From assembly GCF_014193585.1 (NCBI RefSeq), contig NZ_BLXY01000001.1, forward strand, positions 863,033 to 927,032: a stretch of DNA of 64,000 nt. The letters run 5' to 3'. Source of the DNA: Geomonas paludis. GTDB taxonomy: Bacteria > Desulfobacterota > Desulfuromonadia > Geobacterales > Geobacteraceae. A model generated the notes under the pieces. The model had not been told where the DNA came from. It saw only the letters and a program-made list of their open reading frames with translations, and made no database searches. This document shows, piece after piece, positions 1 to 64,000 of the stretch (positions within the stretch are counted from its first letter, which is position 1; every line of letters begins with the position of its first letter). The position numbers and the translations under genes are program-made.

Positions 1-3000
1 CTGAGCGGTGTCGTCAAAAACCCTGGCGGGGCCGGCATTCAGAATGTTTACGTTCAGATACAAGACAATACCAGCGGTGTGTCAGCCGGTTCCGCCTGTA
101 CGGATGCCAACGGCAATTATTCTGTCGCTTTGGCTAGTGGGACGTATAGAGTCAATCTCTATGGGGGATCATACACTTACTACGGGAACTGTGGAACTAC
201 GACAAATGTGCCGACGCCGAAATATTTCGAGGGATACGGCATAGCGCAGAACCTGGCGATCTCAGGCAATACCACCCAGAACATAACGATTCCCATTGTG
301 ACGATGAGCGGGAAGACCACTGACAGCAACGGCGTTGCGGTCGGCAATGTGACAGTAGATCAGCCGGGACGATCGGTAGCACAAAGTGTTGGCTCTTACT
401 ATGTGTCTAACGCTTATAGCTACTCACCCGTCAAATCGGATGCTTCAGGCAACTACAGCATGGTCCTCATTGCCGGATCGGGATACTCTGAAACCATCAT
501 CCCCCCCACTGGCAGCGGCTTTGCGCAGACAGTTGTCAATAACTTGAATGTTACAAAGAGTGTGCTCCAAAACATCATCCTTTCCATGCCAGACACCAGT
601 GCCCCCATCATCATCTCTGGCCCGACTGTGTCATCATACAGCGATACCACTGCCACCATCGAATGGCAAACCAACGAGCCTGCTAAAGGCGCGTTGGTGT
701 ACGGCACCAGCAACCCGCCGACGGGTACTACTATTCCGGAATCGGCATTCACAGCAACCCACTCTCAGTCGCTCACCGGCTTGAGCGCCAACACCACCTA
801 CTACGTCAAGGTGACCGCCAGCGATGCCGCGAACAACGGCCCGGCCACAAGCTCGATCGTCAGTTTTACCACCAAGCCGACAGCGGACAAAACACCGCCG
901 GAGATCCTCACGGGTCCGACTATTAGCAGTATCACCGATACATCGGCGGTGGTGGAATGGACGACTAACGAACCCTCCACCGGTTCGGTCGCGTATGGCC
1001 TCTCTAGTACACCCAACCTGACTGTAGCCGACGCTACCCTTGCCACCAGTCATCGCGTAACACTGACGGGCCTCACGGCGGAGACGGTCTACTACTTGAA
1101 AGTTGCTGCGACCGATGCTTCCAATAACGGTCCCACATCCTCGTCTGTCATCTCGTTCCCGACTGTTGCCGCGCCGGACACCACCGCTCCGGTGATCATC
1201 GAAGGCCCCATGGCGATCAATGTCAGCGATTCTGGCGCCACCATAGTATGGAAGACCGATGAGCCTTCAACCAGCGGTGTCTCTTGGAATGACGGCACCG
1301 TTTATGGCGTTCTCTCAGACAACAGCCTGGCCACGAACCACTCCATGACGATCACCGGACTTGCCGCTACCAAAACTTACAGCTATACCGTGTCATCTAA
1401 GGATGCCTTCAATAACGGGCCGACCCTGAGCACTGCCAAAACCTTCACCACGTCGGCCGCGCCCGACACCAAGCCGCCGATCTTTACCCAGGCGCCGATC
1501 GTAAAGAACACCACCCACCAATCGGCTGTGCTTTACTGGGAGACCGACGAGCCGTCAAGTACCACCATACAGTACGGCACTACGCAATCATTCGGCACAG
1601 CAGACGCCAAGGCACAACTGCTTACCACGCACAACCGCCCGCTGACCGGCCTGCTGCCCGGCACTACCTACTACTTCCGCGTGCAGGCGACCGATTCCAC
1701 TGGCAACACAGCCACCGGCCAGATCTATACCTTCACCACGGACGTGAACCCTGATACCAAGGCGCCGGTCATTACTGAAGAAGCCAGCATCGTCTACTCA
1801 ACTGACACCGCTGCAACCGTTGCCTTCAGCACTGACAAGCCGTGCGACACGGTGGTGAATTATGGAGCCAACGGCACCACCGGCAACCAGAAATCGAACA
1901 GCGAGAAGGTCAACGACCATCAGATTACCCTGACCAACCTGACCCCCAACACCTCCTACAACGTCCAGGTTTCCTGCACAGACATGTCAGGCAACACGGT
2001 AGTGGCTTCGGCCGGCAAACCGTCCACCTATATGGCGATGAATTATTCCTTCATCTTAAGCGACGCCCTGGTCGGTGCTTCGGGCAAAGGTTTCGTGACG
2101 CCGTCACTCCCCGACATAACGCCGCCGCTGATCACGGATACTCCCCGGGCAACTGTGACAACCACCACTATGGCCCGTATTCACTGGCTGACCGACGAGA
2201 TAGCGGACTCACAGGTTTTTTACGGCCTTTCGGGGCAGAGCCTGTCAAGCTTCGCCGGCAACATTACCAAGTCCGCCGGTCATTCTGTGGCGCTGACCAA
2301 CCTGTCACCTAATACCACCTACGACTTCAAGGTGCAGTCGACCGACCCGTCGAACAACACGACCACCTCCGCGGTCTACACCTTCACTACCGCCGCATTG
2401 GCCGACACCACCCCCCCGGTGATTTCCGCAGTATCGGCCAGGGGGACTACTTCCAGCCAGATCAACGTCAGTTGGGCAAGCGACGAACAATCGTCGACGG
2501 TCCTTAAATACGGCACCACCCCCTTCACGCTTACTGCCCAGATAGCCATCGCCGGTTCGAGAACCAGCCATTCTGCTGCTCTATACAATCTGGTGCCGGG
2601 TACAACATATTACGTAGCGCCCGTGTCGACTGACAGCTCTGGCAACACAACCCAAGGGGATATCCAATCGGTAACACTGGCCGGGGCGGCGCCCGCTAGC
2701 TATACGGTCACCGCCTCTGCAGGGACGGGCGGTAGTGTCACCCCGGTCAGCCAGGCAGTCTACAGCGGCTACCAACTCGCTCTGGCCGTGACACCGGCTC
2801 AAGGCTACATGGTCAATTCGATCACCGGTTGCGGAGGGACGTTGATCGGCAGCGTGTACACCACTGCGGCAATTACCAGCAACTGCACCGTCTCGGCCTC
2901 ATTCAAGATCGACCCGAACTTTACCGGGACCATACTGACCACTACCGCATATCCGCCTGCAGGCACTTATGCCGGCGGCACCCTGATGGTGAAGCTGAAG

Positions 3001-3903
3001 GCCAACACCCCCTCCGCCGCCATCTACTACACCACCGACGGCAGCACTCCCTCCACGTCATCCGCGGTCTACAGCACCGCGATTGCTGTGGTCGGAACCA
3101 AGACGATCAAGTTCTTCGCAAAGGATGGCACAACGCTGGAAACTGCCAAAAGCGCCATCTACACCGTTAACGCCACCGGGCAGCCCGCAGCGAGCTTTAG
3201 CGGCCTGAAACCGGGCTCCAGTTTCACTGTGTACCGTTCAGAGGGAGGCAAAGCGCCCACGTCGATCTACAGCGGACCCCAGACGAGCTTTGCCGACAGT
3301 GGTTCGCTGAAGCCCAATACCATCTATACCTATACGGTTGCTTCCGACCAGGAGGGGGCCACGGAGCTGATCAGCGTCAAGACGCCACTCTATAACGGCT
3401 GGAACATCATTGCAGTGCCTTACAACACGACCGGAGTCCCCCCGACAAGCTTCTTCGCCACCCCGGTCAGCTCCATCTATGAGTGGATCCCCACCGGCGC
3501 CACCGCAGAGAGCAGTACTACGCAGCTGGGCTCCTACAAAACGGTGACAGCGCTTACCCCTGGCCTGGGATATTTCGCCAAGGCGTCCGGCAGCAGCACC
3601 CTGCTGACCTACAACGGCGCAGCCGTCCCCGCCAGCGTGACTGTGACCCTGAAGCCGGGCTGGACGATGATCGCCAATCCCAATGTCGCCAACAAAACCA
3701 ACATCGGAACCACCTGGCTCGTGGATGGAAACCCTCTCTCCGACGCCATCAACACCAACAAGATTGGTGGCAGCATCTACTGGTGGAACGGTACGACCTA
3801 CGACTCCTGGACCATCTTGGGCAACAACCCGCAAGTGGAACCCTGGAAAGGTTACTGGATCATCAACCTGGAATCCGTCAACCACACCCTGACCATTCAG
3901 TAA
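1..3903 (+). CDS. Giant secreted fibronectin type III repeat protein (5' partial)
   Basis: The frame is already open at base 1, so the start lies upstream; 1300 codons are visible. In order: two carboxypeptidase-regulatory-like repeats ending in DANGNY and DASGNY motifs; seven fibronectin-III units (about residues 195-890) of the purple-acid-phosphatase type with a recurring W-x-T-(N/D)-EP...YG core; an InlB-type bacterial repeat with a Cys pair; a chitobiase/hexosaminidase C-terminal-like module around YYTTDGSTPS; and a C-terminal part beginning GWNIIAVPYN and ending in an aromatic-rich domain. This is a cell-surface or secreted adhesin-like or polysaccharide-binding protein by architecture; the actual ligand is unknown. 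It is followed after one base by the next gene, so it probably heads or belongs to the exosortase operon. Its own C-terminus (LTIQ) has no membrane helix or basic tail, so it is not an evident sortase substrate. G+C is visibly lower than in the rest of the window. Confidence 0.9.
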   Translation: MSGVVKNPGGAGIQNVYVQIQDNTSGVSAGSACTDANGNYSVALASGTYRVNLYGGSYTYYGNCGTTTNVPTPKYFEGYGIAQNLAISGNTTQNITIPIVTMSGKTTDSNGVAVGNVTVDQPGRSVAQSVGSYYVSNAYSYSPVKSDASGNYSMVLIAGSGYSETIIPPTGSGFAQTVVNNLNVTKSVLQNIILSMPDTSAPIIISGPTVSSYSDTTATIEWQTNEPAKGALVYGTSNPPTGTTIPESAFTATHSQSLTGLSANTTYYVKVTASDAANNGPATSSIVSFTTKPTADKTPPEILTGPTISSITDTSAVVEWTTNEPSTGSVAYGLSSTPNLTVADATLATSHRVTLTGLTAETVYYLKVAATDASNNGPTSSSVISFPTVAAPDTTAPVIIEGPMAINVSDSGATIVWKTDEPSTSGVSWNDGTVYGVLSDNSLATNHSMTITGLAATKTYSYTVSSKDAFNNGPTLSTAKTFTTSAAPDTKPPIFTQAPIVKNTTHQSAVLYWETDEPSSTTIQYGTTQSFGTADAKAQLLTTHNRPLTGLLPGTTYYFRVQATDSTGNTATGQIYTFTTDVNPDTKAPVITEEASIVYSTDTAATVAFSTDKPCDTVVNYGANGTTGNQKSNSEKVNDHQITLTNLTPNTSYNVQVSCTDMSGNTVVASAGKPSTYMAMNYSFILSDALVGASGKGFVTPSLPDITPPLITDTPRATVTTTTMARIHWLTDEIADSQVFYGLSGQSLSSFAGNITKSAGHSVALTNLSPNTTYDFKVQSTDPSNNTTTSAVYTFTTAALADTTPPVISAVSARGTTSSQINVSWASDEQSSTVLKYGTTPFTLTAQIAIAGSRTSHSAALYNLVPGTTYYVAPVSTDSSGNTTQGDIQSVTLAGAAPASYTVTASAGTGGSVTPVSQAVYSGYQLALAVTPAQGYMVNSITGCGGTLIGSVYTTAAITSNCTVSASFKIDPNFTGTILTTTAYPPAGTYAGGTLMVKLKANTPSAAIYYTTDGSTPSTSSAVYSTAIAVVGTKTIKFFAKDGTTLETAKSAIYTVNATGQPAASFSGLKPGSSFTVYRSEGGKAPTSIYSGPQTSFADSGSLKPNTIYTYTVASDQEGATELISVKTPLYNGWNIIAVPYNTTGVPPTSFFATPVSSIYEWIPTGATAESSTTQLGSYKTVTALTPGLGYFAKASGSSTLLTYNGAAVPASVTVTLKPGWTMIANPNVANKTNIGTTWLVDGNPLSDAINTNKIGGSIYWWNGTTYDSWTILGNNPQVEPWKGYWIINLESVNHTLTIQ

Positions 3904-3904
3904 G

Positions 3905-4423
3905 ATGAGGCCGAATATCTTAAGACAGTTCGCAGTGATAGTTGCAACCTTGTGTCTTACCAGTGTGGCGGCCATGGGTTTCGAACCCATGACCGCCACC
4001 ATCAGGGTCTCGAGCGGCTCCCTCTACGACTACGTGGTCATTGGAGAACACCCCAAGGCAGATAACGGTTTCGACAACGCCTATGACACGATCCACCCCG
4101 GGAACCTGAATGCGGACATGGGCGAGCCGTACATCAGCACCGTCATTCCGCAGCCGAAATGGAAGCCTGCCATGAGGGAACTGAAGGGGGATGTTCGCTC
4201 CCCAGCCAAAAACCAGCAGTGGCAATTGGTAATCAGTTCCAGCTTGGCCAAAGGGACGCCGCTTACGCTGGAACTCCAGGCTGAAGGTAGCTCATTGCCC
4301 CCGGCGCTGAAGCTGATATTGATTGATAAAAAGAACATCGACCTGAGGCAAGGGGAGTATGTCTTCCCTGCACCGGGGCCGGGCAAAACAACGACATTTT
4401 TCATTACCGCTGAACAACCATAG
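3905..4423 (+). CDS. Secreted hypothetical protein, exosortase locus
   Basis: A 172-residue protein with a clear Sec signal peptide (MRPNILRQ then a hydrophobic stretch to about residue 23). The mature part is predicted to be all-beta. It contains a NGFDNAYD motif and later VFPAPGPG, which recall a motif (xxGFDxxxDxPxPP) seen in some secreted anchoring domains; that resemblance is by eye only. The start lies two bases after the stop of the fibronectin-III gene and has no strong ribosome-binding site, which suggests translational coupling. The gene lies 13 bases before the small sorting-signal protein, so all four genes look like one operon. Function unknown; a partner or cargo of the neighbouring surface protein is an inference. 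Confidence 0.75.
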   Translation: MRPNILRQFAVIVATLCLTSVAAMGFEPMTATIRVSSGSLYDYVVIGEHPKADNGFDNAYDTIHPGNLNADMGEPYISTVIPQPKWKPAMRELKGDVRSPAKNQQWQLVISSSLAKGTPLTLELQAEGSSLPPALKLILIDKKNIDLRQGEYVFPAPGPGKTTTFFITAEQP

Positions 4424-4436
4424 TAAGGAGCCAACT

Positions 4437-4631
4437 ATGAAACGAGATCTCCACCAAATCGCGGAAAAACTACTTCTGGCAGCCATCGCCCTAGGCAGCC
4501 TTTGCACGGCAAGCTGGGCCGGCCCTCCCCCTCCGCCGAGCATCCCCTCGACTCCAGTAGGCAATGCCGAGATGAGTGCCGTAACCATGGTCGCGGTTGC
4601 CGCATACGGGTTCTGGAAGATGCGCAAGTAA
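4437..4631 (+). CDS. Small exported protein with exosortase-type C-terminal sorting signal
   Basis: A 64-residue protein starting at an ATG seven bases after a good ribosome-binding site (TAAGGAG at 4424). Residues 1-28 form a Sec signal peptide ending in ASWA. A proline-rich spacer follows (residues 30-40), then VGNAEMSA, a short hydrophobic helix (about 47-60) and the basic tail WKMRK. This tripartite end (short motif, transmembrane helix, basic cluster) is the hallmark of exosortase/archaeosortase substrates. The motif is not the classical PEP motif, and only loosely recalls the IPTLxxWG class. The exosortase-family gene starts two bases after its stop codon, so this is probably the dedicated substrate. 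Almost nothing is left between the two signals, so the mature product would be a peptide of about 15 residues. Confidence 0.75.
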   Translation: MKRDLHQIAEKLLLAAIALGSLCTASWAGPPPPPSIPSTPVGNAEMSAVTMVAVAAYGFWKMRK

Positions 4632-4633
4632 CC

Positions 4634-5647
4634 ATGCCTTTGTTGCGTAATTCCGATAACCAAGCCCTGCAGCCTGGCTCCGTCTTTGCCGTCCTGTTCA
4701 TGTTTTGCGTTATCTCTGTGACGGCTTTGATGGCGTCCATCCCTGTTTCCTGCCAGATCGCATGTCGTGACGTAACCATCCTGGTCACAAAGGCGGTTGG
4801 TACAGTGCTGGGGGTGGCTATGACCAGTAACGCCGACATTCTCACAGTAAACGGCTTTGCCATGCGGATCATCAACCAGTGCACCGCAGTCGACTATATG
4901 GCAATTTTGGCTACGGCGATTCTCCTCTATACCCGCCACAGCCTCTCTTACCGGTTGCTCGGTCTTGCCATCGCAGTGCCAGCGGTAGTATTGGCCAACG
5001 CCTTACGTTTGCTCATATCCGGCGTCGTAGGCTCCTTCTCAAGGCCCGCCTTTGATTTCGCCCACGACTATCTCTGGGTGATCGGCTTCGCCCTTATCGT
5101 TTTTGCCATCTGGACCCTGTGGGTCAATGGCCGCTTCTTCGTCTCCAAGTCGGCAGCACGGCGCGTTGGACTAACTGTCGCGGGGTCCTTAAGCGCCTAT
5201 GGACTGATGTTGTTTTCTCAAGATGTCTACGGGGACTTAATGGCACAGGCAAGTTCGGTTTTTTACAGACTGATAAGCCATGACCCTTTGGCTTCGATTG
5301 TCTGGGATGGCGATATGATGGTTTACCGCAGTGCCGGGGCAAGTATCGTCCTGGAAAACATGTTGGAGCAGGTGAATGTTGCCTTGTACGTCGGCTTGAT
5401 GGTGCCGCTGCAGAAAAAGGGCGATTGGGAGATGCTGGGGATGACCATCATCGGGCTTGTTTGCGTCATGTTGATGAACGTTATTTTTGTAGCCTTGGGG
5501 TGTCGTTTTGCTGTTGCCTCAGGAGTAGGTGCTCTTCTCAATTTTGAAGGCATAGGAAGTGTAGTTCATTTGTCACTGCCCATGACCATGTACTGGATAT
5601 TGATGAGTGGAAGAAGAGAAGCCGCCCCGCGATTAAATACGGAGTGA
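4634..5647 (+). CDS. Exosortase/archaeosortase family transpeptidase
   Basis: A 337-residue polytopic membrane protein. The catalytic pattern of the exosortase family is visible: Cys83 in NQCTAVDY, Arg125 in ANALRLL and His144 in FDFAHDY, each at the edge of a predicted membrane helix. In the family these residues cleave a C-terminal sorting signal and transfer the protein to another molecule at the cell surface. After the core (to about residue 165) there is an extra C-terminal region of about 170 residues with further hydrophobic segments and no motif I can name, so the protein is longer than minimal exosortases. The start ATG at 4634 was chosen because it sits two bases after the small substrate gene; an in-frame opening further upstream overlaps that gene and is unlikely. 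It is the last gene before a strong terminator. Confidence 0.85.
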   Translation: MPLLRNSDNQALQPGSVFAVLFMFCVISVTALMASIPVSCQIACRDVTILVTKAVGTVLGVAMTSNADILTVNGFAMRIINQCTAVDYMAILATAILLYTRHSLSYRLLGLAIAVPAVVLANALRLLISGVVGSFSRPAFDFAHDYLWVIGFALIVFAIWTLWVNGRFFVSKSAARRVGLTVAGSLSAYGLMLFSQDVYGDLMAQASSVFYRLISHDPLASIVWDGDMMVYRSAGASIVLENMLEQVNVALYVGLMVPLQKKGDWEMLGMTIIGLVCVMLMNVIFVALGCRFAVASGVGALLNFEGIGSVVHLSLPMTMYWILMSGRREAAPRLNTE

Positions 5648-5683
5648 CCACGTAGTCACGCTGTTGGCGCCCAGGGCTCAGCA

Positions 5684-5727
5684 TTGAAAATCCTCGTGTC
5701 GGCGGTTCTATTCCGTCTCTGGTACCA
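5684..5727 (+). tRNA. tRNA-Phe-like 3' half, degenerate (possible attachment-site relic)
   Basis: The bases resemble the 3' half of a tRNA-Phe: an anticodon loop TTGAAAA (anticodon GAA), a T arm with stem GGCGG/CCGTC, and an acceptor end finishing in ACCA. The 5' half is missing: the sequence upstream does not pair to form an acceptor or D arm. The anticodon stem is broken, the T loop has T where a purine is expected (TTCTATT), and the acceptor strand is one base short. It is not a functional tRNA. Such 3' halves are typical core sites left by integrases at the edge of integrated elements, and this one lies exactly at the boundary of the lower-G+C exosortase locus. Confidence 0.5.
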
Positions 5728-5739
5728 CTGGAAAGCAAA

Positions 5740-5769
5740 GGGGCCAGCTAGAATTAGCTGGCCCCTTTT
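5740..5769 (+). terminator. Rho-independent terminator, probably bidirectional
   Basis: An 11-bp perfect stem (GGGGCCAGCTA / TAGCTGGCCCC) with a GAAT loop is followed by TTTTGTTTTT. It ends the exosortase operon on the plus strand and lies just beyond the stop of the convergent subtilase gene, which it could also serve. Confidence 0.85.
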
Positions 5770-5789
5770 GTTTTTCCCCTTCCGCAACG

Positions 5790-8700
5790 TCACTTGAATC
5801 TGAGGCTCTCCACGACGACCTTCCCGCTTTTCACCGCCAGTTTCCCGAGTATCCCCGTCGTCTCCCTGTTGCTGTAGTACTGGCAGTCGAACCCGCCCCG
5901 CAACTTCACGGTTATGTCGCGATCGAAGCTGAGATCGCCGGGGAAGTCGTAGGCCTGTAGCAGGATCGAGCCGTCGCCGGGCGCCTGTGCATAGGCGCCT
6001 TGCGGATCGTCAAAGGATGCCGGGGGGAGCGAGACGGTGGTGACCCTGGCCCGTTGATTCATGCAGGCCAGGACGGTTACGCTGCTCGGGGCCGCGGTGG
6101 AACTGCCATATGCGTTGGAAGCGGTGAGCGAGGGGAGGTACGTGCCGGCTGCAGTGTACACGTGCGCGGGATGCTGCTTGGTGCTGCCGGTACCGTCGCC
6201 GAAATCCCAGGCCCAGTCGGAGGCCGCGCCGGCGGTGGTGTCGGTGAACTGCACGGCAAAAGGTGCATAGCCGATCAACTGGTTGAGGGTGAAGCCTGCA
6301 CTCAGGTTGGTCACCGAAACCGTTAGCTCCCGCTCGCTGCTCACCCGCCCCAGGGCGTCGCTTACCCGTACCGTGAAGGTGAAGGTGCCGGAGGCGGTGG
6401 GGGTGCCGTTCAATTCTCCGGTGACGGGGTCAAGGCTGAGCCCCTGCGGCAGGGCCCCGGCCGTGAGGGACCAGTTGAAGGGCGCAACACCGGTGGCGGC
6501 TATCGGATACCGGTAAGGGATCAGCATCAGCCCGGGGGGGAGTTGCGACGAGATGACGCTGAGCGGCGCGATCCCATATTCGATGGTCAGTATGTCGTAG
6601 TCGCTGCCGTTCCCGCTTAAGCCGGTGGCAAAGATCTGGCCCGAGGGGCCCAGCGCCACTGCGAGCGCCACGTCGCCGGTTTGCATCGGGGACGCGTAGT
6701 CGAGCGGGCCGCCGGAGTCGCTGGTGCGGTTCCAGAGCAGTTGACCTTCGGGAGAATAGCAGAGGATGTTGAAGTCGGAACCATGGCCGTTCGTGAACCC
6801 GGCGACGTAGGCCCTGCCGCTGCTGTCGACGGCTATGTCATAGCCGTTGGGGGTGCCCATGCCGTCGTAATCGGCGCTCCAGAGCATGTTGCCATCAGTG
6901 TCGTACTTCCTGGTCACCTGCATCCCGATGCGGTGGCCGGAGACGTAGGGGTTGCCGGCGGGGTCAAGGGCTAGACCTTCCCACTGGTCCTGCAGCGTCC
7001 CGTTGTCTTCCGTCTTGACCCACAAGAGCTGTCCTGCCGCATCGTATTTCATCAGCAGGAAGTTGTAGTCGTAATCGGGGTGCCCGCCTTCGCTGCCTGC
7101 CACGTAAACATTGCCGGAGTCGTCGACGGCGACCGCACGGGCGCTGCCATCGATCGGGCTGGCGTAGACCCGGTGCCACAACTCGTCTCCGGCCGGGGAC
7201 AGTTTTGCCGTCATGACCTGGTTCTTGAAGTTTTCCGTATCGAGGGTGTTGCCGGCGATGTAAATGGCGCCGTCGGCGCCGACGGCGATGTCATCGGCAT
7301 ACGCATAAGTGGCCACTCTGTAGGCCTTTTCCCACAGCAGTTCACCGTCGCGGCTGATTTTCAGCACCAGGTAGTAGCTGTCATCGAGGCTGCCGGAGAT
7401 GAAGGCCTCGCCGGCGGCATTCACTGCCACTGCCGAGCCGAAATCCCTGCCCGGGCTGTCGTAGCGGTAGGACCAGACCTCGTTACCAGTCGGGTCGTAC
7501 TTGACCAGCAGAATCGACTCATTGGCAAGGTCGTACATGGTGCTGAGCACGTAGGAGTTCCCCTCGGCGTCGGCGGCAACGGCGTCGCCGGCATCATCTA
7601 CGGAGGTTCCCTTTACCGCGGCCCAGCGCTCCACGACCGGCGAGTTTTGTACGTGCAGGTTCACAACACGCATGACCGCTTGCCCCAGTGCCACGCGTAC
7701 CGGCCAGATGCCGCTCACCGTCGGGACTCCCGATATTTCCCCCGTCGCGGGGTCCAGGGTGAGACCGGGCGGCAGGGCGCCTTCGGCCACGGACCACTGC
7801 AGCGACCCGGTAATGCCGGTAGCCTTCAACCGCTGACGGTAGGGGAGACCGACGTTGGCGGCGGGCACGAAGTGGACGATGGACGGCGTGGGCAGCAAGA
7901 CCTGTTCGCTTCCCGCCGGCGAGGTGAACATGAGCTGCTCCGGGTTCCTCACCGGGGTCCAGGACGCTGAGAATATCCCGTCGCCGGCAACGGTGTCGGG
8001 GGCGATGCCGTCGTCGTGCAAGGTGATGCTTTCGCCGCCGGAGGTGGTGACGGTGACGTCGCCCAAGGGCGATCCGCAGGAAATGCTGAGGGCCGATATG
8101 ACCGTCGGCACGCCGGGAGTAAGCGTGGCTGGGAGTTGCTGCACGGCGAACAGCCTCTGGTCCGAGCAGGTGAGCGACCCGTAAGCGCTGAGCCGTTTTC
8201 CCGTCAGTGTGTTCCATTGCGCGGCAGGAATGGTATCGCCGCCGGTGAGGATCAGGTTGCGCAGTGTGCTGGCGTTGCGGGAGGGATCCGCCGCCTTGGC
8301 GAGTGCCACCACGCCGGTGACGTGGGGGGCGGCCATCGAGGTCCCGGAGAGTTCGCCGTATCCGCCGGCGAAGCCCCACTCGTTGACGGCGGGGAGGGTG
8401 CTGACGATGTTGGCGCCCGGTGCGAGCAGGTCGACGCTTTTTTTGCCGTAGTTGGAAAAATAGGCGACCTCGTCCATGCTGTCGCTGGCACCAACGGAGA
8501 TTATGTCGGCTGAGGGGTAGGCGGAGGGGTAGAACGGGATCCTGTCGCTGTCCTGCGTGTAGTTGCCTGCGGAAGCGACGAAGAGGGTGCCGGCCTGGTT
8601 GTCGATGGCGTCGAGGAGCGCCTGTGAGTAGTCGCCACCGCCCCAACTGTTGTTGGAGGCGATCACCGGTACGCCGCGCTCCTTCATCTGCCTGATGTAC

Positions 8701-9560
8701 TGCAGACAGGTGATGGCGTCGGAAGTGTTGCCCTGGCCTGCGGCGTCCACGAACTTGCATGCCATGATCTTCACGTTCCAGTTGACCCCGACCACGCCGG
8801 TCGAGTTGTTGCCGACGGCGCCGATGGTGCCGGCAACATGGGTGCCGTGCCCGTTGTCATCGAACGGGTCGCCCGAGCCGGTGATGGCGTTGATGCCGTA
8901 GACGTCGTCGATGAAGCCGTTGCCGTCGTCGTCGATGCCGTTGCCGGGAATCTCCTGGGTATTGCCCCACACGTTGGCGGCCAGGTCGGGATGGGTATAG
9001 TCGATGCCGCTGTCGATGGTGGCGACCACGACGTCGGCGCTGCCGGTGGTAATATCCCAGGCCGCGGGCGCCTTGATGTCCGCCCCCGGGTTGCCCCGCC
9101 ACAGGTTCTCCAGCCCCCACTGCCAGGCGAAGAGCGGGTCGTTGGGCTGCGCCTGCAACTGGAAGACCATGTTGGGCTCGGCGTACTGCACGTCCGCGTC
9201 CGCCTGGTACAGCTTCACTGCCTCCTCGACGGTCATCCCCTTTTTCAGCTTCAGGTGGTGCAGGCGCAGGGCCTCGAACTCCTTGAGCTTCTCCGCGCCG
9301 TGCTTCTTGTGGAGGTTCTTTTTCCTTTCCGACGGGACCCCGGCTTTGAACTTTACCAGCAGTTCCCCCTCCCTGTACTTCTTCCGGAGCGGCGCGCGGT
9401 CATCGGTTTTACCGGGCAGGACGTGTTTGCGGGGGAGTACGGGGCTGGGATGGGGCGCCTGGACGCCGACGGCGCCGGGGAGTACTGCGGCATGGACGTA
9501 ACTGGTGCAAAGAGTCAGGGCGAGGGTTAGCGGTACCAGTAAGGTGGAAAAGCGGGTCAT
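5790..9560 (-). CDS. Secreted S8 (subtilisin-like) serine peptidase with Ig-like, beta-propeller and PKD domains
   Basis: A 1256-residue exported protease. The start at 9560 gives an immediate signal peptide (MTRFSTLLVP...YVHA) and has a GGAGG site six bases upstream; a longer opening at 9620 adds 20 non-signal residues. Order: signal peptide; propeptide of the fervidolysin type (about 60-135); S8 catalytic domain with Asp183 in TIDSGIDYTHPD, His238 in NGHGTHVAGT and Ser408 in SGTSMAAPHV; a putative Ig (He_PIG-like) module; about eight SBBP-type propeller repeats with DxxGNxYVAG motifs; a second He_PIG module (ALPQGLSLDPVTGELNGTPTASG family pattern); a PKD domain with WDFGDG; and a C-terminal beta domain ending KLRGG...VVESLRFK. 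The triad is complete, so it should be an active extracellular protease. The substrate is unknown. Confidence 0.93.
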   Translation of the reverse strand: MTRFSTLLVPLTLALTLCTSYVHAAVLPGAVGVQAPHPSPVLPRKHVLPGKTDDRAPLRKKYREGELLVKFKAGVPSERKKNLHKKHGAEKLKEFEALRLHHLKLKKGMTVEEAVKLYQADADVQYAEPNMVFQLQAQPNDPLFAWQWGLENLWRGNPGADIKAPAAWDITTGSADVVVATIDSGIDYTHPDLAANVWGNTQEIPGNGIDDDGNGFIDDVYGINAITGSGDPFDDNGHGTHVAGTIGAVGNNSTGVVGVNWNVKIMACKFVDAAGQGNTSDAITCLQYIRQMKERGVPVIASNNSWGGGDYSQALLDAIDNQAGTLFVASAGNYTQDSDRIPFYPSAYPSADIISVGASDSMDEVAYFSNYGKKSVDLLAPGANIVSTLPAVNEWGFAGGYGELSGTSMAAPHVTGVVALAKAADPSRNASTLRNLILTGGDTIPAAQWNTLTGKRLSAYGSLTCSDQRLFAVQQLPATLTPGVPTVISALSISCGSPLGDVTVTTSGGESITLHDDGIAPDTVAGDGIFSASWTPVRNPEQLMFTSPAGSEQVLLPTPSIVHFVPAANVGLPYRQRLKATGITGSLQWSVAEGALPPGLTLDPATGEISGVPTVSGIWPVRVALGQAVMRVVNLHVQNSPVVERWAAVKGTSVDDAGDAVAADAEGNSYVLSTMYDLANESILLVKYDPTGNEVWSYRYDSPGRDFGSAVAVNAAGEAFISGSLDDSYYLVLKISRDGELLWEKAYRVATYAYADDIAVGADGAIYIAGNTLDTENFKNQVMTAKLSPAGDELWHRVYASPIDGSARAVAVDDSGNVYVAGSEGGHPDYDYNFLLMKYDAAGQLLWVKTEDNGTLQDQWEGLALDPAGNPYVSGHRIGMQVTRKYDTDGNMLWSADYDGMGTPNGYDIAVDSSGRAYVAGFTNGHGSDFNILCYSPEGQLLWNRTSDSGGPLDYASPMQTGDVALAVALGPSGQIFATGLSGNGSDYDILTIEYGIAPLSVISSQLPPGLMLIPYRYPIAATGVAPFNWSLTAGALPQGLSLDPVTGELNGTPTASGTFTFTVRVSDALGRVSSERELTVSVTNLSAGFTLNQLIGYAPFAVQFTDTTAGAASDWAWDFGDGTGSTKQHPAHVYTAAGTYLPSLTASNAYGSSTAAPSSVTVLACMNQRARVTTVSLPPASFDDPQGAYAQAPGDGSILLQAYDFPGDLSFDRDITVKLRGGFDCQYYSNRETTGILGKLAVKSGKVVVESLRFK

Positions 9561-9619
9561 GGTTCCCTCCATTGCAATGCAATCCCCAAAGTGGGTATGT
9601 CGACATTTGAGCGGGTTCA

Positions 9620-9648
9620 CACTTATCTTTTCACATGAAAAGTGTCAA
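9620..9648 (-). promoter_or_regulatory. Candidate sigma-70 promoter of the subtilase gene
   Basis: Reading the minus strand, a consensus -35 TTGACA (9643-9648) is followed by a weak -10 around 9620-9627. The spacer holds an inverted repeat, TTTTC ACAT GAAAA, that could be an operator. It lies 60-90 bases before the start codon at 9560. Confidence 0.4.
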
Positions 9649-9818
9649 CTAAAAAGTTTCTTGCCATCCGCGTGTCCGGGTGTGAGCAAAGGGGCTCTTT
9701 TTGTTTCATTGCCATGTTTTTTCATTGCACACATTGCCATGCCGGAACAATTGCAGCAAAATTACTGGACTAGGCAGTCATTTGATGTTCTGCAACTGAC
9801 AGTATCGGTTTGAGCGTT

Positions 9819-11999
9819 ATGGATATGGCAAATCCAAATACAGAGCCTGATACAGCCTTGGCCAAGTCGGTCGACGTTCTCAAACGCCACTTGTTTTCCG
9901 GTGTGCTGGTGTTGAACCTTCTCGTGGCGGCAATGATAACGTTCGTCGTCCTGCAAAGCCGGGAAGCGTATCGCAGCCGGAGCGAGATAACGACCCAGAA
10001 CTTGGCCAAGGTGCTCGATGCCAACATCACCGGCATCCTCTCCAAGATAGATGTCGCCCTGCTCGCGGTCTGCGATGAATATGAGCGCCAGTTAAGAACT
10101 GGGGCGGTGGCGTCAAAGGATCTGAATCACTTCATCGTGCGCCAGCACAAGAGGCTCCCGGAGCTGGTAGCTCTCAGGGCCACCGATCCCGCCGGTATGG
10201 CCATCTACGGCCCCGAAGTCACACCCGCCACCACCAAGAGCCTCGCCCACCGGGACTATTTCAGTGCCCAGCGCGACAATCAGCACCTCGGCTTGGTAAT
10301 CTCGAACCCCCTGGTAGGAGGTATCTCCGGGAAATGGATGGTTGTGCTGTCCAGGCGAGTCAACTTCCCCGATGGCTCGTTCGCCGGTCTGGTCTATGCC
10401 GGGATCACGCTCGACTACCTCTCGCAAAGCTTCTCCAAGGTTGACGTAGGCAAACAGGGCCTGTTGTCGCTGGTGGCGGCGGACCGGACCCTCTTGGCGC
10501 GTTACCCGAAACTGAGCCGGCCGCCGGGTGCGCCGGAACTAAAAATCAACTCGCCGCAGTTCGAGGCCTTGCTGGCTTCCGGGCGAGCATCCGGCACCTA
10601 CCTGGCCAAAAGCAGCATCGACGGGCGCGATCGCATCTACTCGTACAGGAAGATCTCGCTGTCGCAGCCGCTCTATGTCTTCGTGGCCCTGGCCACCTCC
10701 GACTATCTTGCCAACTGGTACAAGGAGGTTTACCACGGCGTCTTTTTCATGCTGGTCTTCCTGACCATAACCATCGCCCTCGCGGTTATCTTCAGCCGGC
10801 AGTGGGATCGCAGTCGCAGGGCGGAGCAGGCGCTGGAAGACGAGCGGCTCAAGATGGAGAAGCTGGAATCGCTGGGGGTGCTGGCCGGCGGCATAGCTCA
10901 TGACTTCAACAACATCCTGACTGGCATCCTCGGCAACATCTCCTTTGCGAAACTGCAGATAGAGCCGGAGCACGGCTCCCAACCGCTGCTGGAGGGGGCG
11001 GAGAAGGCGGCGCTGCGCGCCGCGGACCTGGCCAAGCAACTACTCACCTTTGCCCGCGGGGGAGCGCCGGTCAGGGAGGTGACCTCGGTGGCGCTCCTGG
11101 TCGACGAGGCTCTTTCCCTCACCCTGAGCGGTTCCAACGTAAAGGGGGTCGTCGACATCCCCGGGGCCCTAAGCGCGGTCCAGGCCGACGTGGGACAGAT
11201 GTGCCAGGCTTTTCGCAACATCATCATCAACGGGGTGCAAGCCATGCCTGACGGCGGGGTGCTCAACATCACGGCGCGCGAACTTGTTCTCGAACCGGGC
11301 AACCCCGCGAAGCTCACCCCCGGCCCTTACGTGCGCATAGCGTTCACCGATCACGGGGAGGGCATCCCCGAATCTTCCCTCAAGAAGGTATTCGACCCCT
11401 ACTTCAGCACCAAACCGAAGGGGAGGGGACTGGGGCTGGCCTCGGCATATTCCATCGTGAACAGGCACGGCGGCAGCCTCAGTGTCGATTCCCGTGTCGG
11501 CGAGGGGAGCACCTTCACCATATACCTGCCGTCTCTGGAGAGGAGATTTCAGCCGCGGGAGCCTGAGATGACGCTGCCCCGGGGCGAGGCGACCGCCCCG
11601 CTTTCGATACTGGTGATGGATGATGAGGAAGTGATACGCCACCTGGCGGAGGGGATGCTGTTACATCTGGGGCACCAGGTCCGCACCTGCCCGGACGGGG
11701 CGGAAGCGGTGAGGCTTTACCAGGAGGCGCTGCGGGATGGGACGCCGTTCAGCCTGGTGTTGGCCGATCTCACCATCCCGGGGGGGATGGGGGGACGGGA
11801 GGCGGCCCAGCAGATCCTGGCGGTGGATCCCCGGGCACGCCTCGTGGTGATGAGCGGGTATTCCAACGATCCGGTCATGGCTAGCTTCCGAGAATACGGC
11901 TTCGTCAGGGCCCTGCACAAGCCGTTCGGGCTCGAGGCGCTGGCCGCACTGCTTCAGTCGTTGAGCGGGGTGACTACGACCGGACGGCCGAACACCTGA
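9819..11999 (+). CDS. Hybrid sensor histidine kinase/response regulator
   Basis: About 726 residues. A transmembrane segment (about 25-48) and a second one (LTITIALAVIFS region, about 310-335) bracket a periplasmic Cache-type sensor domain. The cytoplasmic part has a HisKA domain with the H-box GGIAHDFNN, a HATPase domain with N box (NIIINGVQAM) and G boxes (DHGEGIPE, GRGLGLA), and a C-terminal receiver with the acidic pocket DDEE, phospho-acceptor Asp in LADLTIPGG and the conserved Lys in HKPFG. It would autophosphorylate and pass phosphate to its own receiver; no DNA-binding output partner is adjacent. The start is uncertain: TTG at 9810, ATG at 9819 and ATG at 9825 are in frame and none has a clear ribosome-binding site. 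Signal unknown. Confidence 0.9.
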   Translation: MDMANPNTEPDTALAKSVDVLKRHLFSGVLVLNLLVAAMITFVVLQSREAYRSRSEITTQNLAKVLDANITGILSKIDVALLAVCDEYERQLRTGAVASKDLNHFIVRQHKRLPELVALRATDPAGMAIYGPEVTPATTKSLAHRDYFSAQRDNQHLGLVISNPLVGGISGKWMVVLSRRVNFPDGSFAGLVYAGITLDYLSQSFSKVDVGKQGLLSLVAADRTLLARYPKLSRPPGAPELKINSPQFEALLASGRASGTYLAKSSIDGRDRIYSYRKISLSQPLYVFVALATSDYLANWYKEVYHGVFFMLVFLTITIALAVIFSRQWDRSRRAEQALEDERLKMEKLESLGVLAGGIAHDFNNILTGILGNISFAKLQIEPEHGSQPLLEGAEKAALRAADLAKQLLTFARGGAPVREVTSVALLVDEALSLTLSGSNVKGVVDIPGALSAVQADVGQMCQAFRNIIINGVQAMPDGGVLNITARELVLEPGNPAKLTPGPYVRIAFTDHGEGIPESSLKKVFDPYFSTKPKGRGLGLASAYSIVNRHGGSLSVDSRVGEGSTFTIYLPSLERRFQPREPEMTLPRGEATAPLSILVMDDEEVIRHLAEGMLLHLGHQVRTCPDGAEAVRLYQEALRDGTPFSLVLADLTIPGGMGGREAAQQILAVDPRARLVVMSGYSNDPVMASFREYGFVRALHKPFGLEALAALLQSLSGVTTTGRPNT

Positions 12000-12038
12000 C
12001 CGTTGCGGCTGGGAACCCCTCCGGGGAATGAGGCGCCG

Positions 12039-14906
<2,868 letters not shown>

Positions 14907-15018
14907 TGACTGGGGCGTCCTTGCAACGAGAGAGTAGGGCATGCTGCTACGGCTCTTATCGGCCGGTCGGGCGGAAAATTGAGGTGGTACCGAAAGACAG
15001 AGGCGGTGGGGCTGATCA

Positions 15019-15046
15019 TTGAAAAAGCCGGGGCGGCCGCTACACT
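15019..15046 (+). promoter_or_regulatory. Candidate sigma-70 promoter
   Basis: TTGAAA (15019-15024), a 16-base spacer and TACACT (15041-15046), about 38 bases before the ATG of the 498-residue membrane protein gene. Confidence 0.5.
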
Positions 15047-15083
15047 ATGTGAGTCTTTCCTAATCTGACAGTGGGGGCTCGCC

Positions 15084-16580
15084 ATGGAAAGCTACAAGGA
15101 AATTGTCGCTATAGTCCTCGCGGTAGCCACCGCCTTCTTCTACCTGCTCTGGTTCTTGCTCCCCCCCGTCCGCCTGGTCTGGCGCTGCCTCTCCATCCAG
15201 GAAAACCTCCCCGTTTTGAACACGCTCAAGGCCTGCTATGACTCCGCGTGGCCCTTCCGCCCCGCTATGTTCAGAAGGCAGATGCGGCTTTGGCTGGAAC
15301 TGCGTCTTTTGCACCCCAAGCCGCGCCGGGAGCCCAAGTGGTTCTTCGACGCGAAGACCAAGCGCTACCAGTTGCAGTACGACGACACCGCCTACCGGCA
15401 GGAGGTGGCCGAGTGGAAACGCTCCACCCGCGCCAAGTTCGGGGCGCTCAAGATCAAGGAGCGGGAGCCGGTGATCGAGGTGGTGGACGTCTTCCGCCTC
15501 AACGACGAGGAGACCAAGGACGGCATCAAGCAGTACCTGCTGGCCGTGTCGGAATTGAGACTCTCGCTGGACGAGCAGGCCTCCTTTCTCTGCAGCGTCA
15601 AGATCGAGCACGGCTTTTTGTTGCCGCTGAACCTTCTGGCGGGGCTCATGTCCCGCTTCGCCGACGACTGGGACCCGATCATCTCCTGTTACGATCGCAT
15701 GGCCAACCGGGCCTTCTCGCCGCAGCAGATGACCATCTTCAACCTGTGGCTTCTGTGGGGACCGAGCGTGCCTATCTGCAGCTGCGACCAGTGGAACGGC
15801 CCGGTCACCTTGCAGTACGGCTTCGGCGACGAGAACAACTCGGTACGGGTGCGGGTCAGGGACGAGAGGAAGGAGCAGCTGCTGGCCGACCTGCGCAAGG
15901 CGGTGGCGGCCAGAAGCAGCACCGCCCACCCCGCCCTGCATGCCAGCATCACGGGGAGGCTGTGGCCGCCGAGCAGCTTCTTCCAGGGGGAGATCTGCGG
16001 TGCGCAGCAGGAGCTTTTGAACCCCGACCGCGAGGCCTTCATCCTCGAGTACGAGGGGCACAGCGTGATCGGCAACCCGGCGAGCTCCAGGCTGTTCTAC
16101 ACGGGGTACGTGTGGGCGCTGTTCGTGGTGGGACGGGAGCAGAAGCCGACCGGGGAGCAGGTGTGCCAGGAGCCGTGGCTGCACGTGATCCCCTTCTTCG
16201 AGCACGGCAACATCGTGGACGAGTCCTGTTACAACATGGCCAAGCTGCAACTGGCGCTCAAGGTGATCAACTTCGTGAAGACCAGCGGTCACCTGGAGGC
16301 CGACCCGGGGCTCGCCCCCTTGCGGCTTTGGTACGTGTGTGCCCTGGACGATTCCGGGTGCGGGCGTGACATCGAGGTGGTCCCCAAGGGAAAGAGCATC
16401 CGGGGCATCCTCGACGAACTGCTCTCGGAGAGCGAGCACAGGCCGCTCAAGAAACGGATCATCACCGACGACCGCGGCTACTGCCAGTTCCTGTCGGGGT
16501 GCCACCTCTCCAAGGTGGTGTCCGGGCTCTTTGACACCATCGCGGACAGTGCCAAGTCCGGGGCGGGCAGGCAGGGTTAG
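15084..16580 (+). CDS. Membrane-anchored protein of unknown function (498 aa)
   Basis: I do not recognise the family. One N-terminal transmembrane helix (about residues 6-30) is followed by a long soluble region of about 460 residues, probably cytoplasmic given the basic residues right after the helix (RLVWR, MFRRQMR). The region is rich in Trp and Cys (CSC motif near 233, CGRD near 430) but shows no catalytic signature. It has its own candidate promoter and a GTGGGGG stretch before the ATG. It is convergent with the DUF4337-type gene and their stop codons overlap by four bases, so the two transcripts interfere at the 3' ends or share a termination signal. Confidence 0.75.
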   Translation: MESYKEIVAIVLAVATAFFYLLWFLLPPVRLVWRCLSIQENLPVLNTLKACYDSAWPFRPAMFRRQMRLWLELRLLHPKPRREPKWFFDAKTKRYQLQYDDTAYRQEVAEWKRSTRAKFGALKIKEREPVIEVVDVFRLNDEETKDGIKQYLLAVSELRLSLDEQASFLCSVKIEHGFLLPLNLLAGLMSRFADDWDPIISCYDRMANRAFSPQQMTIFNLWLLWGPSVPICSCDQWNGPVTLQYGFGDENNSVRVRVRDERKEQLLADLRKAVAARSSTAHPALHASITGRLWPPSSFFQGEICGAQQELLNPDREAFILEYEGHSVIGNPASSRLFYTGYVWALFVVGREQKPTGEQVCQEPWLHVIPFFEHGNIVDESCYNMAKLQLALKVINFVKTSGHLEADPGLAPLRLWYVCALDDSGCGRDIEVVPKGKSIRGILDELLSESEHRPLKKRIITDDRGYCQFLSGCHLSKVVSGLFDTIADSAKSGAGRQG

Positions 16581-17167
16581 GAGAGGGCTTTCACCAGGGC
16601 GGTCGGATGCAGCGCCAGCCCGAACAGACCGGCCACCCCCATGACCACGCCGAAGCCAGCGAAGGTCAGCGCCAGGTAGAGGAGTTTCCTCTTCCCGGTC
16701 AGGGAGGTGATGGCCAGCATCGCCAGGGAGACCGCCAGGGTGGCGTCGGAAAGGTCGAACTGGTCGTCGCGGTAGTTGAGATCGTCGTACTGCTTGCCCA
16801 GGCCGTTGGCCTTGTCGGCGAGCTTCGCCTCCTCCACCTTGTAGCGGGTGATGTTGTCGCTGTACTGCTTCTGCTGCGCCGCCAGGGAAGCCGATACTTT
16901 ACCCGGCGCCAGCGACTCGAGGGCCGCCACCTGGTTCAGCCCCAGTTCGGCCAGGTGCTGTTTCAGTTTCTTGGCTTGGTACTCGTTCCAGGTGTCGACC
17001 TGGTCCGATTTCGCCTGCAGCATGGCCTGCACGATGTTGTCGTCCTTCACCTTGCAGACCGCCATGAAGACGGAAATGAGCGCCACGGCGATGGCGACCC
17101 AGTTGTTGAGGGTGTTTCTGGCTTCCGAGGAATCGAGCCTGTCCTGCAGATCGTTAATTTCCGACAT
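16577..17167 (-). CDS. DUF4337-family membrane protein
   Basis: A 196-residue protein resembling the DUF4337 family: an N-terminal amphipathic/coiled segment (MSEINDLQDRLDSSEARNTL), a transmembrane helix, a long middle region with Gln/Lys-rich coiled coil (about 70-130), and two closely spaced C-terminal membrane helices. The start at 17167 has GGAG eight bases upstream; the opening at 17185 would include that site. Function in the family is unknown. A hairpin-forming repeat (17189-17218) lies immediately upstream of the ribosome-binding site, so it would sit in the 5' untranslated region. Confidence 0.8.
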   Translation of the reverse strand: MSEINDLQDRLDSSEARNTLNNWVAIAVALISVFMAVCKVKDDNIVQAMLQAKSDQVDTWNEYQAKKLKQHLAELGLNQVAALESLAPGKVSASLAAQQKQYSDNITRYKVEEAKLADKANGLGKQYDDLNYRDDQFDLSDATLAVSLAMLAITSLTGKRKLLYLALTFAGFGVVMGVAGLFGLALHPTALVKALS

Positions 17168-17188
17168 AAGGGATACTCCTTTCACAGA

Positions 17189-17320
17189 GGGGACAGGCTC
17201 CGTCAGGTGCCTGTCCCCTTTTTGCTTTGTCCCCTTTTGCTTCCTTTTAGCTTTTGAGAAGCCGGCTGAGCTGAAAGAAGCGTGCCGCTAAAGGGACAGG
17301 CACCTGACGGAGCCTGTCCC
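17189..17320. repeat. Pair of inverted hairpin repeats (GGGACAGGC family)
   Basis: Copy 1 (17189-17218) is a 10-bp stem, GGGGACAGGC/GCCTGTCCCC, with a 10-base loop. Copy 2 (17293-17320) is the exact reverse complement of the 28-base core of copy 1, itself a 9-bp stem. The two can also pair with each other across about 75 bases. The same GGGGACAGGC word recurs at 21551 and, inverted, at 21791. It resembles dispersed REP-like repeats. Confidence 0.8.
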
Positions 17321-17338
17321 TTCCTCTGTTACCAAGCG

Positions 17339-18130
17339 TCACTTCCCTCCGGACGTCCTGAGGGCGAGGCAGTCGATGAGGAGGCGCTCGCCGGTGAAGG
17401 ACGCCTCCTTGCGCTTGACGATGCGCCAGCCGCCGGTGTTGAAGGCGCTATGCCCGGTCAACTCCCCGGCCAACCCTTTGAACCCTTCCAGTAGCTCCAC
17501 GAGCGCCTGGTCGTGTCCGAGCACGATCGGCTTCAGCCCCTCGCCCACCAGGATGGTGATCGGCTCGACGAGCAGGTTGGCCAGGTCGTAGGGGGCGGGC
17601 TCCACCGCAGCGGCCTTGCCTTGCAGGCGGATCATGCGGGCGCGCGAGTCGGGGCCCACGGTCCCCTTGGTGGTGCTGATCAGGTCGAGCAGGTGGTCGC
17701 GGATGTCGTTCAGGCTGTCCGCCGCGTTCAAGCGCTCGATCTCGGGGTAGATCTCCAGCGCCTTGGCCAGCAGGGATACCTCGCGCAGGTAGTTGCTGCG
17801 CTGGTTCTCCGGGACCAGGTACATGGCGATGACCTTGACCGGTTTGCCGTCGGGGCTGCCATAGTCGATCCCCTTCGGGCTCCAGCCGACGACGCAGATC
17901 AGGTCCTCCTCGAAGGGGACCCGTGCGTCCGGGCAGGCCCATCCCTTGCCCAGGGCGGTCTTGGCGGTCCCCTCCTTGGCGAGGATCAGGCCGGCGACGT
18001 CGGTGTCGGGCGGCAGCGACGGGACCGCCTCGAGGATGTGGGCCAGGAAGCGCAGCGCATCTTCCTTGTCGTAGTCGTCAGGTATCTCGAGGAGTCGTCC
18101 TTCCTGTAGTGCGTCGAGCAGGCTGTCCAT
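17339..18130 (-). CDS. PTS EIIA-like domain protein with Asp in place of the phospho-His
   Basis: 263 residues. The first ~150 residues follow the EIIA fructose/nitrogen (mannitol-type) pattern: VAGLILAKEGTAKTALGKG, then WACPDARV where active EIIA proteins have the phosphorylated His in a PHAR motif, then VVGWSPKGIDYGSPDGKPVKV and MYLVPEN...LLAKAL. Here the His position is Asp68, so phosphorylation by HPr is not expected. The remaining ~110 residues are another alpha/beta domain I cannot name. The ATG overlaps the stop of mgtA by one base (TGATG) and has GGAGG inside the mgtA end, so the two are translationally coupled and it probably senses or modulates Mg2+ transport rather than sugar transport. 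The fold assignment is by motif only. Confidence 0.75.
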   Translation of the reverse strand: MDSLLDALQEGRLLEIPDDYDKEDALRFLAHILEAVPSLPPDTDVAGLILAKEGTAKTALGKGWACPDARVPFEEDLICVVGWSPKGIDYGSPDGKPVKVIAMYLVPENQRSNYLREVSLLAKALEIYPEIERLNAADSLNDIRDHLLDLISTTKGTVGPDSRARMIRLQGKAAAVEPAPYDLANLLVEPITILVGEGLKPIVLGHDQALVELLEGFKGLAGELTGHSAFNTGGWRIVKRKEASFTGERLLIDCLALRTSGGK

Positions 18131-20814
18131 CAGTCACCTCCAAAGCGGTTGAAGAACCAGGTCTTCACGAAGTGGGTCAGTATCGAATAGGTCAACAGGA
18201 AGCCGATGATCCAGACCCAGTAGACCGGCGGCAGCGGCACGAGGTTCAGCGCCGCGGCGAATGGGGAGTAGGGGAGCCAGGCGCCGATACCCATGATCAG
18301 GAGCGTGGTCAGGGTCATGGGGAGCGAGGCGCAGCTGCCGAAGAACGGGATGCGCCGGGTCCGGATGATGTGCACGATCAGGGTCTGGGTCAGAAGCGAC
18401 TCCACGAACCACCCGGTCTGGAACAGCTTGGCCAGCCCCTCCTGCTGCAGCGGGGTGACGCCCGGGGCGTTGTAGGCGGCACAGCCGAAAACATACCACA
18501 TGAGGGCGAAGGTCGCGTAGTCGAACAGCGAGCTGATGGGGCCCACGCAGAACATGAAGCGTTTGATGTTCTCGATGTTCCACTTGAGCGGCTTGGCCAC
18601 CAGTTCCGGGTCGACGCGGTCGGTCGGGATCCCGGTCTGGGAGAAGTCGTACAACAGGTTGTTGGTCAGGATCTGCACCGGCTGCATGGGGAGGAAGGGG
18701 AGCAGGTAGCTCGCGCCCATCACGGAGAACATGTTGCCGAAATTGGAGGAGGCCCCCATCCTGATGTACTTGATGATGTTGGCGAAGACCCGGCGCCCCT
18801 CCATGATCCCCTCTTCGAGCACCAGGAGGCTCTTCTCCAGGAGCACGATGTCGGCGGTCTCCTTGGCGACGTCGACACCGGAGTCGACCGAGATGCCGAC
18901 GTCGGCGGCCTTCAGCGCCGGCGCGTCGTTGATGCCGTCCCCCAAAAAGCCGACCACGTGGCCGCTGGCGCGCAGGCTGCGCACGATCTGCTCCTTCTGG
19001 GCCGGGGAGAGCTTGACGAAGACGTCGACGTCCTGGACCACCCGGGCGAAGTCATCCTCGCCGATCTTGGAGAGCTCGGCTCCGGTCAGCATCCGGTCCG
19101 CCTTGAGGCCGACGTTGGTGCAGACCCGCTGGGTGACCAGGCCGTTGTCGCCGGTGAGCACCTTGACCCGCACCCCCGCTTCCTGCAACAGCCCCAGCGC
19201 CTCGCTGGCCTGCGCCTTGGGCGGATCGAAGAAGGCGATGAAGCCCAAGAGGATCATCTGGGACTCGTCCTTCACCTCGAACTGGGTCTTCTCGCGCGGG
19301 AACTCGCGGTAGGCGATGGCGAGCACGCGGAAGCCGTCGCGGTTGTGGCGCTCGACCTCCTCGAACAGGTTGTCGCGGATCATGGCGAAGAGCGGGAAGA
19401 CCTCCTCGCCGATCTGGTAGTGGCTGCAGCACTCGTAGATCTCCTCCACCGCACCCTTGCAGATGAGCACGTGGTCCTCCTCGAAGTCCACCACCACCGA
19501 CATGCGGCGGCGCTGGAAGTCGAAGGGGAGCTCGTCCACCAGGCGGCAGAGCTGGACGTTCATCTCGGTGTGGTCCAGGATGGCGCGGTCGATCAGGTTT
19601 CTGAGGCCGGTCTGGTAGTGGCTGTTCAGGTAGGCGTAGGTGAGCACGTCCTCGCTGGTGCGGCCGGTCAGGTCGACGTACTTCTCCAGGACGACCTTGT
19701 CCTGGGTCAGGGTGCCGGTCTTGTCGGTGCACAGGATGTCGATGGCGCCGAAGTTCTGGATCGACGGGAGCCGCTTGATGATCACCTTCTTGGCCGCCAT
19801 GGTGAGGGCGCCCTTGGCGAGGTTCACCGTGACGATCATCGGGAGCATCTCGGGGGTGAGGCCGACGGCGATGGAGAGGCCGAAGAGGAGGGCGTCGACC
19901 CAATTCCCCTTGGTCATGCCGACGATCATGAAGACGGCGGCGGTCATCACCAGCATGAAGCGGATCATGAGCCAGGTGAAGGAGCGGGTTCCCTTGTCGA
20001 AGCTGGTCTCCTCCGGCTTCTCGGCCAGCGAGGCGGAGATGGAGCCGAACAGGGTGCGCACGCCGGTGTTGACCACGACAGCGCGGGCCGAGCCGCTGTT
20101 GACGCTGGAGCCCAGGTAGCAGGCGTTGGGGAGTTCCCACGCGGAGAGGCCTGCCTCGTGCTCCTTGTCTACCAGCGCGCTCTTTTCCACCGGCATCGAT
20201 TCGCCGGTGAGCGCCGACTGGCTGACGAAGAAGTCCTTGGCGGAGAGGAGGCGCACGTCGGCGGGGATGATGGAGCCCGCCATGAGGAGCACGATGTCGC
20301 CCGGGACCACGTCCGAGATGCGGATCTCGGTCTCCTCGCCATCGCGGAGCACCAGGGTGCGCGACTGCACCCTCTTGCCCAGCGCCTCGACCGCCTGTCC
20401 GGAGCGGCGGTCCAGGATGAAGGAGAGCCCGACGCTCAGGATGATCATGGCCCCGACGATGCTGGCGGACTTGGTCTCGCCGACGATGCCGGAGATGATG
20501 GCGATCACCAGGAGCTGGATGACCAGCGGACTCTTGCAGCGCTCCAGGAGGTCGGCCACGACGCCCAGGCGCTTGGCGTGGGCCAGTTCGTTGGCGCCGT
20601 ATTCGTCGAGGCGCTTTTCGGCCTCCTCGGTGGTGAGTCCTTCCTTGGCCTTGGTGTCGAGCTCCTTCAGCGAGTCGCGCACCGACATGGAGCAGAGCTC
20701 GACCAGGCGGCGCTCGCTGGCGCCCTGGGTGGCGGTCTTCTGCGCCGCTGCGCGCTGGGCGGGCGGCTGGTGCTTTGCGGAACGCCCGGTAGGTATATTT
20801 GAAATCATGAACAT
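18130..20814 (-). CDS. mgtA: Magnesium-translocating P-type ATPase
   Basis: 894 residues, the usual MgtA/MgtB (P3B ATPase) length; imports Mg2+ across the inner membrane driven by ATP. Visible motifs: N-terminal cytosolic stretch with the cation-ATPase N motif; actuator TGES (SALTGESMPVEKSA); phosphorylation site CTDKTGTLTQDK; ATP-binding KGAVEE; LTGDNGLV; hinge GDGINDAPALKAADVGISVDS; and ten predicted membrane helices. The start at 20814 was chosen for the AGGAGAAGGAAGG site directly before it (ATG at 20808 is also possible); the longer opening to 20871 has no support. It is preceded by a 630-base leader containing an M-box riboswitch and terminator, so expression should rise when Mg2+ is low. 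The EIIA-like gene is coupled downstream. Confidence 0.95.
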   Translation of the reverse strand: MFMISNIPTGRSAKHQPPAQRAAAQKTATQGASERRLVELCSMSVRDSLKELDTKAKEGLTTEEAEKRLDEYGANELAHAKRLGVVADLLERCKSPLVIQLLVIAIISGIVGETKSASIVGAMIILSVGLSFILDRRSGQAVEALGKRVQSRTLVLRDGEETEIRISDVVPGDIVLLMAGSIIPADVRLLSAKDFFVSQSALTGESMPVEKSALVDKEHEAGLSAWELPNACYLGSSVNSGSARAVVVNTGVRTLFGSISASLAEKPEETSFDKGTRSFTWLMIRFMLVMTAAVFMIVGMTKGNWVDALLFGLSIAVGLTPEMLPMIVTVNLAKGALTMAAKKVIIKRLPSIQNFGAIDILCTDKTGTLTQDKVVLEKYVDLTGRTSEDVLTYAYLNSHYQTGLRNLIDRAILDHTEMNVQLCRLVDELPFDFQRRRMSVVVDFEEDHVLICKGAVEEIYECCSHYQIGEEVFPLFAMIRDNLFEEVERHNRDGFRVLAIAYREFPREKTQFEVKDESQMILLGFIAFFDPPKAQASEALGLLQEAGVRVKVLTGDNGLVTQRVCTNVGLKADRMLTGAELSKIGEDDFARVVQDVDVFVKLSPAQKEQIVRSLRASGHVVGFLGDGINDAPALKAADVGISVDSGVDVAKETADIVLLEKSLLVLEEGIMEGRRVFANIIKYIRMGASSNFGNMFSVMGASYLLPFLPMQPVQILTNNLLYDFSQTGIPTDRVDPELVAKPLKWNIENIKRFMFCVGPISSLFDYATFALMWYVFGCAAYNAPGVTPLQQEGLAKLFQTGWFVESLLTQTLIVHIIRTRRIPFFGSCASLPMTLTTLLIMGIGAWLPYSPFAAALNLVPLPPVYWVWIIGFLLTYSILTHFVKTWFFNRFGGD

Positions 20815-21235
20815 CCTTCCTTCTCCTGTCACATCTGTGCTGCTGGTGGCCGCCTGCGCGCGGCGGACCACGCCCTTGCTCCGGCACGCCTGTGGGATGC
20901 CGGGGAACGGTTACGCCAAGGCGCGACTGGGCCGTGAGGGAACGCGCGCGCGAATGACGGCGCTGCTCGCACTCCGGCCTGCACGCGGCCGGGCAGACGA
21001 GCTGCCGCCGATGCGTGAACCGATCGGTGATTGCACTTATGAGGGAGTGGGTACGACAACTCCCCGCTGCTTCTTCATGTCCCGTTCTTGGGCGGAAAGC
21101 GGGTCAAAGCAGGCAGGGAAGGAGGAAGGCTTTGAAACGAGGCTAGCGCCGCAGGAACGGGATGGGTAACGGATATTCGCTACTATGACTGTCCAATTTG
21201 TAGAACCACCACCTTTCCGGTTTGACGTGATAGAA
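20815..21235 (-). other. Untranslated leader between riboswitch terminator and mgtA
   Basis: About 420 bases with no convincing gene on either strand. The short open frames here lack ribosome-binding sites. G+C-rich palindromic pieces occur but I see no named element. It is presumably transcribed as the distal part of the mgtA leader. Confidence 0.5.
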
Positions 21236-21237
21236 AC

Positions 21238-21266
21238 GAAAAAAGGCCACGGGAGAACCCGGGCCT
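21238..21266 (-). terminator. Intrinsic terminator of the mgtA leader (riboswitch expression platform)
   Basis: On the minus strand AGGCCCGGG TTCT CCCGTGGCCT forms a 9-bp stem with one bulged T, followed by six to seven Ts. It lies about 20 bases downstream of the M-box aptamer and 420 bases before mgtA, as expected for Mg2+-induced premature termination. Confidence 0.85.
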
Positions 21267-21284
21267 GGACGTCTGCCTGTGATT

Positions 21285-21445
21285 CCCCTCTCGTAGGTTT
21301 TCGGCAGTGCACAACGTAGGTCGCGGGGACCAGCTACCTTAAGTAAAGCCTTAATCCGGCAATACCTGGTCTACCCATTGGCGTCTTTCGACGTTTCCGG
21401 GCAGTAGCCTGTGTTTGTGCAAACGCCTCATCTTAACGAGGAATT
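21285..21445 (-). promoter_or_regulatory. M-box (ykoK) magnesium riboswitch
   Basis: Reading the minus strand from about 21445, the conserved blocks of the M-box occur in order: TTAAGATGAGG, then CTACTGCCC, then AAAGACGCCAATGGGT, then CTTAAGGTAGCTGG, and ACTGCCGAAAACCTACGAG. CTCGT near 21436-21440 pairs with ACGAG near 21290-21294 as helix P1. The downstream terminator and mgtA fit the known use: Mg2+ binding stabilises the aptamer and favours termination. Assignment is from consensus words and pairing, not from a covariance search. Confidence 0.88.
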
Positions 21446-21548
21446 CGGTGCTGCTATGCGTATGTAGTCTGAGCCGGGCGGAGTTGCAGCGCTACTGCCG
21501 CGGTTTGACCAAAAATGTGTAACAGGTTTGGCTGCGGGTGGCAAGCAA

Positions 21549-21804
21549 AAAAGGGGACAGGCTACTTCTGCATGCTCGGGTTGCCGCCTGCTTGGCTTCG
21601 AGCAGTAGATGCAAAGAAAAAGACGGTATTAGCGAATGGTGTTGGTATTTCCTGGTTCCCAAGCTCCAGCTTGGGAACCCATATGGCGTATAGCTCTAGC
21701 TATGCATCCGAGGGAAGCTGGAGCTTCTGAAAGGTTTTGCGTTCCCAAGGCGGACCTTGGGAACGAGATCAAAGGGGAGATAGAAAAGTAGCCTGTCCCC
21801 TTTT
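21549..21804. repeat. Composite palindromic repeat cluster with 19-bp terminal inverted repeats
   Basis: AAAAGGGGACAGGCTACTT (21549-21567) is repeated inverted at 21786-21804. Between them lie four successive palindromes: a 12-bp stem GGTTCCCAAGCT/AGCTTGGGAACC (21654-21679), ATAGCT/AGCTAT (about 21689-21702), GAAGCT/AGCTTC (about 21715-21728) and CGTTCCCAAGG/CCTTGGGAACG (21740-21765). The GTTCCCAAGC...CTTGGGAAC word is a widespread dispersed REP/BIME-type repeat. No coding sequence or transposase is present, so it is likely a non-autonomous element. Confidence 0.75.
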
Positions 21805-21827
21805 CTGTGTCCCCTTTTCTGACGGCG

Positions 21828-21857
21828 AAGGCCACCGTGGCGAACCGCGGTGGCCTT
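21828..21857 (-). terminator. Stem-loop after the small secreted protein gene
   Basis: A 10-bp stem AAGGCCACCG/CGGTGGCCTT with a 10-base loop lies 32 bases beyond the stop codon of the small secreted protein gene on the minus strand. The U tract is weak, so termination is likely but not certain. Confidence 0.5.
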
Positions 21858-21889
21858 TGTCTGCGCTAGAAGTGGTGCCCGATGAGATG

Positions 21890-22168
21890 CTAATGGCCGG
21901 GCTTGTTCAGTTCGTCCAGGATGTCGTTGGCTTCTTTCAGCTTGTCGTGGAGTTTTTTCAGCTCGTCAGCGGTGTACACCTTGCCGCCCTTGTTGATCTC
22001 TCCCTGCAGCTTGGCGATTTTCTGCTGGATGCTGTCTACCTCGTTCTTGCAGTTCTTCGAGATGAGCAGGCATTCGTCTTTCGTACCCATGCCCATGTCT
22101 GCGGCATAAGTCGGTACGCTGCCCAGTGCCAGGAACCCTGCCATGACAATCAAAGCAATCCTTTTCAT
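21890..22168 (-). CDS. Small secreted coiled-coil protein
   Basis: A 92-residue protein starting at 22168, with AAGGAGG eight bases upstream and a clear signal peptide (MKRIALIVMAGFLALGS...TYA). The mature part has a Cys pair (ECLLISKNC) and then an almost wholly helical, charged coiled coil (EVDSIQQKIAKLQGEIN and LKKLHDKLKEANDILDEL). A longer opening to 22249 adds residues before the signal peptide and is rejected. Small periplasmic proteins of this shape are common in Geobacteraceae; I cannot assign a function. It is monocistronic on the minus strand. Confidence 0.75.
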   Translation of the reverse strand: MKRIALIVMAGFLALGSVPTYAADMGMGTKDECLLISKNCKNEVDSIQQKIAKLQGEINKGGKVYTADELKKLHDKLKEANDILDELNKPGH

Positions 22169-22320
22169 CGTGTGCCTCCTTGTCTGTAGTGTCCTTGTCG
22201 GTTGTGGTATATCCGGAATAAGCAGTAGCACCCCCGCCGCTTGTGTCAACTGGATGCCTGAATGTGAGTCACCTGTGACATAGGGCGGAACTGCTGATTC
22301 AATTATCTCACAATATGATT

Positions 22321-24903
22321 TTACAGGATAGTCATGAAGATGGCCGCGGCGGATAGTATGAGCAGGCGGTGCCCGATGAGCGCCCGGGAGGGGAGGCCGT
22401 CCTGGCGCTGCAGCTTGGCCTGGATCACCCAGGAGAAGAGGGTGGCGAGCAGCAGCAGCGGGTAGATGAGCAGGCGCAGCGTCCCCAACTCCGGGGTCAG
22501 CGCCGCCGCGTCGAGCACGTGGTCCAGCCCGAGCGCATGGATCATGAGCGGGACGATCTGCGCGCCCCCCTCGACCAGTGCCCTGAAGAAGATCATGAAC
22601 AGGCCGGCGACCGCCAGGGGGAGGTAGGCGAGGCCGCTGGTGGTGAAGACCGCGCGCCAGCCGGTGCCGCGCACCGAGGCGGAGGCGAGGCAGGCGAGCA
22701 GGGTGAAGCCCGCGACGATGCCCAGGGCGAGCAGGTAGTCCTGCACGCTCCAGATGGTGCGCGAGAAGATCTCCAACTGGCGCCCGGCGACCAGCGGCGT
22801 TCCCTTGGCGGCGATAACCACGCCGACCAGGGTGGTGCTGAAAAGCGCCTCGCGGAAGCCGCGCCGGGCCCTATTGAAGCCGCCCCAAGTGGGGTTTCTC
22901 AGGTCGAGCTGCATGGAGCGGTGCGGACAGCTCCGGACGCAGTTCAGGCAGAGCACGCAGTGGTCGGAGCTGTCGACGCCGGAGGGGTGCAGCCCCATCG
23001 GGCACCCCTTCTCCTTGATGCAGTCGTCGACGCGGCAGCGGCTCAGGCAGACGTTGTGGTTGCTGTGCATCTCCAAGGGCGAAATGCGCGACACGAGGCT
23101 CACGATGCGCCCCAGGGGGCACAGGAACTTGCACCACCCCCGGCGGCCGATGACCAGGTCGGCGCTCACCGTGGCGCAGAGGATCCCCGAGAGGAGCACG
23201 CCGGTGGCGCCCGCGTAGCTGAACATGCCGGTGGCCTGCTCCAGAAGGAGGATCACCACCAGCGCGGCGAAGGAAAGCGACGGTCCCCAGCGGCGCAGCC
23301 AGGGGGCGGGGTCGCGCACCACGCGGCTGGAAACCCCCACGAACTCGCCGATCGCTTCCATGGGGCAGAAGCTGCACCAGCCGCGGGCGAACAGGAAGGC
23401 GGTGAGCAAAAGGGCGGGCCAACCGATGGTCCAGGCGACCAGGTTGGCGGCGTTGTGCTGGCGCGGCCCGAACAAGGTGTAGAGCGTGACGCCGAGAAAG
23501 AGCGGCACGGTGAGCCAGCGCAAAAGGCGCGGGAAGCGCGGGTTGCGGGCCAGGTTCTCCACGGCCGGAAGGGTGAGCAGGTTGAAGCGCCCGTCGCCGA
23601 AGGGGTGCCCCTGCAGCGAGATGTGCTCGGGCTGGATCTCGTCGTCGTTGCAGACCACCACCGCGCGCGAGAGGACCTGGTACAGCTCGCTCGCGTTCAG
23701 GGGCCAGTCGTGGTCCACCAGGCGGTTCAGGGCGTCCTGGGAGAGGCGGCGCACCTGCTTGTGGTGCTTGGCATTGAGGGACTTCAGAAGGCTCCGGGCG
23801 ATGACCGGGATGTCCTTCTTGCGCTCCCTGAGCGGCACGAGCTCCAGGGTCTCGCCGGAGAGCTTCTTGAAGAGCACCGCGTTGAACTTGCCGCTTTCCA
23901 CCAGCGGGCGCAGCGGCTTGCCGCTGGTGGCGATGATGCGCACCTGGGCGCTTCTCAGTTTCGTCTCGCCGCGGCGGGTGAAGTGCCCGCTCTCCATGAA
24001 CTCGACCAGTTCCTCCTGCACGGCGCCGGAGAGGCAGTCGATGTTCCTCAGGATGATGTCGCCGCCGGCCGCGAGCTCGATCATGCCGCGCCTGACCCGG
24101 CGCGCGTACATGGCCCCCTCCGGCGCATGGCCGAACAGGGCGGCCTCCTGGGCGAGCCCCAGAAGGAGCGAGTTCTGTTGCGCGGAATCGCTGGCGGAAC
24201 ATTCCTCGCCCATGACCGGGGGAGGGGAGGCGCAGTCGAGGAAGAGGACCGGGCGGTCCCCGGTGCTGTGGAAATGGATCAGGCGGGCGGCCAGGTCCTT
24301 CCAGGTCCCCGGCTCGCCGAGGATGAGGACATGGCTCCTGGTGTCGGCCAGGTGCTGCAGGCGCTGGTTCAACAGGCGCACCCACTGCGAGGTGCCGGGG
24401 AACTCGCCGAATTCGGGGAGCAGCTGCCAGCCGATGATGTTGGTGATCACCTCGCGGTGCTCGCTCTCCTCGCGCTGGTGGCGGTGCGCCCAGCTTCCCA
24501 GTTGCGCGGCTAGTATGCGGCTCAGGTTGGCGTAGAGAAGGGGCATGCTCTCCAGCAGCTCTTCGAAGTGCTGCCGGGTGAGCCGCGCGGCCTGGACGTC
24601 GGTGATGGCGCGCACGTCGGCGGAACGTTTCTCGGCGGTGAGGATGGCACGCTCCCCGATCACGTTGCCGATGCCGAACTCGGTGAGGTTGAGGATCTGC
24701 CCGGAGCGGTCCAACAGCTCGACCCGGATCCTCCCGGAGAGGATCACGTAGAGCTCCTGCGCCGGTTCACTCCTGGCGAGGATCACGTCGCCCGCGGCGA
24801 AATCGCGCAGCTCCAGGCGCTGCGCTATGCGCTGCAGGTCGTGGTGATTGAGGCCGCTGAAAAGGCGTATGCCCGAAATGGTCTCGGAGCTGATTGAAGC
24901 CAT
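22321..24903 (-). CDS. Fusion of cNMP-binding domain, degenerate sigma-54 AAA+ domain and NapH/CcoG-type polyferredoxin
   Basis: 860 residues in three parts. Residues 10-130: a Crp/Fnr-type cyclic-nucleotide-binding beta-roll (FSGLNHHDL, LYVILSGRIRV, FGIGNVIGERAIL). Residues 150-430: a sigma-54 activator-like AAA+ domain whose key motifs are altered: Walker A GEPGTWKD (196-203), GAMYAR where GAFTGA is expected (263-268), and GGDIILRN where the Walker B Asp-Glu is expected (280-287). Residues 455-860: a membrane polyferredoxin with WCSFCP (C510, C513), WCKFLCP (C591, C595), a first Cys cluster (619-634), a canonical CxxCxxCxxxCP cluster (649-660) and further membrane helices. It looks like a membrane electron-transfer protein with a regulatory cytoplasmic head, not a transcription activator. 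It is monocistronic, with the start supported by homology to the cNMP domain only. Confidence 0.85.
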   Translation of the reverse strand: MASISSETISGIRLFSGLNHHDLQRIAQRLELRDFAAGDVILARSEPAQELYVILSGRIRVELLDRSGQILNLTEFGIGNVIGERAILTAEKRSADVRAITDVQAARLTRQHFEELLESMPLLYANLSRILAAQLGSWAHRHQREESEHREVITNIIGWQLLPEFGEFPGTSQWVRLLNQRLQHLADTRSHVLILGEPGTWKDLAARLIHFHSTGDRPVLFLDCASPPPVMGEECSASDSAQQNSLLLGLAQEAALFGHAPEGAMYARRVRRGMIELAAGGDIILRNIDCLSGAVQEELVEFMESGHFTRRGETKLRSAQVRIIATSGKPLRPLVESGKFNAVLFKKLSGETLELVPLRERKKDIPVIARSLLKSLNAKHHKQVRRLSQDALNRLVDHDWPLNASELYQVLSRAVVVCNDDEIQPEHISLQGHPFGDGRFNLLTLPAVENLARNPRFPRLLRWLTVPLFLGVTLYTLFGPRQHNAANLVAWTIGWPALLLTAFLFARGWCSFCPMEAIGEFVGVSSRVVRDPAPWLRRWGPSLSFAALVVILLLEQATGMFSYAGATGVLLSGILCATVSADLVIGRRGWCKFLCPLGRIVSLVSRISPLEMHSNHNVCLSRCRVDDCIKEKGCPMGLHPSGVDSSDHCVLCLNCVRSCPHRSMQLDLRNPTWGGFNRARRGFREALFSTTLVGVVIAAKGTPLVAGRQLEIFSRTIWSVQDYLLALGIVAGFTLLACLASASVRGTGWRAVFTTSGLAYLPLAVAGLFMIFFRALVEGGAQIVPLMIHALGLDHVLDAAALTPELGTLRLLIYPLLLLATLFSWVIQAKLQRQDGLPSRALIGHRLLILSAAAIFMTIL

Positions 24904-25007
24904 CGTTCTCCCGGCTTCGGCAGGAGGTTACCCGTTGCGGTGGCGCTGGGGGCGGGGCTGGGTGCCGAAGAGGTTTACGATGGTAGCGTAAAAGTCGGGG
25001 CGGTGTC

Positions 25008-25048
25008 TAAAACGTATACCGCGCAAAGGGTTGCGGGCGCGTATACGT
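25008..25048 (-). terminator. Rho-independent terminator after the 127-aa gene
   Basis: On the minus strand ACGTATACGCGC pairs with GCGCGGTATACGT (12 bp, one bulge, 12-base loop), followed by TTTT. It lies about 20 bases beyond the stop codon at 25069. Confidence 0.7.
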
Positions 25049-25068
25049 CAGCGGGGCGGCGGAGGGGA

Positions 25069-25452
25069 TCAGTGACGCACGATGGCAGGGGTGGTGCGCA
25101 GGGTTTCCATGGCCTTGTCCCGTTCGGCGGCGGCAAGGCGGCGCTGCAGCATGGCGAGGAAACGGAGCCGGCTCAGCACGACCAGGGCAAGCTTGCGGTT
25201 GTTCTCGGCCCGGGACTCGAGGTAGAACTCCTCCTGGGCCTCGCGCAGTTGCTGCAGGTCCAGGATGAATTGATAGTACTCGTCGTCTTCCTGGTAGCGC
25301 TCCAGGAGCTTGGTGTAGATGACCACCTGGGCCAGGGCCATGGTGGCGCGGGTTTCGTCGCCGGCCGCCTGCGCCTTCATGTGTTTCGATATCAGCTTGG
25401 GCCCCATGCCGTTCAGTATGTTGGCCAACATAACGGTGAGGTCGATGTCCAT
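25069..25452 (-). CDS. Conserved hypothetical helical protein (127 aa)
   Basis: 127 residues with no signal peptide or membrane helix. The sequence is almost all alpha-helical and charged (LERYQEDDEYYQFILDLQ, then AQEEFYLESRAENNRK, then AMLQRRLAAAERDKAM), which suggests a coiled-coil or helical-bundle cytoplasmic protein. GGAGG lies six bases before the ATG. It has its own candidate promoter upstream and a terminator downstream, so it is probably monocistronic. I do not recognise the family. Confidence 0.7.
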   Translation of the reverse strand: MDIDLTVMLANILNGMGPKLISKHMKAQAAGDETRATMALAQVVIYTKLLERYQEDDEYYQFILDLQQLREAQEEFYLESRAENNRKLALVVLSRLRFLAMLQRRLAAAERDKAMETLRTTPAIVRH

Positions 25453-25485
25453 GCGGCACCTCCGTCTCGTACGTCGAATTGGGAA

Positions 25486-25513
25486 AGGTTAATTTCCTGC
25501 ATCGCGTTGTCAA
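25486..25513 (-). promoter_or_regulatory. Candidate sigma-70 promoter of the 127-aa gene
   Basis: Minus strand: TTGACA (25508-25513), a 16-base spacer and TAACCT (25486-25491), about 35 bases before the ATG at 25452. Confidence 0.45.
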
Positions 25514-25526
25514 GACGGTGCCCGCG

Positions 25527-26759
25527 TCACCAGCTGCGGCGCAGCGCCGCCACCAGGCGCCGCGCGCCGTGCAGCGCGCCCAGCGGGCCTCGCTCCGCCC
25601 CGTAGGGAAGATCCCCGCCGACGGTGACTTTCCAGGTGTCGGTGATGTTGTAGCCGACCTCCCCCTTGATAAGGCCGTCGCCGCGCTTGAGGCCGCAGTC
25701 CCAGACCAGCTTCCAGGCGCCCCATTCCTCGGTCTGGTTCCAGGCCACGATCAGGGCGGGGAGCAGGCCCCGGTCGAAGAGGAGCGTGGGATCGACCGGC
25801 GGATCGATGGCGTTGCCGGCCAGGGTGATGAGGAGCGTGCCGTCGCCGAAGCCGCGCTCGACGCTCAGGGTGCCGATGAGCGCGTCGCCCAGTTCCGGGT
25901 CCGCCGAGAAGAGGGCGGCCGCCTCGCCGCGCACGACGTAGGGACCGGCCACCCGCGACACCTCGACCCCGACGCCGTGCTCGCGCGGGTAGCGCCGTCC
26001 CACCGAGATAACCGGGACCGGCCCGGTCTGCAGCGCCGGGTCGAGCGAGAATTCCAGGATGGGCGCCGGGCGCACGCCGCTTCTGGCCCAGACGCCGAGG
26101 TCCCAGTCGCCGTGGGTCGCTAAGAGGCGCAGGGCGGCGAAGCCGGCAAGCGGCGGGGCGTCGTCCTGTTCCTGGAATCTGGTCCCCTCCGGAAGGGCGC
26201 CCGAGGCGATGGGGGCGTTGCGGCTGCCCAGGGGGGGGAGGCGCCAGGGCGTCGTCACCGGCACCAGCACCGCCTGGTAGCGGAGGTTCTCCTCCTGTCC
26301 GCTCAGGCGGACGGCCCACAGCGGCAGTTTCTCGTCGGCAAAGGGATCGGTCACGTCACGCGGGAGGAAGGCGTCGGCGGGGGAGTAGCCGTCGGTCTTG
26401 CCCCATCCGAGCTGGAAGCGCCCCAGCTCCAGGTCGTGCGACGGGGCGAGCGGGACGCGCAGCCACAGTTCCGGGACCGAGAGCGGCGGACGCCTGAGCT
26501 TGCGGTCGGCCGGGTCGAAAACCAGCGGGCTCGTCTGCGGCGCGGTGAGCCATTCCGCGCGCAGGGAGGCGGTGAACTGGCTCTCGGCGAGGCGCTGTTC
26601 CCACTTGTTATAGAGCGTGCCCCAGCCGGCGCCGTAGGGCTCGCCGGCGAAGCGCTCACCGTAGGCAAAGCCCTTCACTTCCGCGTAGCCGGAGAAACCT
26701 TCGGCCAGCGCGGTGCAGGGGAGGCACAGCAGGACTAGGAGCAGGAGGAGGGTTCTCAA
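25527..26759 (-). CDS. Outer-membrane beta-barrel protein of the LolCDE-like cassette
   Basis: 410 residues, with a Sec signal peptide (RTLLLLLVLLCLPCTALA) and a mature part made of alternating beta strands with Trp/Tyr girdles (for example LELGRFQLGWGKTDGYSPAD), ending in the aromatic RRSW typical of outer-membrane barrels. It resembles DUF1302/porin-like barrels but I cannot name the family with certainty. Translation starts at a TTG that overlaps the stop of the LolA-like gene (TTGA), with a G-rich site before it, so the two are coupled. As the last gene of the cassette it probably receives or exports the substrate carried by the periplasmic LolA-like protein. Confidence 0.8.
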   Translation of the reverse strand: MRTLLLLLVLLCLPCTALAEGFSGYAEVKGFAYGERFAGEPYGAGWGTLYNKWEQRLAESQFTASLRAEWLTAPQTSPLVFDPADRKLRRPPLSVPELWLRVPLAPSHDLELGRFQLGWGKTDGYSPADAFLPRDVTDPFADEKLPLWAVRLSGQEENLRYQAVLVPVTTPWRLPPLGSRNAPIASGALPEGTRFQEQDDAPPLAGFAALRLLATHGDWDLGVWARSGVRPAPILEFSLDPALQTGPVPVISVGRRYPREHGVGVEVSRVAGPYVVRGEAAALFSADPELGDALIGTLSVERGFGDGTLLITLAGNAIDPPVDPTLLFDRGLLPALIVAWNQTEEWGAWKLVWDCGLKRGDGLIKGEVGYNITDTWKVTVGGDLPYGAERGPLGALHGARRLVAALRRSW

Positions 26760-27562
26760 TCGCCCCCCTCACGGGTGAGGTTCTGCAGCGTGAAACGACT
26801 GGCGGGCTGGGGACGGTTGAAGGAGATCTGCTTCAGGGTCACCGTGGTGTGGCTCCCCTTCTTCAGGTCGGTCATCTCCATGCGTGCGGCGACGTAGTGC
26901 CCCTCGACGTTCTTGATGTCAGAGAGGACCAGCCGCTTGGCCGGCTCCTTGTCACCCTTCCTGATCAGGTCCTCGCGCACCAGGTAGAGGATGTCCTTTC
27001 TGAGGTAGAGGATCAACTTCTGGTAGATGGACTTGCTCCCCTTCTCCAGCGGAATGGCGCTGATCACCCAGCAGGGCTGGCCGTCCAGCGTCTCCTCTCC
27101 CTGCAGCGCGACCTTGTACTTCTCGTGGTCGAACTCCTCCATGTCCTCGTAGTTGAAGTCGGTCCCCACGAAGGAGGCGTCGCGGTCCTGCGGCGCGATG
27201 CGCCGCTCACGTTTCATGGAGGGGAGGTAGAGCCACTGGTCCGGGTTGTCCGAGCCCGGGCGCGGCAGCGAGAGGAAGCCCACCCCCTTCACCTCGGGGG
27301 GATCGGTGAAGCGGATCAGGTTCTTGGAGTCGCCGGCGTATCCCTGGCGGTAGCTGTTCCACCCCTTTTTGCGGACTTTCCCCTCCTTGTTGACCACGGT
27401 GAGGTCGCCCGAGTACTGCTGGGTCTTGGTGCGGTGCCGGCTCTCGGACTCCTTCAGGAGCGCGCGGGCGTCGGGCGCGGCCTGTGCGGGGGCGGAACCA
27501 AGCGGCGTGCAGATGGCCACGGCGACGAGGAGCAGCAGCGGTTTCAATATCGTTCTCATCAT
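26756..27562 (-). CDS. Periplasmic outer-membrane lipoprotein-sorting (LolA-like) protein
   Basis: 268 residues. The ATG at 27562 has GGAGG seven bases upstream and begins a signal peptide (MMRTILKPLLLLVAVAICTP...AQA). The body has the features of the LolA-like outer-membrane lipoprotein-sorting family (PF17131 type): DLTVVNKEGKVRKK, IRFTDPPEVKGVGFL, DQWLYLPSMKRERRI, DFNYEDMEEF and DILYLVREDLIRKG. Such proteins carry a lipid or lipoprotein across the periplasm for ABC or RND systems. It lies between a FtsX-type permease gene and an outer-membrane barrel gene, so it is likely the periplasmic shuttle of this cassette. A 360-base repeat-filled gap precedes it. Confidence 0.85.
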   Translation of the reverse strand: MMRTILKPLLLLVAVAICTPLGSAPAQAAPDARALLKESESRHRTKTQQYSGDLTVVNKEGKVRKKGWNSYRQGYAGDSKNLIRFTDPPEVKGVGFLSLPRPGSDNPDQWLYLPSMKRERRIAPQDRDASFVGTDFNYEDMEEFDHEKYKVALQGEETLDGQPCWVISAIPLEKGSKSIYQKLILYLRKDILYLVREDLIRKGDKEPAKRLVLSDIKNVEGHYVAARMEMTDLKKGSHTTVTLKQISFNRPQPASRFTLQNLTREGGD

Positions 27563-27592
27563 GTTTATTCCTCCAAAGACGTTCTTGTCCAC

Positions 27593-27706
27593 CCCCTCGC
27601 CCTCCGGGAGAGGGTGGCCGAAGGCCGGGTGAGGGAACTGCCATGGGCAAGCTGGTTGCCGCTGCCGACGCCCTCACCCCGACCCTCTCCCGCAGGGAGA
27701 GGGGGC
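27593..27706. repeat. 114-bp G+C-rich direct repeat, copy 1
   Basis: Starts CCCCTCGCCCTCCGGGAGAG and ends GGGAGAGGGGGC. A near-identical copy lies 210 bases further on. Each copy is internally palindromic (CCCTC...GAGGG). A CCCCTCCCGTCAAGGAGGGG palindrome sits between the copies, near 27730. The 27563-27922 interval contains no gene. Confidence 0.85.
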
Positions 27707-27802
27707 CAATGTTCTATGGTTCCTGTATCCCCTCCCGTCAAGGAGGGGGAGCGTGTACCTGTGGGGGCAAATAATCATTCGCCCTGTCCACTCTTTCTGT
27801 GT

Positions 27803-27916
27803 CCCCTCGCCCTCCGGGAGAGGGTGGCCGAAGGCCGGGTGAGGGTGCTGCCACGGGCAAGCTGGTTGCTACTGCCGACGCCCTCACCCCGACCCTCTCC
27901 CAGTGGGAGAGGGGGC
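27803..27916. repeat. 114-bp G+C-rich direct repeat, copy 2
   Basis: Second copy, with only scattered differences from copy 1. It ends six bases before the stop codon of the permease gene, so it sits immediately after that gene on the minus strand and may act as a transcript-stabilising stem-loop. A shorter relative (CACCCCGACCCTCTCCCTGA) is at about 31321-31340. Confidence 0.85.
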
Positions 27917-27922
27917 AGCATT

Positions 27923-30475
27923 CTACTCGTACTCAATCGCCTCGGTCACCTTGACCCCAGCCGCCTGCCGTGCGGGGATCCCTGCGGCCAGGAAAGACAC
28001 CACGGGAAGGGCGACCAGGAGCTGCCCCAGCACCTCCCACGGGTAATGATGCGGCATGGCCCACCCCGTGAACGCCTTGGCCACCGGCCCCTCCATGAAG
28101 GATGCGAACAGGTTGCCGGCGGGAAGCGCCAGCATGAGCCCCACCATGGCGAGCACCAGCGCCTCCAGCACCACGCTCCTCGCGATCTGGCCCGGGAGCG
28201 CTCCGAGCGCCTTCAGTATCCCTATCTCCCGGGTGCGCTCGGCCACCGAGATGAGCAGCGAGGTGACGATGCCGAGGAAGGCGACCCCGAGCGCCAGCAA
28301 GACCGTGATGCGCATGACGGCGTAGAAGGCGTCGATGGCCTTGCCGATCTCGTCCTTGAACTCGCGCTGGGTCGAGATGAGCGCCGGGTAGCGGCCGGAG
28401 AGCTTGGCGCGGATGGCGTCCCGCACCTTGCCCGGATCGGTTCCCGGGGTCACCGAGACGTCGTAAATGTCGACCCGGTCGTCCTGCCAGTGCCTGAGAA
28501 ATACCTTGCGGTCCAGGAACACGGCCCCCTGATCCGAGGAGTAGTCGCGGATCACCGCGGCGATGGGAAACTCCACCATCCCCCCCGGCGTGTTGAGCGG
28601 CACCTTGTCGCCCACGCTCAGGCCGAAGCGGTCATGGAAGTTCTCGGTGACGGCGCACATCTCCTTGTTGAGCAGCCCGTCCCGCATGGAATCGCGATTG
28701 CCCTGGGCGAAGTCGTAGCGCACCCGCTGCATGAGGGTGTCCATCTCCACCGAACCGACCAGGATCTGCCTGCCGTGAAACTGCGGCCTGATGGCGCGGT
28801 AGCTCTCCACCGTGCGCACGCCCGGGAGCGCCAGGATCTCCCCTTTCACTGCGCCGGGGTAGAGGAAGTCGGGACGCGAGAAGTTGGCCGAGGCGCGCAC
28901 GAACAGGTCGCAGGTGAGGATGTCGTCCATCCAGCGCACGATGGTGAGCCGGGTGGAGCCCATGTACCCCCCAAGCCCCAGCACGAAGGTGAGTGAAAGG
29001 GCCATGGCCATGATGGTGCCGGAACTGCGGCGCGGGTTGCCCAGGAGCGAATCCGAGGAGAGCGGGCCGGCGGAGGGGAAGAGCCGGGTGAGCAGCGGGC
29101 CGAGGCCGACCAGGACGGCGCGGGAGAGCGGGCCGATCAGCAGCACGAGCCCGATCCCCCCCAAAAGGAGCACCGAGAGCACCAGGGCGTTTCCCTTCAC
29201 CACGCTGCTGAACGCGAGCGCCACGGCGCCCGCCACCAGGGCGACCCCGGCGGCGATACGCGGCGCCACCCGGCCCTGCACCTTGGCCTGGAACGCCCCC
29301 TTGGCGAAGGCCTCGGTGGGGGAGATGCGCGAGGCGGAGAGGGCGGGACCCCAGGCACCGACCAGCGAGGCGACGAGGCCGAGCAGCATGGACTGCAGCA
29401 CGATGGCCGGGGTGAGGTGCACGACGCCCGAACCGGAGATGCCGTACACCATCTCGGTGCTCTGCCCCATGCTCACCAACAGCGCCTGTGAGAAGGCGGT
29501 GCCGGCCAGGCAGCCGAGCGCGCCGCCGAGCAGGCCGATGATGAGCGCCTCGGCGAGGAACAGGACCTGCACCTGGCGCGGCGTGGCGCCCAGGGCGCGC
29601 AGCGTGCCGATGTCGCGGCGGCGGCGGTTCACCGAGACGTTGAAGGCGTTGAAGATGAGGAAGATGCCGATGGAGAGGGCGAAGGCGCTGGAGACGTTGA
29701 ACCCGGCGGTGAAGTTGGCCACCAGCCGTTCCATCTGCTCGCCGCGCCGCGCCGGGGTCTCGACGCGGTAGGCGGGCCCGAGGGCCTTTTGCAGCATCTC
29801 GGTCCCCTGGGCCACGCTGACCCCGTCCTGGAGCCGCACGTCGATGCGGTCGAAGCGCCGTCCGCGGCCGAAGAGCTCCTGCGCGGCGTAGACGTCCACC
29901 ACCATGAGGTTGCCTCCGAAGGCCTGGGCGAACCCCTTGGGGCTCATCAGGCCGCGCGCGGTCACCTTGCGGACCCCGCTGGGGACCTTGACGGCGAGCG
30001 AGGTGCCGGTGGCAAGCCCGGCGCGCTTGGCGAACTCGCGGGTGAAGAGGGCGGAGTCGGGCTGGGCCAGGAACAGAAGCGGATCGTCCAGGTCGGCGTC
30101 GTCACCTTCGAAGCCGTAGTCGCGCATCTCCCGGTCCCCCAAGAGGTCCACGCCGATCACCATCAGGCTCCCCAGTTCCCCCTTTTCCGGGACCACGATC
30201 TGCTCGATGACCGGCGAGGTGGCCCGGATGCCGGGGAGGTTCCTGAGCCTCTCCTGCAGCGCTTCGGGGACGCCCCCCTCCATGGTCACCTGGAGCTGCG
30301 CCTTGCCCGCGACACGGTCCACCGTCGAGCCGATGCCGACCACCAGCGCGTCCTGCGCCGTCTTGATGGAGCTGAAGGTGGTGACGCCGACCACGACCCC
30401 CAACAGGGTGAGGATGGTCTTGGCCAGGTGGCGCCGGGCGTAGGAGAGTGAGAGGTGCCGCAGCAGGAACCTCAT
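27923..30475 (-). CDS. ABC transporter permease with two FtsX domains (LolC/E- or MacB-like)
   Basis: 850 residues with two FtsX modules, each with its own membrane helices: an N-terminal helix (AKTILTLLGVVVGVTTF), a periplasmic MacB-PCD-like domain (about 45-250), three helices with the NAFNVSVNRRRRDIGTLRALGA coupling region (broken here by a helix), a second N-terminal helix and periplasmic domain (about 480-720), and three last helices with the RTREIGILKALGAL motif. FtsX-type permeases pull lipids, lipoproteins or small molecules from the inner membrane rather than importing solutes. The ATG overlaps the stop of the ATPase gene by four bases, which makes the two a single transporter. Confidence 0.92.
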   Translation of the reverse strand: MRFLLRHLSLSYARRHLAKTILTLLGVVVGVTTFSSIKTAQDALVVGIGSTVDRVAGKAQLQVTMEGGVPEALQERLRNLPGIRATSPVIEQIVVPEKGELGSLMVIGVDLLGDREMRDYGFEGDDADLDDPLLFLAQPDSALFTREFAKRAGLATGTSLAVKVPSGVRKVTARGLMSPKGFAQAFGGNLMVVDVYAAQELFGRGRRFDRIDVRLQDGVSVAQGTEMLQKALGPAYRVETPARRGEQMERLVANFTAGFNVSSAFALSIGIFLIFNAFNVSVNRRRRDIGTLRALGATPRQVQVLFLAEALIIGLLGGALGCLAGTAFSQALLVSMGQSTEMVYGISGSGVVHLTPAIVLQSMLLGLVASLVGAWGPALSASRISPTEAFAKGAFQAKVQGRVAPRIAAGVALVAGAVALAFSSVVKGNALVLSVLLLGGIGLVLLIGPLSRAVLVGLGPLLTRLFPSAGPLSSDSLLGNPRRSSGTIMAMALSLTFVLGLGGYMGSTRLTIVRWMDDILTCDLFVRASANFSRPDFLYPGAVKGEILALPGVRTVESYRAIRPQFHGRQILVGSVEMDTLMQRVRYDFAQGNRDSMRDGLLNKEMCAVTENFHDRFGLSVGDKVPLNTPGGMVEFPIAAVIRDYSSDQGAVFLDRKVFLRHWQDDRVDIYDVSVTPGTDPGKVRDAIRAKLSGRYPALISTQREFKDEIGKAIDAFYAVMRITVLLALGVAFLGIVTSLLISVAERTREIGILKALGALPGQIARSVVLEALVLAMVGLMLALPAGNLFASFMEGPVAKAFTGWAMPHHYPWEVLGQLLVALPVVSFLAAGIPARQAAGVKVTEAIEYE

Positions 30476-31161
30476 CTTGCACCTCCCGGGGCGGCGCCGT
30501 CGTCCTCGACCCGGCCGTCGCGCAGGCGGATCAGGCGGTCGCAGGCCGAGGCGGCCTCGCGGTCGTGGGTCACCATGACGATGGTGGTGCCGCGCCGGCC
30601 GTGGATGGAGCGGAGCAGGGCCAGGATCTCCTTGCCGCGGGCGCTGTCCAGGTTTCCGGTCGGTTCGTCGGCCAGAAGCAGAGGAGCGTCGGTGACCAGG
30701 GCGCGGGCGATGGCGACGCGCTGGCGCTCGCCCCCGGAAAGCTCGTCGGGGAGGTGGTCGGCGCGGTGGTCCAGCCCCACCTCGGCCAGCACCCGCTCCA
30801 CGCGGGCGTCAGCCTCCCTGGCGGGGACACCGGCGAGCCGCAGCGGCAGGGCGACGTTCTGTCTGACCCGCAGCGTGGGCATCAGGTGGTACGCCTGGAA
30901 GATGTAGGAAACGTGGCTGCGCCGGAACAGGGAACGTTCCTTTTCGCTTTGCCGGGCCAGGTCGGTCCCCGCCACCAGCACCTCGCCGGAGGTGGGCACG
31001 TCCAGCCCCCCCATCAGGTTCAACAGCGTCGACTTGCCCGAGCCCGATGGCCCCATGATGGCCACCATCTCGCCGGCGCCGATGGAAAGGGTGATGCCGG
31101 CCAGCGCCGTCACCGTCGATTTGCCGTCATACGATTTCACCACGTCGCAAAGTTGCAGCAC
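30472..31161 (-). CDS. ABC transporter ATP-binding protein (LolD/MacB family)
   Basis: 229 residues with a complete ATPase set: Walker A GPSGSGKST, Q loop IFQAYHL, signature LSGGERQRVAIARAL, Walker B LLLADEPTGNLD and H loop MVTHDR. Start is GTG at 31161 with AGGAGG eight bases upstream. The four-base overlap with the permease gene shows its partner. The subfamily, with its FtsX-type permease and a LolA-like periplasmic protein next door, points to export or sorting of an envelope lipid or lipoprotein. This is not the classical lolCDE operon, because the permease is a single large double-FtsX chain. Confidence 0.93.
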   Translation of the reverse strand: MLQLCDVVKSYDGKSTVTALAGITLSIGAGEMVAIMGPSGSGKSTLLNLMGGLDVPTSGEVLVAGTDLARQSEKERSLFRRSHVSYIFQAYHLMPTLRVRQNVALPLRLAGVPAREADARVERVLAEVGLDHRADHLPDELSGGERQRVAIARALVTDAPLLLADEPTGNLDSARGKEILALLRSIHGRRGTTIVMVTHDREAASACDRLIRLRDGRVEDDGAAPGGAR

Positions 31162-31197
31162 GGTTGGTTCCTCCTTGAGGAAAAGTCTTTTTAAAAG

Positions 31198-31353
31198 CTC
31201 CTCCCCCCGGAGGGGGGAGGTCGGGAGGGGGGCCGCGGGATCAAGATGCTACGCTCCCCCTCCCTAGCCCTCCCCCTCCGGGGGAGGGGACGGTCCCGCC
31301 GGAGGGGACAGCGGCGCCCTCACCCCGACCCTCTCCCTGAGGGCGAGGGAGGA
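31198..31353. repeat. Cluster of G-rich palindromic repeats
   Basis: Contains the 9-bp stem CCTCCCCCC/GGGGGGAGG (31200-31220), CCCTCCCCCTCCGGGGGAGGGG (near 31268-31289) and a partial copy of the 114-bp repeat (about 31316-31350). It fills the gap between the AarF-family gene and the ABC ATPase gene of one cassette. No gene is seen in it. Confidence 0.75.
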
Positions 31354-31357
31354 TTGG

Positions 31358-32794
31358 TCACGGGTGCATGTCACGCCCGCTTTCCCGCCGGTAAATCCCC
31401 TGGAAATCGCAGCGCCCCTTCAAGCGGTACACGACGCCCCGCGCCCCCAGGATGAAGCGGGTGGTCCAGATGTGCACCGGCATGCCGCGCATGAACCCCT
31501 TGCGGGTCACTTCGATCATGGCGTCCATGCCGCGCCGGAAAAAATCCTCGTCACCGAAATCGAAGATCCCGTCGCTGAGCCACGGCTCCAGTTGCCAGCG
31601 GATCACCCTGCCGATCAACTCCAGCCGTTCCCGTCCCATCTGCTCAGCCGAATCGTACAGGGATGCCTTGACGACCAGGCGCTCCATCTCTGCCTCGTCC
31701 CGGCGCAGCAGCGCGTCTTCCACCTCGACCTGCATCTGCCACTCTTCGTCGCTCAGCTGCCGGGTGCAGCCGAAGTCGACCAGACCCAGCCGCCCGTCGG
31801 GCATGAAGATGTAATTGCCTGGATTGGGATCGGCGAGGAGCCAGTGGGTGCGGTACAGCATGCGCATGGTGGCGACGGTCATCAGGTGGGTGTAGCGGTC
31901 GCGCAGCTCCTGGGACGGGTTGCCGTCCAGGAACTCCTCCAGGTGCACCCCTTCCAGGTGTTCCGTGGTCAGTACCCGGCGCGTTGAGTATTCGGGGTAG
32001 ACGCGCGGGATCACGATCCCGTCCTCGCGGGTGAAGGAGTCGCGCACGGTCTGGGCGAAGCTTGCCTCGGCAAGGTAGTCGGTCTCGGCAAGGAGCACCC
32101 GTTCCACCTCGGCCAACTTGGCCACGACGTTGCCCCAGTCTTCCCCCAGCCGCATCGGCTGCATGAGCAGGCGCAGGTTCTTCAGGTCGGCCTCGATGGT
32201 GCGGGCGATGCCGGGATACTGGATCTTCACTGCCACCAGTTCGCCGGAATGAAGCCGGGCACGGTGCACCTGCCCCAGCGAAGCGGCCGCGAAGGCCTGC
32301 TTCTCGAAGCTCGCGAACAGCTCGTGGGGCTCCTTGCCGAACTCGTCCAGGAAGACCTCGCGCACCATGGCGTAGTGCATGGGGGGAGCCTCGAAGTGGA
32401 GCGCCGGGAGGAGGCGGGCGAACTCGTCGGGGAGGGCGTCCGGGAAGGTCGCCAGCATCTGCCCCAGCTTCATGACCGCCCCGCGCAGGTAGCCCATGGT
32501 GCCCAACAGCTCCAGCGCTGCCTTCAGGTGGGTCTCGCTTTTGAGCCGCTCCCGCTCGTCGGCGTCGGCCCAGCGGCTGCGCAGCCAGTAGGCGAGATAG
32601 GCGCAGGTGACCTTGGCCTGCAGTGACCCGAGGATCCAGAGCCGTGAGAAGGAGGTGGTGGGGGGGCGCCTGGCGGCGACGCTCTCCACCAGTTCGGCCA
32701 GGCGCCTGCGTGCCGCTTCTTCCTGGCGCGGCATGAGGTCGAGCAGCGCTGCCCGCGCCTCGATCCCTCTTTTGCGCCGGGTGTCAGCGGGCAT
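31358..32794 (-). CDS. ABC1/AarF/UbiB-family atypical kinase
   Basis: 478 residues. Hallmarks of the UbiB/ADCK family are visible: the KxGQ motif (AVMKLGQMLA), the Ala-rich loop (AAASLGQVHRARL) in place of a Gly loop, VAVKIQYPG with the ATP-site Lys, the ETDYLAEA stretch, the catalytic region LLADPNPGNYIF and the metal-binding LVDFGCTR. Members support ubiquinone or isoprenoid-lipid metabolism through ATPase activity. In this position, right after a TetR gene and before a lipid-type ABC exporter, a role in making or mobilising an envelope lipid is an inference. The start ATG lies inside the end of the TetR gene (11-base overlap), so the two are coupled. Confidence 0.9.
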   Translation of the reverse strand: MPADTRRKRGIEARAALLDLMPRQEEAARRRLAELVESVAARRPPTTSFSRLWILGSLQAKVTCAYLAYWLRSRWADADERERLKSETHLKAALELLGTMGYLRGAVMKLGQMLATFPDALPDEFARLLPALHFEAPPMHYAMVREVFLDEFGKEPHELFASFEKQAFAAASLGQVHRARLHSGELVAVKIQYPGIARTIEADLKNLRLLMQPMRLGEDWGNVVAKLAEVERVLLAETDYLAEASFAQTVRDSFTREDGIVIPRVYPEYSTRRVLTTEHLEGVHLEEFLDGNPSQELRDRYTHLMTVATMRMLYRTHWLLADPNPGNYIFMPDGRLGLVDFGCTRQLSDEEWQMQVEVEDALLRRDEAEMERLVVKASLYDSAEQMGRERLELIGRVIRWQLEPWLSDGIFDFGDEDFFRRGMDAMIEVTRKGFMRGMPVHIWTTRFILGARGVVYRLKGRCDFQGIYRRESGRDMHP

Positions 32795-33401
32795 GGTCGC
32801 CTCCCTGCGTGTTGCCGGAGATCATCTGCACGAAGGTGCGGATGGCGTAGTCGATGAGGCCCCGGGAGGCCTCCTGGTTTTCGGAGTGGTCGCCGGTCCA
32901 GGAGGCGAGGATGCCGAGGTAGAGCGACCAGTAGATGGTGCCGGCGACGTCCTCGGGAGTAGCGGCGAAGCCGTGGCGGTGCATGATCTGCCGCACGCAT
33001 TCCAGGTGTTCCTGGCGTGCCGCTTCCCCCTCGGGGCAGACGCTTTTGCGCGGAAAGGGGCTCAGCGACCGCTCCAGCACCGGTCCCAGGAAGGGGCGCA
33101 GGGGGCGCAGCCGGCGCAGTTCCGTCCCGATCAGCAGGAACAGCTCCTCCTCCAGCGACTCGCTGCCGTCCAGCCGGGTCAGGAACTCTTCCCGTCCCTG
33201 CGCCAGCGCCTCGTTCACCATGGTCATGGCCATGGTCTCCTTGCTGGGAAAGTAGTTGAACATGGTGCCGGCGGCAACGCCGGCGGCGAGGGCGATGTCG
33301 CGGGTGGTGGTCTGGTCGAAACCGCGCGCGGCAAAGAGCTCGGCGGCCTTTTCCAGGATCCGGGCCCGGCACAACTGTTTTGCCTGCTCGCTGATACGCA
33401 T
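32784..33401 (-). CDS. TetR/AcrR family transcriptional regulator
   Basis: 205 residues. The N-terminal helix-turn-helix is typical (RILEKAAELFAARGFDQTT, then DIALAAGVAAGTMFNYFPSK). The rest is the usual ligand-binding helical domain, with a Cys and several Trp residues. The start at 33401 was chosen for the GGGAG site eight bases upstream; the opening at 33491 would run through the promoter. It heads the envelope cassette and lies behind a promoter whose -10 overlaps a palindrome, so autoregulation is likely. The ligand is unknown, although similar regulators of lipid exporters bind fatty acids or acyl-CoAs. Confidence 0.9.
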   Translation of the reverse strand: MRISEQAKQLCRARILEKAAELFAARGFDQTTTRDIALAAGVAAGTMFNYFPSKETMAMTMVNEALAQGREEFLTRLDGSESLEEELFLLIGTELRRLRPLRPFLGPVLERSLSPFPRKSVCPEGEAARQEHLECVRQIMHRHGFAATPEDVAGTIYWSLYLGILASWTGDHSENQEASRGLIDYAIRTFVQMISGNTQGGDHAR

Positions 33402-33421
33402 CGACTGCTCCCTTGGGAAAA

Positions 33422-33460
33422 TGAACGCGCTCACTATAGCAGAACGGCTGCCTCGGTCAA
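33422..33460 (-). promoter_or_regulatory. TetR-cassette promoter with overlapping operator-like palindrome
   Basis: Minus strand: -35 TTGACC (33455-33460), a 16-base spacer, -10 TATAGT (33433-33438). A 12-base near-palindrome TGAGCGCGTTCA (33422-33433) begins on the last base of the -10 and covers the start-point region, a standard position for TetR autorepression. Confidence 0.65.
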
Positions 33461-33532
33461 TATTTAAAATGAGCATGATCACAAATGCCACTGGGTGCGG
33501 TCGCCAATGAGGCCAATATAATTGCGCCCTCG

Positions 33533-33560
33533 TTGTCTGCGTGGGACCCTGTGCTATGAT
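33533..33560 (+). promoter_or_regulatory. Candidate promoter of the cytochrome gene
   Basis: TTGTCT (33533-33538), a 16-base spacer and TATGAT (33555-33560) with an extended -10 TG, about 80 bases before the ATG at 33639. Confidence 0.5.
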
Positions 33561-33638
33561 TGCCGATGTGCCAAGGTGGTAGATAAATCATTGGATGTCC
33601 TAAGAAGTTCAATGCCTGTCTAAACACATAGGTGCCTT

Positions 33639-34061
33639 ATGATTAGCTCAAGGAAGGTGCATTTAAGGCTGAAAGCAGTGATCGCTGTTGCCTTGGGTGG
33701 CATGTTCTTCTTCAAGGTTGGCGGCGCCAATATCTCGCACCAGACCGGCGCCAATGGCATCCTTACCATGGCAGAATGTCTGGCATGTCATTCGGAAGGT
33801 TCTAAACGGCCGGTTTCCGTCTGCCTCACCGATCACTGTCTGTACTCCAACGAGCACCCGGTCATGCGCAGCTATCCTCCCCCTAAGACGGTGGAAGATT
33901 TTGCCCCAGTCGCGGACATTCTCGCTGCTGGCTGCGTACTGGAGGAGGGCAAACTGACCTGCCTATCCTGCCATGATTTGACAAAGCCGCCACCGCACCT
34001 GGTGCGGGACGGTGACGAACTCTGCTACATCTGCCACAGGTACCTCAAGTCCACTCGATGA
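33639..34061 (+). CDS. Small multiheme c-type cytochrome (three CxxCH)
   Basis: 140 residues. An N-terminal signal or anchor helix (about 10-32) is followed by three heme-binding motifs: CLACH, CLSCH and CYICH. There is also a CLTDHC stretch that may hold an extra Cys pair or His ligand. Spacing of the motifs resembles the doubled-CXXCH fold of small periplasmic tri- or tetraheme cytochromes. Expected to shuttle electrons in the periplasm. It is a single gene with its own candidate promoter, next to but apparently not part of the following operon, which starts about 100 bases later with its own weak promoter-like sequence (TTGACT at 34075, TAACAA at 34098). Confidence 0.88.
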   Translation: MISSRKVHLRLKAVIAVALGGMFFFKVGGANISHQTGANGILTMAECLACHSEGSKRPVSVCLTDHCLYSNEHPVMRSYPPPKTVEDFAPVADILAAGCVLEEGKLTCLSCHDLTKPPPHLVRDGDELCYICHRYLKSTR

Positions 34062-34166
34062 GGGGTGAACGGGTTTGACTTTAAATGACGGAGATGATAA
34101 CAAGGCACGTGGTTTGAGTTCTTCCCCTTCCTGTCGCAACTCCAGCGTACCTTGGGACTTTTGCTG

Positions 34167-37100
34167 ATGCGCCGTCGCCTCCTTGCCTACATCAGTACCC
34201 TTCGCGTCAGACGCGTCATTTTCGTCGGCTGCACCCTGGCGCTGTCTGCGGTGCTGTTGCTGGTGCTGCTGGTGGCGTCCCTGCCCGCCCTCCTTTCCAC
34301 TGCCCCCGCGCAGTCCCTTTTGCGGCTGGGGATCTCCAAGGCCCTCAAGAAGCCGGTTTCCTGGTCCGATTTCCAGGTATCCTGGTCCGACGGCATCGCC
34401 CTTACCGGCCTGGTGCTGGGGGACGGTCCGCCGCCGCTTCTGCACGCTTCCCTGCAGCAACTCAAACTCGAGCCCGGCCTTTCGCGCGATCAGGCAACCA
34501 GGCGCTGGTGCGTCAGCGTTGACCTCAAGGTGAAGAAGCTGGAGGCCGAGCTCGCACCGGGACCCCCGAAGCCTCCCGAGGCAAAGCCGCTCAAGGATCC
34601 GCTCACCCGCATTGCGGAAGGGGTACAGAAGTTCCAGTCCCTGGAGTGGCCGCTGCCGGTCGACCTGCGCCTGTCGGCAGATGCCACCCCCATGAAGATC
34701 TACTACGCCGATCCCGTCTCCAAGCGCGAACTGCTGTTGAGCGACTTCTCCTTCGGTCTCGCCGCACCTTCCCTGAGCAAGCTCCCCATCCGCAGCTCCA
34801 TTGCCGGGAAGGTCGCCGTTGACGGCGGTAAGCCGCAGCCCGTCAGCCTCGGCATTGAGGTGGCCGACCTGGTGACGGCCAGCTACAGCATCAAACCCTC
34901 GGCGGCATCCTTGACGGCGCGGGCGGATCTTCCGGGTGTCGCGTTGAGTGCCGCTGGCGGCGTGACCCGGCCGGAGGGGCTCAAGGCGAACCTTGCCCTC
35001 TCTCTCCCGGAGCTTGCCCGACTGGCGGCACCCTTCGCCAAGAAACCTCTCCCCGAACCCGCCGGCAAGTTGGCGCTGGACCTCACCGCCCGGACCGACC
35101 GGACCGGAGACCTGCGGGTCGCACTCGCACTGGACGGCGACCGACTGGCGGTGGGCCGGCTCCCCGGCAGGAAGGCGGGGCTCGCGCCCCTGGACCTGCA
35201 CCTGCGCCAGAAGCTGGTCAGTAACCATGAGCGTCAGCAGGTCTCGTTCGACGAGGGGAGCCTGACCAGCCCCGGGCTCATCACCGCCTCCTGGCACGCC
35301 CTGGTCGATCGCCCCACCGAAAAGTCGCGCAGTGTCGCGGCGCAACTGGGGTCGCTGCGCCTGGACCTGGGACGGGCACGGCAGGTGGCGGCGCCCTTCC
35401 TGCCTAAGAACCTGCCGCTACGGGAGCTGCAGGGAACGGCGTCGCTCGCCAGGCTGAATGCGCGGCTGCAGGGACCGGGCAACGACGGGACCATCCAGAT
35501 AGAGAAATTGGCGTTCGACCTGCCGCGGCTGCAACTGGCGCTGGCAGGCGGGCCGCTGCAGGGGGAGGGGCTCGCCCTCTCGATCGACAAGGGAACGGTC
35601 CCCCTGAAAAAGATGAAGCCGGTGCGTGTCGCGGCCGACCTCTCCTGGTCCGGACGGCGGGTGGACGTGGCGGGCAAGAAGCCGGTGCGGATCGACGGGA
35701 TGAAGGGGGGACTGAGCCTCGTCCTGACCGAGATCGATCTGAAGGGGAAGCGCGCCCTGGTGGATGCCCGGCAGCAGCTGGAGCTGGAGCGGGTCGGCGT
35801 GGGGAGCGAGCTGGCGCTGGAACAGTTGCGGGAGGACCTGGAGCTGAAGGCCCGCGCCTTTACCGGCGGGGCCCTCGACCTGGCGCTCCCGGCGCTGCAG
35901 CTTTCCGCCCGGAGCGTGCAGGCGCACCAGCAGGGTAAAGACGTGACGCTGCAGCCGTTCAACGCCCGTCTCACCGCCGAGGGGGTGCACCTGCCGCCCA
36001 AGGGACAGGGAACCCCGACCGTGCAGCGTGCCACCTGCTCGCTGTCCGCGTCCGACGCCCTGGCGCTGGAGGCCGAAGCGGCGCTAACCGGGCAGGGCCG
36101 CCAGCTGGCCGCCAGCAAGGGGAATCTGCGTCTGGACCTGCGCCGCCTGATGCCGGTCGCGCGCCCGTTCCTTCCGGCAGGCCTCGATGCCGCCGGCCTC
36201 GCCGCCGCCTCCTGGGATGTCGCGGCGCCGCTGCCGGTCGCCCGACTTCCGAAAGAAGAGAATCCGCTGCGCAAGGCGAAGGGGAGCCTCGCGTTGCTGG
36301 ATCGCGCCGAGATGGCGCTCACCTTGAACGACCTGGACCTGCGTCTCCCCAACGCCCAGGGCACCTACCGCGTCCACGGGTTGACCACGGCGCCCCAACT
36401 GCGCCTGGCCCTGCCGCATCCCGGAGAGCCGCTTTCTGTGGACGGCGGCTTCCGTTTCGCGTCGCTCGACGGTCTCTCCGGCACGGCGGGAACCCTGCCG
36501 CTGCAGTCCGGGACCATGACCCTGCAGGGAGAACTGGCGGGGTGGAAGGAACTGCGCCTCACCGAAGAGTTGAAGGTCGCCTCGCTGGGGCTCTCGCAGA
36601 TCGCCGACGTTACCGTTGGGCGCATCGATGCGCTCCTCGAGGACCAGGGGGGCAAGTTCGACGCCGCCACCCTTTTGAAGCGGCTCGACGCCACCATGTT
36701 CGCCCACCTGGAGGGGAACTTCCCGGCGGAGGCCAAGAAGGTGCTGGCCGGTTGGCAGCTGGCGGGGAACGTCTCCGCCGGCGCGCGTGTCGACCTGACC
36801 GCCGCGCGTGAACTCAGGGTGCGCGGCTACAGCAAGTGCCGCGACTTCGGGGTGGCGGACGGCAAGGGATTGGCGGCCAGCGGCGTCCGGGCCGACCTGT
36901 TGCTCGACCGCAGTTACGCCCTGGCGCAGGCGCAGGGAAAGGGTGAGGAGTGGGTGCCGCTCTCGACCGGGCTGGTCCGTCCGGCGCCGGTGGCTCCCCT
37001 GGGCGCGGCCAACTCGGATCTCGCCGCCCGCATCTACGAGGACCTGCGCGGGCTGATGGGGGCGCCGCGCAAGATCGGCGTGCACCGCGCATCGTTTAAG

Positions 37101-37784
37101 TCCGGCGCCGTCCCCATCGACGCGAGCGCCCTGGAGGCGGATCTCCTGCTCGAACCCGAGGCCCTGGGGGTGAGCTTTTTCCAGGCCGAGGTGGGCGGTG
37201 GCACGGTCCGGGCGCGGGGTCTGATCGACCTCTCCCGCGAGGTGCCGGTCCTCTCGACCTACTGCTACTTCTCAAAGCTGGACCCGGTGCTCCTCTTCCC
37301 GGCGGCGGGGGGACAGCGTCCAGGCGGGGAAGGGGAACTGACCGGCGAGTTGAGCCTGTCGGCGCCGCTTGCCACCGAGCAGCGGGCGCTCCTGGAGGGA
37401 ATGCGCCTGAACCTCAACCTGCGCCGCTTCAGTTCGCGCATCCTGGACCGCGCCCTGTTCGCGCTGGACCCGTACCAGCGCAACGAGAAGATCGTGGCGC
37501 AGCGTAAATCCCTGCAGAGTGCCGACCTGAAGGGGCTGCGGGTGAGCGCGGTCGACGGCGCCCTGGACTGCGAGGGGGAACTGACGGTGAAGGGAATCGA
37601 CATCGCCATCCCGAGGATCGAACGCCTGCGCCTTTCCGAGCTTCCCATCCAAAACGAGTTGAAGCGGCTGCTGGTCTCCATCGCCTCGTCCAGGACGCTC
37701 CTGGACCTGGTCCGTTCCGACACGCTGGTGATCGACGAAAAAGGTAAGCCGTCCCTGAAAAGGAGGAGCAATGCCAAGAACTAA
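34167..37784 (+). CDS. AsmA/DUF748-like large envelope protein
   Basis: 1205 residues. One N-terminal membrane helix (about 17-42) is followed by a very long periplasmic region of repetitive beta strands with patterns such as ALSLPELARLAAPF, which are characteristic of AsmA/TamB/YhdP-like proteins. These form hydrophobic-groove bridges that move phospholipids or help assemble the outer membrane. Membership is inferred from the composition and layout; no single diagnostic motif was found. Start ATG at 34167 is the likely one; a TTG 15 bases upstream is in frame. It overlaps the DUF1318 lipoprotein gene by 14 bases and heads the five-gene operon to 48286. Confidence 0.75.
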   Translation: MRRRLLAYISTLRVRRVIFVGCTLALSAVLLLVLLVASLPALLSTAPAQSLLRLGISKALKKPVSWSDFQVSWSDGIALTGLVLGDGPPPLLHASLQQLKLEPGLSRDQATRRWCVSVDLKVKKLEAELAPGPPKPPEAKPLKDPLTRIAEGVQKFQSLEWPLPVDLRLSADATPMKIYYADPVSKRELLLSDFSFGLAAPSLSKLPIRSSIAGKVAVDGGKPQPVSLGIEVADLVTASYSIKPSAASLTARADLPGVALSAAGGVTRPEGLKANLALSLPELARLAAPFAKKPLPEPAGKLALDLTARTDRTGDLRVALALDGDRLAVGRLPGRKAGLAPLDLHLRQKLVSNHERQQVSFDEGSLTSPGLITASWHALVDRPTEKSRSVAAQLGSLRLDLGRARQVAAPFLPKNLPLRELQGTASLARLNARLQGPGNDGTIQIEKLAFDLPRLQLALAGGPLQGEGLALSIDKGTVPLKKMKPVRVAADLSWSGRRVDVAGKKPVRIDGMKGGLSLVLTEIDLKGKRALVDARQQLELERVGVGSELALEQLREDLELKARAFTGGALDLALPALQLSARSVQAHQQGKDVTLQPFNARLTAEGVHLPPKGQGTPTVQRATCSLSASDALALEAEAALTGQGRQLAASKGNLRLDLRRLMPVARPFLPAGLDAAGLAAASWDVAAPLPVARLPKEENPLRKAKGSLALLDRAEMALTLNDLDLRLPNAQGTYRVHGLTTAPQLRLALPHPGEPLSVDGGFRFASLDGLSGTAGTLPLQSGTMTLQGELAGWKELRLTEELKVASLGLSQIADVTVGRIDALLEDQGGKFDAATLLKRLDATMFAHLEGNFPAEAKKVLAGWQLAGNVSAGARVDLTAARELRVRGYSKCRDFGVADGKGLAASGVRADLLLDRSYALAQAQGKGEEWVPLSTGLVRPAPVAPLGAANSDLAARIYEDLRGLMGAPRKIGVHRASFKSGAVPIDASALEADLLLEPEALGVSFFQAEVGGGTVRARGLIDLSREVPVLSTYCYFSKLDPVLLFPAAGGQRPGGEGELTGELSLSAPLATEQRALLEGMRLNLNLRRFSSRILDRALFALDPYQRNEKIVAQRKSLQSADLKGLRVSAVDGALDCEGELTVKGIDIAIPRIERLRLSELPIQNELKRLLVSIASSRTLLDLVRSDTLVIDEKGKPSLKRRSNAKN

Positions 37785-38445
37785 CACACGTTCAACGTTC
37801 AACGTTCGACGTTTAGACCACTCCCCGTTGTCAATTATCCATCGTCAATGGTCCATTCTTGCCCGCGTCTCCGTCGCCGCTCTGCTGCTGGCGGGTAGTT
37901 ACGGCTGCACGCTGGCCAAGGTCGACGTGAACGTGGTGAGCGAGCGGACGTCGCTGGAAAACCAGGTGCTGGGTACCTACAACGCGCTCTCCGAGGACGT
38001 GCTCCTGGTGGCGTCGGTGCGCGGCGTGTCGCCGACGGGCAAGGTGGAAACCCCGCCCAAACATTCGCCGGAACAGCAGGAGGCAGCACAGGCGCTGGAG
38101 AACATCGCCTTCCACGCCGACGATGTCGAGGCCCTGAAACGACTCGGCTGGGTGGGGGAAAACCTGGAGGGGACCCTGACCAGCTTCAGCCGGGAGGTCC
38201 CGGAGAAAGCCCCGGCCGACCTGAAGGCGTTTGCCGGGCGCTTCGGCGAGGGTGAGTTCCGCCAGGTGGTCAACGAAGTGAACCGCTCCCGCGAGATCCT
38301 GATGCTCAGGGTGGTGCAGACCAACGAGAACTTCACCGCCAAGGACTTGCCCGCTATCCGCAAGGTCTTCGCCAGGGTGAACCGCCAGAACAGCGCCCCC
38401 GGCACCAAGGTGCAGGAGGATGACGGGAAATGGGTAACCCGATGA
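37771..38445 (+). CDS. DUF1318-family lipoprotein with repeat-derived N-terminal extension
   Basis: 224 residues with GGAGGAG just before the ATG. The lipobox LAGSYGC (Cys near residue 46) is preceded by a hydrophobic stretch that itself starts only at about residue 30. Residues 6-29 are encoded by tandem repeats (a 7-mer ACGTTCA four times at 37788-37815, then a degenerate CAATTATCCATCGTCAATGG stretch), so the signal peptide carries an unusual 30-residue extension that looks like an inserted intergenic repeat. An internal TTG (about 37828) could give a more normal signal peptide. The body matches DUF1318 (for example SLENQVLGTYNALSEDVLLV and REILMLRVVQTNENF). It overlaps genes on both sides, as part of the AsmA-like/CHAT operon. 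Confidence 0.8.
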   Translation: MPRTNTRSTFNVRRLDHSPLSIIHRQWSILARVSVAALLLAGSYGCTLAKVDVNVVSERTSLENQVLGTYNALSEDVLLVASVRGVSPTGKVETPPKHSPEQQEAAQALENIAFHADDVEALKRLGWVGENLEGTLTSFSREVPEKAPADLKAFAGRFGEGEFRQVVNEVNRSREILMLRVVQTNENFTAKDLPAIRKVFARVNRQNSAPGTKVQEDDGKWVTR

Positions 38446-41400
38446 ACGCCGCAGCCAGAAAAGTAACCCTGCTGCTGGTCGTCGCCGCGCTCCTCTCCGG
38501 AACGGCGCAGGCGGTGCCGCTGGGCGAGGAACTGCTGGCCCCGGCAGCGCCGCGCCCGGCCCCGCGCTCGCGCCCGGAGGTGGCGCCGACCCCGGCGGTC
38601 TACACCCCGCAGTCGGTGCTCTACGCTGCGCGCTCCCGGGACGGCCGCTGGGTCGCCACGGTGGAAAAGGGGGATGCGGGCTACGAGCTCTGGCTGCACC
38701 CGGGCGGCAACGCAGCGGAACTGCCGCGCCTTCTGACCAAGGGGCCGGTGCGCATCTCCGCTCCCGCCTTCGATGCCGGCGGGACCAGGCTCGCCTACGC
38801 CGACGAGCGCGACGATCTCAAAGGGGACATCTGGCTCATCGACCTGACCAGGGCGGGCGCGGCGCCGCAACGCATCACCGGCAACGACGCCGGCGAGGAC
38901 GCCCCGGGCTTCGCCCCCGACGGCAGCGCGCTCTACTACCAGCGCCAGCTTCCCGGCGTCGAGCGCCGCGACCTGGTGCGCCTGGAACTTGTCAGCGGCA
39001 AGGCGGCAGCGCTCCCCGTCGGCATCGACGCGGCCTTTGCGGCAATCTCCCCCGACGGCAACCGCATCGCCTTCGTCTCCCGCGACAAGGATCCGGGGGG
39101 CGACCTCTGGCTCTGGGAGCAACAGGGAGGGCGCCTGACCCGGTTGACCGCCGGCGCCGAGCGCGACCTCTACCCGGTCTGGCAGGACGGCGACACCCTC
39201 CTCTTCACCCGTTTCGCGCCCCCAGTCGGGGATGCCGCCAACGGGCCCGACGGGGGCGCCGTGTTCCGGCTGCAGCTCAAGCGCGCGGGGAGCCACGGTT
39301 TCCCGGCCGCCTTCCCGCTCACCTCTGGCCTGCTTTCCACCGCGGCCCCGATTCCCGCCGGAGAGCGCGTGCTTTTCGTGGCGGGCGCGGCGGCGGGGGG
39401 GCAGGTGCTGTCGCTGCCGGCTGCCGGGGAGATCCCGGAGCAGGCGGATGTCGCCGCCCAGTGGCAGGTCGCGCGGGTGATCCTGGAGCGTCAGCCGGCG
39501 GACCCGGCCACGGCGCGCCTTGCCTGCCTGCGCGTGCTGGCGCGGGAGGACGCCCCGTCACGGGAAGGGGCGCTGGCCTCGCTGGCCCTGGCCGGACTGA
39601 TGGAGCAGGCCGGCGAGCGCAGCCAGGCACAGGATCGGTACGCCGAGTCTGCGCTGCGCTATGCCGCTTTCCGGGAAGCGGCCCTGGCGGAGATCGCCCG
39701 GCTGCGCCTGGAGGCGGAGAGTCGCTGCGAAGAGGTGGTGGTGGCGGGACGCCGTAAGGGTGTCATCGCCGACGCGCAGGAGGAGATGCTTCGGGCGGCG
39801 AAGGGGAAGGGACCCGGCGCGACGGCGCGGGCCCTGGTCGACGGCGCCCGGCTCCAGGCCGAATATGGCTCCGGCGCCGAGGACCAGCTGGCCGCCATCG
39901 CCCGCTTCGAGAAGGCGCTGGCCGAAACAGCCGCCGCTCCCGACATACTGGCCGAGGCGGCCTACCGCCGCGCGCGGCTCTTGTCCCGGATCGAGGGAGG
40001 CGAAGGATCGGTCGCGGCCCTGGTCGAGGTGGCCAGGAAGTACGACCGGCAGGAACAGTGGGCCGAGGCAGCCATCGCCGAGATCCTGGACCAGCTGACC
40101 GCGAAAAACGCCGACGCGCGGGAGCGCCTGGCTGCACTGGCCGAGCAGTACCGGAGCACCCTGCCGCGCCTCGCCATGGGGGCGTGGAACCGGGTCGGCG
40201 ACTTGGCCTACCGCGGGGGTGACTGGGTTCGGGCCAAGGACGCCTACCGCACCGTGCTGGAGCAGTTCCCGCCCGTCGCCACCCCGACCGCCGCGGCCCG
40301 CTTCGCGCTGGCCGAGATCCTCTACCGCGAGGAGCGCTACGGCGAGGCGACGGCGCTGTACGAAAAGGAGATGGGGGAGCACCCCGAGGACGCGCCGCTG
40401 TACCAGTTGGCCCGCGCCGCCTACCTGAGAAAGAGCCTCGCCGCCGGAGAGAGCCTGTACCGCCTGGGCGAGGTCTCCGCCGCCCGCGCCGCTTTTCTGG
40501 ACCTGATTCGCTACGAGGGGAGGAGTCTGGAGGCGCACCGCGGCTACATCAAGTCGGTCGCCGCCCAGGGGCAGGCCGCGGAACTGCTGGCGCTGTACCA
40601 GAAGATGCTGCAGTCCTACCCGGACGACCCGGTGCTCCTCTACGGCGCCGGGCTCTGCTACACCTATCTCCCCGGAAAGGAAGCGCTCAAGGAGGGGGAA
40701 CGCCTGATCGCGCGGGCAGCGGAACGGCTGCCCGGTTCCGAGTACCCCTTCCAGACCCGCGGCTACATCGCCGAGGTGCTGGAGACGGTGCACGGCGAAC
40801 AGGGGGGGCTGGAGCGGGCCCTCAACCTCTACCGCCGGGCCAAGCTCTTGAACCATCCCCAGGAAAACCCGGAGAACAGCGCCAACCTCTCGCTCAACAT
40901 CGGCAACATCGCCTACCTCCTGGGGCGCAACGCCACGGCCTGGAGCTTCTACAGCCAGCGCCTCGCCGCCAGGGTCCCCTTCGACAACGTCGATACCGAA
41001 CTCCTCTTTGACCAGCGCTACGGTGCGGTCGCCTTCCAGGTGGGAGAGAAACAGGCCGCCATCGACGGCTACGGCCGGGCCCTCAAGCTGGCCGAGTCCC
41101 GCCTGGACCCGGCGCGCTCCCTGGAGCAGTTCGGCCGCCTCACCCGCCGGGTCAACGAGCGCATCTTCGCCGGGCAGAAGCTCTCCCCCCAGCAGGAACA
41201 GCGGCTTAGCGAACAGCAGGCCATCAACGCGGAGCTGGAACTGCTCGGGGCGGACCGGGTGGAGGCACCCCCGGCACCCGGGTGGCAGAAGTTCGACGCC
41301 GCGCTCCGGAGCCTCTTGGCGCGGCAGCGCAAGCTTGCCGCCGCGGCCTGCGCCGGTGTGCCGCAGGGGGACAAGTACCTGCTAGAGCTGAACGCCATGG

Positions 41401-44400
41401 CGAGTGCCGTCGAGCGCGAACTGGACAACGTGCCGCGCCTGGTGGAGACCGGAGCGGAGCTGCACGACCGGCTCGGGCTTGCCAACTTCGACGCCGAACG
41501 CTTCCCGCCGGCCCTGGCGCATTTCGACCAGGCCTACCGGCTGAACCGGGCGCTCGGGCGCCACGGCAACCTGGCCGCCAACCGGCGCTCGGCGAGCATC
41601 GCCGCCTACCGCCAGGCCGAGACCGCCTCCGGCGCCGAGAAGAAGCGGCTCTTGTTGCTGTCCCGGGACGGCTTCACCGAGGTGCTGGCGCTCTTGGACC
41701 AGTACCCCCACGAGCAGAAGAGCGCGCCCAAGCGCGGCGGCGGGCTGATCAACGTGGCCGCCAACGTCGCCCTCAACAAGGGGGGCGCCACCGAGGCCGC
41801 CTATGGTTTCTCGGCCGAGCAGGAGCGGCGCCTGGCGCAGAGCTACCTCGCGCGCATCGCCACCGACCTGGGGGACAACGCCACCGCGGAGAAGCTGTGC
41901 AGGGAACTGCTCGGGCGCTATCCGGAGCGGGTGGACCAGGTGGCCGAGGGGGACCTGTTCGGGGTGGGGCTTCTGAGCCACCGCGCCGCCCAACTCGCTT
42001 TTGCGCGCGGTGACCGTGCCGCCGCGGCTGCCGGCTTCAGGAAGGCGACCGCGGTCGCGCTCAAGAACGGCAACGCCGTGGGCGCCATGCTGAACCTGGT
42101 CAACTGGGGCATGCTGCTGCCCGAAACTGCCGCGCCGGGCGAGGTGGCGGAGTTTTTGAAGTCGCAGGCCGCCTGCTCGGCCCTGGCCGATTCCTACCGC
42201 GACGCCCTGCCTCCCGACGCCGTGGCCCGCTACGGCAACGACGCCGGCGCCATCCTGGCCCGCCTCGCCTCCGGCCGCCCCGACGACGGTAGCGGGCAGG
42301 CGCTGGTGTACCGGGCCATAGCCGCCTGGGACAAGGTTCTGAAAGCTGGCGCGGGTCAGACCGGTCAGACCGGTCCGACTGGTCCGACAAGTCTGACAAG
42401 TCAGACTACTGAGCGGGCGCGCCTGGCGGCGCGCCTGAACCGTGCCGCGGCGCTGGCCTCGCTGGGGCTCGCCGACGCCGCCCAGGCCGGGTACACCGCG
42501 GCGCTGGCCGAGGCGCGCACTACCGGCCACGACGCCATGGCCTGGCGCGCACAGGCGGCGCTGGGTGACTACGATGGCGCCCTCAAACTCCTGGACCGCC
42601 TCCCGGCCTCGGAGTACGACCTGCGCCTCGGCGAACTCACCGAGCGCTTCGCCCCGCGCATCGAGGCGCTCTCGGCCAAGGACCCGGAGCAGGGCTTCGC
42701 ACTGGTGGAGCGGCTCTCGGAGTTGGAGCGGGTGCAGATTCTCGGCAGGAGCCTCCTCGGCGTCGATGACGACGCCACCGTCGAACTCCTCGCCAAGGCC
42801 GCCCCGCACCTGGCCGAACTGGACCGGGTGCGCACCGCTCTCGCCAAGGCCGCACCGGAGGACGCCGCCTACCTGAAACTGCGCGCACAACAGGAAGAGA
42901 CCGTCCTGGATGCGCTCCTGGGCAAAAAACTGGAACTCCTTCCGCCGTACTACGCGGTCGCCGGCCCCGGCGCGCTCCGCCTCGCCGCCTCGTCGGCCGC
43001 GCTCTCCGGCGGCAGCGCCGGTGAACGGGAGCGCTTCGCGGCGCTCCTCGCCTCCTTCCGCAAGGAGTGCTCCTCCGGCAAAGGCGCCAAGCTGTGCCGG
43101 GCCCTGACGCCGCAGCCTGCCGAGGCCATCGACGTCATGGAGCGGCTCCCGGGACGCCCCGTGCTGCGCCTGGTCGCGCTCCCCGGCGACCGCTTCCTGG
43201 TCTTCTCCTTCGGTGCCAGGGACGGCATCACTGCCGAGACCCTGCCGCGCGCCGCGGTCGCGGCCCGTCTCAACGACCCCGCCCAAGTCGCCATCTATGA
43301 GCGGCCGGAACAGTTCGCCTTCGCCACCCCGCTCAGCTGGGGGGTGAGCGCGAGCCAGTTGCTGAAGAGCGTGGAGGGGCGCCGCCCGCTGCGGACCCAG
43401 GTGCTGGACCCGGCGGGGCTGTGGCCTGCACAGGCGCCGTTTGTGAAGCTCCCGGCCGATGGGCTGCCGGCCCGCCTCCCCGATGCCCATACCCTCGCCC
43501 TTCCTGCCGCTGCGGGGCTCCTCGCCTCGGCTCCCAACCGGCCCGGTGCCGGCGGGGCGTACAGCGCCGCCTGGGAGGATGCCGCCGGGGTGCGCCATGA
43601 CCTGGTGCAGCTGGCCGACGGGGAGTCGGTGTCGCTTCTGCTGGCTCTCAAGGGGGGGACGGCGCAGGCCTGGCACCTGGGGCAGCTGGCGTCCCTGATC
43701 GGTGTGCCGAGCGTCCTTGTCGCCGACCGCCCCGCCGATCTCGCCCCCTTCGTCAAGGGCTACGCCGACGGGTCCCTGGCCCAGACACGGCGGGAACTTA
43801 CCGGGGAGTGGCTCCTGATCGGCGACTGGGGCGGCAACGCCGCCGAAAGCGCCACCCTGGCCAAGAAGCTCTTCAACGACTACGTGAAGAAAGCCGTGCA
43901 GGCGCACAACGACGGGCGCTACGCCCAGGCGCTGGCCCTCTTCGACAACGCCCTCGTGGTGGCCGAGGCGACGCCGGAGCTGGCCAAGAACCGCGCCGCG
44001 CTGCACCGCCACGCCCGCGAGAGCGCCTTCGGCGCGGGCTTCACCGAGCGCGCCGTGAGCCATGCCGACAGCCTGGTGCAGCGGCTGGCCAAGGAGAAAC
44101 CGTACTCCGCCGAGCACGCCGACGCCCTGTTGCGGCTGGGGCTGTTGCAGGGGCGCCTGGAGCACTTCAAGGAGGCTACCGCCGCGCTCAAGGAGGGGAT
44201 CTCCATCTTCGCCGACCTGGGGCTCACCAAGGACCAGGCGTCGGCGCTGTCCGACTTCGGAGTGGTCATGGAAAACGCGGTCGACTACCCCGCCGCACGC
44301 TCGCTCTTCGAGGAGGCCGCCGGGCTGCGCGCCCAGTTGAAGGACGATCTGAACCTGGCCGACCAGTACCGCAACCTCGGCCGCATCTTCGACCTGCGCT

Positions 44401-46703
44401 TGAACCAGTTCGCCGTCGCCGAAAGCTACTATCGCAAGGCCCAGGAACTCTACGCGAAGAGCGGCAGCGCTGCGCTGGAGGCCGAGACCATCCTGGAGCG
44501 CGGCCGCTGCCAGCGCCTCCTGGGGAACTTCCCCGCCGCCGATGCCCTCTATCGGGAGGCGCTGGCCAAGGTGGGCAGCACCGAGCTGAAGACCCGGATG
44601 AGGATCGTCCTGGAGCAGGGGAACAACGCCTGGTTCCAGGGGCGCTACCAGGAGGCCTTCGACCTGCGCGAGCAGGTGGAAAAGGCGGCACTCAAGGAGA
44701 ACTGGGCGCTGGAGCAGGTGATGGCCAAGAACACCGGCGGCCTGATCTGGTGGACCCTGGGGGACAACAGGCGCGCCCTGGTCGAGCTGCGACAGGCACT
44801 GGAGTTGGCCGGCAAGCTCGAGGTGCGCCGCGACGAGAGCGCTACCACGCTGAACAACATCGGTCTCGTGCGGCGCGAGTCGGGCGACTACCAGGGGGCG
44901 CTGGAAAGCCTGGGGCAGGCCCTGGCCATCGACCGCGCCCTCGGCTCGCGCTGGGCCATCGCCTATGATCTCAGGAACCTCGGCCAGACCCGGCTCAAGA
45001 TGGGGGACCCGGCGGGCGCGCTGAAGCTGCTCACCGAGGCGGCGGCTCTTGCCGACGCCATCGGCGACAAGGTGAATCAGGCCAAGATCCACCTGGCGCT
45101 GGGGGATGCCCGGGCCCGCAGCAACCAGGGCGGCCCCGCCGCCGAAAGCTACGCCAAGGCGCTGGAACTGGCCGACGCCATGTTGCTCCGGGAGGTGCGC
45201 TGGCGCGCCCTGCTCGGTCTCGCGCGGCTGAAGGAGCAGGGCGGTGACCGCGACGCAGCCGTCGCCTCCTACCGGCAGGCGCTGGAGACGGTGGAGGGGC
45301 TGCGCGCCGAGATCAAGCTGGACCAGTTGAAGGACGGCTTCCTGGCCGACAAGATGGACGTCTACCAGGGGCTGGTGGGGCTCCTCGTGGAGCTTGGCCG
45401 TAGCGACGAGGCCTTTGCCGTCGCCGAGCGCTCCCGCGCCAGGAACCTGATCGACATCCTGGGGCGGCAGCGCCTCTCGCTCTCCGGTGGCGCCGACCAG
45501 GACCTCTACGACCGCCAGGCGCGCCTGCGGGAGCAGATCCAGGAACAGGAGCAGCTCGCCCTGCAGGCGGCGAATCCGGCCGAACGCACCATGTATGCGG
45601 CCGCGCTGGACAAGCTGCGCGGCGAGTACCAGGATCTCCTGCTCGATATCGAACGGCGCCGCCCCGAGCTCCTTTCGCTGGTCAAGGTGGCCCCGGTGAC
45701 CGTGGCCGAGGTGGAGTCCCTGCTGGAGCCGGGGGTGACGCTGTTGTCCTATTACCAGCTTCCGGACCGGCTCCTGTGCTGGCGCCTGGAGCGGCAGGGC
45801 TCGCGGCTCTTCGTGCTCAAGGCCTCCGCGCGGGAAATGGCGGAGAAGATCGCCACCTACCGGCGCATGCTGCAGAACCTGGAGCCCCTGGAGCAGAACT
45901 CCCGCGATCTGCACCGGATCCTGCTGTCCGAGCCGCTTTCCGGCGTGCCCGAGGGGCAGGCGGTGGGGATCGTGCCGCACGGCAGCCTGCATTACCTCTC
46001 CTTCGCCACCCTCTACGACGGCCGCGACTACCTGGTGGACCGGCACACCCTGTTCCACCTCCCCGCCGCCTCGGTGTACCGGCACACCCTGGCCCGGCGC
46101 CAGGCGGGAAAGAACCTGCGCATCCTGGCCATCGGCAACCCCGACCTGGGCAACTCCGCCCTGGACCTTCCCTTCGCCGAGAAGGAGGCCGGGACCCTGC
46201 GCTGGAACTACAGCGACGTGACCACCCTGACCCGGGAGCGGGCCACCGAGAGCTGGGTGCGTGAGAACATCGCCAAGTTCGGTATCATTCATCTCGCCTC
46301 GCACGGCGAGTTCGACACCGTCAACCCGCTCTTCTCCTCGATCCGGCTGGCCAGGGACGGCAGGAATGACGGCCGGCTGCAGGCCGAGGAGGTGTTCGGG
46401 CTGGACATCAAGGCGGACCTGGTGGTGCTTTCCGCCTGCCAGACCGGCCTGGGCGACGTGAAGAGCGGCGACGACGTGATCGGCATGAACCGCGCCTTCC
46501 TCTTCGCCGGGACCCATGCCCTGGTCTCCAGCCTCTGGCGCGTCTCCGACGTCTCCAGCGCCATACTGATGAAGCAGTTCTACCGGGACTACAGCCGCAG
46601 CGACAAGGCCCAGGCGCTCAGGCTGGCCATGCTGCACGTAAGGAACCGCTACCCGCACCCCGGCTACTGGGGGGCGTTCGTACTGACCGGAGATTACAAG
46701 TAA
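38430..46703 (+). CDS. Exported giant TPR-CHAT protease-like protein
   Basis: 2757 residues. A signal peptide (VTLLLVVAALLSGTAQA) indicates export. Then TolB-like PD40/WD40 beta-propeller repeats (about 45-300; GDIWLIDLTR, SPDGNRIAFVSRD), many TPR-type helical repeats (about 330-1280), a linker and TPR/helical block (about 1290-1800) and a second TPR block (about 1810-2330). The C-terminal CHAT domain (about 2430-2757) has the caspase-like dyad His2625 in LASHGEFD and Cys2670 in LSACQTGLGD. CHAT proteases are usually cytoplasmic effectors activated through TPR partners; here the propeller and TPRs are fused and the whole chain appears periplasmic. The start overlaps the DUF1318 gene; AGGAGG lies ten bases before it (ATG at 38442 is an alternative). 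A tandem repeat is inserted at 42354-42406. Confidence 0.88.
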   Translation: MGNPMNAAARKVTLLLVVAALLSGTAQAVPLGEELLAPAAPRPAPRSRPEVAPTPAVYTPQSVLYAARSRDGRWVATVEKGDAGYELWLHPGGNAAELPRLLTKGPVRISAPAFDAGGTRLAYADERDDLKGDIWLIDLTRAGAAPQRITGNDAGEDAPGFAPDGSALYYQRQLPGVERRDLVRLELVSGKAAALPVGIDAAFAAISPDGNRIAFVSRDKDPGGDLWLWEQQGGRLTRLTAGAERDLYPVWQDGDTLLFTRFAPPVGDAANGPDGGAVFRLQLKRAGSHGFPAAFPLTSGLLSTAAPIPAGERVLFVAGAAAGGQVLSLPAAGEIPEQADVAAQWQVARVILERQPADPATARLACLRVLAREDAPSREGALASLALAGLMEQAGERSQAQDRYAESALRYAAFREAALAEIARLRLEAESRCEEVVVAGRRKGVIADAQEEMLRAAKGKGPGATARALVDGARLQAEYGSGAEDQLAAIARFEKALAETAAAPDILAEAAYRRARLLSRIEGGEGSVAALVEVARKYDRQEQWAEAAIAEILDQLTAKNADARERLAALAEQYRSTLPRLAMGAWNRVGDLAYRGGDWVRAKDAYRTVLEQFPPVATPTAAARFALAEILYREERYGEATALYEKEMGEHPEDAPLYQLARAAYLRKSLAAGESLYRLGEVSAARAAFLDLIRYEGRSLEAHRGYIKSVAAQGQAAELLALYQKMLQSYPDDPVLLYGAGLCYTYLPGKEALKEGERLIARAAERLPGSEYPFQTRGYIAEVLETVHGEQGGLERALNLYRRAKLLNHPQENPENSANLSLNIGNIAYLLGRNATAWSFYSQRLAARVPFDNVDTELLFDQRYGAVAFQVGEKQAAIDGYGRALKLAESRLDPARSLEQFGRLTRRVNERIFAGQKLSPQQEQRLSEQQAINAELELLGADRVEAPPAPGWQKFDAALRSLLARQRKLAAAACAGVPQGDKYLLELNAMASAVERELDNVPRLVETGAELHDRLGLANFDAERFPPALAHFDQAYRLNRALGRHGNLAANRRSASIAAYRQAETASGAEKKRLLLLSRDGFTEVLALLDQYPHEQKSAPKRGGGLINVAANVALNKGGATEAAYGFSAEQERRLAQSYLARIATDLGDNATAEKLCRELLGRYPERVDQVAEGDLFGVGLLSHRAAQLAFARGDRAAAAAGFRKATAVALKNGNAVGAMLNLVNWGMLLPETAAPGEVAEFLKSQAACSALADSYRDALPPDAVARYGNDAGAILARLASGRPDDGSGQALVYRAIAAWDKVLKAGAGQTGQTGPTGPTSLTSQTTERARLAARLNRAAALASLGLADAAQAGYTAALAEARTTGHDAMAWRAQAALGDYDGALKLLDRLPASEYDLRLGELTERFAPRIEALSAKDPEQGFALVERLSELERVQILGRSLLGVDDDATVELLAKAAPHLAELDRVRTALAKAAPEDAAYLKLRAQQEETVLDALLGKKLELLPPYYAVAGPGALRLAASSAALSGGSAGERERFAALLASFRKECSSGKGAKLCRALTPQPAEAIDVMERLPGRPVLRLVALPGDRFLVFSFGARDGITAETLPRAAVAARLNDPAQVAIYERPEQFAFATPLSWGVSASQLLKSVEGRRPLRTQVLDPAGLWPAQAPFVKLPADGLPARLPDAHTLALPAAAGLLASAPNRPGAGGAYSAAWEDAAGVRHDLVQLADGESVSLLLALKGGTAQAWHLGQLASLIGVPSVLVADRPADLAPFVKGYADGSLAQTRRELTGEWLLIGDWGGNAAESATLAKKLFNDYVKKAVQAHNDGRYAQALALFDNALVVAEATPELAKNRAALHRHARESAFGAGFTERAVSHADSLVQRLAKEKPYSAEHADALLRLGLLQGRLEHFKEATAALKEGISIFADLGLTKDQASALSDFGVVMENAVDYPAARSLFEEAAGLRAQLKDDLNLADQYRNLGRIFDLRLNQFAVAESYYRKAQELYAKSGSAALEAETILERGRCQRLLGNFPAADALYREALAKVGSTELKTRMRIVLEQGNNAWFQGRYQEAFDLREQVEKAALKENWALEQVMAKNTGGLIWWTLGDNRRALVELRQALELAGKLEVRRDESATTLNNIGLVRRESGDYQGALESLGQALAIDRALGSRWAIAYDLRNLGQTRLKMGDPAGALKLLTEAAALADAIGDKVNQAKIHLALGDARARSNQGGPAAESYAKALELADAMLLREVRWRALLGLARLKEQGGDRDAAVASYRQALETVEGLRAEIKLDQLKDGFLADKMDVYQGLVGLLVELGRSDEAFAVAERSRARNLIDILGRQRLSLSGGADQDLYDRQARLREQIQEQEQLALQAANPAERTMYAAALDKLRGEYQDLLLDIERRRPELLSLVKVAPVTVAEVESLLEPGVTLLSYYQLPDRLLCWRLERQGSRLFVLKASAREMAEKIATYRRMLQNLEPLEQNSRDLHRILLSEPLSGVPEGQAVGIVPHGSLHYLSFATLYDGRDYLVDRHTLFHLPAASVYRHTLARRQAGKNLRILAIGNPDLGNSALDLPFAEKEAGTLRWNYSDVTTLTRERATESWVRENIAKFGIIHLASHGEFDTVNPLFSSIRLARDGRNDGRLQAEEVFGLDIKADLVVLSACQTGLGDVKSGDDVIGMNRAFLFAGTHALVSSLWRVSDVSSAILMKQFYRDYSRSDKAQALRLAMLHVRNRYPHPGYWGAFVLTGDYK
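42354..42406 (+). repeat. In-frame 9-mer tandem repeat inside the CHAT gene
   Basis: GTCAGACCG-type 9-mers repeat about six times and encode GQTGQTGPTGPTSLTSQT, a collagen-like Gly/Thr/Pro linker unlike the surrounding helical repeats. It resembles an intergenic tandem repeat captured in frame. Confidence 0.75.
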
Positions 46704-46734
46704 AGGACAAAAAACCGCCGGACCCAGCTAAAAG

Positions 46735-46796
46735 CCCCCCCTCCCGCCTTCGCGGGACGAAGCGCTTCGGCGCGCAGGCCCGTCAAGGGAGGGGGA
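46735..46796. repeat. G-rich palindromic repeat between CHAT and SH3 genes
   Basis: CCCCCTCCC (46737-46745) pairs with GGGAGGGGG (46787-46795), and the inner part contains CGAAGCGCTTCG. It belongs to the same family as the repeats near 31200 and 54530. No gene in the 172-base gap. Confidence 0.7.
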
Positions 46797-46875
46797 GAGC
46801 AGGAAGCCGTTCGATTTTGATCACTACGTACAACGCCGGCCGGAACCGCTCCGGCCGATTCACGGAGGTGAAACC

Positions 46876-47385
46876 ATGGAGAAGAGAGCTTTAGGCGGCG
46901 CGCTGCTGCTTCTGGCCCTGTGCGCGGGGCAGGCATTTAGCGCCGAAAAACGGTGGGTGGTGAGCGAGGGGACCACCCTCAAGAAGGAACAGTCGGTGAG
47001 TGCGGCCAACCTCGCCGACCTGCCGGTGGGCGCGGAGTTGACCCTCGTGGAAGGGGAGGGGCGCTGGCTCAAGGTGCAGACCGTGGACGGCAAGGATGGG
47101 TGGGTCTACGCGGGGCGCGTTTCCGACACCCAGCCGGTCGCCGAGGTCGGCGCAGGGGACGGCCTGCTCGGCGCCAGCATGCAGAAGAGCCAGATCAACA
47201 CCGCCAAGGCCGACAGCGCCCGCAGCGTGCGCGGACTCTCCCCGGAGGCCGCCGCCTACGCCAAGCAGCACGGCACGCCGGAGGCCCTGAAGAAGGAACT
47301 GGACAAGATCCTGGCGCGCAAGGTGTCCAACAACGAGGTCAAGGCCTTCCTCAAGGAAGGTAAAATCGGCGAGTACGCCCAGTAA
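46876..47385 (+). CDS. Secreted SH3-domain protein
   Basis: 169 residues with a signal peptide (ALGGALLLLALCAGQAFS) and GGAGGTG before the ATG. Residues 30-80 form a bacterial SH3 domain (LPVGAELTLVEGEGRWLKVQ, then KDGWVYAGRV), usually a peptidoglycan- or peptide-binding module. The C-terminal part is charged and helical (EALKKELDKILARKVSNNEV). It is separated by ten bases from the M48 metalloprotease gene, so it is probably an adaptor or regulator of that protease. The binding partner is not known. Confidence 0.82.
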   Translation: MEKRALGGALLLLALCAGQAFSAEKRWVVSEGTTLKKEQSVSAANLADLPVGAELTLVEGEGRWLKVQTVDGKDGWVYAGRVSDTQPVAEVGAGDGLLGASMQKSQINTAKADSARSVRGLSPEAAAYAKQHGTPEALKKELDKILARKVSNNEVKAFLKEGKIGEYAQ

Positions 47386-47395
47386 GGAGAGAGCC

Positions 47396-48286
47396 ATGAA
47401 CAAACTACGTCTTTTACCGCTTATCGCGCTCTCCTGCCTGGTCGCCGCACAGGCCCACGCCGGATGGCAGGACACCATCGACAACCTGATGAAGCCCGAT
47501 TCCAAGGAGGGGAAGATCCTTTCCGGGGCCACCCAGGTGCTCTCCTCGTCGCAGGAGATGACCTACCAGACCGAGTGCACCGTGGGTGAGAGCCTCGCGC
47601 TGGACAGCATGCAGCGCTTCGGCAAGCCGGTGCAGAACGAGGCGCTGCAGAAGTACGTGAACCTGGTGGGGAACGCCGTGGCCAGAAACAGCCGTCGCTC
47701 CACCATCCCGTACCGCTTCGTGGTGCTGGACAGCCCGGTGCAGAACGCCTTCGCCGCCCCCGGCGGCATCGTTTTCATCAGCCGCGGGCTGCTCGACGTG
47801 CTGGACAACGAGGCCGAGCTCGCCGCCGTCCTGGCGCACGAGGTGGGGCACGTGGCCGAGAAACACGCGCTGAAAAGCATCCGGCGCGCGCAATTCCTGC
47901 AGGGGGCTGCCACCATCACCGCGGCCAACATGAAGGGGGCCAAGGGGCAGCAGTTCGAATCGATGATGGGGGACCTGCAGAACACCCTGTTCGACAAGGG
48001 GCTGGACCAGGGGATGGAGTACGAGGCGGACCAGGCCGCGCTGGAGACGACCTATCGCACCGGGTACGACCCCGGCGCCATGGTGAGCGTGCTGCAAAAG
48101 CTCAAGAAGCTGGAGGCGACCGCGACCAAAAACGGCTCCTGGTTCTCGACCCACCCGCCGCTGGACCAGCGTATTGCCAGGCTCTCGGCCCAGCTCCCCA
48201 AGTACCCCGCGGCAGGGTCCGCGAAACTTCCCGCCCGGTTTGCCAAGTACGTGAAGCCGGCGAAAAGCGGCAAAGCATCCAAGTGA
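47396..48286 (+). CDS. Secreted M48-family zinc metalloprotease
   Basis: 296 residues with a Sec signal peptide (LLPLIALSCLVAAQAHA). The M48 active site is intact: AHEVGH (zinc ligands His and His with catalytic Glu) and the downstream Glu ligand in GMEYEADQAAL. The C-terminal motif WFSTHPPLDQRIARL is the family signature. M48 proteins of this exported, non-membrane type (BepA/LoiP-like) act on misassembled outer-membrane proteins or lipoproteins. It closes the operon with AsmA-like, DUF1318, CHAT and SH3 proteins, suggesting an envelope quality-control role for the set. A good terminator follows. Confidence 0.93.
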   Translation: MNKLRLLPLIALSCLVAAQAHAGWQDTIDNLMKPDSKEGKILSGATQVLSSSQEMTYQTECTVGESLALDSMQRFGKPVQNEALQKYVNLVGNAVARNSRRSTIPYRFVVLDSPVQNAFAAPGGIVFISRGLLDVLDNEAELAAVLAHEVGHVAEKHALKSIRRAQFLQGAATITAANMKGAKGQQFESMMGDLQNTLFDKGLDQGMEYEADQAALETTYRTGYDPGAMVSVLQKLKKLEATATKNGSWFSTHPPLDQRIARLSAQLPKYPAAGSAKLPARFAKYVKPAKSGKASK

Positions 48287-48339
48287 CGGGAATACAGTCA
48301 TAGCACCGGAAAGGGCGCCAATAACAGTCATCGGTATGA

Positions 48340-48377
48340 CAAGGGCAGGCTCAAAAAGGCTGCCCTTGTTTTTTTTT
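48340..48377 (+). terminator. Rho-independent terminator of the CHAT/M48 operon
   Basis: A 9-bp stem CAAGGGCAG/CTGCCCTTG with an 11-base loop is followed by nine Ts. Confidence 0.9.
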
Positions 48378-48422
48378 CTTCTTCCTGCTTGGGGGTAATT
48401 GCCTACTCTATCGTAAAATTAA

Positions 48423-48452
48423 TTGCACTTTGTTAGTTAGTTGTCATATATT
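48423..48452 (+). promoter_or_regulatory. Candidate promoter of the sensor lipoprotein operon
   Basis: TTGCAC (48423-48428), an 18-base spacer and TATATT (48447-48452). The -10 lies on the TTG codon that would begin the longest opening, which argues against that start. Confidence 0.4.
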
Positions 48453-48565
48453 TGGTCGTAAACTGTGCGATAAAGCGTGGATGCCACGCGTTTATGACAG
48501 TCGTCAGGGTGCGGCTGTCGTCACCAAAGCCTGCAGAAGCTGCGCCGGACCTAAAGGAGTGGACG

Positions 48566-49570
48566 CTGAGAGCCGCGCTGATACTGATACTGTTGCTGTG
48601 CCTGGCCGGCTGCCAAAGCCCCGTTCGGCACCAGACGGGTCCGCCCCTCCCCCTGCGCCTGGCCTATGCCACCCTGCATGACTGCGCGCTGGTCCACATC
48701 GCCCTCGCCCGCGGCTTCCTGCGGGAGGAGGGGCTGGACGTCGAGGCGTACCGTTTCAGCTACGGCAAAGAAGCGCTGCAGGCGGTGCTGGAAGGGAAGG
48801 CCGACATCGCCACAGTCGCCGAGACCCCGGTCATGTTCGCAGCCCTGCAGGGGCACAAACTCTCCCTCCTGGCCAGCATCTTCACCTCCAACAAGAATCA
48901 CGTCATCCTTGCCGACAGCAAAAGCGGTATCACCAGCCCCGGCGACCTCATGCGGCGGCGGGTCGGCTTCACGCCCGGGACTACCAACCACATGTTCCTT
49001 TCCTCCTTTCTTACCGCCAATGGCTTGAGCGGCGAGGACATCATCCCGGTCTCCCTGGCGCCGGAGCAGATGCGGGACGCGCTCCTCGCCGGGCGCGTCG
49101 ACGCCGTGTCGACCTGGGGCCCCGACTACAGGATCATCGCCGGGAGCCTTGCCGGGAGAAGTGTCCCTTTCGAGGACCCCTATATCTATACCGAGACCTT
49201 CGTCGTAGCCGGCAAGACCTCGTACGTGGCGGAGAACCAGGAGGCGATGCGGCGGCTTTTGCGCGCCCTGGTCCGCGCCGAGCAGTTCGCCGCCGCCAAC
49301 CCCAACGAGGCCCAGGCCATCGTGGCCACCGCCTCCGGCCTGCCCCGGGAGGTGCTTGCCCAGTGCTGGGGTGAGAGCGCGCGCACCGTAGGCCTGGACC
49401 ACGCCCTGCTGATCTCGTTGGAGGACGAGACGCGCTGGTCCGGGAAGTCTCGCCTGGTGCGCGAGGCGCCCATGCCCAACTACCTGGACTACCTGGACCC
49501 GCGCCCGCTTCTGGCGGTGAAGCCGCAGGCGGTGGACCGGCAGGTGCTGAAAAGTGACCTTCGCCCGTAG
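48566..49570 (+). CDS. NMT1/SsuA-like substrate-binding lipoprotein, probable CTG start
   Basis: 334 residues from a CTG with AAAGGAG six bases upstream. That start gives an ideal lipoprotein signal (RAALILILLLCLAGC, Cys at residue 16). Upstream ATG (48494) or TTG (48452) starts lack a ribosome-binding site and add an acidic 24-38-residue lead, so CTG is preferred though rare. The body is a periplasmic binding protein of the NMT1/THI5-SsuA (aliphatic sulfonate, nitrate or pyrimidine) type: LRLAYATLHDCALVHIALARGFL, EGKADIATVAETPVM, RVGFTPGTTNHMFL and AGRVDAVSTWGPDY. No ABC permease or ATPase gene is near; it overlaps a histidine kinase gene by 17 bases, so it likely presents its ligand to that kinase. 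Confidence 0.85.
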   Translation: MRAALILILLLCLAGCQSPVRHQTGPPLPLRLAYATLHDCALVHIALARGFLREEGLDVEAYRFSYGKEALQAVLEGKADIATVAETPVMFAALQGHKLSLLASIFTSNKNHVILADSKSGITSPGDLMRRRVGFTPGTTNHMFLSSFLTANGLSGEDIIPVSLAPEQMRDALLAGRVDAVSTWGPDYRIIAGSLAGRSVPFEDPYIYTETFVVAGKTSYVAENQEAMRRLLRALVRAEQFAAANPNEAQAIVATASGLPREVLAQCWGESARTVGLDHALLISLEDETRWSGKSRLVREAPMPNYLDYLDPRPLLAVKPQAVDRQVLKSDLRP

Positions 49571-51494
49571 ACTCAGGATAATCTCGCTGCTCTCCTTCAC
49601 GCTGCTCGTGATCGTGACGGGGTTACTGGCTTGGTCCTCCAGGGAGGTCACCCTGGCCGAGCAGAACCACGTCGTGGCGGACCAGATCCAGGCCACCGTG
49701 TTCCACCGTGCCACCATGCGGGACGAGTATTTCCTCTTTGCCGTGGAGCGGGCCAGACAACAGTGGTTCGCCCTCAACGACGCCGCCACGCGCCTGCTGG
49801 CAGAGGGGTTGCCGCAGCTTGACGGCGGTGCGGCGGAGCAGATCCTGGAGCGAAGCCGGCATGACCTGGCCGATTCGGTGCAGATATCGAAACGGCTGGT
49901 CGAGCAGGTCCGCCGGGTCTCCGCTGCCGATCCGGCGGTGGCCCATCACGATGAATTCGCCAGCCGGCTCTACAGCCAGATCATGCTCAAGGACTCCGCG
50001 CTGCAGCAGGAGGCGGTGAACCTGCAGCAACTGGCCCGGGACCGTTTCCAGCATGCCAGCAAGAGGATGATCTACCTCACCCTGCTGCTGGTCATCCTGA
50101 TGGCGCTGGTCGCCATCCTCAATGCCGCCTTTCTGAACCGGGTGCTGCACCGGCGCATGGCCGCCATCAAGCGCGGCGTCGATGTCATCGCCGCCGGGGA
50201 CCTGAGTCGCGGCATCGAGGTCGAGGGGAAGGACGAACTGGCGGAACTGGCCCGGGTTTTCAACAGCGTCACCCAAAAGATCCGGGACTACACCCAGGCC
50301 CTGCACGACAGCGAGAAGCGTTACCGGATGCAGCTGCAGGAACTGGCCAACATCTATACCCACACCCCGGTGGGGCTCTTCGTCGTGGACCGCGACCTGC
50401 GCTACCTGCGTCTCAACGAGCACTTGGCCAGAATCAACGGCAAGAGCATCTGCGAGCACGTGGGGCGCCGCATCGACGAGGTGCTGCCGCCGGAGCTGGC
50501 TGCGCGCATCACGGAGAGTTGGCGCCCCGTCCTGGAGCGGGGCGAGTGCGTCCTGAACGTCGAGGTGCAGGGAAGGACGGATCCGGACGACCCGGCGCAG
50601 CACCACTGGCTGGCAAGCTACCAGCCCCTCAGCTCGGAGGGAGGGGAGGTGAGCGGGGTCATGGGGGTGGTGCTGGACATCACCGAGCGCAAGCGGGTCG
50701 AGGAGATGCTGGCGGGGGTGCGCCAGCACCTCGAGGAGGAAGTGCAGCAGAGGACCGCCAAGCTGCAGCTCATCAACGAGCACTTGACCCAGGAGATCGA
50801 GATCCGCAAAAAGGTGGAGGTCGAGCTGTTGGCGCAGCAGCAGAAGCTGCAGGACATGGCCCTGGACCTCGCCATGGCGGAGGAGCGGGAGCGGGACCGG
50901 ATTGCCAGCGAGCTGCACGACCAGGTCGGCCAGCGGCTCATCCTGGCCAAGATCAAGCTGGACGGCCTGGCCAGCAGCGTCCCCGGCGGCGACTGCGAGA
51001 ACGAGGCCGAGGCGGTCGGGGCCCTGGTCCAGCAGACCATACAGGACATCAGGTCGCTCACCTTCCAGCTGCGCCCGCCGCTGCTGGCCAGCGCGGGGCT
51101 GGAGGCGGCGCTGCGCTGGCTCGGCGAGGAACTCAGCGTGGATTTCGGGCTGCAGGCCGAATTCGAGGATGACGGCAGGGACAAGACCTTGCCCTACGAG
51201 ATCCGCTCCACCGTCTTCCAGGCCGTCCGGGAACTGATGCTGAACGTGGTCAAACATGCCGGGACGCTGCGCTGCAGGGTGGCGTTGTCACGGTGCGAGC
51301 AGTCGCTGGTGATCGCGGTAGAAGACGACGGGGTAGGTTGCGGGCAGGAACAGGACGCGGCGGAGACCCGAAGCGGTGGTTTCGGCCTCGCCAACGTGAG
51401 GCAGAAGATAGAGCATCTGGGCGGGAATTTGACCGTCATCAACAAGAAAACAGGTGGGACCGTGGCTACCATCGAGGTGCCGCTGTCCTGCTAG
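49554..51494 (+). CDS. NarX/DegS-type sensor histidine kinase
   Basis: 646 residues, GTG start inside the end of the binding-protein gene. Two membrane helices (about 8-28 and 172-195) enclose a helical periplasmic sensor region. HAMP (about 195-250), a PAS domain (about 265-385; VGLFVVDRDLRYLRLNEHLA), a coiled coil, then a HisKA_3 dimerisation domain with the phospho-His in RIASELHDQVGQRL and a HATPase domain (LMLNVVKHAG, DDGVGCG, GGFGLANVRQKI). HisKA_3 kinases pair with LuxR/NarL-type regulators, such as the one 18 bases downstream. The binding-protein gene upstream suggests that the signal is the bound ligand or its absence. The sensed compound is unknown. Confidence 0.9.
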   Translation: MTFARRLRIISLLSFTLLVIVTGLLAWSSREVTLAEQNHVVADQIQATVFHRATMRDEYFLFAVERARQQWFALNDAATRLLAEGLPQLDGGAAEQILERSRHDLADSVQISKRLVEQVRRVSAADPAVAHHDEFASRLYSQIMLKDSALQQEAVNLQQLARDRFQHASKRMIYLTLLLVILMALVAILNAAFLNRVLHRRMAAIKRGVDVIAAGDLSRGIEVEGKDELAELARVFNSVTQKIRDYTQALHDSEKRYRMQLQELANIYTHTPVGLFVVDRDLRYLRLNEHLARINGKSICEHVGRRIDEVLPPELAARITESWRPVLERGECVLNVEVQGRTDPDDPAQHHWLASYQPLSSEGGEVSGVMGVVLDITERKRVEEMLAGVRQHLEEEVQQRTAKLQLINEHLTQEIEIRKKVEVELLAQQQKLQDMALDLAMAEERERDRIASELHDQVGQRLILAKIKLDGLASSVPGGDCENEAEAVGALVQQTIQDIRSLTFQLRPPLLASAGLEAALRWLGEELSVDFGLQAEFEDDGRDKTLPYEIRSTVFQAVRELMLNVVKHAGTLRCRVALSRCEQSLVIAVEDDGVGCGQEQDAAETRSGGFGLANVRQKIEHLGGNLTVINKKTGGTVATIEVPLSC

Positions 51495-51512
51495 GGCCGT
51501 AAGGGGGGAGAG

Positions 51513-52163
51513 ATGAAGATGAAGATTTTGATCGCCGACGACCACGCCATCGTGCGCCAAGGGCTGCGCGCGCTGATCGACAAGGAAGAGGACATGATGG
51601 TGAGCGCCGAGGCCGGGACCGGTGCGGAGGCGATCAGGCTGACCCGCGAGGAGCGCCCCGACATCATCGTCATGGACATCTCCATGCCGGACACCAACGG
51701 CATCGACGCCACCCGCAGCATCACGTCCGCCTTCCCCGAGGTGAAGGTGCTGGCCCTCTCCATGGAGTCGGACCGCCGCTTCGTGGTCGAAGTGTTGAAA
51801 GCGGGGGCCAACGGCTACGTGCTCAAGGACGCCGCCTTTTCCGAGCTCGCCACCGCCATCCGCGCCGTCGCCGCCGGCGAGACCTACCTCCCCTCGCGGG
51901 TCACCACGCTGTTGATCAAGGAATACCTGCAGCGCATCCCCGAAGACGTCCCGGCGACCTACGAGAACCTCTCCACCCGGGAAAGAGAGATCCTGCAGCT
52001 CATCGCCAACGGCTCCAACGCCAAGGAGATCGCCTTCGCCTTCGGCGTCAGCGTGAAGACCGTGGAAAACCAGCGCCACAGCATCATGAAAAAGCTGGAC
52101 CTGTTCAGCATTGCCGAGTTGACCAAGTACGCGGTGCGCCAGGGGTTGACCTCTTTGAAGTAA
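51513..52163 (+). CDS. NarL/FixJ-type response regulator
   Basis: 216 residues. Receiver domain with acidic pair DD (9-10), phospho-acceptor Asp55 in VMDISMPD, the Ser/Thr position in LALSMES and the Lys in VLKDAAF. The C-terminal LuxR-type helix-turn-helix is LSTREREILQLIANGSNAKEI and VKTVENQRHSIMKKL. The gene has GGGGGG before its start and forms a three-gene unit with the binding lipoprotein and the kinase. It probably activates or represses genes for uptake or use of the bound ligand; the targets are not in the window. A hairpin follows the stop codon. Confidence 0.93.
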   Translation: MKMKILIADDHAIVRQGLRALIDKEEDMMVSAEAGTGAEAIRLTREERPDIIVMDISMPDTNGIDATRSITSAFPEVKVLALSMESDRRFVVEVLKAGANGYVLKDAAFSELATAIRAVAAGETYLPSRVTTLLIKEYLQRIPEDVPATYENLSTREREILQLIANGSNAKEIAFAFGVSVKTVENQRHSIMKKLDLFSIAELTKYAVRQGLTSLK

Positions 52164-52184
52164 TGCCCGGGCCGCCTCCGGGCA
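52164..52184 (+). terminator. Hairpin after the response regulator gene, no U tract
   Basis: TGCCCGG and CCGGGCA (7 bp, 7-base loop) begin one base after the stop codon. A run of Ts is missing, so it may stabilise or end the transcript only weakly. Confidence 0.4.
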
Positions 52185-52291
52185 CCGTGTGAGATGCCGC
52201 AGTGGGGCCTGCCGATTCTCCTATTTATTTGCAGGGCGCTTCACCGCATACTGGCGCTGGTCTGAGTCAGCAAACCCGCCAGGAGCTGGAG

Positions 52292-52582
52292 ATGTCCACG
52301 AAAGACGACCGAGAGGATACGCCGGAACGCGTAGAGGTTGAGCCGAGCAAGCTGCGCGGTTACGCCGAAAATCGCGCCGAGGAGATCGCCTCCGGCTCCG
52401 ATGCCGCCCCCGGTGAGCCCGGCGACGCCTCCTGTCGCACCCGTTCGCTGGTCCCCGCCTTTTCCATCTGCCTGCCCAGGAAACGATCCTGCCCCTACGC
52501 CATGTCCTTTGGCCACCAGTACCTGTGCCGGCACCCCGACCACGCCAAGTTCCTGGTTCCTCCCCCAAAGCACAAAAAATAA
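52292..52582 (+). CDS. Small Cys-rich hypothetical protein
   Basis: 96 residues from the ATG at 52292, which has AGGAG six bases upstream; the longer opening to 52202 is not supported. The N-terminal half is acidic (TKDDREDTPERVEVEPSK), with a disordered, Ala/Gly-rich middle. The C-terminal part holds four Cys residues (CRTR, SICLP, SCPYAM, YLCRHPDH) spaced like a metal-binding site or disulfide-bonded module. No signal peptide. I do not recognise the family. It is the first gene of the run of small stress-type proteins. Confidence 0.6.
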   Translation: MSTKDDREDTPERVEVEPSKLRGYAENRAEEIASGSDAAPGEPGDASCRTRSLVPAFSICLPRKRSCPYAMSFGHQYLCRHPDHAKFLVPPPKHKK

Positions 52583-52622
52583 CTGCCCTCCCCTGTCGTT
52601 CCGCGCTTCCCGCCACCACCGC

Positions 52623-52648
52623 TTGACACAAAAGCGGCGCACTATAAA
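52623..52648 (+). promoter_or_regulatory. Candidate promoter before the CsbD gene
   Basis: TTGACA (52623-52628) and TATAAA (52643-52648) with a short 14-base spacer. The boxes are good but the spacing is below optimum, which can indicate regulator-dependent transcription. An A+T-rich tract of repeated TTAATAAAAATTAATT follows. Confidence 0.4.
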
Positions 52649-52775
52649 CTTGTCAGGTTGCAAAATTAATAAAAATTAATTATTTACCCGTTTCCTTGTC
52701 AGATCGCCAGCAGAGCGACCGCAGCCACCATGCAACCTGCACCCTCCAGCACAAAAGCATCTCAGGAGGTACATC

Positions 52776-52955
52776 ATGAAACCGAGCACGAAAGACCAAA
52801 GCAAAGGGAAAATGCATGAGTTGAAAGGACAGGTTAAAGAATCGGTTGGAAAAACCACCCGCAACGTTTCCATGGAGCAACAGGGCAGGGGGGAAAAAAT
52901 TACCGGCAAGGTCGAGAAGAACGTCGGTAAGGCGGAGAAAAAACTGGAGAAATAG
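52776..52955 (+). CDS. CsbD-like stress protein
   Basis: 59 residues, AGGAGG six bases before the ATG. Very hydrophilic and Lys/Glu/Gly-rich, with a KGKMHELKGQVKESVGK repeat that recurs as KITGKVEKNVGKAEKK, the mark of the CsbD family (general-stress proteins, in Bacillus sigma-B dependent). The function of the family is unknown. Too short for many gene callers but the repeat leaves little doubt. Together with the two small membrane proteins downstream it forms a short array of stress-type genes. Confidence 0.9.
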   Translation: MKPSTKDQSKGKMHELKGQVKESVGKTTRNVSMEQQGRGEKITGKVEKNVGKAEKKLEK

Positions 52956-53110
52956 CGCCGCACCTGGCCTGCCACCGGGTGGAGACAACGCTGCGGAGGG
53001 TGCCTTCGCGGGAGTTTCCCGGATGCCCGGTGGTGGCTGCGGTCGCTCTGCTGGTGATCGCGGCGCTACCCCGAGTTGCAGCGGAAAGCCGGTCCAAGAG
53101 GAGGTGCTTC

Positions 53111-53302
53111 ATGCCGTTGGTACACGTGATACTGGTTCTCATCGTGGTCGGGGTCCTGCTGTGGCTGGTGAACACCTACATCCCCATGGCGGGATCGATC
53201 AAGTCGATACTCAACGCGGTGGTGGTCATCGTGGTAGTGCTGTGGCTTTTGAACGTATTCGGCCTGATGCACAACCTGACCAACCTCAGGGTGGGCAAGT
53301 GA
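53111..53302 (+). CDS. Thivi_2564-family small membrane protein
   Basis: 63 residues starting at an ATG preceded by GGAGG at six bases. Two hydrophobic helices (VHVILVLIVVGVLLWLVN and AVVVIVVVLWLLNVFGL) with the linker TYIPMAGSIKSILN, which is the typical pattern of Thivi_2564-family proteins. Function unknown; often found next to CsbD and similar stress genes. A larger opening from 52979 in the same frame has no ribosome-binding site and is not used. Confidence 0.82.
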   Translation: MPLVHVILVLIVVGVLLWLVNTYIPMAGSIKSILNAVVVIVVVLWLLNVFGLMHNLTNLRVGK

Positions 53303-53354
53303 AACACGAGGTGGAGCTCCGGCAGGCAAGGGAAGGCTCCCAAAGGAGGCAGAG

Positions 53355-53504
53355 ATGCTTTGGACCATTGTAGTAATCCTTCTGGTACTGTGGCTGCTGG
53401 GGCTGGTGACCAGCTATACCTTGGGTGGTTTCATTCACCTCTTGCTGGTGATTGCCATCATCATCGTTATACTGAACCTGATACAGGGACGCAGGCCGCT
53501 TTAG
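53355..53504 (+). CDS. lmo0937-family small membrane protein
   Basis: 49 residues, with AAAGGAGG five bases before the ATG. Two short hydrophobic helices (WTIVVILLVLWLLGLV and HLLLVIAIIIVILNLIQ) with GG in the turn and a basic end (GRRPL); this matches the lmo0937 family (about 50 residues). Function unknown. It sits 52 bases after the Thivi_2564 gene. Confidence 0.85.
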   Translation: MLWTIVVILLVLWLLGLVTSYTLGGFIHLLLVIAIIIVILNLIQGRRPL

Positions 53505-53573
53505 CCAGTGGCACTGCAGACAAAGAGCCGGGGCCGCGCGCCCCGGCTCGGACTCAAGCCAGGGGGATCGCCA

Positions 53574-54410
53574 GTGAAAACAGTTTTGACAGTGTTAGCA
53601 CTCCTTGCCGCTTTGCCGGCCTTTGCTGCCGGTCCGACCGCCCCTGGCCCGATCCAGATGGCGGACGCGGTGCCCGGTTCCCCCGGGTACGTCATGAAGA
53701 GACCGATGGGGCAACAGATGATGCGCTCCCCCCAGCAGCAGCTGATGATGGCCTACCACAGAAACGTCGCCAACTTCGGCCGTCTCCTTTACGCCGCAGC
53801 GGAGGACGGCACCACGGTGTCGCCGCAGCTGGCGCGGGTGGCGGTGGCCGAGATGAGGCGCAGCGTCGACGAAATGGAGAAGTACCGCGCGTCGGTAGCG
53901 GGCGAGGTGCCGCCCGAGCGGCAGCGTATGATGGACCAGCACCTGGTGCAGGTGAAGAGCCATCTGAGGGACCTGGAGCTGTTGGTGCGGGAGGACCGCA
54001 TCGACTCGGACCAGGTGAAGCGGCATGTCGAGCCGATGCTCGCCGGTTGCGGCGCCCCCGGCTGCGCCCCCGGGCAGGGGGCGGGGATGATGGGGTGGCG
54101 CGGCGGCCCCGGCGGGCACGGGATGATGATGGAGAGCATGCTGCAGAAGGTGAAAGGGCAGGATGCCGAGCTCGCGGCGCTGGTGCGCGACATGGAGCAG
54201 GCGCCGCGCGAGAAAAAGCTGGACCTGGTCGCCGGGATCGTGGCCAGGATGGTGCGCCAGCGGGCCGAGATGACCGACGAGATGGAAAGGAACCACCACG
54301 AGATGATGCACCGGTTTGGGCCGATGCAGCAGCAGGAAATGGACGAGGATGACACCGGCCACCGGGATCACGGCTGGAACGACGACGACAACGACAACGA
54401 CGAGGATTGA
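53574..54410 (+). CDS. Secreted Met-rich protein with acidic His/Asp tail
   Basis: 278 residues from the GTG at 53574, which begins a signal peptide (KTVLTVLALLAALPAFA) after an AGGGGGA site; the opening at 53508 adds residues before the signal and is rejected. The mature protein is Met- and Gln-rich (GQQMMRSPQQQLMM; MMMESML), mostly helical, with a Cys-Gly pair (CGAPGC) in the middle and a highly acidic, His/Asp/Asn-rich tail (HRDHGWNDDDNDNDED). The composition suggests periplasmic metal (Cu or other soft-metal) binding or a Spy-like chaperone, but neither is proven. A 10-bp GAGCCGGGGC hairpin lies upstream (53525-53549) and a strong terminator downstream. Confidence 0.7.
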   Translation: MKTVLTVLALLAALPAFAAGPTAPGPIQMADAVPGSPGYVMKRPMGQQMMRSPQQQLMMAYHRNVANFGRLLYAAAEDGTTVSPQLARVAVAEMRRSVDEMEKYRASVAGEVPPERQRMMDQHLVQVKSHLRDLELLVREDRIDSDQVKRHVEPMLAGCGAPGCAPGQGAGMMGWRGGPGGHGMMMESMLQKVKGQDAELAALVRDMEQAPREKKLDLVAGIVARMVRQRAEMTDEMERNHHEMMHRFGPMQQQEMDEDDTGHRDHGWNDDDNDNDED

Positions 54411-54453
54411 CCGGTAACGGTGCGGCGCGTGCCGTACCGGGTTGATGAGAAAA

Positions 54454-54502
54454 AGGCCGGCGCAGGGGAAGGTGGTATTTCCCTGCGCCGGCCTCTTTTT
54501 TT
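54454..54502 (+). terminator. Strong rho-independent terminator
   Basis: A 14-bp stem AGGCCGGCGCAGGG/CCCTGCGCCGGCCT with a 13-base loop, then C and seven Ts. Confidence 0.93.
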
Positions 54503-54524
54503 ACAGCTGCCGGGTGCACTCTTT

Positions 54525-54628
54525 CTCCCCCTCCCCTTGCGGGAGGGGGTTAGGGGGTGGGAGGGTGCCATCACGGCTTGCGGCTTCACCCACCCCCCGG
54601 CCCCCTCCCGTCAAGGGAGGGGGAGGCC
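54525..54628. repeat. G-rich palindromic repeat cluster between convergent genes
   Basis: Two palindromes: CCCCCTCCCCTTGCGGGAGGGGG (54528-54550) and CCCCCTCCCGTCAAGGGAGGGGG (54601-54623), joined by a GGGGGTGGGAGGG/CACCCACCCCCC pair that is also complementary. Same family as 31200, 46740 and 27730. Confidence 0.75.
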
Positions 54629-54659
54629 CGCCAGCGGCGGACTGCCCGCATACCGCTAC

Positions 54660-57230
54660 TTAAAACTGCCTCGCCTGCACCCGGCCGCGCGGGTTGTGCA
54701 GGAAGTTGGCCTTTTCCCTGAGCAGCGCGGTCATCTTCTGCACCGGCACCGGGCGGCTGAAGTAGTACCCTTGGGCCTCCTCGCTCCCCTCGGCCTGCAG
54801 CCAGGCGAGCTGGGAAGCGTTCTCCACCCCCTCCGCGATCACCCTGAGCTGCATGCTGCGCCCGATGCTGATCACGGCCCGCACCACGGCGGCGTTGTCG
54901 TTGTCGCGGGCGATGTTGCGGATGAAGGACTGGTCGATCTTCAGTTTGTCCACCGGCAGCTTCTTCAGGTAGCTGAGGCTGGAGTAGCCGGTGCCGAAGT
55001 CGTCGATGGAAAGCTGCAGGCCGAGCGCCTTCATGGCGGCCATGCTCCCCAGGACCCGCTGCGGGTCGCTCATGATGGTCGCCTCGGTGAGCTCCAGTTC
55101 CAGGGACTCCGGCGGGATGCCGGTTTCCAGCAGCGACGCCTCGATGGTCTCTTCGAAGTCGCGGTGCTGGAAGAAGCTCGCCGAGAGGTTGACCGCGGCG
55201 GAGACCTGCCCCAGCCCCTGCTGCTGCCACTGCCGGATCTGGCGGCAGACGGTGGGGATGATCCACTTGCTGATCTGGTGCAAAAGGCCGCTTTCCTCGG
55301 CGATCTGGATGAAATGCTCCGGCATGATCAGGCCGCGTTGCGGGTGCTGCCAGCGGATCAGCGCCTCCATGCTGGTGAAGTGGCCGGTGGCCAGGTCCAC
55401 CTTGGGCTGGTAGTGCAGCACGAACTCGCCGTGTTCCAGCGCGTGCCGCAATTCGGCCTCCAGGGCGAAGCGCTCGTGCGCCATCTCGTTCAACTTGTGG
55501 GTGAAGAACTGGAAGTTGTTACCCCCCAGCTTCTTGGCGTGGTACATGGCGATGTCGGCGTGCTTCAGCAGGGCGAGGTAATCCTTGCCGTCGTCGGGGT
55601 AGAGGCTGATGCCGATGCTGGGGGTCACGATCACGTTGGTCCCCTGCAGCGGGAACCCGGCATTGACGATCTTCTCAGCCACCACGCTGGTTTCGCTCAC
55701 GCCGCAGTCCCAGAGCACCACCACGAACTCGTCCCCCCCGAGGCGCGCCACCACGTCACAGGAGCGGGTGCAGTCACCGAGCTTGCGCGCCACCGACTGC
55801 AGCAGCCGGTCCCCCACGTCGTGCCCCATGGAGTCGTTGATCTGCTTGAAGCCGTCGATGTCGAGGAACAAAAGGGCCACGCTGGTGCGCGTTTTCTGGG
55901 CCACCCGGAGCACGTCCTCGATCCTGGCGTAGAGGGTGCTGCGGTTGGGGAGCTTGGTGAGCGGGTCGTGGTGGGCCAGGAAGAAGATGTTCTCCTCGGC
56001 CCGCTTGATGTCGGTGATGTCGAGGATGAAGCCGTCCAGGCGCGAGATGGCGACGCGCCCCCCCTTGCGGATGCGCTGCACGGCGCAGTTGTTCAGGATC
56101 CAGCGTATCGAGCCGTCCTTGTGCACGATCCGGTGCCGGATCGGGTCCTGGTCTTCGCCGGCGAAGATGCTGTTCAGGAACTGGACCACCTGGTTGCGGT
56201 CCTCTTCGTGGATCATGGTGAACCATAAAAGGGGGTCGCGGTAGTATTCCTCCGGGCTGTAGCCTGTGATGTCGAGGCACTTGGGGCTGTGGTAGATGGA
56301 CTTGATGTCGCCCTCTTCGAAGCGGACGCTGTAGACGTACTCGTTGATGTTGCTGACGATGGTGCGGCACTGCTCTTCGCTTTTCAAGAGCGCTTCCTCC
56401 GCGTTCTTGCGCACCGTGATGTCGCGGATATTGAACTGCAGCACCTTGCTGCGGTCGATGCGGTAGCCGGTGAGGACCACCTCCACGATCACGCTGCGGC
56501 CGTCGCGCGTCAAAAGGCGCAGGTCGTCGTTGTGCAGGTAGTCCCGGTGCTGGAGCACGGCGAACTCGGTCTGGCTCGCGGCTAGGGGGGTGAGCGGCGG
56601 CACTTCCCAGAGCAGCCTCCCCACCATCTCGTCCCGCTGGTATCCCAGCATCTCCACCAGGAACGGGTTGACGTCGTGGATCTCGCCGGTGGCGGCATCG
56701 ACGATCATGATGCCGTCCTTGGCGGCCTCGAACAGCCCGCGGTAGCGCGCCTCGGAGATCTGCAGCGCCTTGGCTGCTCTTTCGCTTTCGGTAATGCCGA
56801 TCAGGGCCAGCCTGATCTCGGAGCCGTCCCGGCAGGGGATGGCTTCGATGCGCAGCTGTTGCAGGGCATTGCCGGAGTCGGAGAGGAGGGCGTTGCAGGA
56901 ACTGCTTTGGTTGGAAGCGAGCAGGCGCTCGAAAAACTCGGACAGGGGAGGGCGGGAGGTTTCGCTGAACAGGTCGGCAAAGGAGCGGCCCAGCAGGGAG
57001 TCCCGTTCCACCCCGAGCATGCTGGCTCCGGTCAGGTTGACGGCGCGGATGACCCCGAAGCGGTCCAGGGTGATGTGGGCAACCGGTGCATGCTCGTAAA
57101 GGTCGGCGTAAAGTTTCAATTCCGCGGCCAGTTCGTTGCGGGAAAGGCGCGCGGTTTTAGCGGTATTTTTCGAGCTGCTCCTTTCGGAACGAATTTCGGT
57201 CCTGCCCTTCGTCCCAACTGCTCCGCTCAT
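54660..57230 (-). CDS. PAS-GGDEF-EAL c-di-GMP turnover protein
   Basis: 856 residues from the ATG at 57230 (GGAGG five bases upstream; longer opening to 57380 rejected). No membrane helix is evident, so it should be cytosolic. Three PAS/PAC units follow (about 45-150, 165-280, 300-420; one with the YSPEEYYRD pattern). The GGDEF domain has an intact LGGDEF (diguanylate cyclase active site), and the EAL domain has MEALIRWQHP and DDFGTGYSSL with the usual phosphodiesterase residues. It can therefore both make and degrade c-di-GMP; which activity dominates cannot be told. The signal read by the PAS domains is unknown. It is divergent from the MerA-like gene. Confidence 0.93.
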   Translation of the reverse strand: MSGAVGTKGRTEIRSERSSSKNTAKTARLSRNELAAELKLYADLYEHAPVAHITLDRFGVIRAVNLTGASMLGVERDSLLGRSFADLFSETSRPPLSEFFERLLASNQSSSCNALLSDSGNALQQLRIEAIPCRDGSEIRLALIGITESERAAKALQISEARYRGLFEAAKDGIMIVDAATGEIHDVNPFLVEMLGYQRDEMVGRLLWEVPPLTPLAASQTEFAVLQHRDYLHNDDLRLLTRDGRSVIVEVVLTGYRIDRSKVLQFNIRDITVRKNAEEALLKSEEQCRTIVSNINEYVYSVRFEEGDIKSIYHSPKCLDITGYSPEEYYRDPLLWFTMIHEEDRNQVVQFLNSIFAGEDQDPIRHRIVHKDGSIRWILNNCAVQRIRKGGRVAISRLDGFILDITDIKRAEENIFFLAHHDPLTKLPNRSTLYARIEDVLRVAQKTRTSVALLFLDIDGFKQINDSMGHDVGDRLLQSVARKLGDCTRSCDVVARLGGDEFVVVLWDCGVSETSVVAEKIVNAGFPLQGTNVIVTPSIGISLYPDDGKDYLALLKHADIAMYHAKKLGGNNFQFFTHKLNEMAHERFALEAELRHALEHGEFVLHYQPKVDLATGHFTSMEALIRWQHPQRGLIMPEHFIQIAEESGLLHQISKWIIPTVCRQIRQWQQQGLGQVSAAVNLSASFFQHRDFEETIEASLLETGIPPESLELELTEATIMSDPQRVLGSMAAMKALGLQLSIDDFGTGYSSLSYLKKLPVDKLKIDQSFIRNIARDNDNAAVVRAVISIGRSMQLRVIAEGVENASQLAWLQAEGSEEAQGYYFSRPVPVQKMTALLREKANFLHNPRGRVQARQF

Positions 57231-57382
57231 GGGGTCCTCCGTGTTGTGGGCCAAATGAGCCCTGCGGCTCCTGTCGATGCTGTGATTCAAAGGGGTTAGC
57301 CCAAGGGGCCCCGTACTGCTTTTAATTGGCCCGGCGCCCCTGTCGTTATTATGATAAAAATGATAAGGGAAAAGGAGCAAAA

Positions 57383-57484
57383 GTGCACCGGGAATTATCG
57401 AAACAAAGCTTCATTCGGCCCCTTCAATGGACGATATTTCAGCATGTTGCCGGGCGCGGCAGCGCACAGCGGGAACGACCGTGA
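57383..57484 (+). CDS. Putative 33-residue leader peptide, coupled to the flavoprotein gene
   Basis: A GTG with GGAG five bases upstream (in the stretch AAAAGGAGCAAAAGTG) opens a 33-codon frame, MHRELSKQSFIRPLQWTIFQ then HVAGRGSAQRERP, whose TGA stop overlaps the GTG start of the next gene as GTGA. It is basic, with no known domain. The strong ribosome-binding site and overlap suggest real translation with coupling or attenuation of the downstream flavoprotein gene. It could be chance; only a ribosome-profiling trace or conservation would decide. Confidence 0.5.
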   Translation: MHRELSKQSFIRPLQWTIFQHVAGRGSAQRERP

Positions 57485-59010
57485 CGACTAACGACCTGGA
57501 TATCTTGCCGGACAGCGAGGAAAACCGCCTGCTTGCGGCGAGCGTGCACCCGGAGGGGTGGCACAACCCCGAACCGGCCGACCGCTACAACCTGGTGGTG
57601 CTGGGTGCCGGTACCGCGGGGCTGGTCTGCGCTGCGGGGGCCGCCGGTCTGGGGGCGCGGGTGGCCCTGGTGGAACGTGGTTTCTTGGGCGGCGACTGCC
57701 TGAACGTCGGCTGCGTCCCCTCCAAGGCGCTTTTGCGGGCGGCCCGCGCCGTCTTCGATGCCCGTTCCGGCGGAGGATTCGGGGTGGTCGGGGGCGAAGG
57801 GGTGGGCGCCGATTTCGGCGTCGCCATGGAGCGGCTACGGCGCCTGAGGGCCGGCATCAGCCGGCACGACGCGGCGCGGCGTTTCCGGGACGAGCTGGGC
57901 GTCGACGTCTTCTTCGGCGCGGCGTCCTTCACCGCGGCGGACCGCGTGGCAGTGGCCGGGGCCGAACTGAAGTTCGCCCGTGCCGCCCTCTGCACCGGCG
58001 CCCGAGCCGCAGTCCCCCCCATCCCCGGCCTTTCGGACGCCGGCTATCTCACCAACGAAACCGTCTTCTCGCTTACGGAGCTCCCGGCGACGCTGGCGGT
58101 GGTCGGCGGCGGTCCCATCGGCTGCGAACTGGCACAGGCTTTTGCCCGCTTCGGCGCGCAGGTGACCCTCGTTGAGCCGGGGGGGCAGCTCCTGGGGCGC
58201 GACGACCCCGACGCGGCCGCCATGGTAGCGGAGTCTTTCCGACAGGAAGGGATAGCGGTGCATCTGGGCACCGAGGTACTCGCCGTCGAGCGGCGCGGCG
58301 GCAGCAAGCTGTTGCGGCTGCAGCGGCAAGGGGTGCCGTTCGAGGTGGAGGTGGCCGAAATACTGGTCGGCGCCGGCCGCGCCCCCAACGTGGAGGGGCT
58401 TGGGCTCGAAGAGGCCGGGATCGCTTACGACCGCAACGGGATCACGGTGAGCGACACCCTGCAGACCACCAACCCCCGCGTCTACGCCGCCGGCGACGTC
58501 TGCTCGCGCCTGCGCTTCACCCACAACGCCGACGCCCAGGCCCGCATCCTCATTGCCAACGCGCTCTTCAAGGGGAGGCGCAAGAATTCAGCACTCACTA
58601 TCCCCTGGTGCACCTACACCGACCCCGAGGTGGCCCACGTCGGCATGTACCCGGCGGAGGCCGCGGCGCGCGGCATCGAGGTGGACACGTTCACCGTCCC
58701 CTTCGCCGAGGTGGACCGTGCCGTTTTGGACGGCGAGGAGCAGGGCTTCGCCCGGGTGCACCTGAAGAAGGGGAGCGACACCATCCTGGGGGCGACCCTG
58801 GTGGCACGGCACGCGGGGGAGATGATCAGCGAGATCACCCTGGCCATCGGCTCCGGGCTCGGCCTGGTCGCCATCGGCAACACCATCCACCCCTATCCCA
58901 CCCAGTCGGAGTCGTGGCGCAAGCTCGCCGACGCCTACCAGCGCCGCCGCCTCACCCCCCCGGTGCAGCGGCTTTTGCGCGCTTGGCTCGCCTGGCAAAG
59001 AAAATGGTAA
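57481..59010 (+). CDS. MerA-like FAD/NAD(P)-disulfide oxidoreductase
   Basis: 509 residues. FAD Rossmann motif VVLGAGTAGLV, active-site disulfide GGDCLNVGCVPSKAL, NAD(P) motif VVGGGPIGCELAQAFARFG, FAD motif YAAGDV, and a dimerisation domain. The C-terminal active-site stretch reads HPYPTQSE: where dihydrolipoamide dehydrogenases have a catalytic His (HPTLSE), this protein has Tyr, as in mercuric reductase. It lacks the C-terminal Cys pair and the HMA domain of true MerA. The GTG start overlaps a small upstream frame (GTGA); ATG at 57427 is in frame but unsupported. A TVP38/TMEM64 gene follows, a known pairing. Substrate unknown; an E3 role for the pyruvate dehydrogenase genes downstream is unlikely with this Tyr. 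Confidence 0.88.
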   Translation: MTTNDLDILPDSEENRLLAASVHPEGWHNPEPADRYNLVVLGAGTAGLVCAAGAAGLGARVALVERGFLGGDCLNVGCVPSKALLRAARAVFDARSGGGFGVVGGEGVGADFGVAMERLRRLRAGISRHDAARRFRDELGVDVFFGAASFTAADRVAVAGAELKFARAALCTGARAAVPPIPGLSDAGYLTNETVFSLTELPATLAVVGGGPIGCELAQAFARFGAQVTLVEPGGQLLGRDDPDAAAMVAESFRQEGIAVHLGTEVLAVERRGGSKLLRLQRQGVPFEVEVAEILVGAGRAPNVEGLGLEEAGIAYDRNGITVSDTLQTTNPRVYAAGDVCSRLRFTHNADAQARILIANALFKGRRKNSALTIPWCTYTDPEVAHVGMYPAEAAARGIEVDTFTVPFAEVDRAVLDGEEQGFARVHLKKGSDTILGATLVARHAGEMISEITLAIGSGLGLVAIGNTIHPYPTQSESWRKLADAYQRRRLTPPVQRLLRAWLAWQRKW

Positions 59011-59070
59011 CGCCAGCGCTGCCGATATGTTAAAACCTGCATACCCCACCGATGCAGGAGCAGGCCGCTC

Positions 59071-59742
59071 ATGAACCTGACGAAGATCCTGGTATGTCTC
59101 GCAGTAGCCGGCGCCGTGGCGCTGTTCTTCCTCTTCGACCTGCAGCGCTTCCTCACCCTGGAGGCGCTCAAGGCCAACCGCGAGTTTCTCGCCGGCTACT
59201 ACGCGGCGCACCGGGGGGCGACCGTCGCCCTGTTCATGGCGATCTACATCCTGCAGACCGCGCTTTCCCTCCCCGGCGCCGCCGTCCTCTCCCTTGCCGC
59301 GGGGGCCGTGTTCGGGGTGCTGGCGGGCACCGTCTATGCCGTCTGCGCCGCCACCATCGGCGCCACGCTCGCCTTCCTGGTCACCCGTTACCTGCTCCGG
59401 GACACGGTCGCCGGACGCTTCGGGACACGGCTGGAGGGGCTCAACCGCGAACTGGAGCAGCGGGGGTGGAACTACCTGTTGTTCTTGCGGCTGGTGCCGC
59501 TCTTCCCCTTCTTCCTGATCAACCTCGCCGCCGGTCTCACCCGTCTGCCGCTGCGCGTATTCGTGCTGGGGACGCTGTTCGGCATCATCCCGGGGGGCTT
59601 CGTCTTCGTCAACGCCGGGGCGAGTCTCGCCGCCATCAACTCCCTTGCCGACGTTGCCTCGGCGCGGGTGTTGGGCTCCTTCGCCCTTCTGGGGCTCTTC
59701 GCCCTGGCGCCGGTCCTCTACGGCAGGCTGAAACGGCAGTAG
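59071..59742 (+). CDS. TVP38/TMEM64 (SNARE-associated, DedA-like) membrane protein
   Basis: 223 residues, five to six membrane helices. Motifs of the VTT domain are visible: LPGAAVLSLAAGAVFG, with the conserved Pro-Gly; the amphipathic loop FGTRLEGLNRELEQRGWN; the LRLVPLFPFFLINLAAG helix; and FGIIPGGFVF. These proteins are proposed lipid scramblases or transport proteins. The gene is 60 bases after the MerA-like flavoprotein gene. AGGAG lies ten bases before the ATG, so both are likely co-transcribed. A near-consensus promoter for the next operon begins just after its stop codon. Confidence 0.9.
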   Translation: MNLTKILVCLAVAGAVALFFLFDLQRFLTLEALKANREFLAGYYAAHRGATVALFMAIYILQTALSLPGAAVLSLAAGAVFGVLAGTVYAVCAATIGATLAFLVTRYLLRDTVAGRFGTRLEGLNRELEQRGWNYLLFLRLVPLFPFFLINLAAGLTRLPLRVFVLGTLFGIIPGGFVFVNAGASLAAINSLADVASARVLGSFALLGLFALAPVLYGRLKRQ

Positions 59743-59750
59743 AAACGCTT

Positions 59751-59779
59751 TTGACATCCTGCAAGTGTCCGTTTACACT
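59751..59779 (+). promoter_or_regulatory. Sigma-70 promoter of the 2-oxoacid dehydrogenase operon
   Basis: TTGACA (59751-59756), 17-base spacer, TACACT (59774-59779), 45 bases before the ATG at 59824. Confidence 0.75.
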
Positions 59780-59823
59780 CTCCTAATCGCTCAGTCTACC
59801 TTTTATTAAAAACGAGGCGGTCC

Positions 59824-60879
59824 ATGCCGGAAGTGTTACTAGCCGATTTTCAGGTCAAGCGTCTGGAAGTCCTGAACGAGAAGGGGGAGGCGGACCCGGA
59901 GCTGCTGCCGGAACTCTCCGACGCCCAGATCTGGCGCCTGTACGAGCTGATGCTGCTGGCGCGCATCTTCGACGAGCGCGCGGTCGCCCTGCAGCGTGAG
60001 GGGCGCATCGGCACCTATCCCCCCATCCGCGGGCAGGAGGCGGCCCAGGTCGGCAGCGCCTTCGCCCTGACCAAACAGGACTGGCTCTTCCCTTCCTTCC
60101 GGGAGATGGGCGCGCACCTGACCCTGGGCTACCCGATCCCGCAACTGCTGCAGTACTGGGGCGGCGACGAGCGGTCGCAGAAGGTGCCGGTCGGCCTGAA
60201 CATCTTCCCCTTCTGCGTTGCCGTCGGCAGCCAGATCCCCCAGGCGGCGGGGGCCGCGCTCGCCGCGCGCTACCGGCGCGACCCGGTGGCCATCGTCACC
60301 TACTTCGGCGACGGCGCCACCTCCAAGGGAGACTTCCACGAGGCGATGAACCTCGCCGGCGTCTTCAACCTTCCCCTGGTTTTCATCTGCCAGAACAACC
60401 AGTGGGCCATCTCCATCCCCCTCAAGGGGCAGACCGCTTCCGCCTCCCTGGCCCAGAAGGCCGTCGCCTACGGCTTCGAAGGGGTGCAGGTGGACGGCAA
60501 CGACGTCTTCGCCGTGTACCGGGCCACCGGCCAGGCGGTGGCAAAGGCGCGCAGCGGCGCCGGTCCCACCTTCATCGAATGTCTCACCTACCGCATGGCC
60601 GACCACACCACCGCCGACGATGCCGGGCGCTACCGCTCCGGTGAGGAGGTCGCCTTCTGGGCGGCACGCGATCCCATCCTGCGCCTGGAGCGCTTCCTGG
60701 AGCGGCGCGGGCTCTGGAGCCCGCAAAAACGTGAAGAGGCCGCGGCGCAGGCCGCCGCCCTGGTCGACGCCGGGGTCGCGGAGATGGAGGCGTTGCCCCC
60801 GCCGGCCGCGACGGAGCTCTTCGACGAGATCCTCGCCACGCTCACCCCGCGCCAGGCCGGGCAAAGGAAGGTGCGCTGA
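59824..60879 (+). CDS. pdhA: Pyruvate dehydrogenase (acetyl-transferring) E1 component, alpha subunit
   Basis: 351 residues. The thiamine-diphosphate motif is complete: GDGATSKGDFHEAMNLAG...CQNN. The substrate-binding segment PPIRGQEAAQVGSAFAL and the phosphorylation-loop-like TYRMADHTTADDAGRYRS are typical of PdhA of alpha2-beta2 E1 enzymes. With the beta subunit it decarboxylates pyruvate and reductively acetylates the lipoyl domain of E2. A branched-chain 2-oxoacid role cannot be excluded from sequence alone, but the pattern YPPIRGQEA fits pyruvate-type. First gene after the promoter, one base before pdhB. Confidence 0.9.
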   Translation: MPEVLLADFQVKRLEVLNEKGEADPELLPELSDAQIWRLYELMLLARIFDERAVALQREGRIGTYPPIRGQEAAQVGSAFALTKQDWLFPSFREMGAHLTLGYPIPQLLQYWGGDERSQKVPVGLNIFPFCVAVGSQIPQAAGAALAARYRRDPVAIVTYFGDGATSKGDFHEAMNLAGVFNLPLVFICQNNQWAISIPLKGQTASASLAQKAVAYGFEGVQVDGNDVFAVYRATGQAVAKARSGAGPTFIECLTYRMADHTTADDAGRYRSGEEVAFWAARDPILRLERFLERRGLWSPQKREEAAAQAAALVDAGVAEMEALPPPAATELFDEILATLTPRQAGQRKVR

Positions 60880-60880
60880 C

Positions 60881-61843
60881 ATGGCCCAGCTCAACATGGT
60901 ACAGGCGATCAACCAGGCGCTGGCCCAGGAGATGGCGCGCGACGACCGGGTGCTCCTGCTGGGAGAGGACGTGGGACGTGACGGCGGCGTGTTCCGGGTC
61001 ACCGAGGGGCTTTTGGAGCGCTTCGGCAGGGAGCGCGTGCTGGATACCCCGCTGTGCGAATCGGGCATCATGGGTGCGGCCATCGGCATGGCGGCCTACG
61101 GTCTGCGGCCGGTGCCGGAAATACAGTTTCTGGGCTTCACCTATTCCGCCTTCGAACAGCTCTTCGCCCATGCCGCGCGCCTGCGCTCCCGTTCCCGCGG
61201 CCGCTACAGTTGCCCCATGGTGGTGCGCACCCCGTACGGCGGCGGCATCAAGGCGCCGGAACTGCACGAGGAGAGCACCGAGGCGCTCTTTTGCCAAGTT
61301 CCGGGGCTGAAGGTGGTGGTGCCGTCGGGTCCGTACGTCGCCAAGGGGCTCCTGCTGGCGGCGCTGCGCGATCCCGACCCGGTGCTGTTCCTGGAGCCGA
61401 CCCGGCTCTATCGCCTTTTGCGCGAGGAGGTGCCGGAAGAGGAGTACCTGGTGGAACTCGGCAAGGCGCGGGTGGCGCGGCCGGGGAGCTCGGTGACCGT
61501 GGTGGCGTGGGGGAGCATGCTGGAGCGGGTACTGAAGGCGGCGGAGGGGTACGACGCGGAGGTGCTGGACCTGCTGACGCTGAACCCCTTCGACAGCGAG
61601 GCCATCATCGCGTCGGTTCGCAAGACCGGGCGGCTGGTGATCGTGCACGAGGCGGCCAAGACCTGTGGCTTGGGCGCGGAGATAGCGGCCACCGTCGCCG
61701 AAGAGGCCATCCTGCACCTGCGTGCGCCCATCCTGCGGGTCACCGCGCCGGACGTCCCGGTGCCGCTGGCGAAGCTCATCGACCACTACCTCCCCGGTGT
61801 GCAGCAGATCAGAACCGCCATCGACGACGTGCTGCAGTACTGA
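60881..61843 (+). CDS. pdhB: Pyruvate dehydrogenase E1 component, beta subunit
   Basis: 320 residues. ThDP-binding and interface motifs LLLGEDVGRDGGVFRVTEGL, DTPLCESGIMGAAIGMA and VVRTPYGGGIKAPELHEES, plus the transketolase C-terminal domain with the HEAAKTCGLGAEI segment. The ATG at 60881 begins one base after the pdhA stop, with AAGGAAGG upstream; a longer opening from 60620 overlaps pdhA in another frame and is rejected. Works with pdhA as the E1 heterotetramer. It is followed by the E2 gene after 14 bases. Confidence 0.92.
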   Translation: MAQLNMVQAINQALAQEMARDDRVLLLGEDVGRDGGVFRVTEGLLERFGRERVLDTPLCESGIMGAAIGMAAYGLRPVPEIQFLGFTYSAFEQLFAHAARLRSRSRGRYSCPMVVRTPYGGGIKAPELHEESTEALFCQVPGLKVVVPSGPYVAKGLLLAALRDPDPVLFLEPTRLYRLLREEVPEEEYLVELGKARVARPGSSVTVVAWGSMLERVLKAAEGYDAEVLDLLTLNPFDSEAIIASVRKTGRLVIVHEAAKTCGLGAEIAATVAEEAILHLRAPILRVTAPDVPVPLAKLIDHYLPGVQQIRTAIDDVLQY

Positions 61844-61857
61844 AAAAGGAGACCATC

Positions 61858-63180
61858 ATGGCTTTCGACTTCAAACTTCCGGATCTGGGCGAAGGGATCG
61901 CCGAGGTGGAACTGCGCCGCTGGCTGGTCGCCGAGGGGGATGCGGTCCGCGAGCACCAGCCGCTGCTGGAGGTGGAGACCGACAAGGCGGTGGTGGAAGT
62001 CCCCTCGCCCCGTTCCGGTGTCGTGTCGGGGCTGCGCCATGTGGAAGGGGAAACGGTGCGGGTGGGCGAGGTCCTGCTGACCCTGGCGGAGCGCCAGGCG
62101 GAACCGGCGCCACCGCAACCCCAGGCGCAGGGACAATCGCAATCCCAGGCACAGGGGCAATCGCAATCGCAGGGACAGGGGCAGGCTGCCAGGCCGGCCT
62201 CCGTGGGGATCGTGGGCTCTCTCCCGGAGGCGGAGGAGGAGCCGCAATCCGCTGCGGCCGGCATGGCGGGGGCGCCTGCCGGGGCGGTCCCGTCGGCTGC
62301 AGTTGCGGCGGGCTCCGGCGAATTCGAGGGACTGGCGACGCCGATGGTGCGCAAGCTGGCGCGCGAGCGGGGCGTCGATCTCAGGAACATCAAGGGGAGC
62401 GGGCCGCGCGGCTGCATCAGGCCCGAGGACCTGGAGCGCCAGCCTCCTGCGGCAGGCAAGGTCATGGGGGGCGCCGGGGCGGAGGAGCGGGTGCCGCTGC
62501 GCGGCCTGCGCCGCACCATCGCCCGCAACGTGGCCGCCTCCCAGAGGACCACGGCCTTCGTGACCAGCATGGAGGAGGTGGATATCACCGATATCTTCGA
62601 GCTGCGCCTCCGGGAACAGGGGGAGGTCGAGTCGCGCGGCACCCACCTTACCTTCCTCCCCTTCTTCATGAAAGCGGTGCAGCATGCCCTGAAGGAGCAC
62701 CCGCTCCTGAACGCCTCCATTGACGACGAGGCCCAGGAACTGGTGCTGAAGCGGCACTACCATTTCGGCATCGCGGTGGACACGCCCGAGGGGCTCATGG
62801 TCCCGGTGATCCGGGATGTCGACAGGAAGAGCATCATCGAGCTGGCCCAGGCGATCCAGGAGCTGGGGCGCAAGGCCCGCGAGCGGAGCATCGCGCTGGA
62901 CGAACTGCGCGGCAGCAGCTTCACCATCACCAACTACGGGCACTTCGGCGGCACCTTCGCCACCCCGATCATCAACTGGCCCGACGTCGCCATCATGGGG
63001 TTCGGGCGCATCGTCGAGCGCCCCTGGGTGCACCGCGGCCAGATCGTCATCAGGAAGATCCTTCCCCTTTCCCTTACCTTCGACCACCGGGCCACCGACG
63101 GCGCCGATGCCGCCAGGTTCCTGGGCAAGGTGCTGCGTTACCTGGAAGACCCCGCCCTGTTGTTCCTCGACTGCGGCTAG
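61858..63180 (+). CDS. pdhC: Dihydrolipoamide acyltransferase (E2) of the 2-oxoacid dehydrogenase complex
   Basis: 440 residues. Lipoyl domain with lipoyl-Lys43 in VETDKAVVEV; a flexible Gln/Ser/Ala-rich linker (about residues 80-110) made of GQSQSQ repeats; an E3-binding domain (ATPMVRKLARERGVDL...GPRGCIRPEDL); and the catalytic domain with the FDHRATDG active site (His and Asp). Only one lipoyl domain, as in many Gram-negative E2s of this type. AAGGAG lies before the ATG. No E3 (lpd) gene follows, so a chromosomal lpd elsewhere must serve this complex. Confidence 0.93.
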   Translation: MAFDFKLPDLGEGIAEVELRRWLVAEGDAVREHQPLLEVETDKAVVEVPSPRSGVVSGLRHVEGETVRVGEVLLTLAERQAEPAPPQPQAQGQSQSQAQGQSQSQGQGQAARPASVGIVGSLPEAEEEPQSAAAGMAGAPAGAVPSAAVAAGSGEFEGLATPMVRKLARERGVDLRNIKGSGPRGCIRPEDLERQPPAAGKVMGGAGAEERVPLRGLRRTIARNVAASQRTTAFVTSMEEVDITDIFELRLREQGEVESRGTHLTFLPFFMKAVQHALKEHPLLNASIDDEAQELVLKRHYHFGIAVDTPEGLMVPVIRDVDRKSIIELAQAIQELGRKARERSIALDELRGSSFTITNYGHFGGTFATPIINWPDVAIMGFGRIVERPWVHRGQIVIRKILPLSLTFDHRATDGADAARFLGKVLRYLEDPALLFLDCG

Positions 63181-63263
63181 CTGTCCGGCCTGCACCTCTT
63201 TAGTTGTTTTCTGCAATGAAAATGGTAGAGTGGGGCGCGCGATCTTTCTGAGAGGTATCCCCA

Positions 63264-64000
63264 ATGGCTCACCCCTCCATAACCTGTCCCCAATGCGGAC
63301 GCGCCACCGACGCCAGATATTCCTCCTGCCTTTGGTGCGGCGCCGCGCTCCCTCCCTCCGGCGGCAGGGTGATCGAGGTGATGCGTAGCGACCGGGGGGG
63401 CGACCTGGTCATCAACGGCATCATCGTCGCCAACGTGGTCTACTACCTCCTGTCGCTGCTCATCTCCAGCAGGACCGCGCTGGGCGGCGGCATCTTCGGT
63501 TTCCTCTCCCCGGACGACAACAGCCTGGCGCTGCTGGGCGCCACCGGGACCTACCCGGTTTTCCGCTACGGCCTCTGGACGCTCATCTCCGCCAACTACC
63601 TGCACGGCGGGGCGCTGCACATCCTGTTCAACATGATGGCCCTTAGGCAGATCGGCCCCTGGGTCTGCGCAGAGTTCGGCGCGAGCCGCATGTTCGTCAT
63701 CTACACGGTGAGCGGCATCGCCGGGTATCTCCTCTCGGTGCTGGCCGGCGTCACGTTCACCATCGGCGCTTCGGCGGCGGTCTGCGGCCTCATCGGCGCC
63801 CTGTTCTATTTCGGCAAGAGCCGCGGCGGCAACTACGGCCAGGCGGTCTCGCGCGAGGTGAGCGGGTGGTTGATCAGCCTGGTGGTGTTCGGCCTGGTCA
63901 TGCCCGGCATCAACAACTGGGGACATGGCGGCGGCATCGTCGGCGGCATCATTACCGCGAAACTGCTCGGCTACCGGGAGCGGCGCCGCGACAACTCGCT
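63264..64000 (+). CDS. Rhomboid-family intramembrane serine protease with N-terminal zinc ribbon (3' partial)
   Basis: The 5' end is complete (GAGAGG eight bases before the ATG); the frame is open to the window edge, 245 residues visible. N-terminal CPQC...CLWC (Cys8, 11, 22, 25) forms a zinc ribbon. The rhomboid core follows: HGGALHILFN (the H-x-x-x-N motif), GxSx with catalytic Ser170 in TIGASAAVCG, and His221 in WGHGGGIVGG. It cleaves transmembrane substrates within the membrane. The substrate cannot be told. It is preceded by about 80 bases with a weak promoter-like TTGTTT/TAGAGT pair. Confidence 0.92.
   Translation, partial: MAHPSITCPQCGRATDARYSSCLWCGAALPPSGGRVIEVMRSDRGGDLVINGIIVANVVYYLLSLLISSRTALGGGIFGFLSPDDNSLALLGATGTYPVFRYGLWTLISANYLHGGALHILFNMMALRQIGPWVCAEFGASRMFVIYTVSGIAGYLLSVLAGVTFTIGASAAVCGLIGALFYFGKSRGGNYGQAVSREVSGWLISLVVFGLVMPGINNWGHGGGIVGGIITAKLLGYRERRRDNS

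Follow-up and report, generated by a model that had tools for sequence, protein, structure and literature searches.

What does an exosortase do with a substrate of 64 residues, and does the pair belong to a known sorting system? This question is raised by a locus of Geomonas paludis, found in a window of 64,000 nucleotides (the whole stretch of DNA analysed); its contig measures 1.37 Mb and its genome 5.1 Mb. On the + strand, the gene of a 64-aa peptide (4437..4631) ends two bases before that of a 337-aa exosortase-family protein (P0001; 4634..5647). An earlier reading made from the letters alone (the sequence-only reading) had presented this pair as a self-contained mini-locus. Its coordinates and gene order were borne out, and its delimitation proved too narrow: a giant Fn3 gene and the gene of a 172-aa protein belong to the same conserved four-gene operon, in the order giant Fn3 protein, 172-aa protein, 64-aa peptide and exosortase, successive genes being separated by 1, 13 and 2 bases.

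The window holds the C-terminal part of the giant exported Fn3-repeat protein (1..3903, + strand), which contains the Pfam domains fn3, Pur_ac_phosph_N, CarboxypepD_reg and CHB_HEX_C_1. This gene likely starts some 550 bases upstream of the window, on the far side of a 5-N assembly gap ending at the first base of the window. Its last ~190 residues (3331-3900) form a conserved domain that carries no sorting tail. The exported 172-aa protein (P0003; 3905..4423, + strand) has no Pfam or NCBIfam match, and its gene includes a near-perfect inverted repeat (3965-3999) around the codons of AAMGFEPMTAT, also present in G006 (L034). The operon is followed by a strong terminator-like hairpin of the intrinsic type (5737..5768, + strand), beyond which a convergent gene on the minus strand (5790-9620) encodes a 1276-aa protein that by eye looks like an exported protease of the subtilisin type containing repeat domains. 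At other loci, the gene of a sigma-54-type regulator (NtrC-like by eye) was seen just upstream of the operon (L151:4413-5921, L033:504-1952 and L037:279-1769) or of the exosortase (L094).

The sorting tail and its pairing with the exosortase

The enzyme was recognized by the family models TIGR04178 (49.4 bits for a cut-off of 23, NCBIfam scan) and PF09721 (32.2 bits for a cut-off of 25.7, Pfam scan). Its catalytic half covers approximately residues 14-167 and includes the residues Cys83, Arg125 and His144, which had been read as intact and are identical in the 13 aligned orthologues. N122 and R125 are invariant in 9 of 9 rows, which fits the NxxR motif described for the exosortase family in the accessible part of PMC1569441. 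Full-length orthologues (259 bits or more) were detected at at least 13 loci in 12 of 277 genomes of the class, the next best match having 73.5 bits; the best seven candidates of each genome were scored with the enzyme profile, so the locus counts are lower bounds. Among 395 sampled genomes of the phylum, none had a further orthologue at E <= 1e-20. The carriers of this version of the exosortase are metal-reducing soil bacteria.

The 64-aa peptide is composed of a likely signal peptide (residues 1-28, by eye), the segment GPPPPPSIPST (residues 29-39) and the tail PVGNAEMSAVTMVAVAAYGFWKMRK (residues 40-64; 4554..4628, + strand), where a P[VLI]GG-like motif and the hydrophobic stretch after it lead to YGxW and a basic end. 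The motif AAGGAG precedes its ATG (by eye). The aligned peptides share the likely signal peptide and the proline-rich start, which is [GN]PPxPP in most of them, with the exceptions GAPPPPP in G030 and TPPPPP in one peptide of G004. The low values of pN relative to pS over residues 29-64 indicate a real gene under purifying selection (pN of 0.10-0.12 versus pS of 0.57-0.79 in four distant pairs, and 0.00 versus 0.08 and 0.04 versus 0.52 in two close pairs), and a spurious ORF was ruled out on these values. A lipoprotein reading of the Cys of the peptide was rejected, since its position varies among the peptides (by eye).

The alignment of the 25-residue tails gives the consensus P[VLI]GG...YGxW[KR]SR[KR], from which some tails depart, including that of the window (PVGN...YGFWKMRK) and the least typical one, in G030 (PIWNDV...YGVWRIWR). 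A 27-column profile of the tail was used against the 277 genomes of the class, with a match defined by E <= 0.001. The tail was found in all 12 genomes that contain this exosortase and in none of the 265 others; thus 12 genomes have both, 265 have neither and none has one only. The Fisher test of this co-occurrence gives p = 3e-21, a value that ignores the relatedness of the 12 genomes, which represent five genera. In a looser search on 24 genomes, the best score was 14.9 bits where the exosortase is absent versus 40 bits or more where it is present. A chance pairing of enzyme and tail was rejected on the distribution over the 277 genomes, and the pairing is strongly supported by these sequence comparisons. 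As the genome of the window has a single tail, the pairing here rests on the other genomes.

These results sustain the proposal, made in the sequence-only reading, that a dedicated exosortase is matched with a tripartite tail of a non-PEP kind, and that the exported peptide ends in a motif, a helix and a basic stretch, the C-terminus being conserved across the peptides. The further statement that only one substrate is visible holds for the genome of the window and fails as a rule: the 18 tails detected are distributed from one to four per genome, with three in G004, four in G262 and two in G263. The substrates have mostly 60-71 aa. Nor is the small protein absent beside the orthologous exosortases, since a tail-bearing gene adjoins 11 of 13 of them or, in G009, is one gene away. 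For the two other exosortases (G004 and G262:C363), the tail-bearing genes are located elsewhere in the genome. In G004, an ORF of the opposite strand (a kinase by eye) occupies the place of the peptide at the exosortase locus, and three unlinked peptides bear the tail, two of them encoded directly behind giant Fn3 genes. G262 contains four near-identical mini-substrates on four contigs, together with a 60-aa remnant of an exosortase (L122). Finally, the tail of G263:C38 is carried by a 458-aa protein composed of a Vgb-like propeller and an Ig domain, whose gene is directly before a second copy of the exosortase. From its occurrence both on tiny peptides and on this 458-aa protein, the tail is read as a movable module, and the enzyme would not be restricted to mini-substrates.

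Relation to known exosortase classes

Among the models listed in the NCBIfam scan of the enzyme, every named exosortase class remained under its cut-off: XrtH (TIGR04177) with 47.7 bits for a cut-off of 86, archaeosortase B (VPXXXP) with 46.3 for 150 and XrtX with 36.6 for 170. None of the CTERM models was passed by the tail, so that a known CTERM model was rejected for it. PID-CTERM was the only one listed for the peptides, in one of eight, with 7.8 bits and an E-value of 3.1 for a cut-off of 26. Four matches of PID-CTERM elsewhere in the genome of the window (best 10.9 bits) were judged as noise.

The system could nevertheless be a divergent form of XrtH or of XrtX and not a separate class. 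The core of the enzyme is similar to XrtH (hhalign probability of 99.7%), the XrtH-clade enzymes also have a long C-terminal extension that is distantly similar to that of this class, and the sole CTERM model listed for the peptides is the partner of XrtX. XrtX and PID-CTERM (NF046081 and NF046080) share with this system a short tail in which a P-x-G/D-G-like motif and a hydrophobic stretch are followed by YG and the basic end, and the PID-CTERM carriers of Bacteroidota are small and proline-rich. However, the scores of XrtH, XrtX and PID-CTERM all lie below their cut-offs, and the tail does not contain the IPTLxxWG pattern of the IPTLxxWG-CTERM signal of XrtH. A tree of 29 catalytic cores also separates three clades, namely this class (support 99/97), eight XrtH-like sequences (98/93) and eight short sequences (100/99). 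Two of the eight XrtH rows were scanned with NCBIfam, L086 (244.8 bits) and L084 (96.3 bits) both exceeding the XrtH cut-off, and the other six are assigned by the tree alone; the best-scoring model of L084 is archaeosortase B (107.5 bits, under its cut-off). A merely divergent XrtH or XrtX system is therefore considered improbable, and a class of its own is preferred.

A literature search, from which subscription papers mostly fell outside, yielded no account of an exosortase in Geomonas, with a microprotein or with PID-CTERM. A known precedent is the PEP-CTERM/EpsH system, in which a tripartite C-terminal signal and an exosortase were associated by phylogenetic profiling, according to the accessible part of PMC1569441. 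The present pair likewise joins a tripartite C-terminal signal to an exosortase, and differs from PEP-CTERM/EpsH by its motif, which is not PEP, by its one to four tails per genome and by the small size of most substrates.

The third clade of the tree is found at this operon in other genomes. G002 and G261 keep the gene order (giant, 172-aa protein, substrate, exosortase) with an enzyme of the short class in the last place. The substrates of 157 and 283 aa begin with a peptide-like proline-rich segment, followed by one or more Ig-like domains; the start of the G002 substrate matches positions 1-35 of the peptide profile (E-value of 1.3e-7), and that of G261 matches it with an E-value of 2.7e-5. 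Their tail is VPVM[ED]G[WI]W...ARRRK. The class of the enzyme and the type of the tail thus switch together at this operon.

This exchange bears on another reading of the peptide, in which it is not a substrate but a small membrane protein that partners or regulates the exosortase. Such a role would agree with a gene mostly located beside that of the enzyme and with a product having one helix and a basic tail. It accounts poorly for the same tail on a 458-aa protein, for the unlinked copies of G004 and G262 and for a tail type that switches with the exosortase class, and we regard it as very improbable. The peptide is better read as a substrate. Taken together, we consider with a probability of about 0.68 that the locus would represent a distinct pair of an exosortase and its cognate C-terminal sorting signal in Geobacterales, with a mini-protein as usual substrate, working with a giant surface protein.

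Eight loci of the short class were looked at (L091, L092, L093, L095, L096, L140, L142 and L094), and further short matches were present in the class search. All eight encode an enzyme of ~190 aa and an overlapping or abutting hydrophobic ORF of ~150 aa. In seven of them the product of the preceding gene ends with VPV[ML]x[GS][WI]W and a basic stretch, L094 being the exception, and L140 encodes a second protein with a tail of the short class (266-1297). The NCBIfam scan covered two of the eight enzymes, which both scored under all the class cut-offs. The genomes G003 and G006 contain both exosortase classes. The short class resembles XrtF and its adjacent partner protein in having a small exosortase accompanied by this additional ORF. 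In Flavobacterium johnsoniae, XrtF and the exosortase F system-associated protein (Fjoh_1448/1449) are tied to surface colonisation and biofilm in the accessible parts of PMC10936215 and PMC12188702, and the latter offers cyanoexosortase B as another precedent for an exosortase in surface colonisation or biofilm. The NCBIfam models of XrtF partners matched neither the four short-class partner ORFs scanned (of eight) nor the extension of the class described here.

The C-terminal extension of the enzyme

The additional C-terminal region of ~170 residues announced by the sequence-only reading is present (residues 168-337; 5135..5644, + strand). In the AF2 model of the enzyme (pLDDT 82.8, pTM 0.77, alignment of nine rows), the succession helix-helix-three strands-three helices occurs twice, the eight elements being repeated with offsets of 156-161 residues. 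At the positions of the extension derived from these offsets, Cys, Arg and His are found in 0 of 13 rows. The two halves compared directly gave no sequence signal, nor did the extension compared with the ~150-aa ORF of the short class. No sequence match in the PDB and no Foldseek match at E <= 0.001 were found.

The profile comparisons provide indirect links. The extension of this class is similar to that of the XrtH clade with a probability of 80.8% (E-value of 1.3e-5 over 129 columns) when 13 rows are aligned full-length, and with 28.2% only when 12 rows are used (score of 29.8 versus a shuffle maximum of 20.2). The extension of the XrtH clade is in turn similar to the cores of the same clade (83.9%, E-value of 7.8e-6; score of 41.4 versus a maximum of 31.3 in 30 block shuffles). 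Its second half is similar to the ~150-aa ORF of the short class (96.6%, E-value of 4.9e-10); as block-shuffled columns reach up to 56.0, nearly the real score of 57.3, versus 17.9 for single-column shuffles, this similarity is local and its collinearity unproven. Two enzymes of the XrtH clade have 666-698 residues (L085:7703-9796 and L097:7326-9323); the ~330 residues that they add behind the membrane part have no Pfam match at E <= 0.01 and by eye recall a cohesin-like domain.

The extra ~170 residues likely correspond to a degenerate, catalytically dead second exosortase fold, which would probably pair with the catalytic half as a pseudo-dimer.

Genomic setting, giant protein and proposed role

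A tRNA-Phe gene (L040:6324-6399) precedes the window by 1.6-1.7 kb. A displaced 3' fragment of tRNA-Phe follows the exosortase gene (5680..5735, + strand; 89% over 56 bases and 97.5% over 40). The same fragment is found 3' of the exosortase in G012 (L032:5460-5494). In G002 it is found 3' of the short-class exosortase and its partner ORF (L092:8697-8736), the upstream region containing tRNA-Phe and the same preceding gene (efp by eye). No integrase was seen by eye between tRNA-Phe and its fragment. With a tRNA-Phe gene upstream and a displaced fragment downstream, the operon looks inserted at tRNA-Phe in these genomes, with alternative enzyme modules at one site; in the window, the fragment would mark its right end.

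An aptamer of the c-di-GMP-I riboswitch lies 1.05-1.13 kb before the window (L040:6902-6980; 42.5 bits for a gathering score of 35), ahead of a 107-aa CarboxypepD_reg-like ORF that is followed by the giant gene. In G261, a GGC-type match is situated 0.1-0.2 kb before the open frame of the giant (51.1 bits, below the gathering score of 59). No riboswitch was detected on the operon strand at gathering thresholds in L033, L034, L036, L037, L118, L119 and L120, nor at E <= 0.5 in L033, L034, L037, L119, L120, L151 and L152; the riboswitches of G265 are on the opposite strand. Among the loci searched, the link with c-di-GMP is therefore seen in two only.

The connection of the peptide with the giant Fn3 protein, suggested by the sequence-only reading, is supported by their co-inheritance. 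The C-terminal domain of the giant (E <= 1e-30) is found in 12 of 141 genomes of the order, which are 10 of the 12 exosortase genomes plus G002 and G261, and a tail-bearing substrate is among the next two genes for 13 of the 14 copies of this domain, the copy of G018:C126 having no adjoining peptide. The 172-aa protein (E <= 1e-10) is found in 14 of the 277 genomes of the class, namely 11 of the 12 exosortase genomes plus G002, G261 and G246 (a fragment). G262 has only a 78-aa piece of the giant C-terminal domain; it also encodes relatives of the 172-aa protein that end in a dockerin type I domain, one of which has Fn3 as well, next to a giant Lcl_C protein (L080, L121 and L123).

From these data, a mechanism can be proposed. 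The signal peptide would export the 64-aa precursor, which the C-terminal helix and the basic tail, as read by eye, would hold in the inner membrane. The exosortase, through Cys83, Arg125 and His144, would then recognize P[VL]GG...YGxW, cut near the motif and probably hand the product on to a lipid or polysaccharide acceptor; this chemistry is taken from the known family, for which the accessible parts of PMC11980579 and PMC1569441 describe a cleavage of the tail and probably a transfer to an acceptor. A proline-rich peptide of 10-20 residues would thus be left on the envelope. The mature product had been predicted as proline-rich with about 15 residues: the proline-rich start is confirmed, and the segment between the end of the signal peptide (by eye) and the P-V-G motif counts 11 residues in this peptide and ranges over 10-18 among the 13 peptides that were measured (of 14). 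The peptide may then act in trans as the peg or acceptor of the two proteins encoded with it in the operon, the giant Fn3 protein and the 172-aa protein, or of one of them; neither has a sorting tail. G030 has the enzyme and the peptide without the giant C-terminal domain and without the 172-aa protein, so anchoring in trans would not be universal.

The very small size of the predicted product and the purifying selection on its conserved proline-rich start would also suit a short extracellular signal or effector, freed by the exosortase and not anchored as a peg. We consider this unlikely: the Ig substrates of 157 and 283 aa (G002 and G261) and the 458-aa protein of G263:C38 suit display on the surface better than the role of a pheromone, the operon shows by eye no gene for a receptor, and the substrates of exosortase-type enzymes are considered to stay anchored on the cell surface (PMC11980579, accessible part). 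Within the anchored reading, we put forward tentatively, at clearly less than even odds, a more specific scheme. The class would mainly install on the envelope a proline-rich peptide of 10-20 residues, instead of a protein, as a peg for a giant, c-di-GMP-controlled Fn3 surface protein in trans, and would depend on an obligate dead-fold partner, fused to the enzyme in this class and its XrtH relatives or encoded next door in the short class; the pairing of a catalytic and a dead fold is perhaps an unrecognised rule in several classes.

The group attached by exosortases is unsettled and the targets of XrtF are unknown, according to the accessible parts of PMC11980579 and PMC12188702. The locus described here offers a minimal test case, in which one enzyme is paired with one substrate of 64 aa and the distribution within a cultivable genus is cleanly on or off. 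So small a product can be read directly by mass spectrometry, by which the attached group could be identified, and the natural exchange of exosortase class and tail at one operon amounts to a specificity swap already made. Should the second half of the enzyme be a dead exosortase copy, it would point to the way in which such enzymes are assembled.
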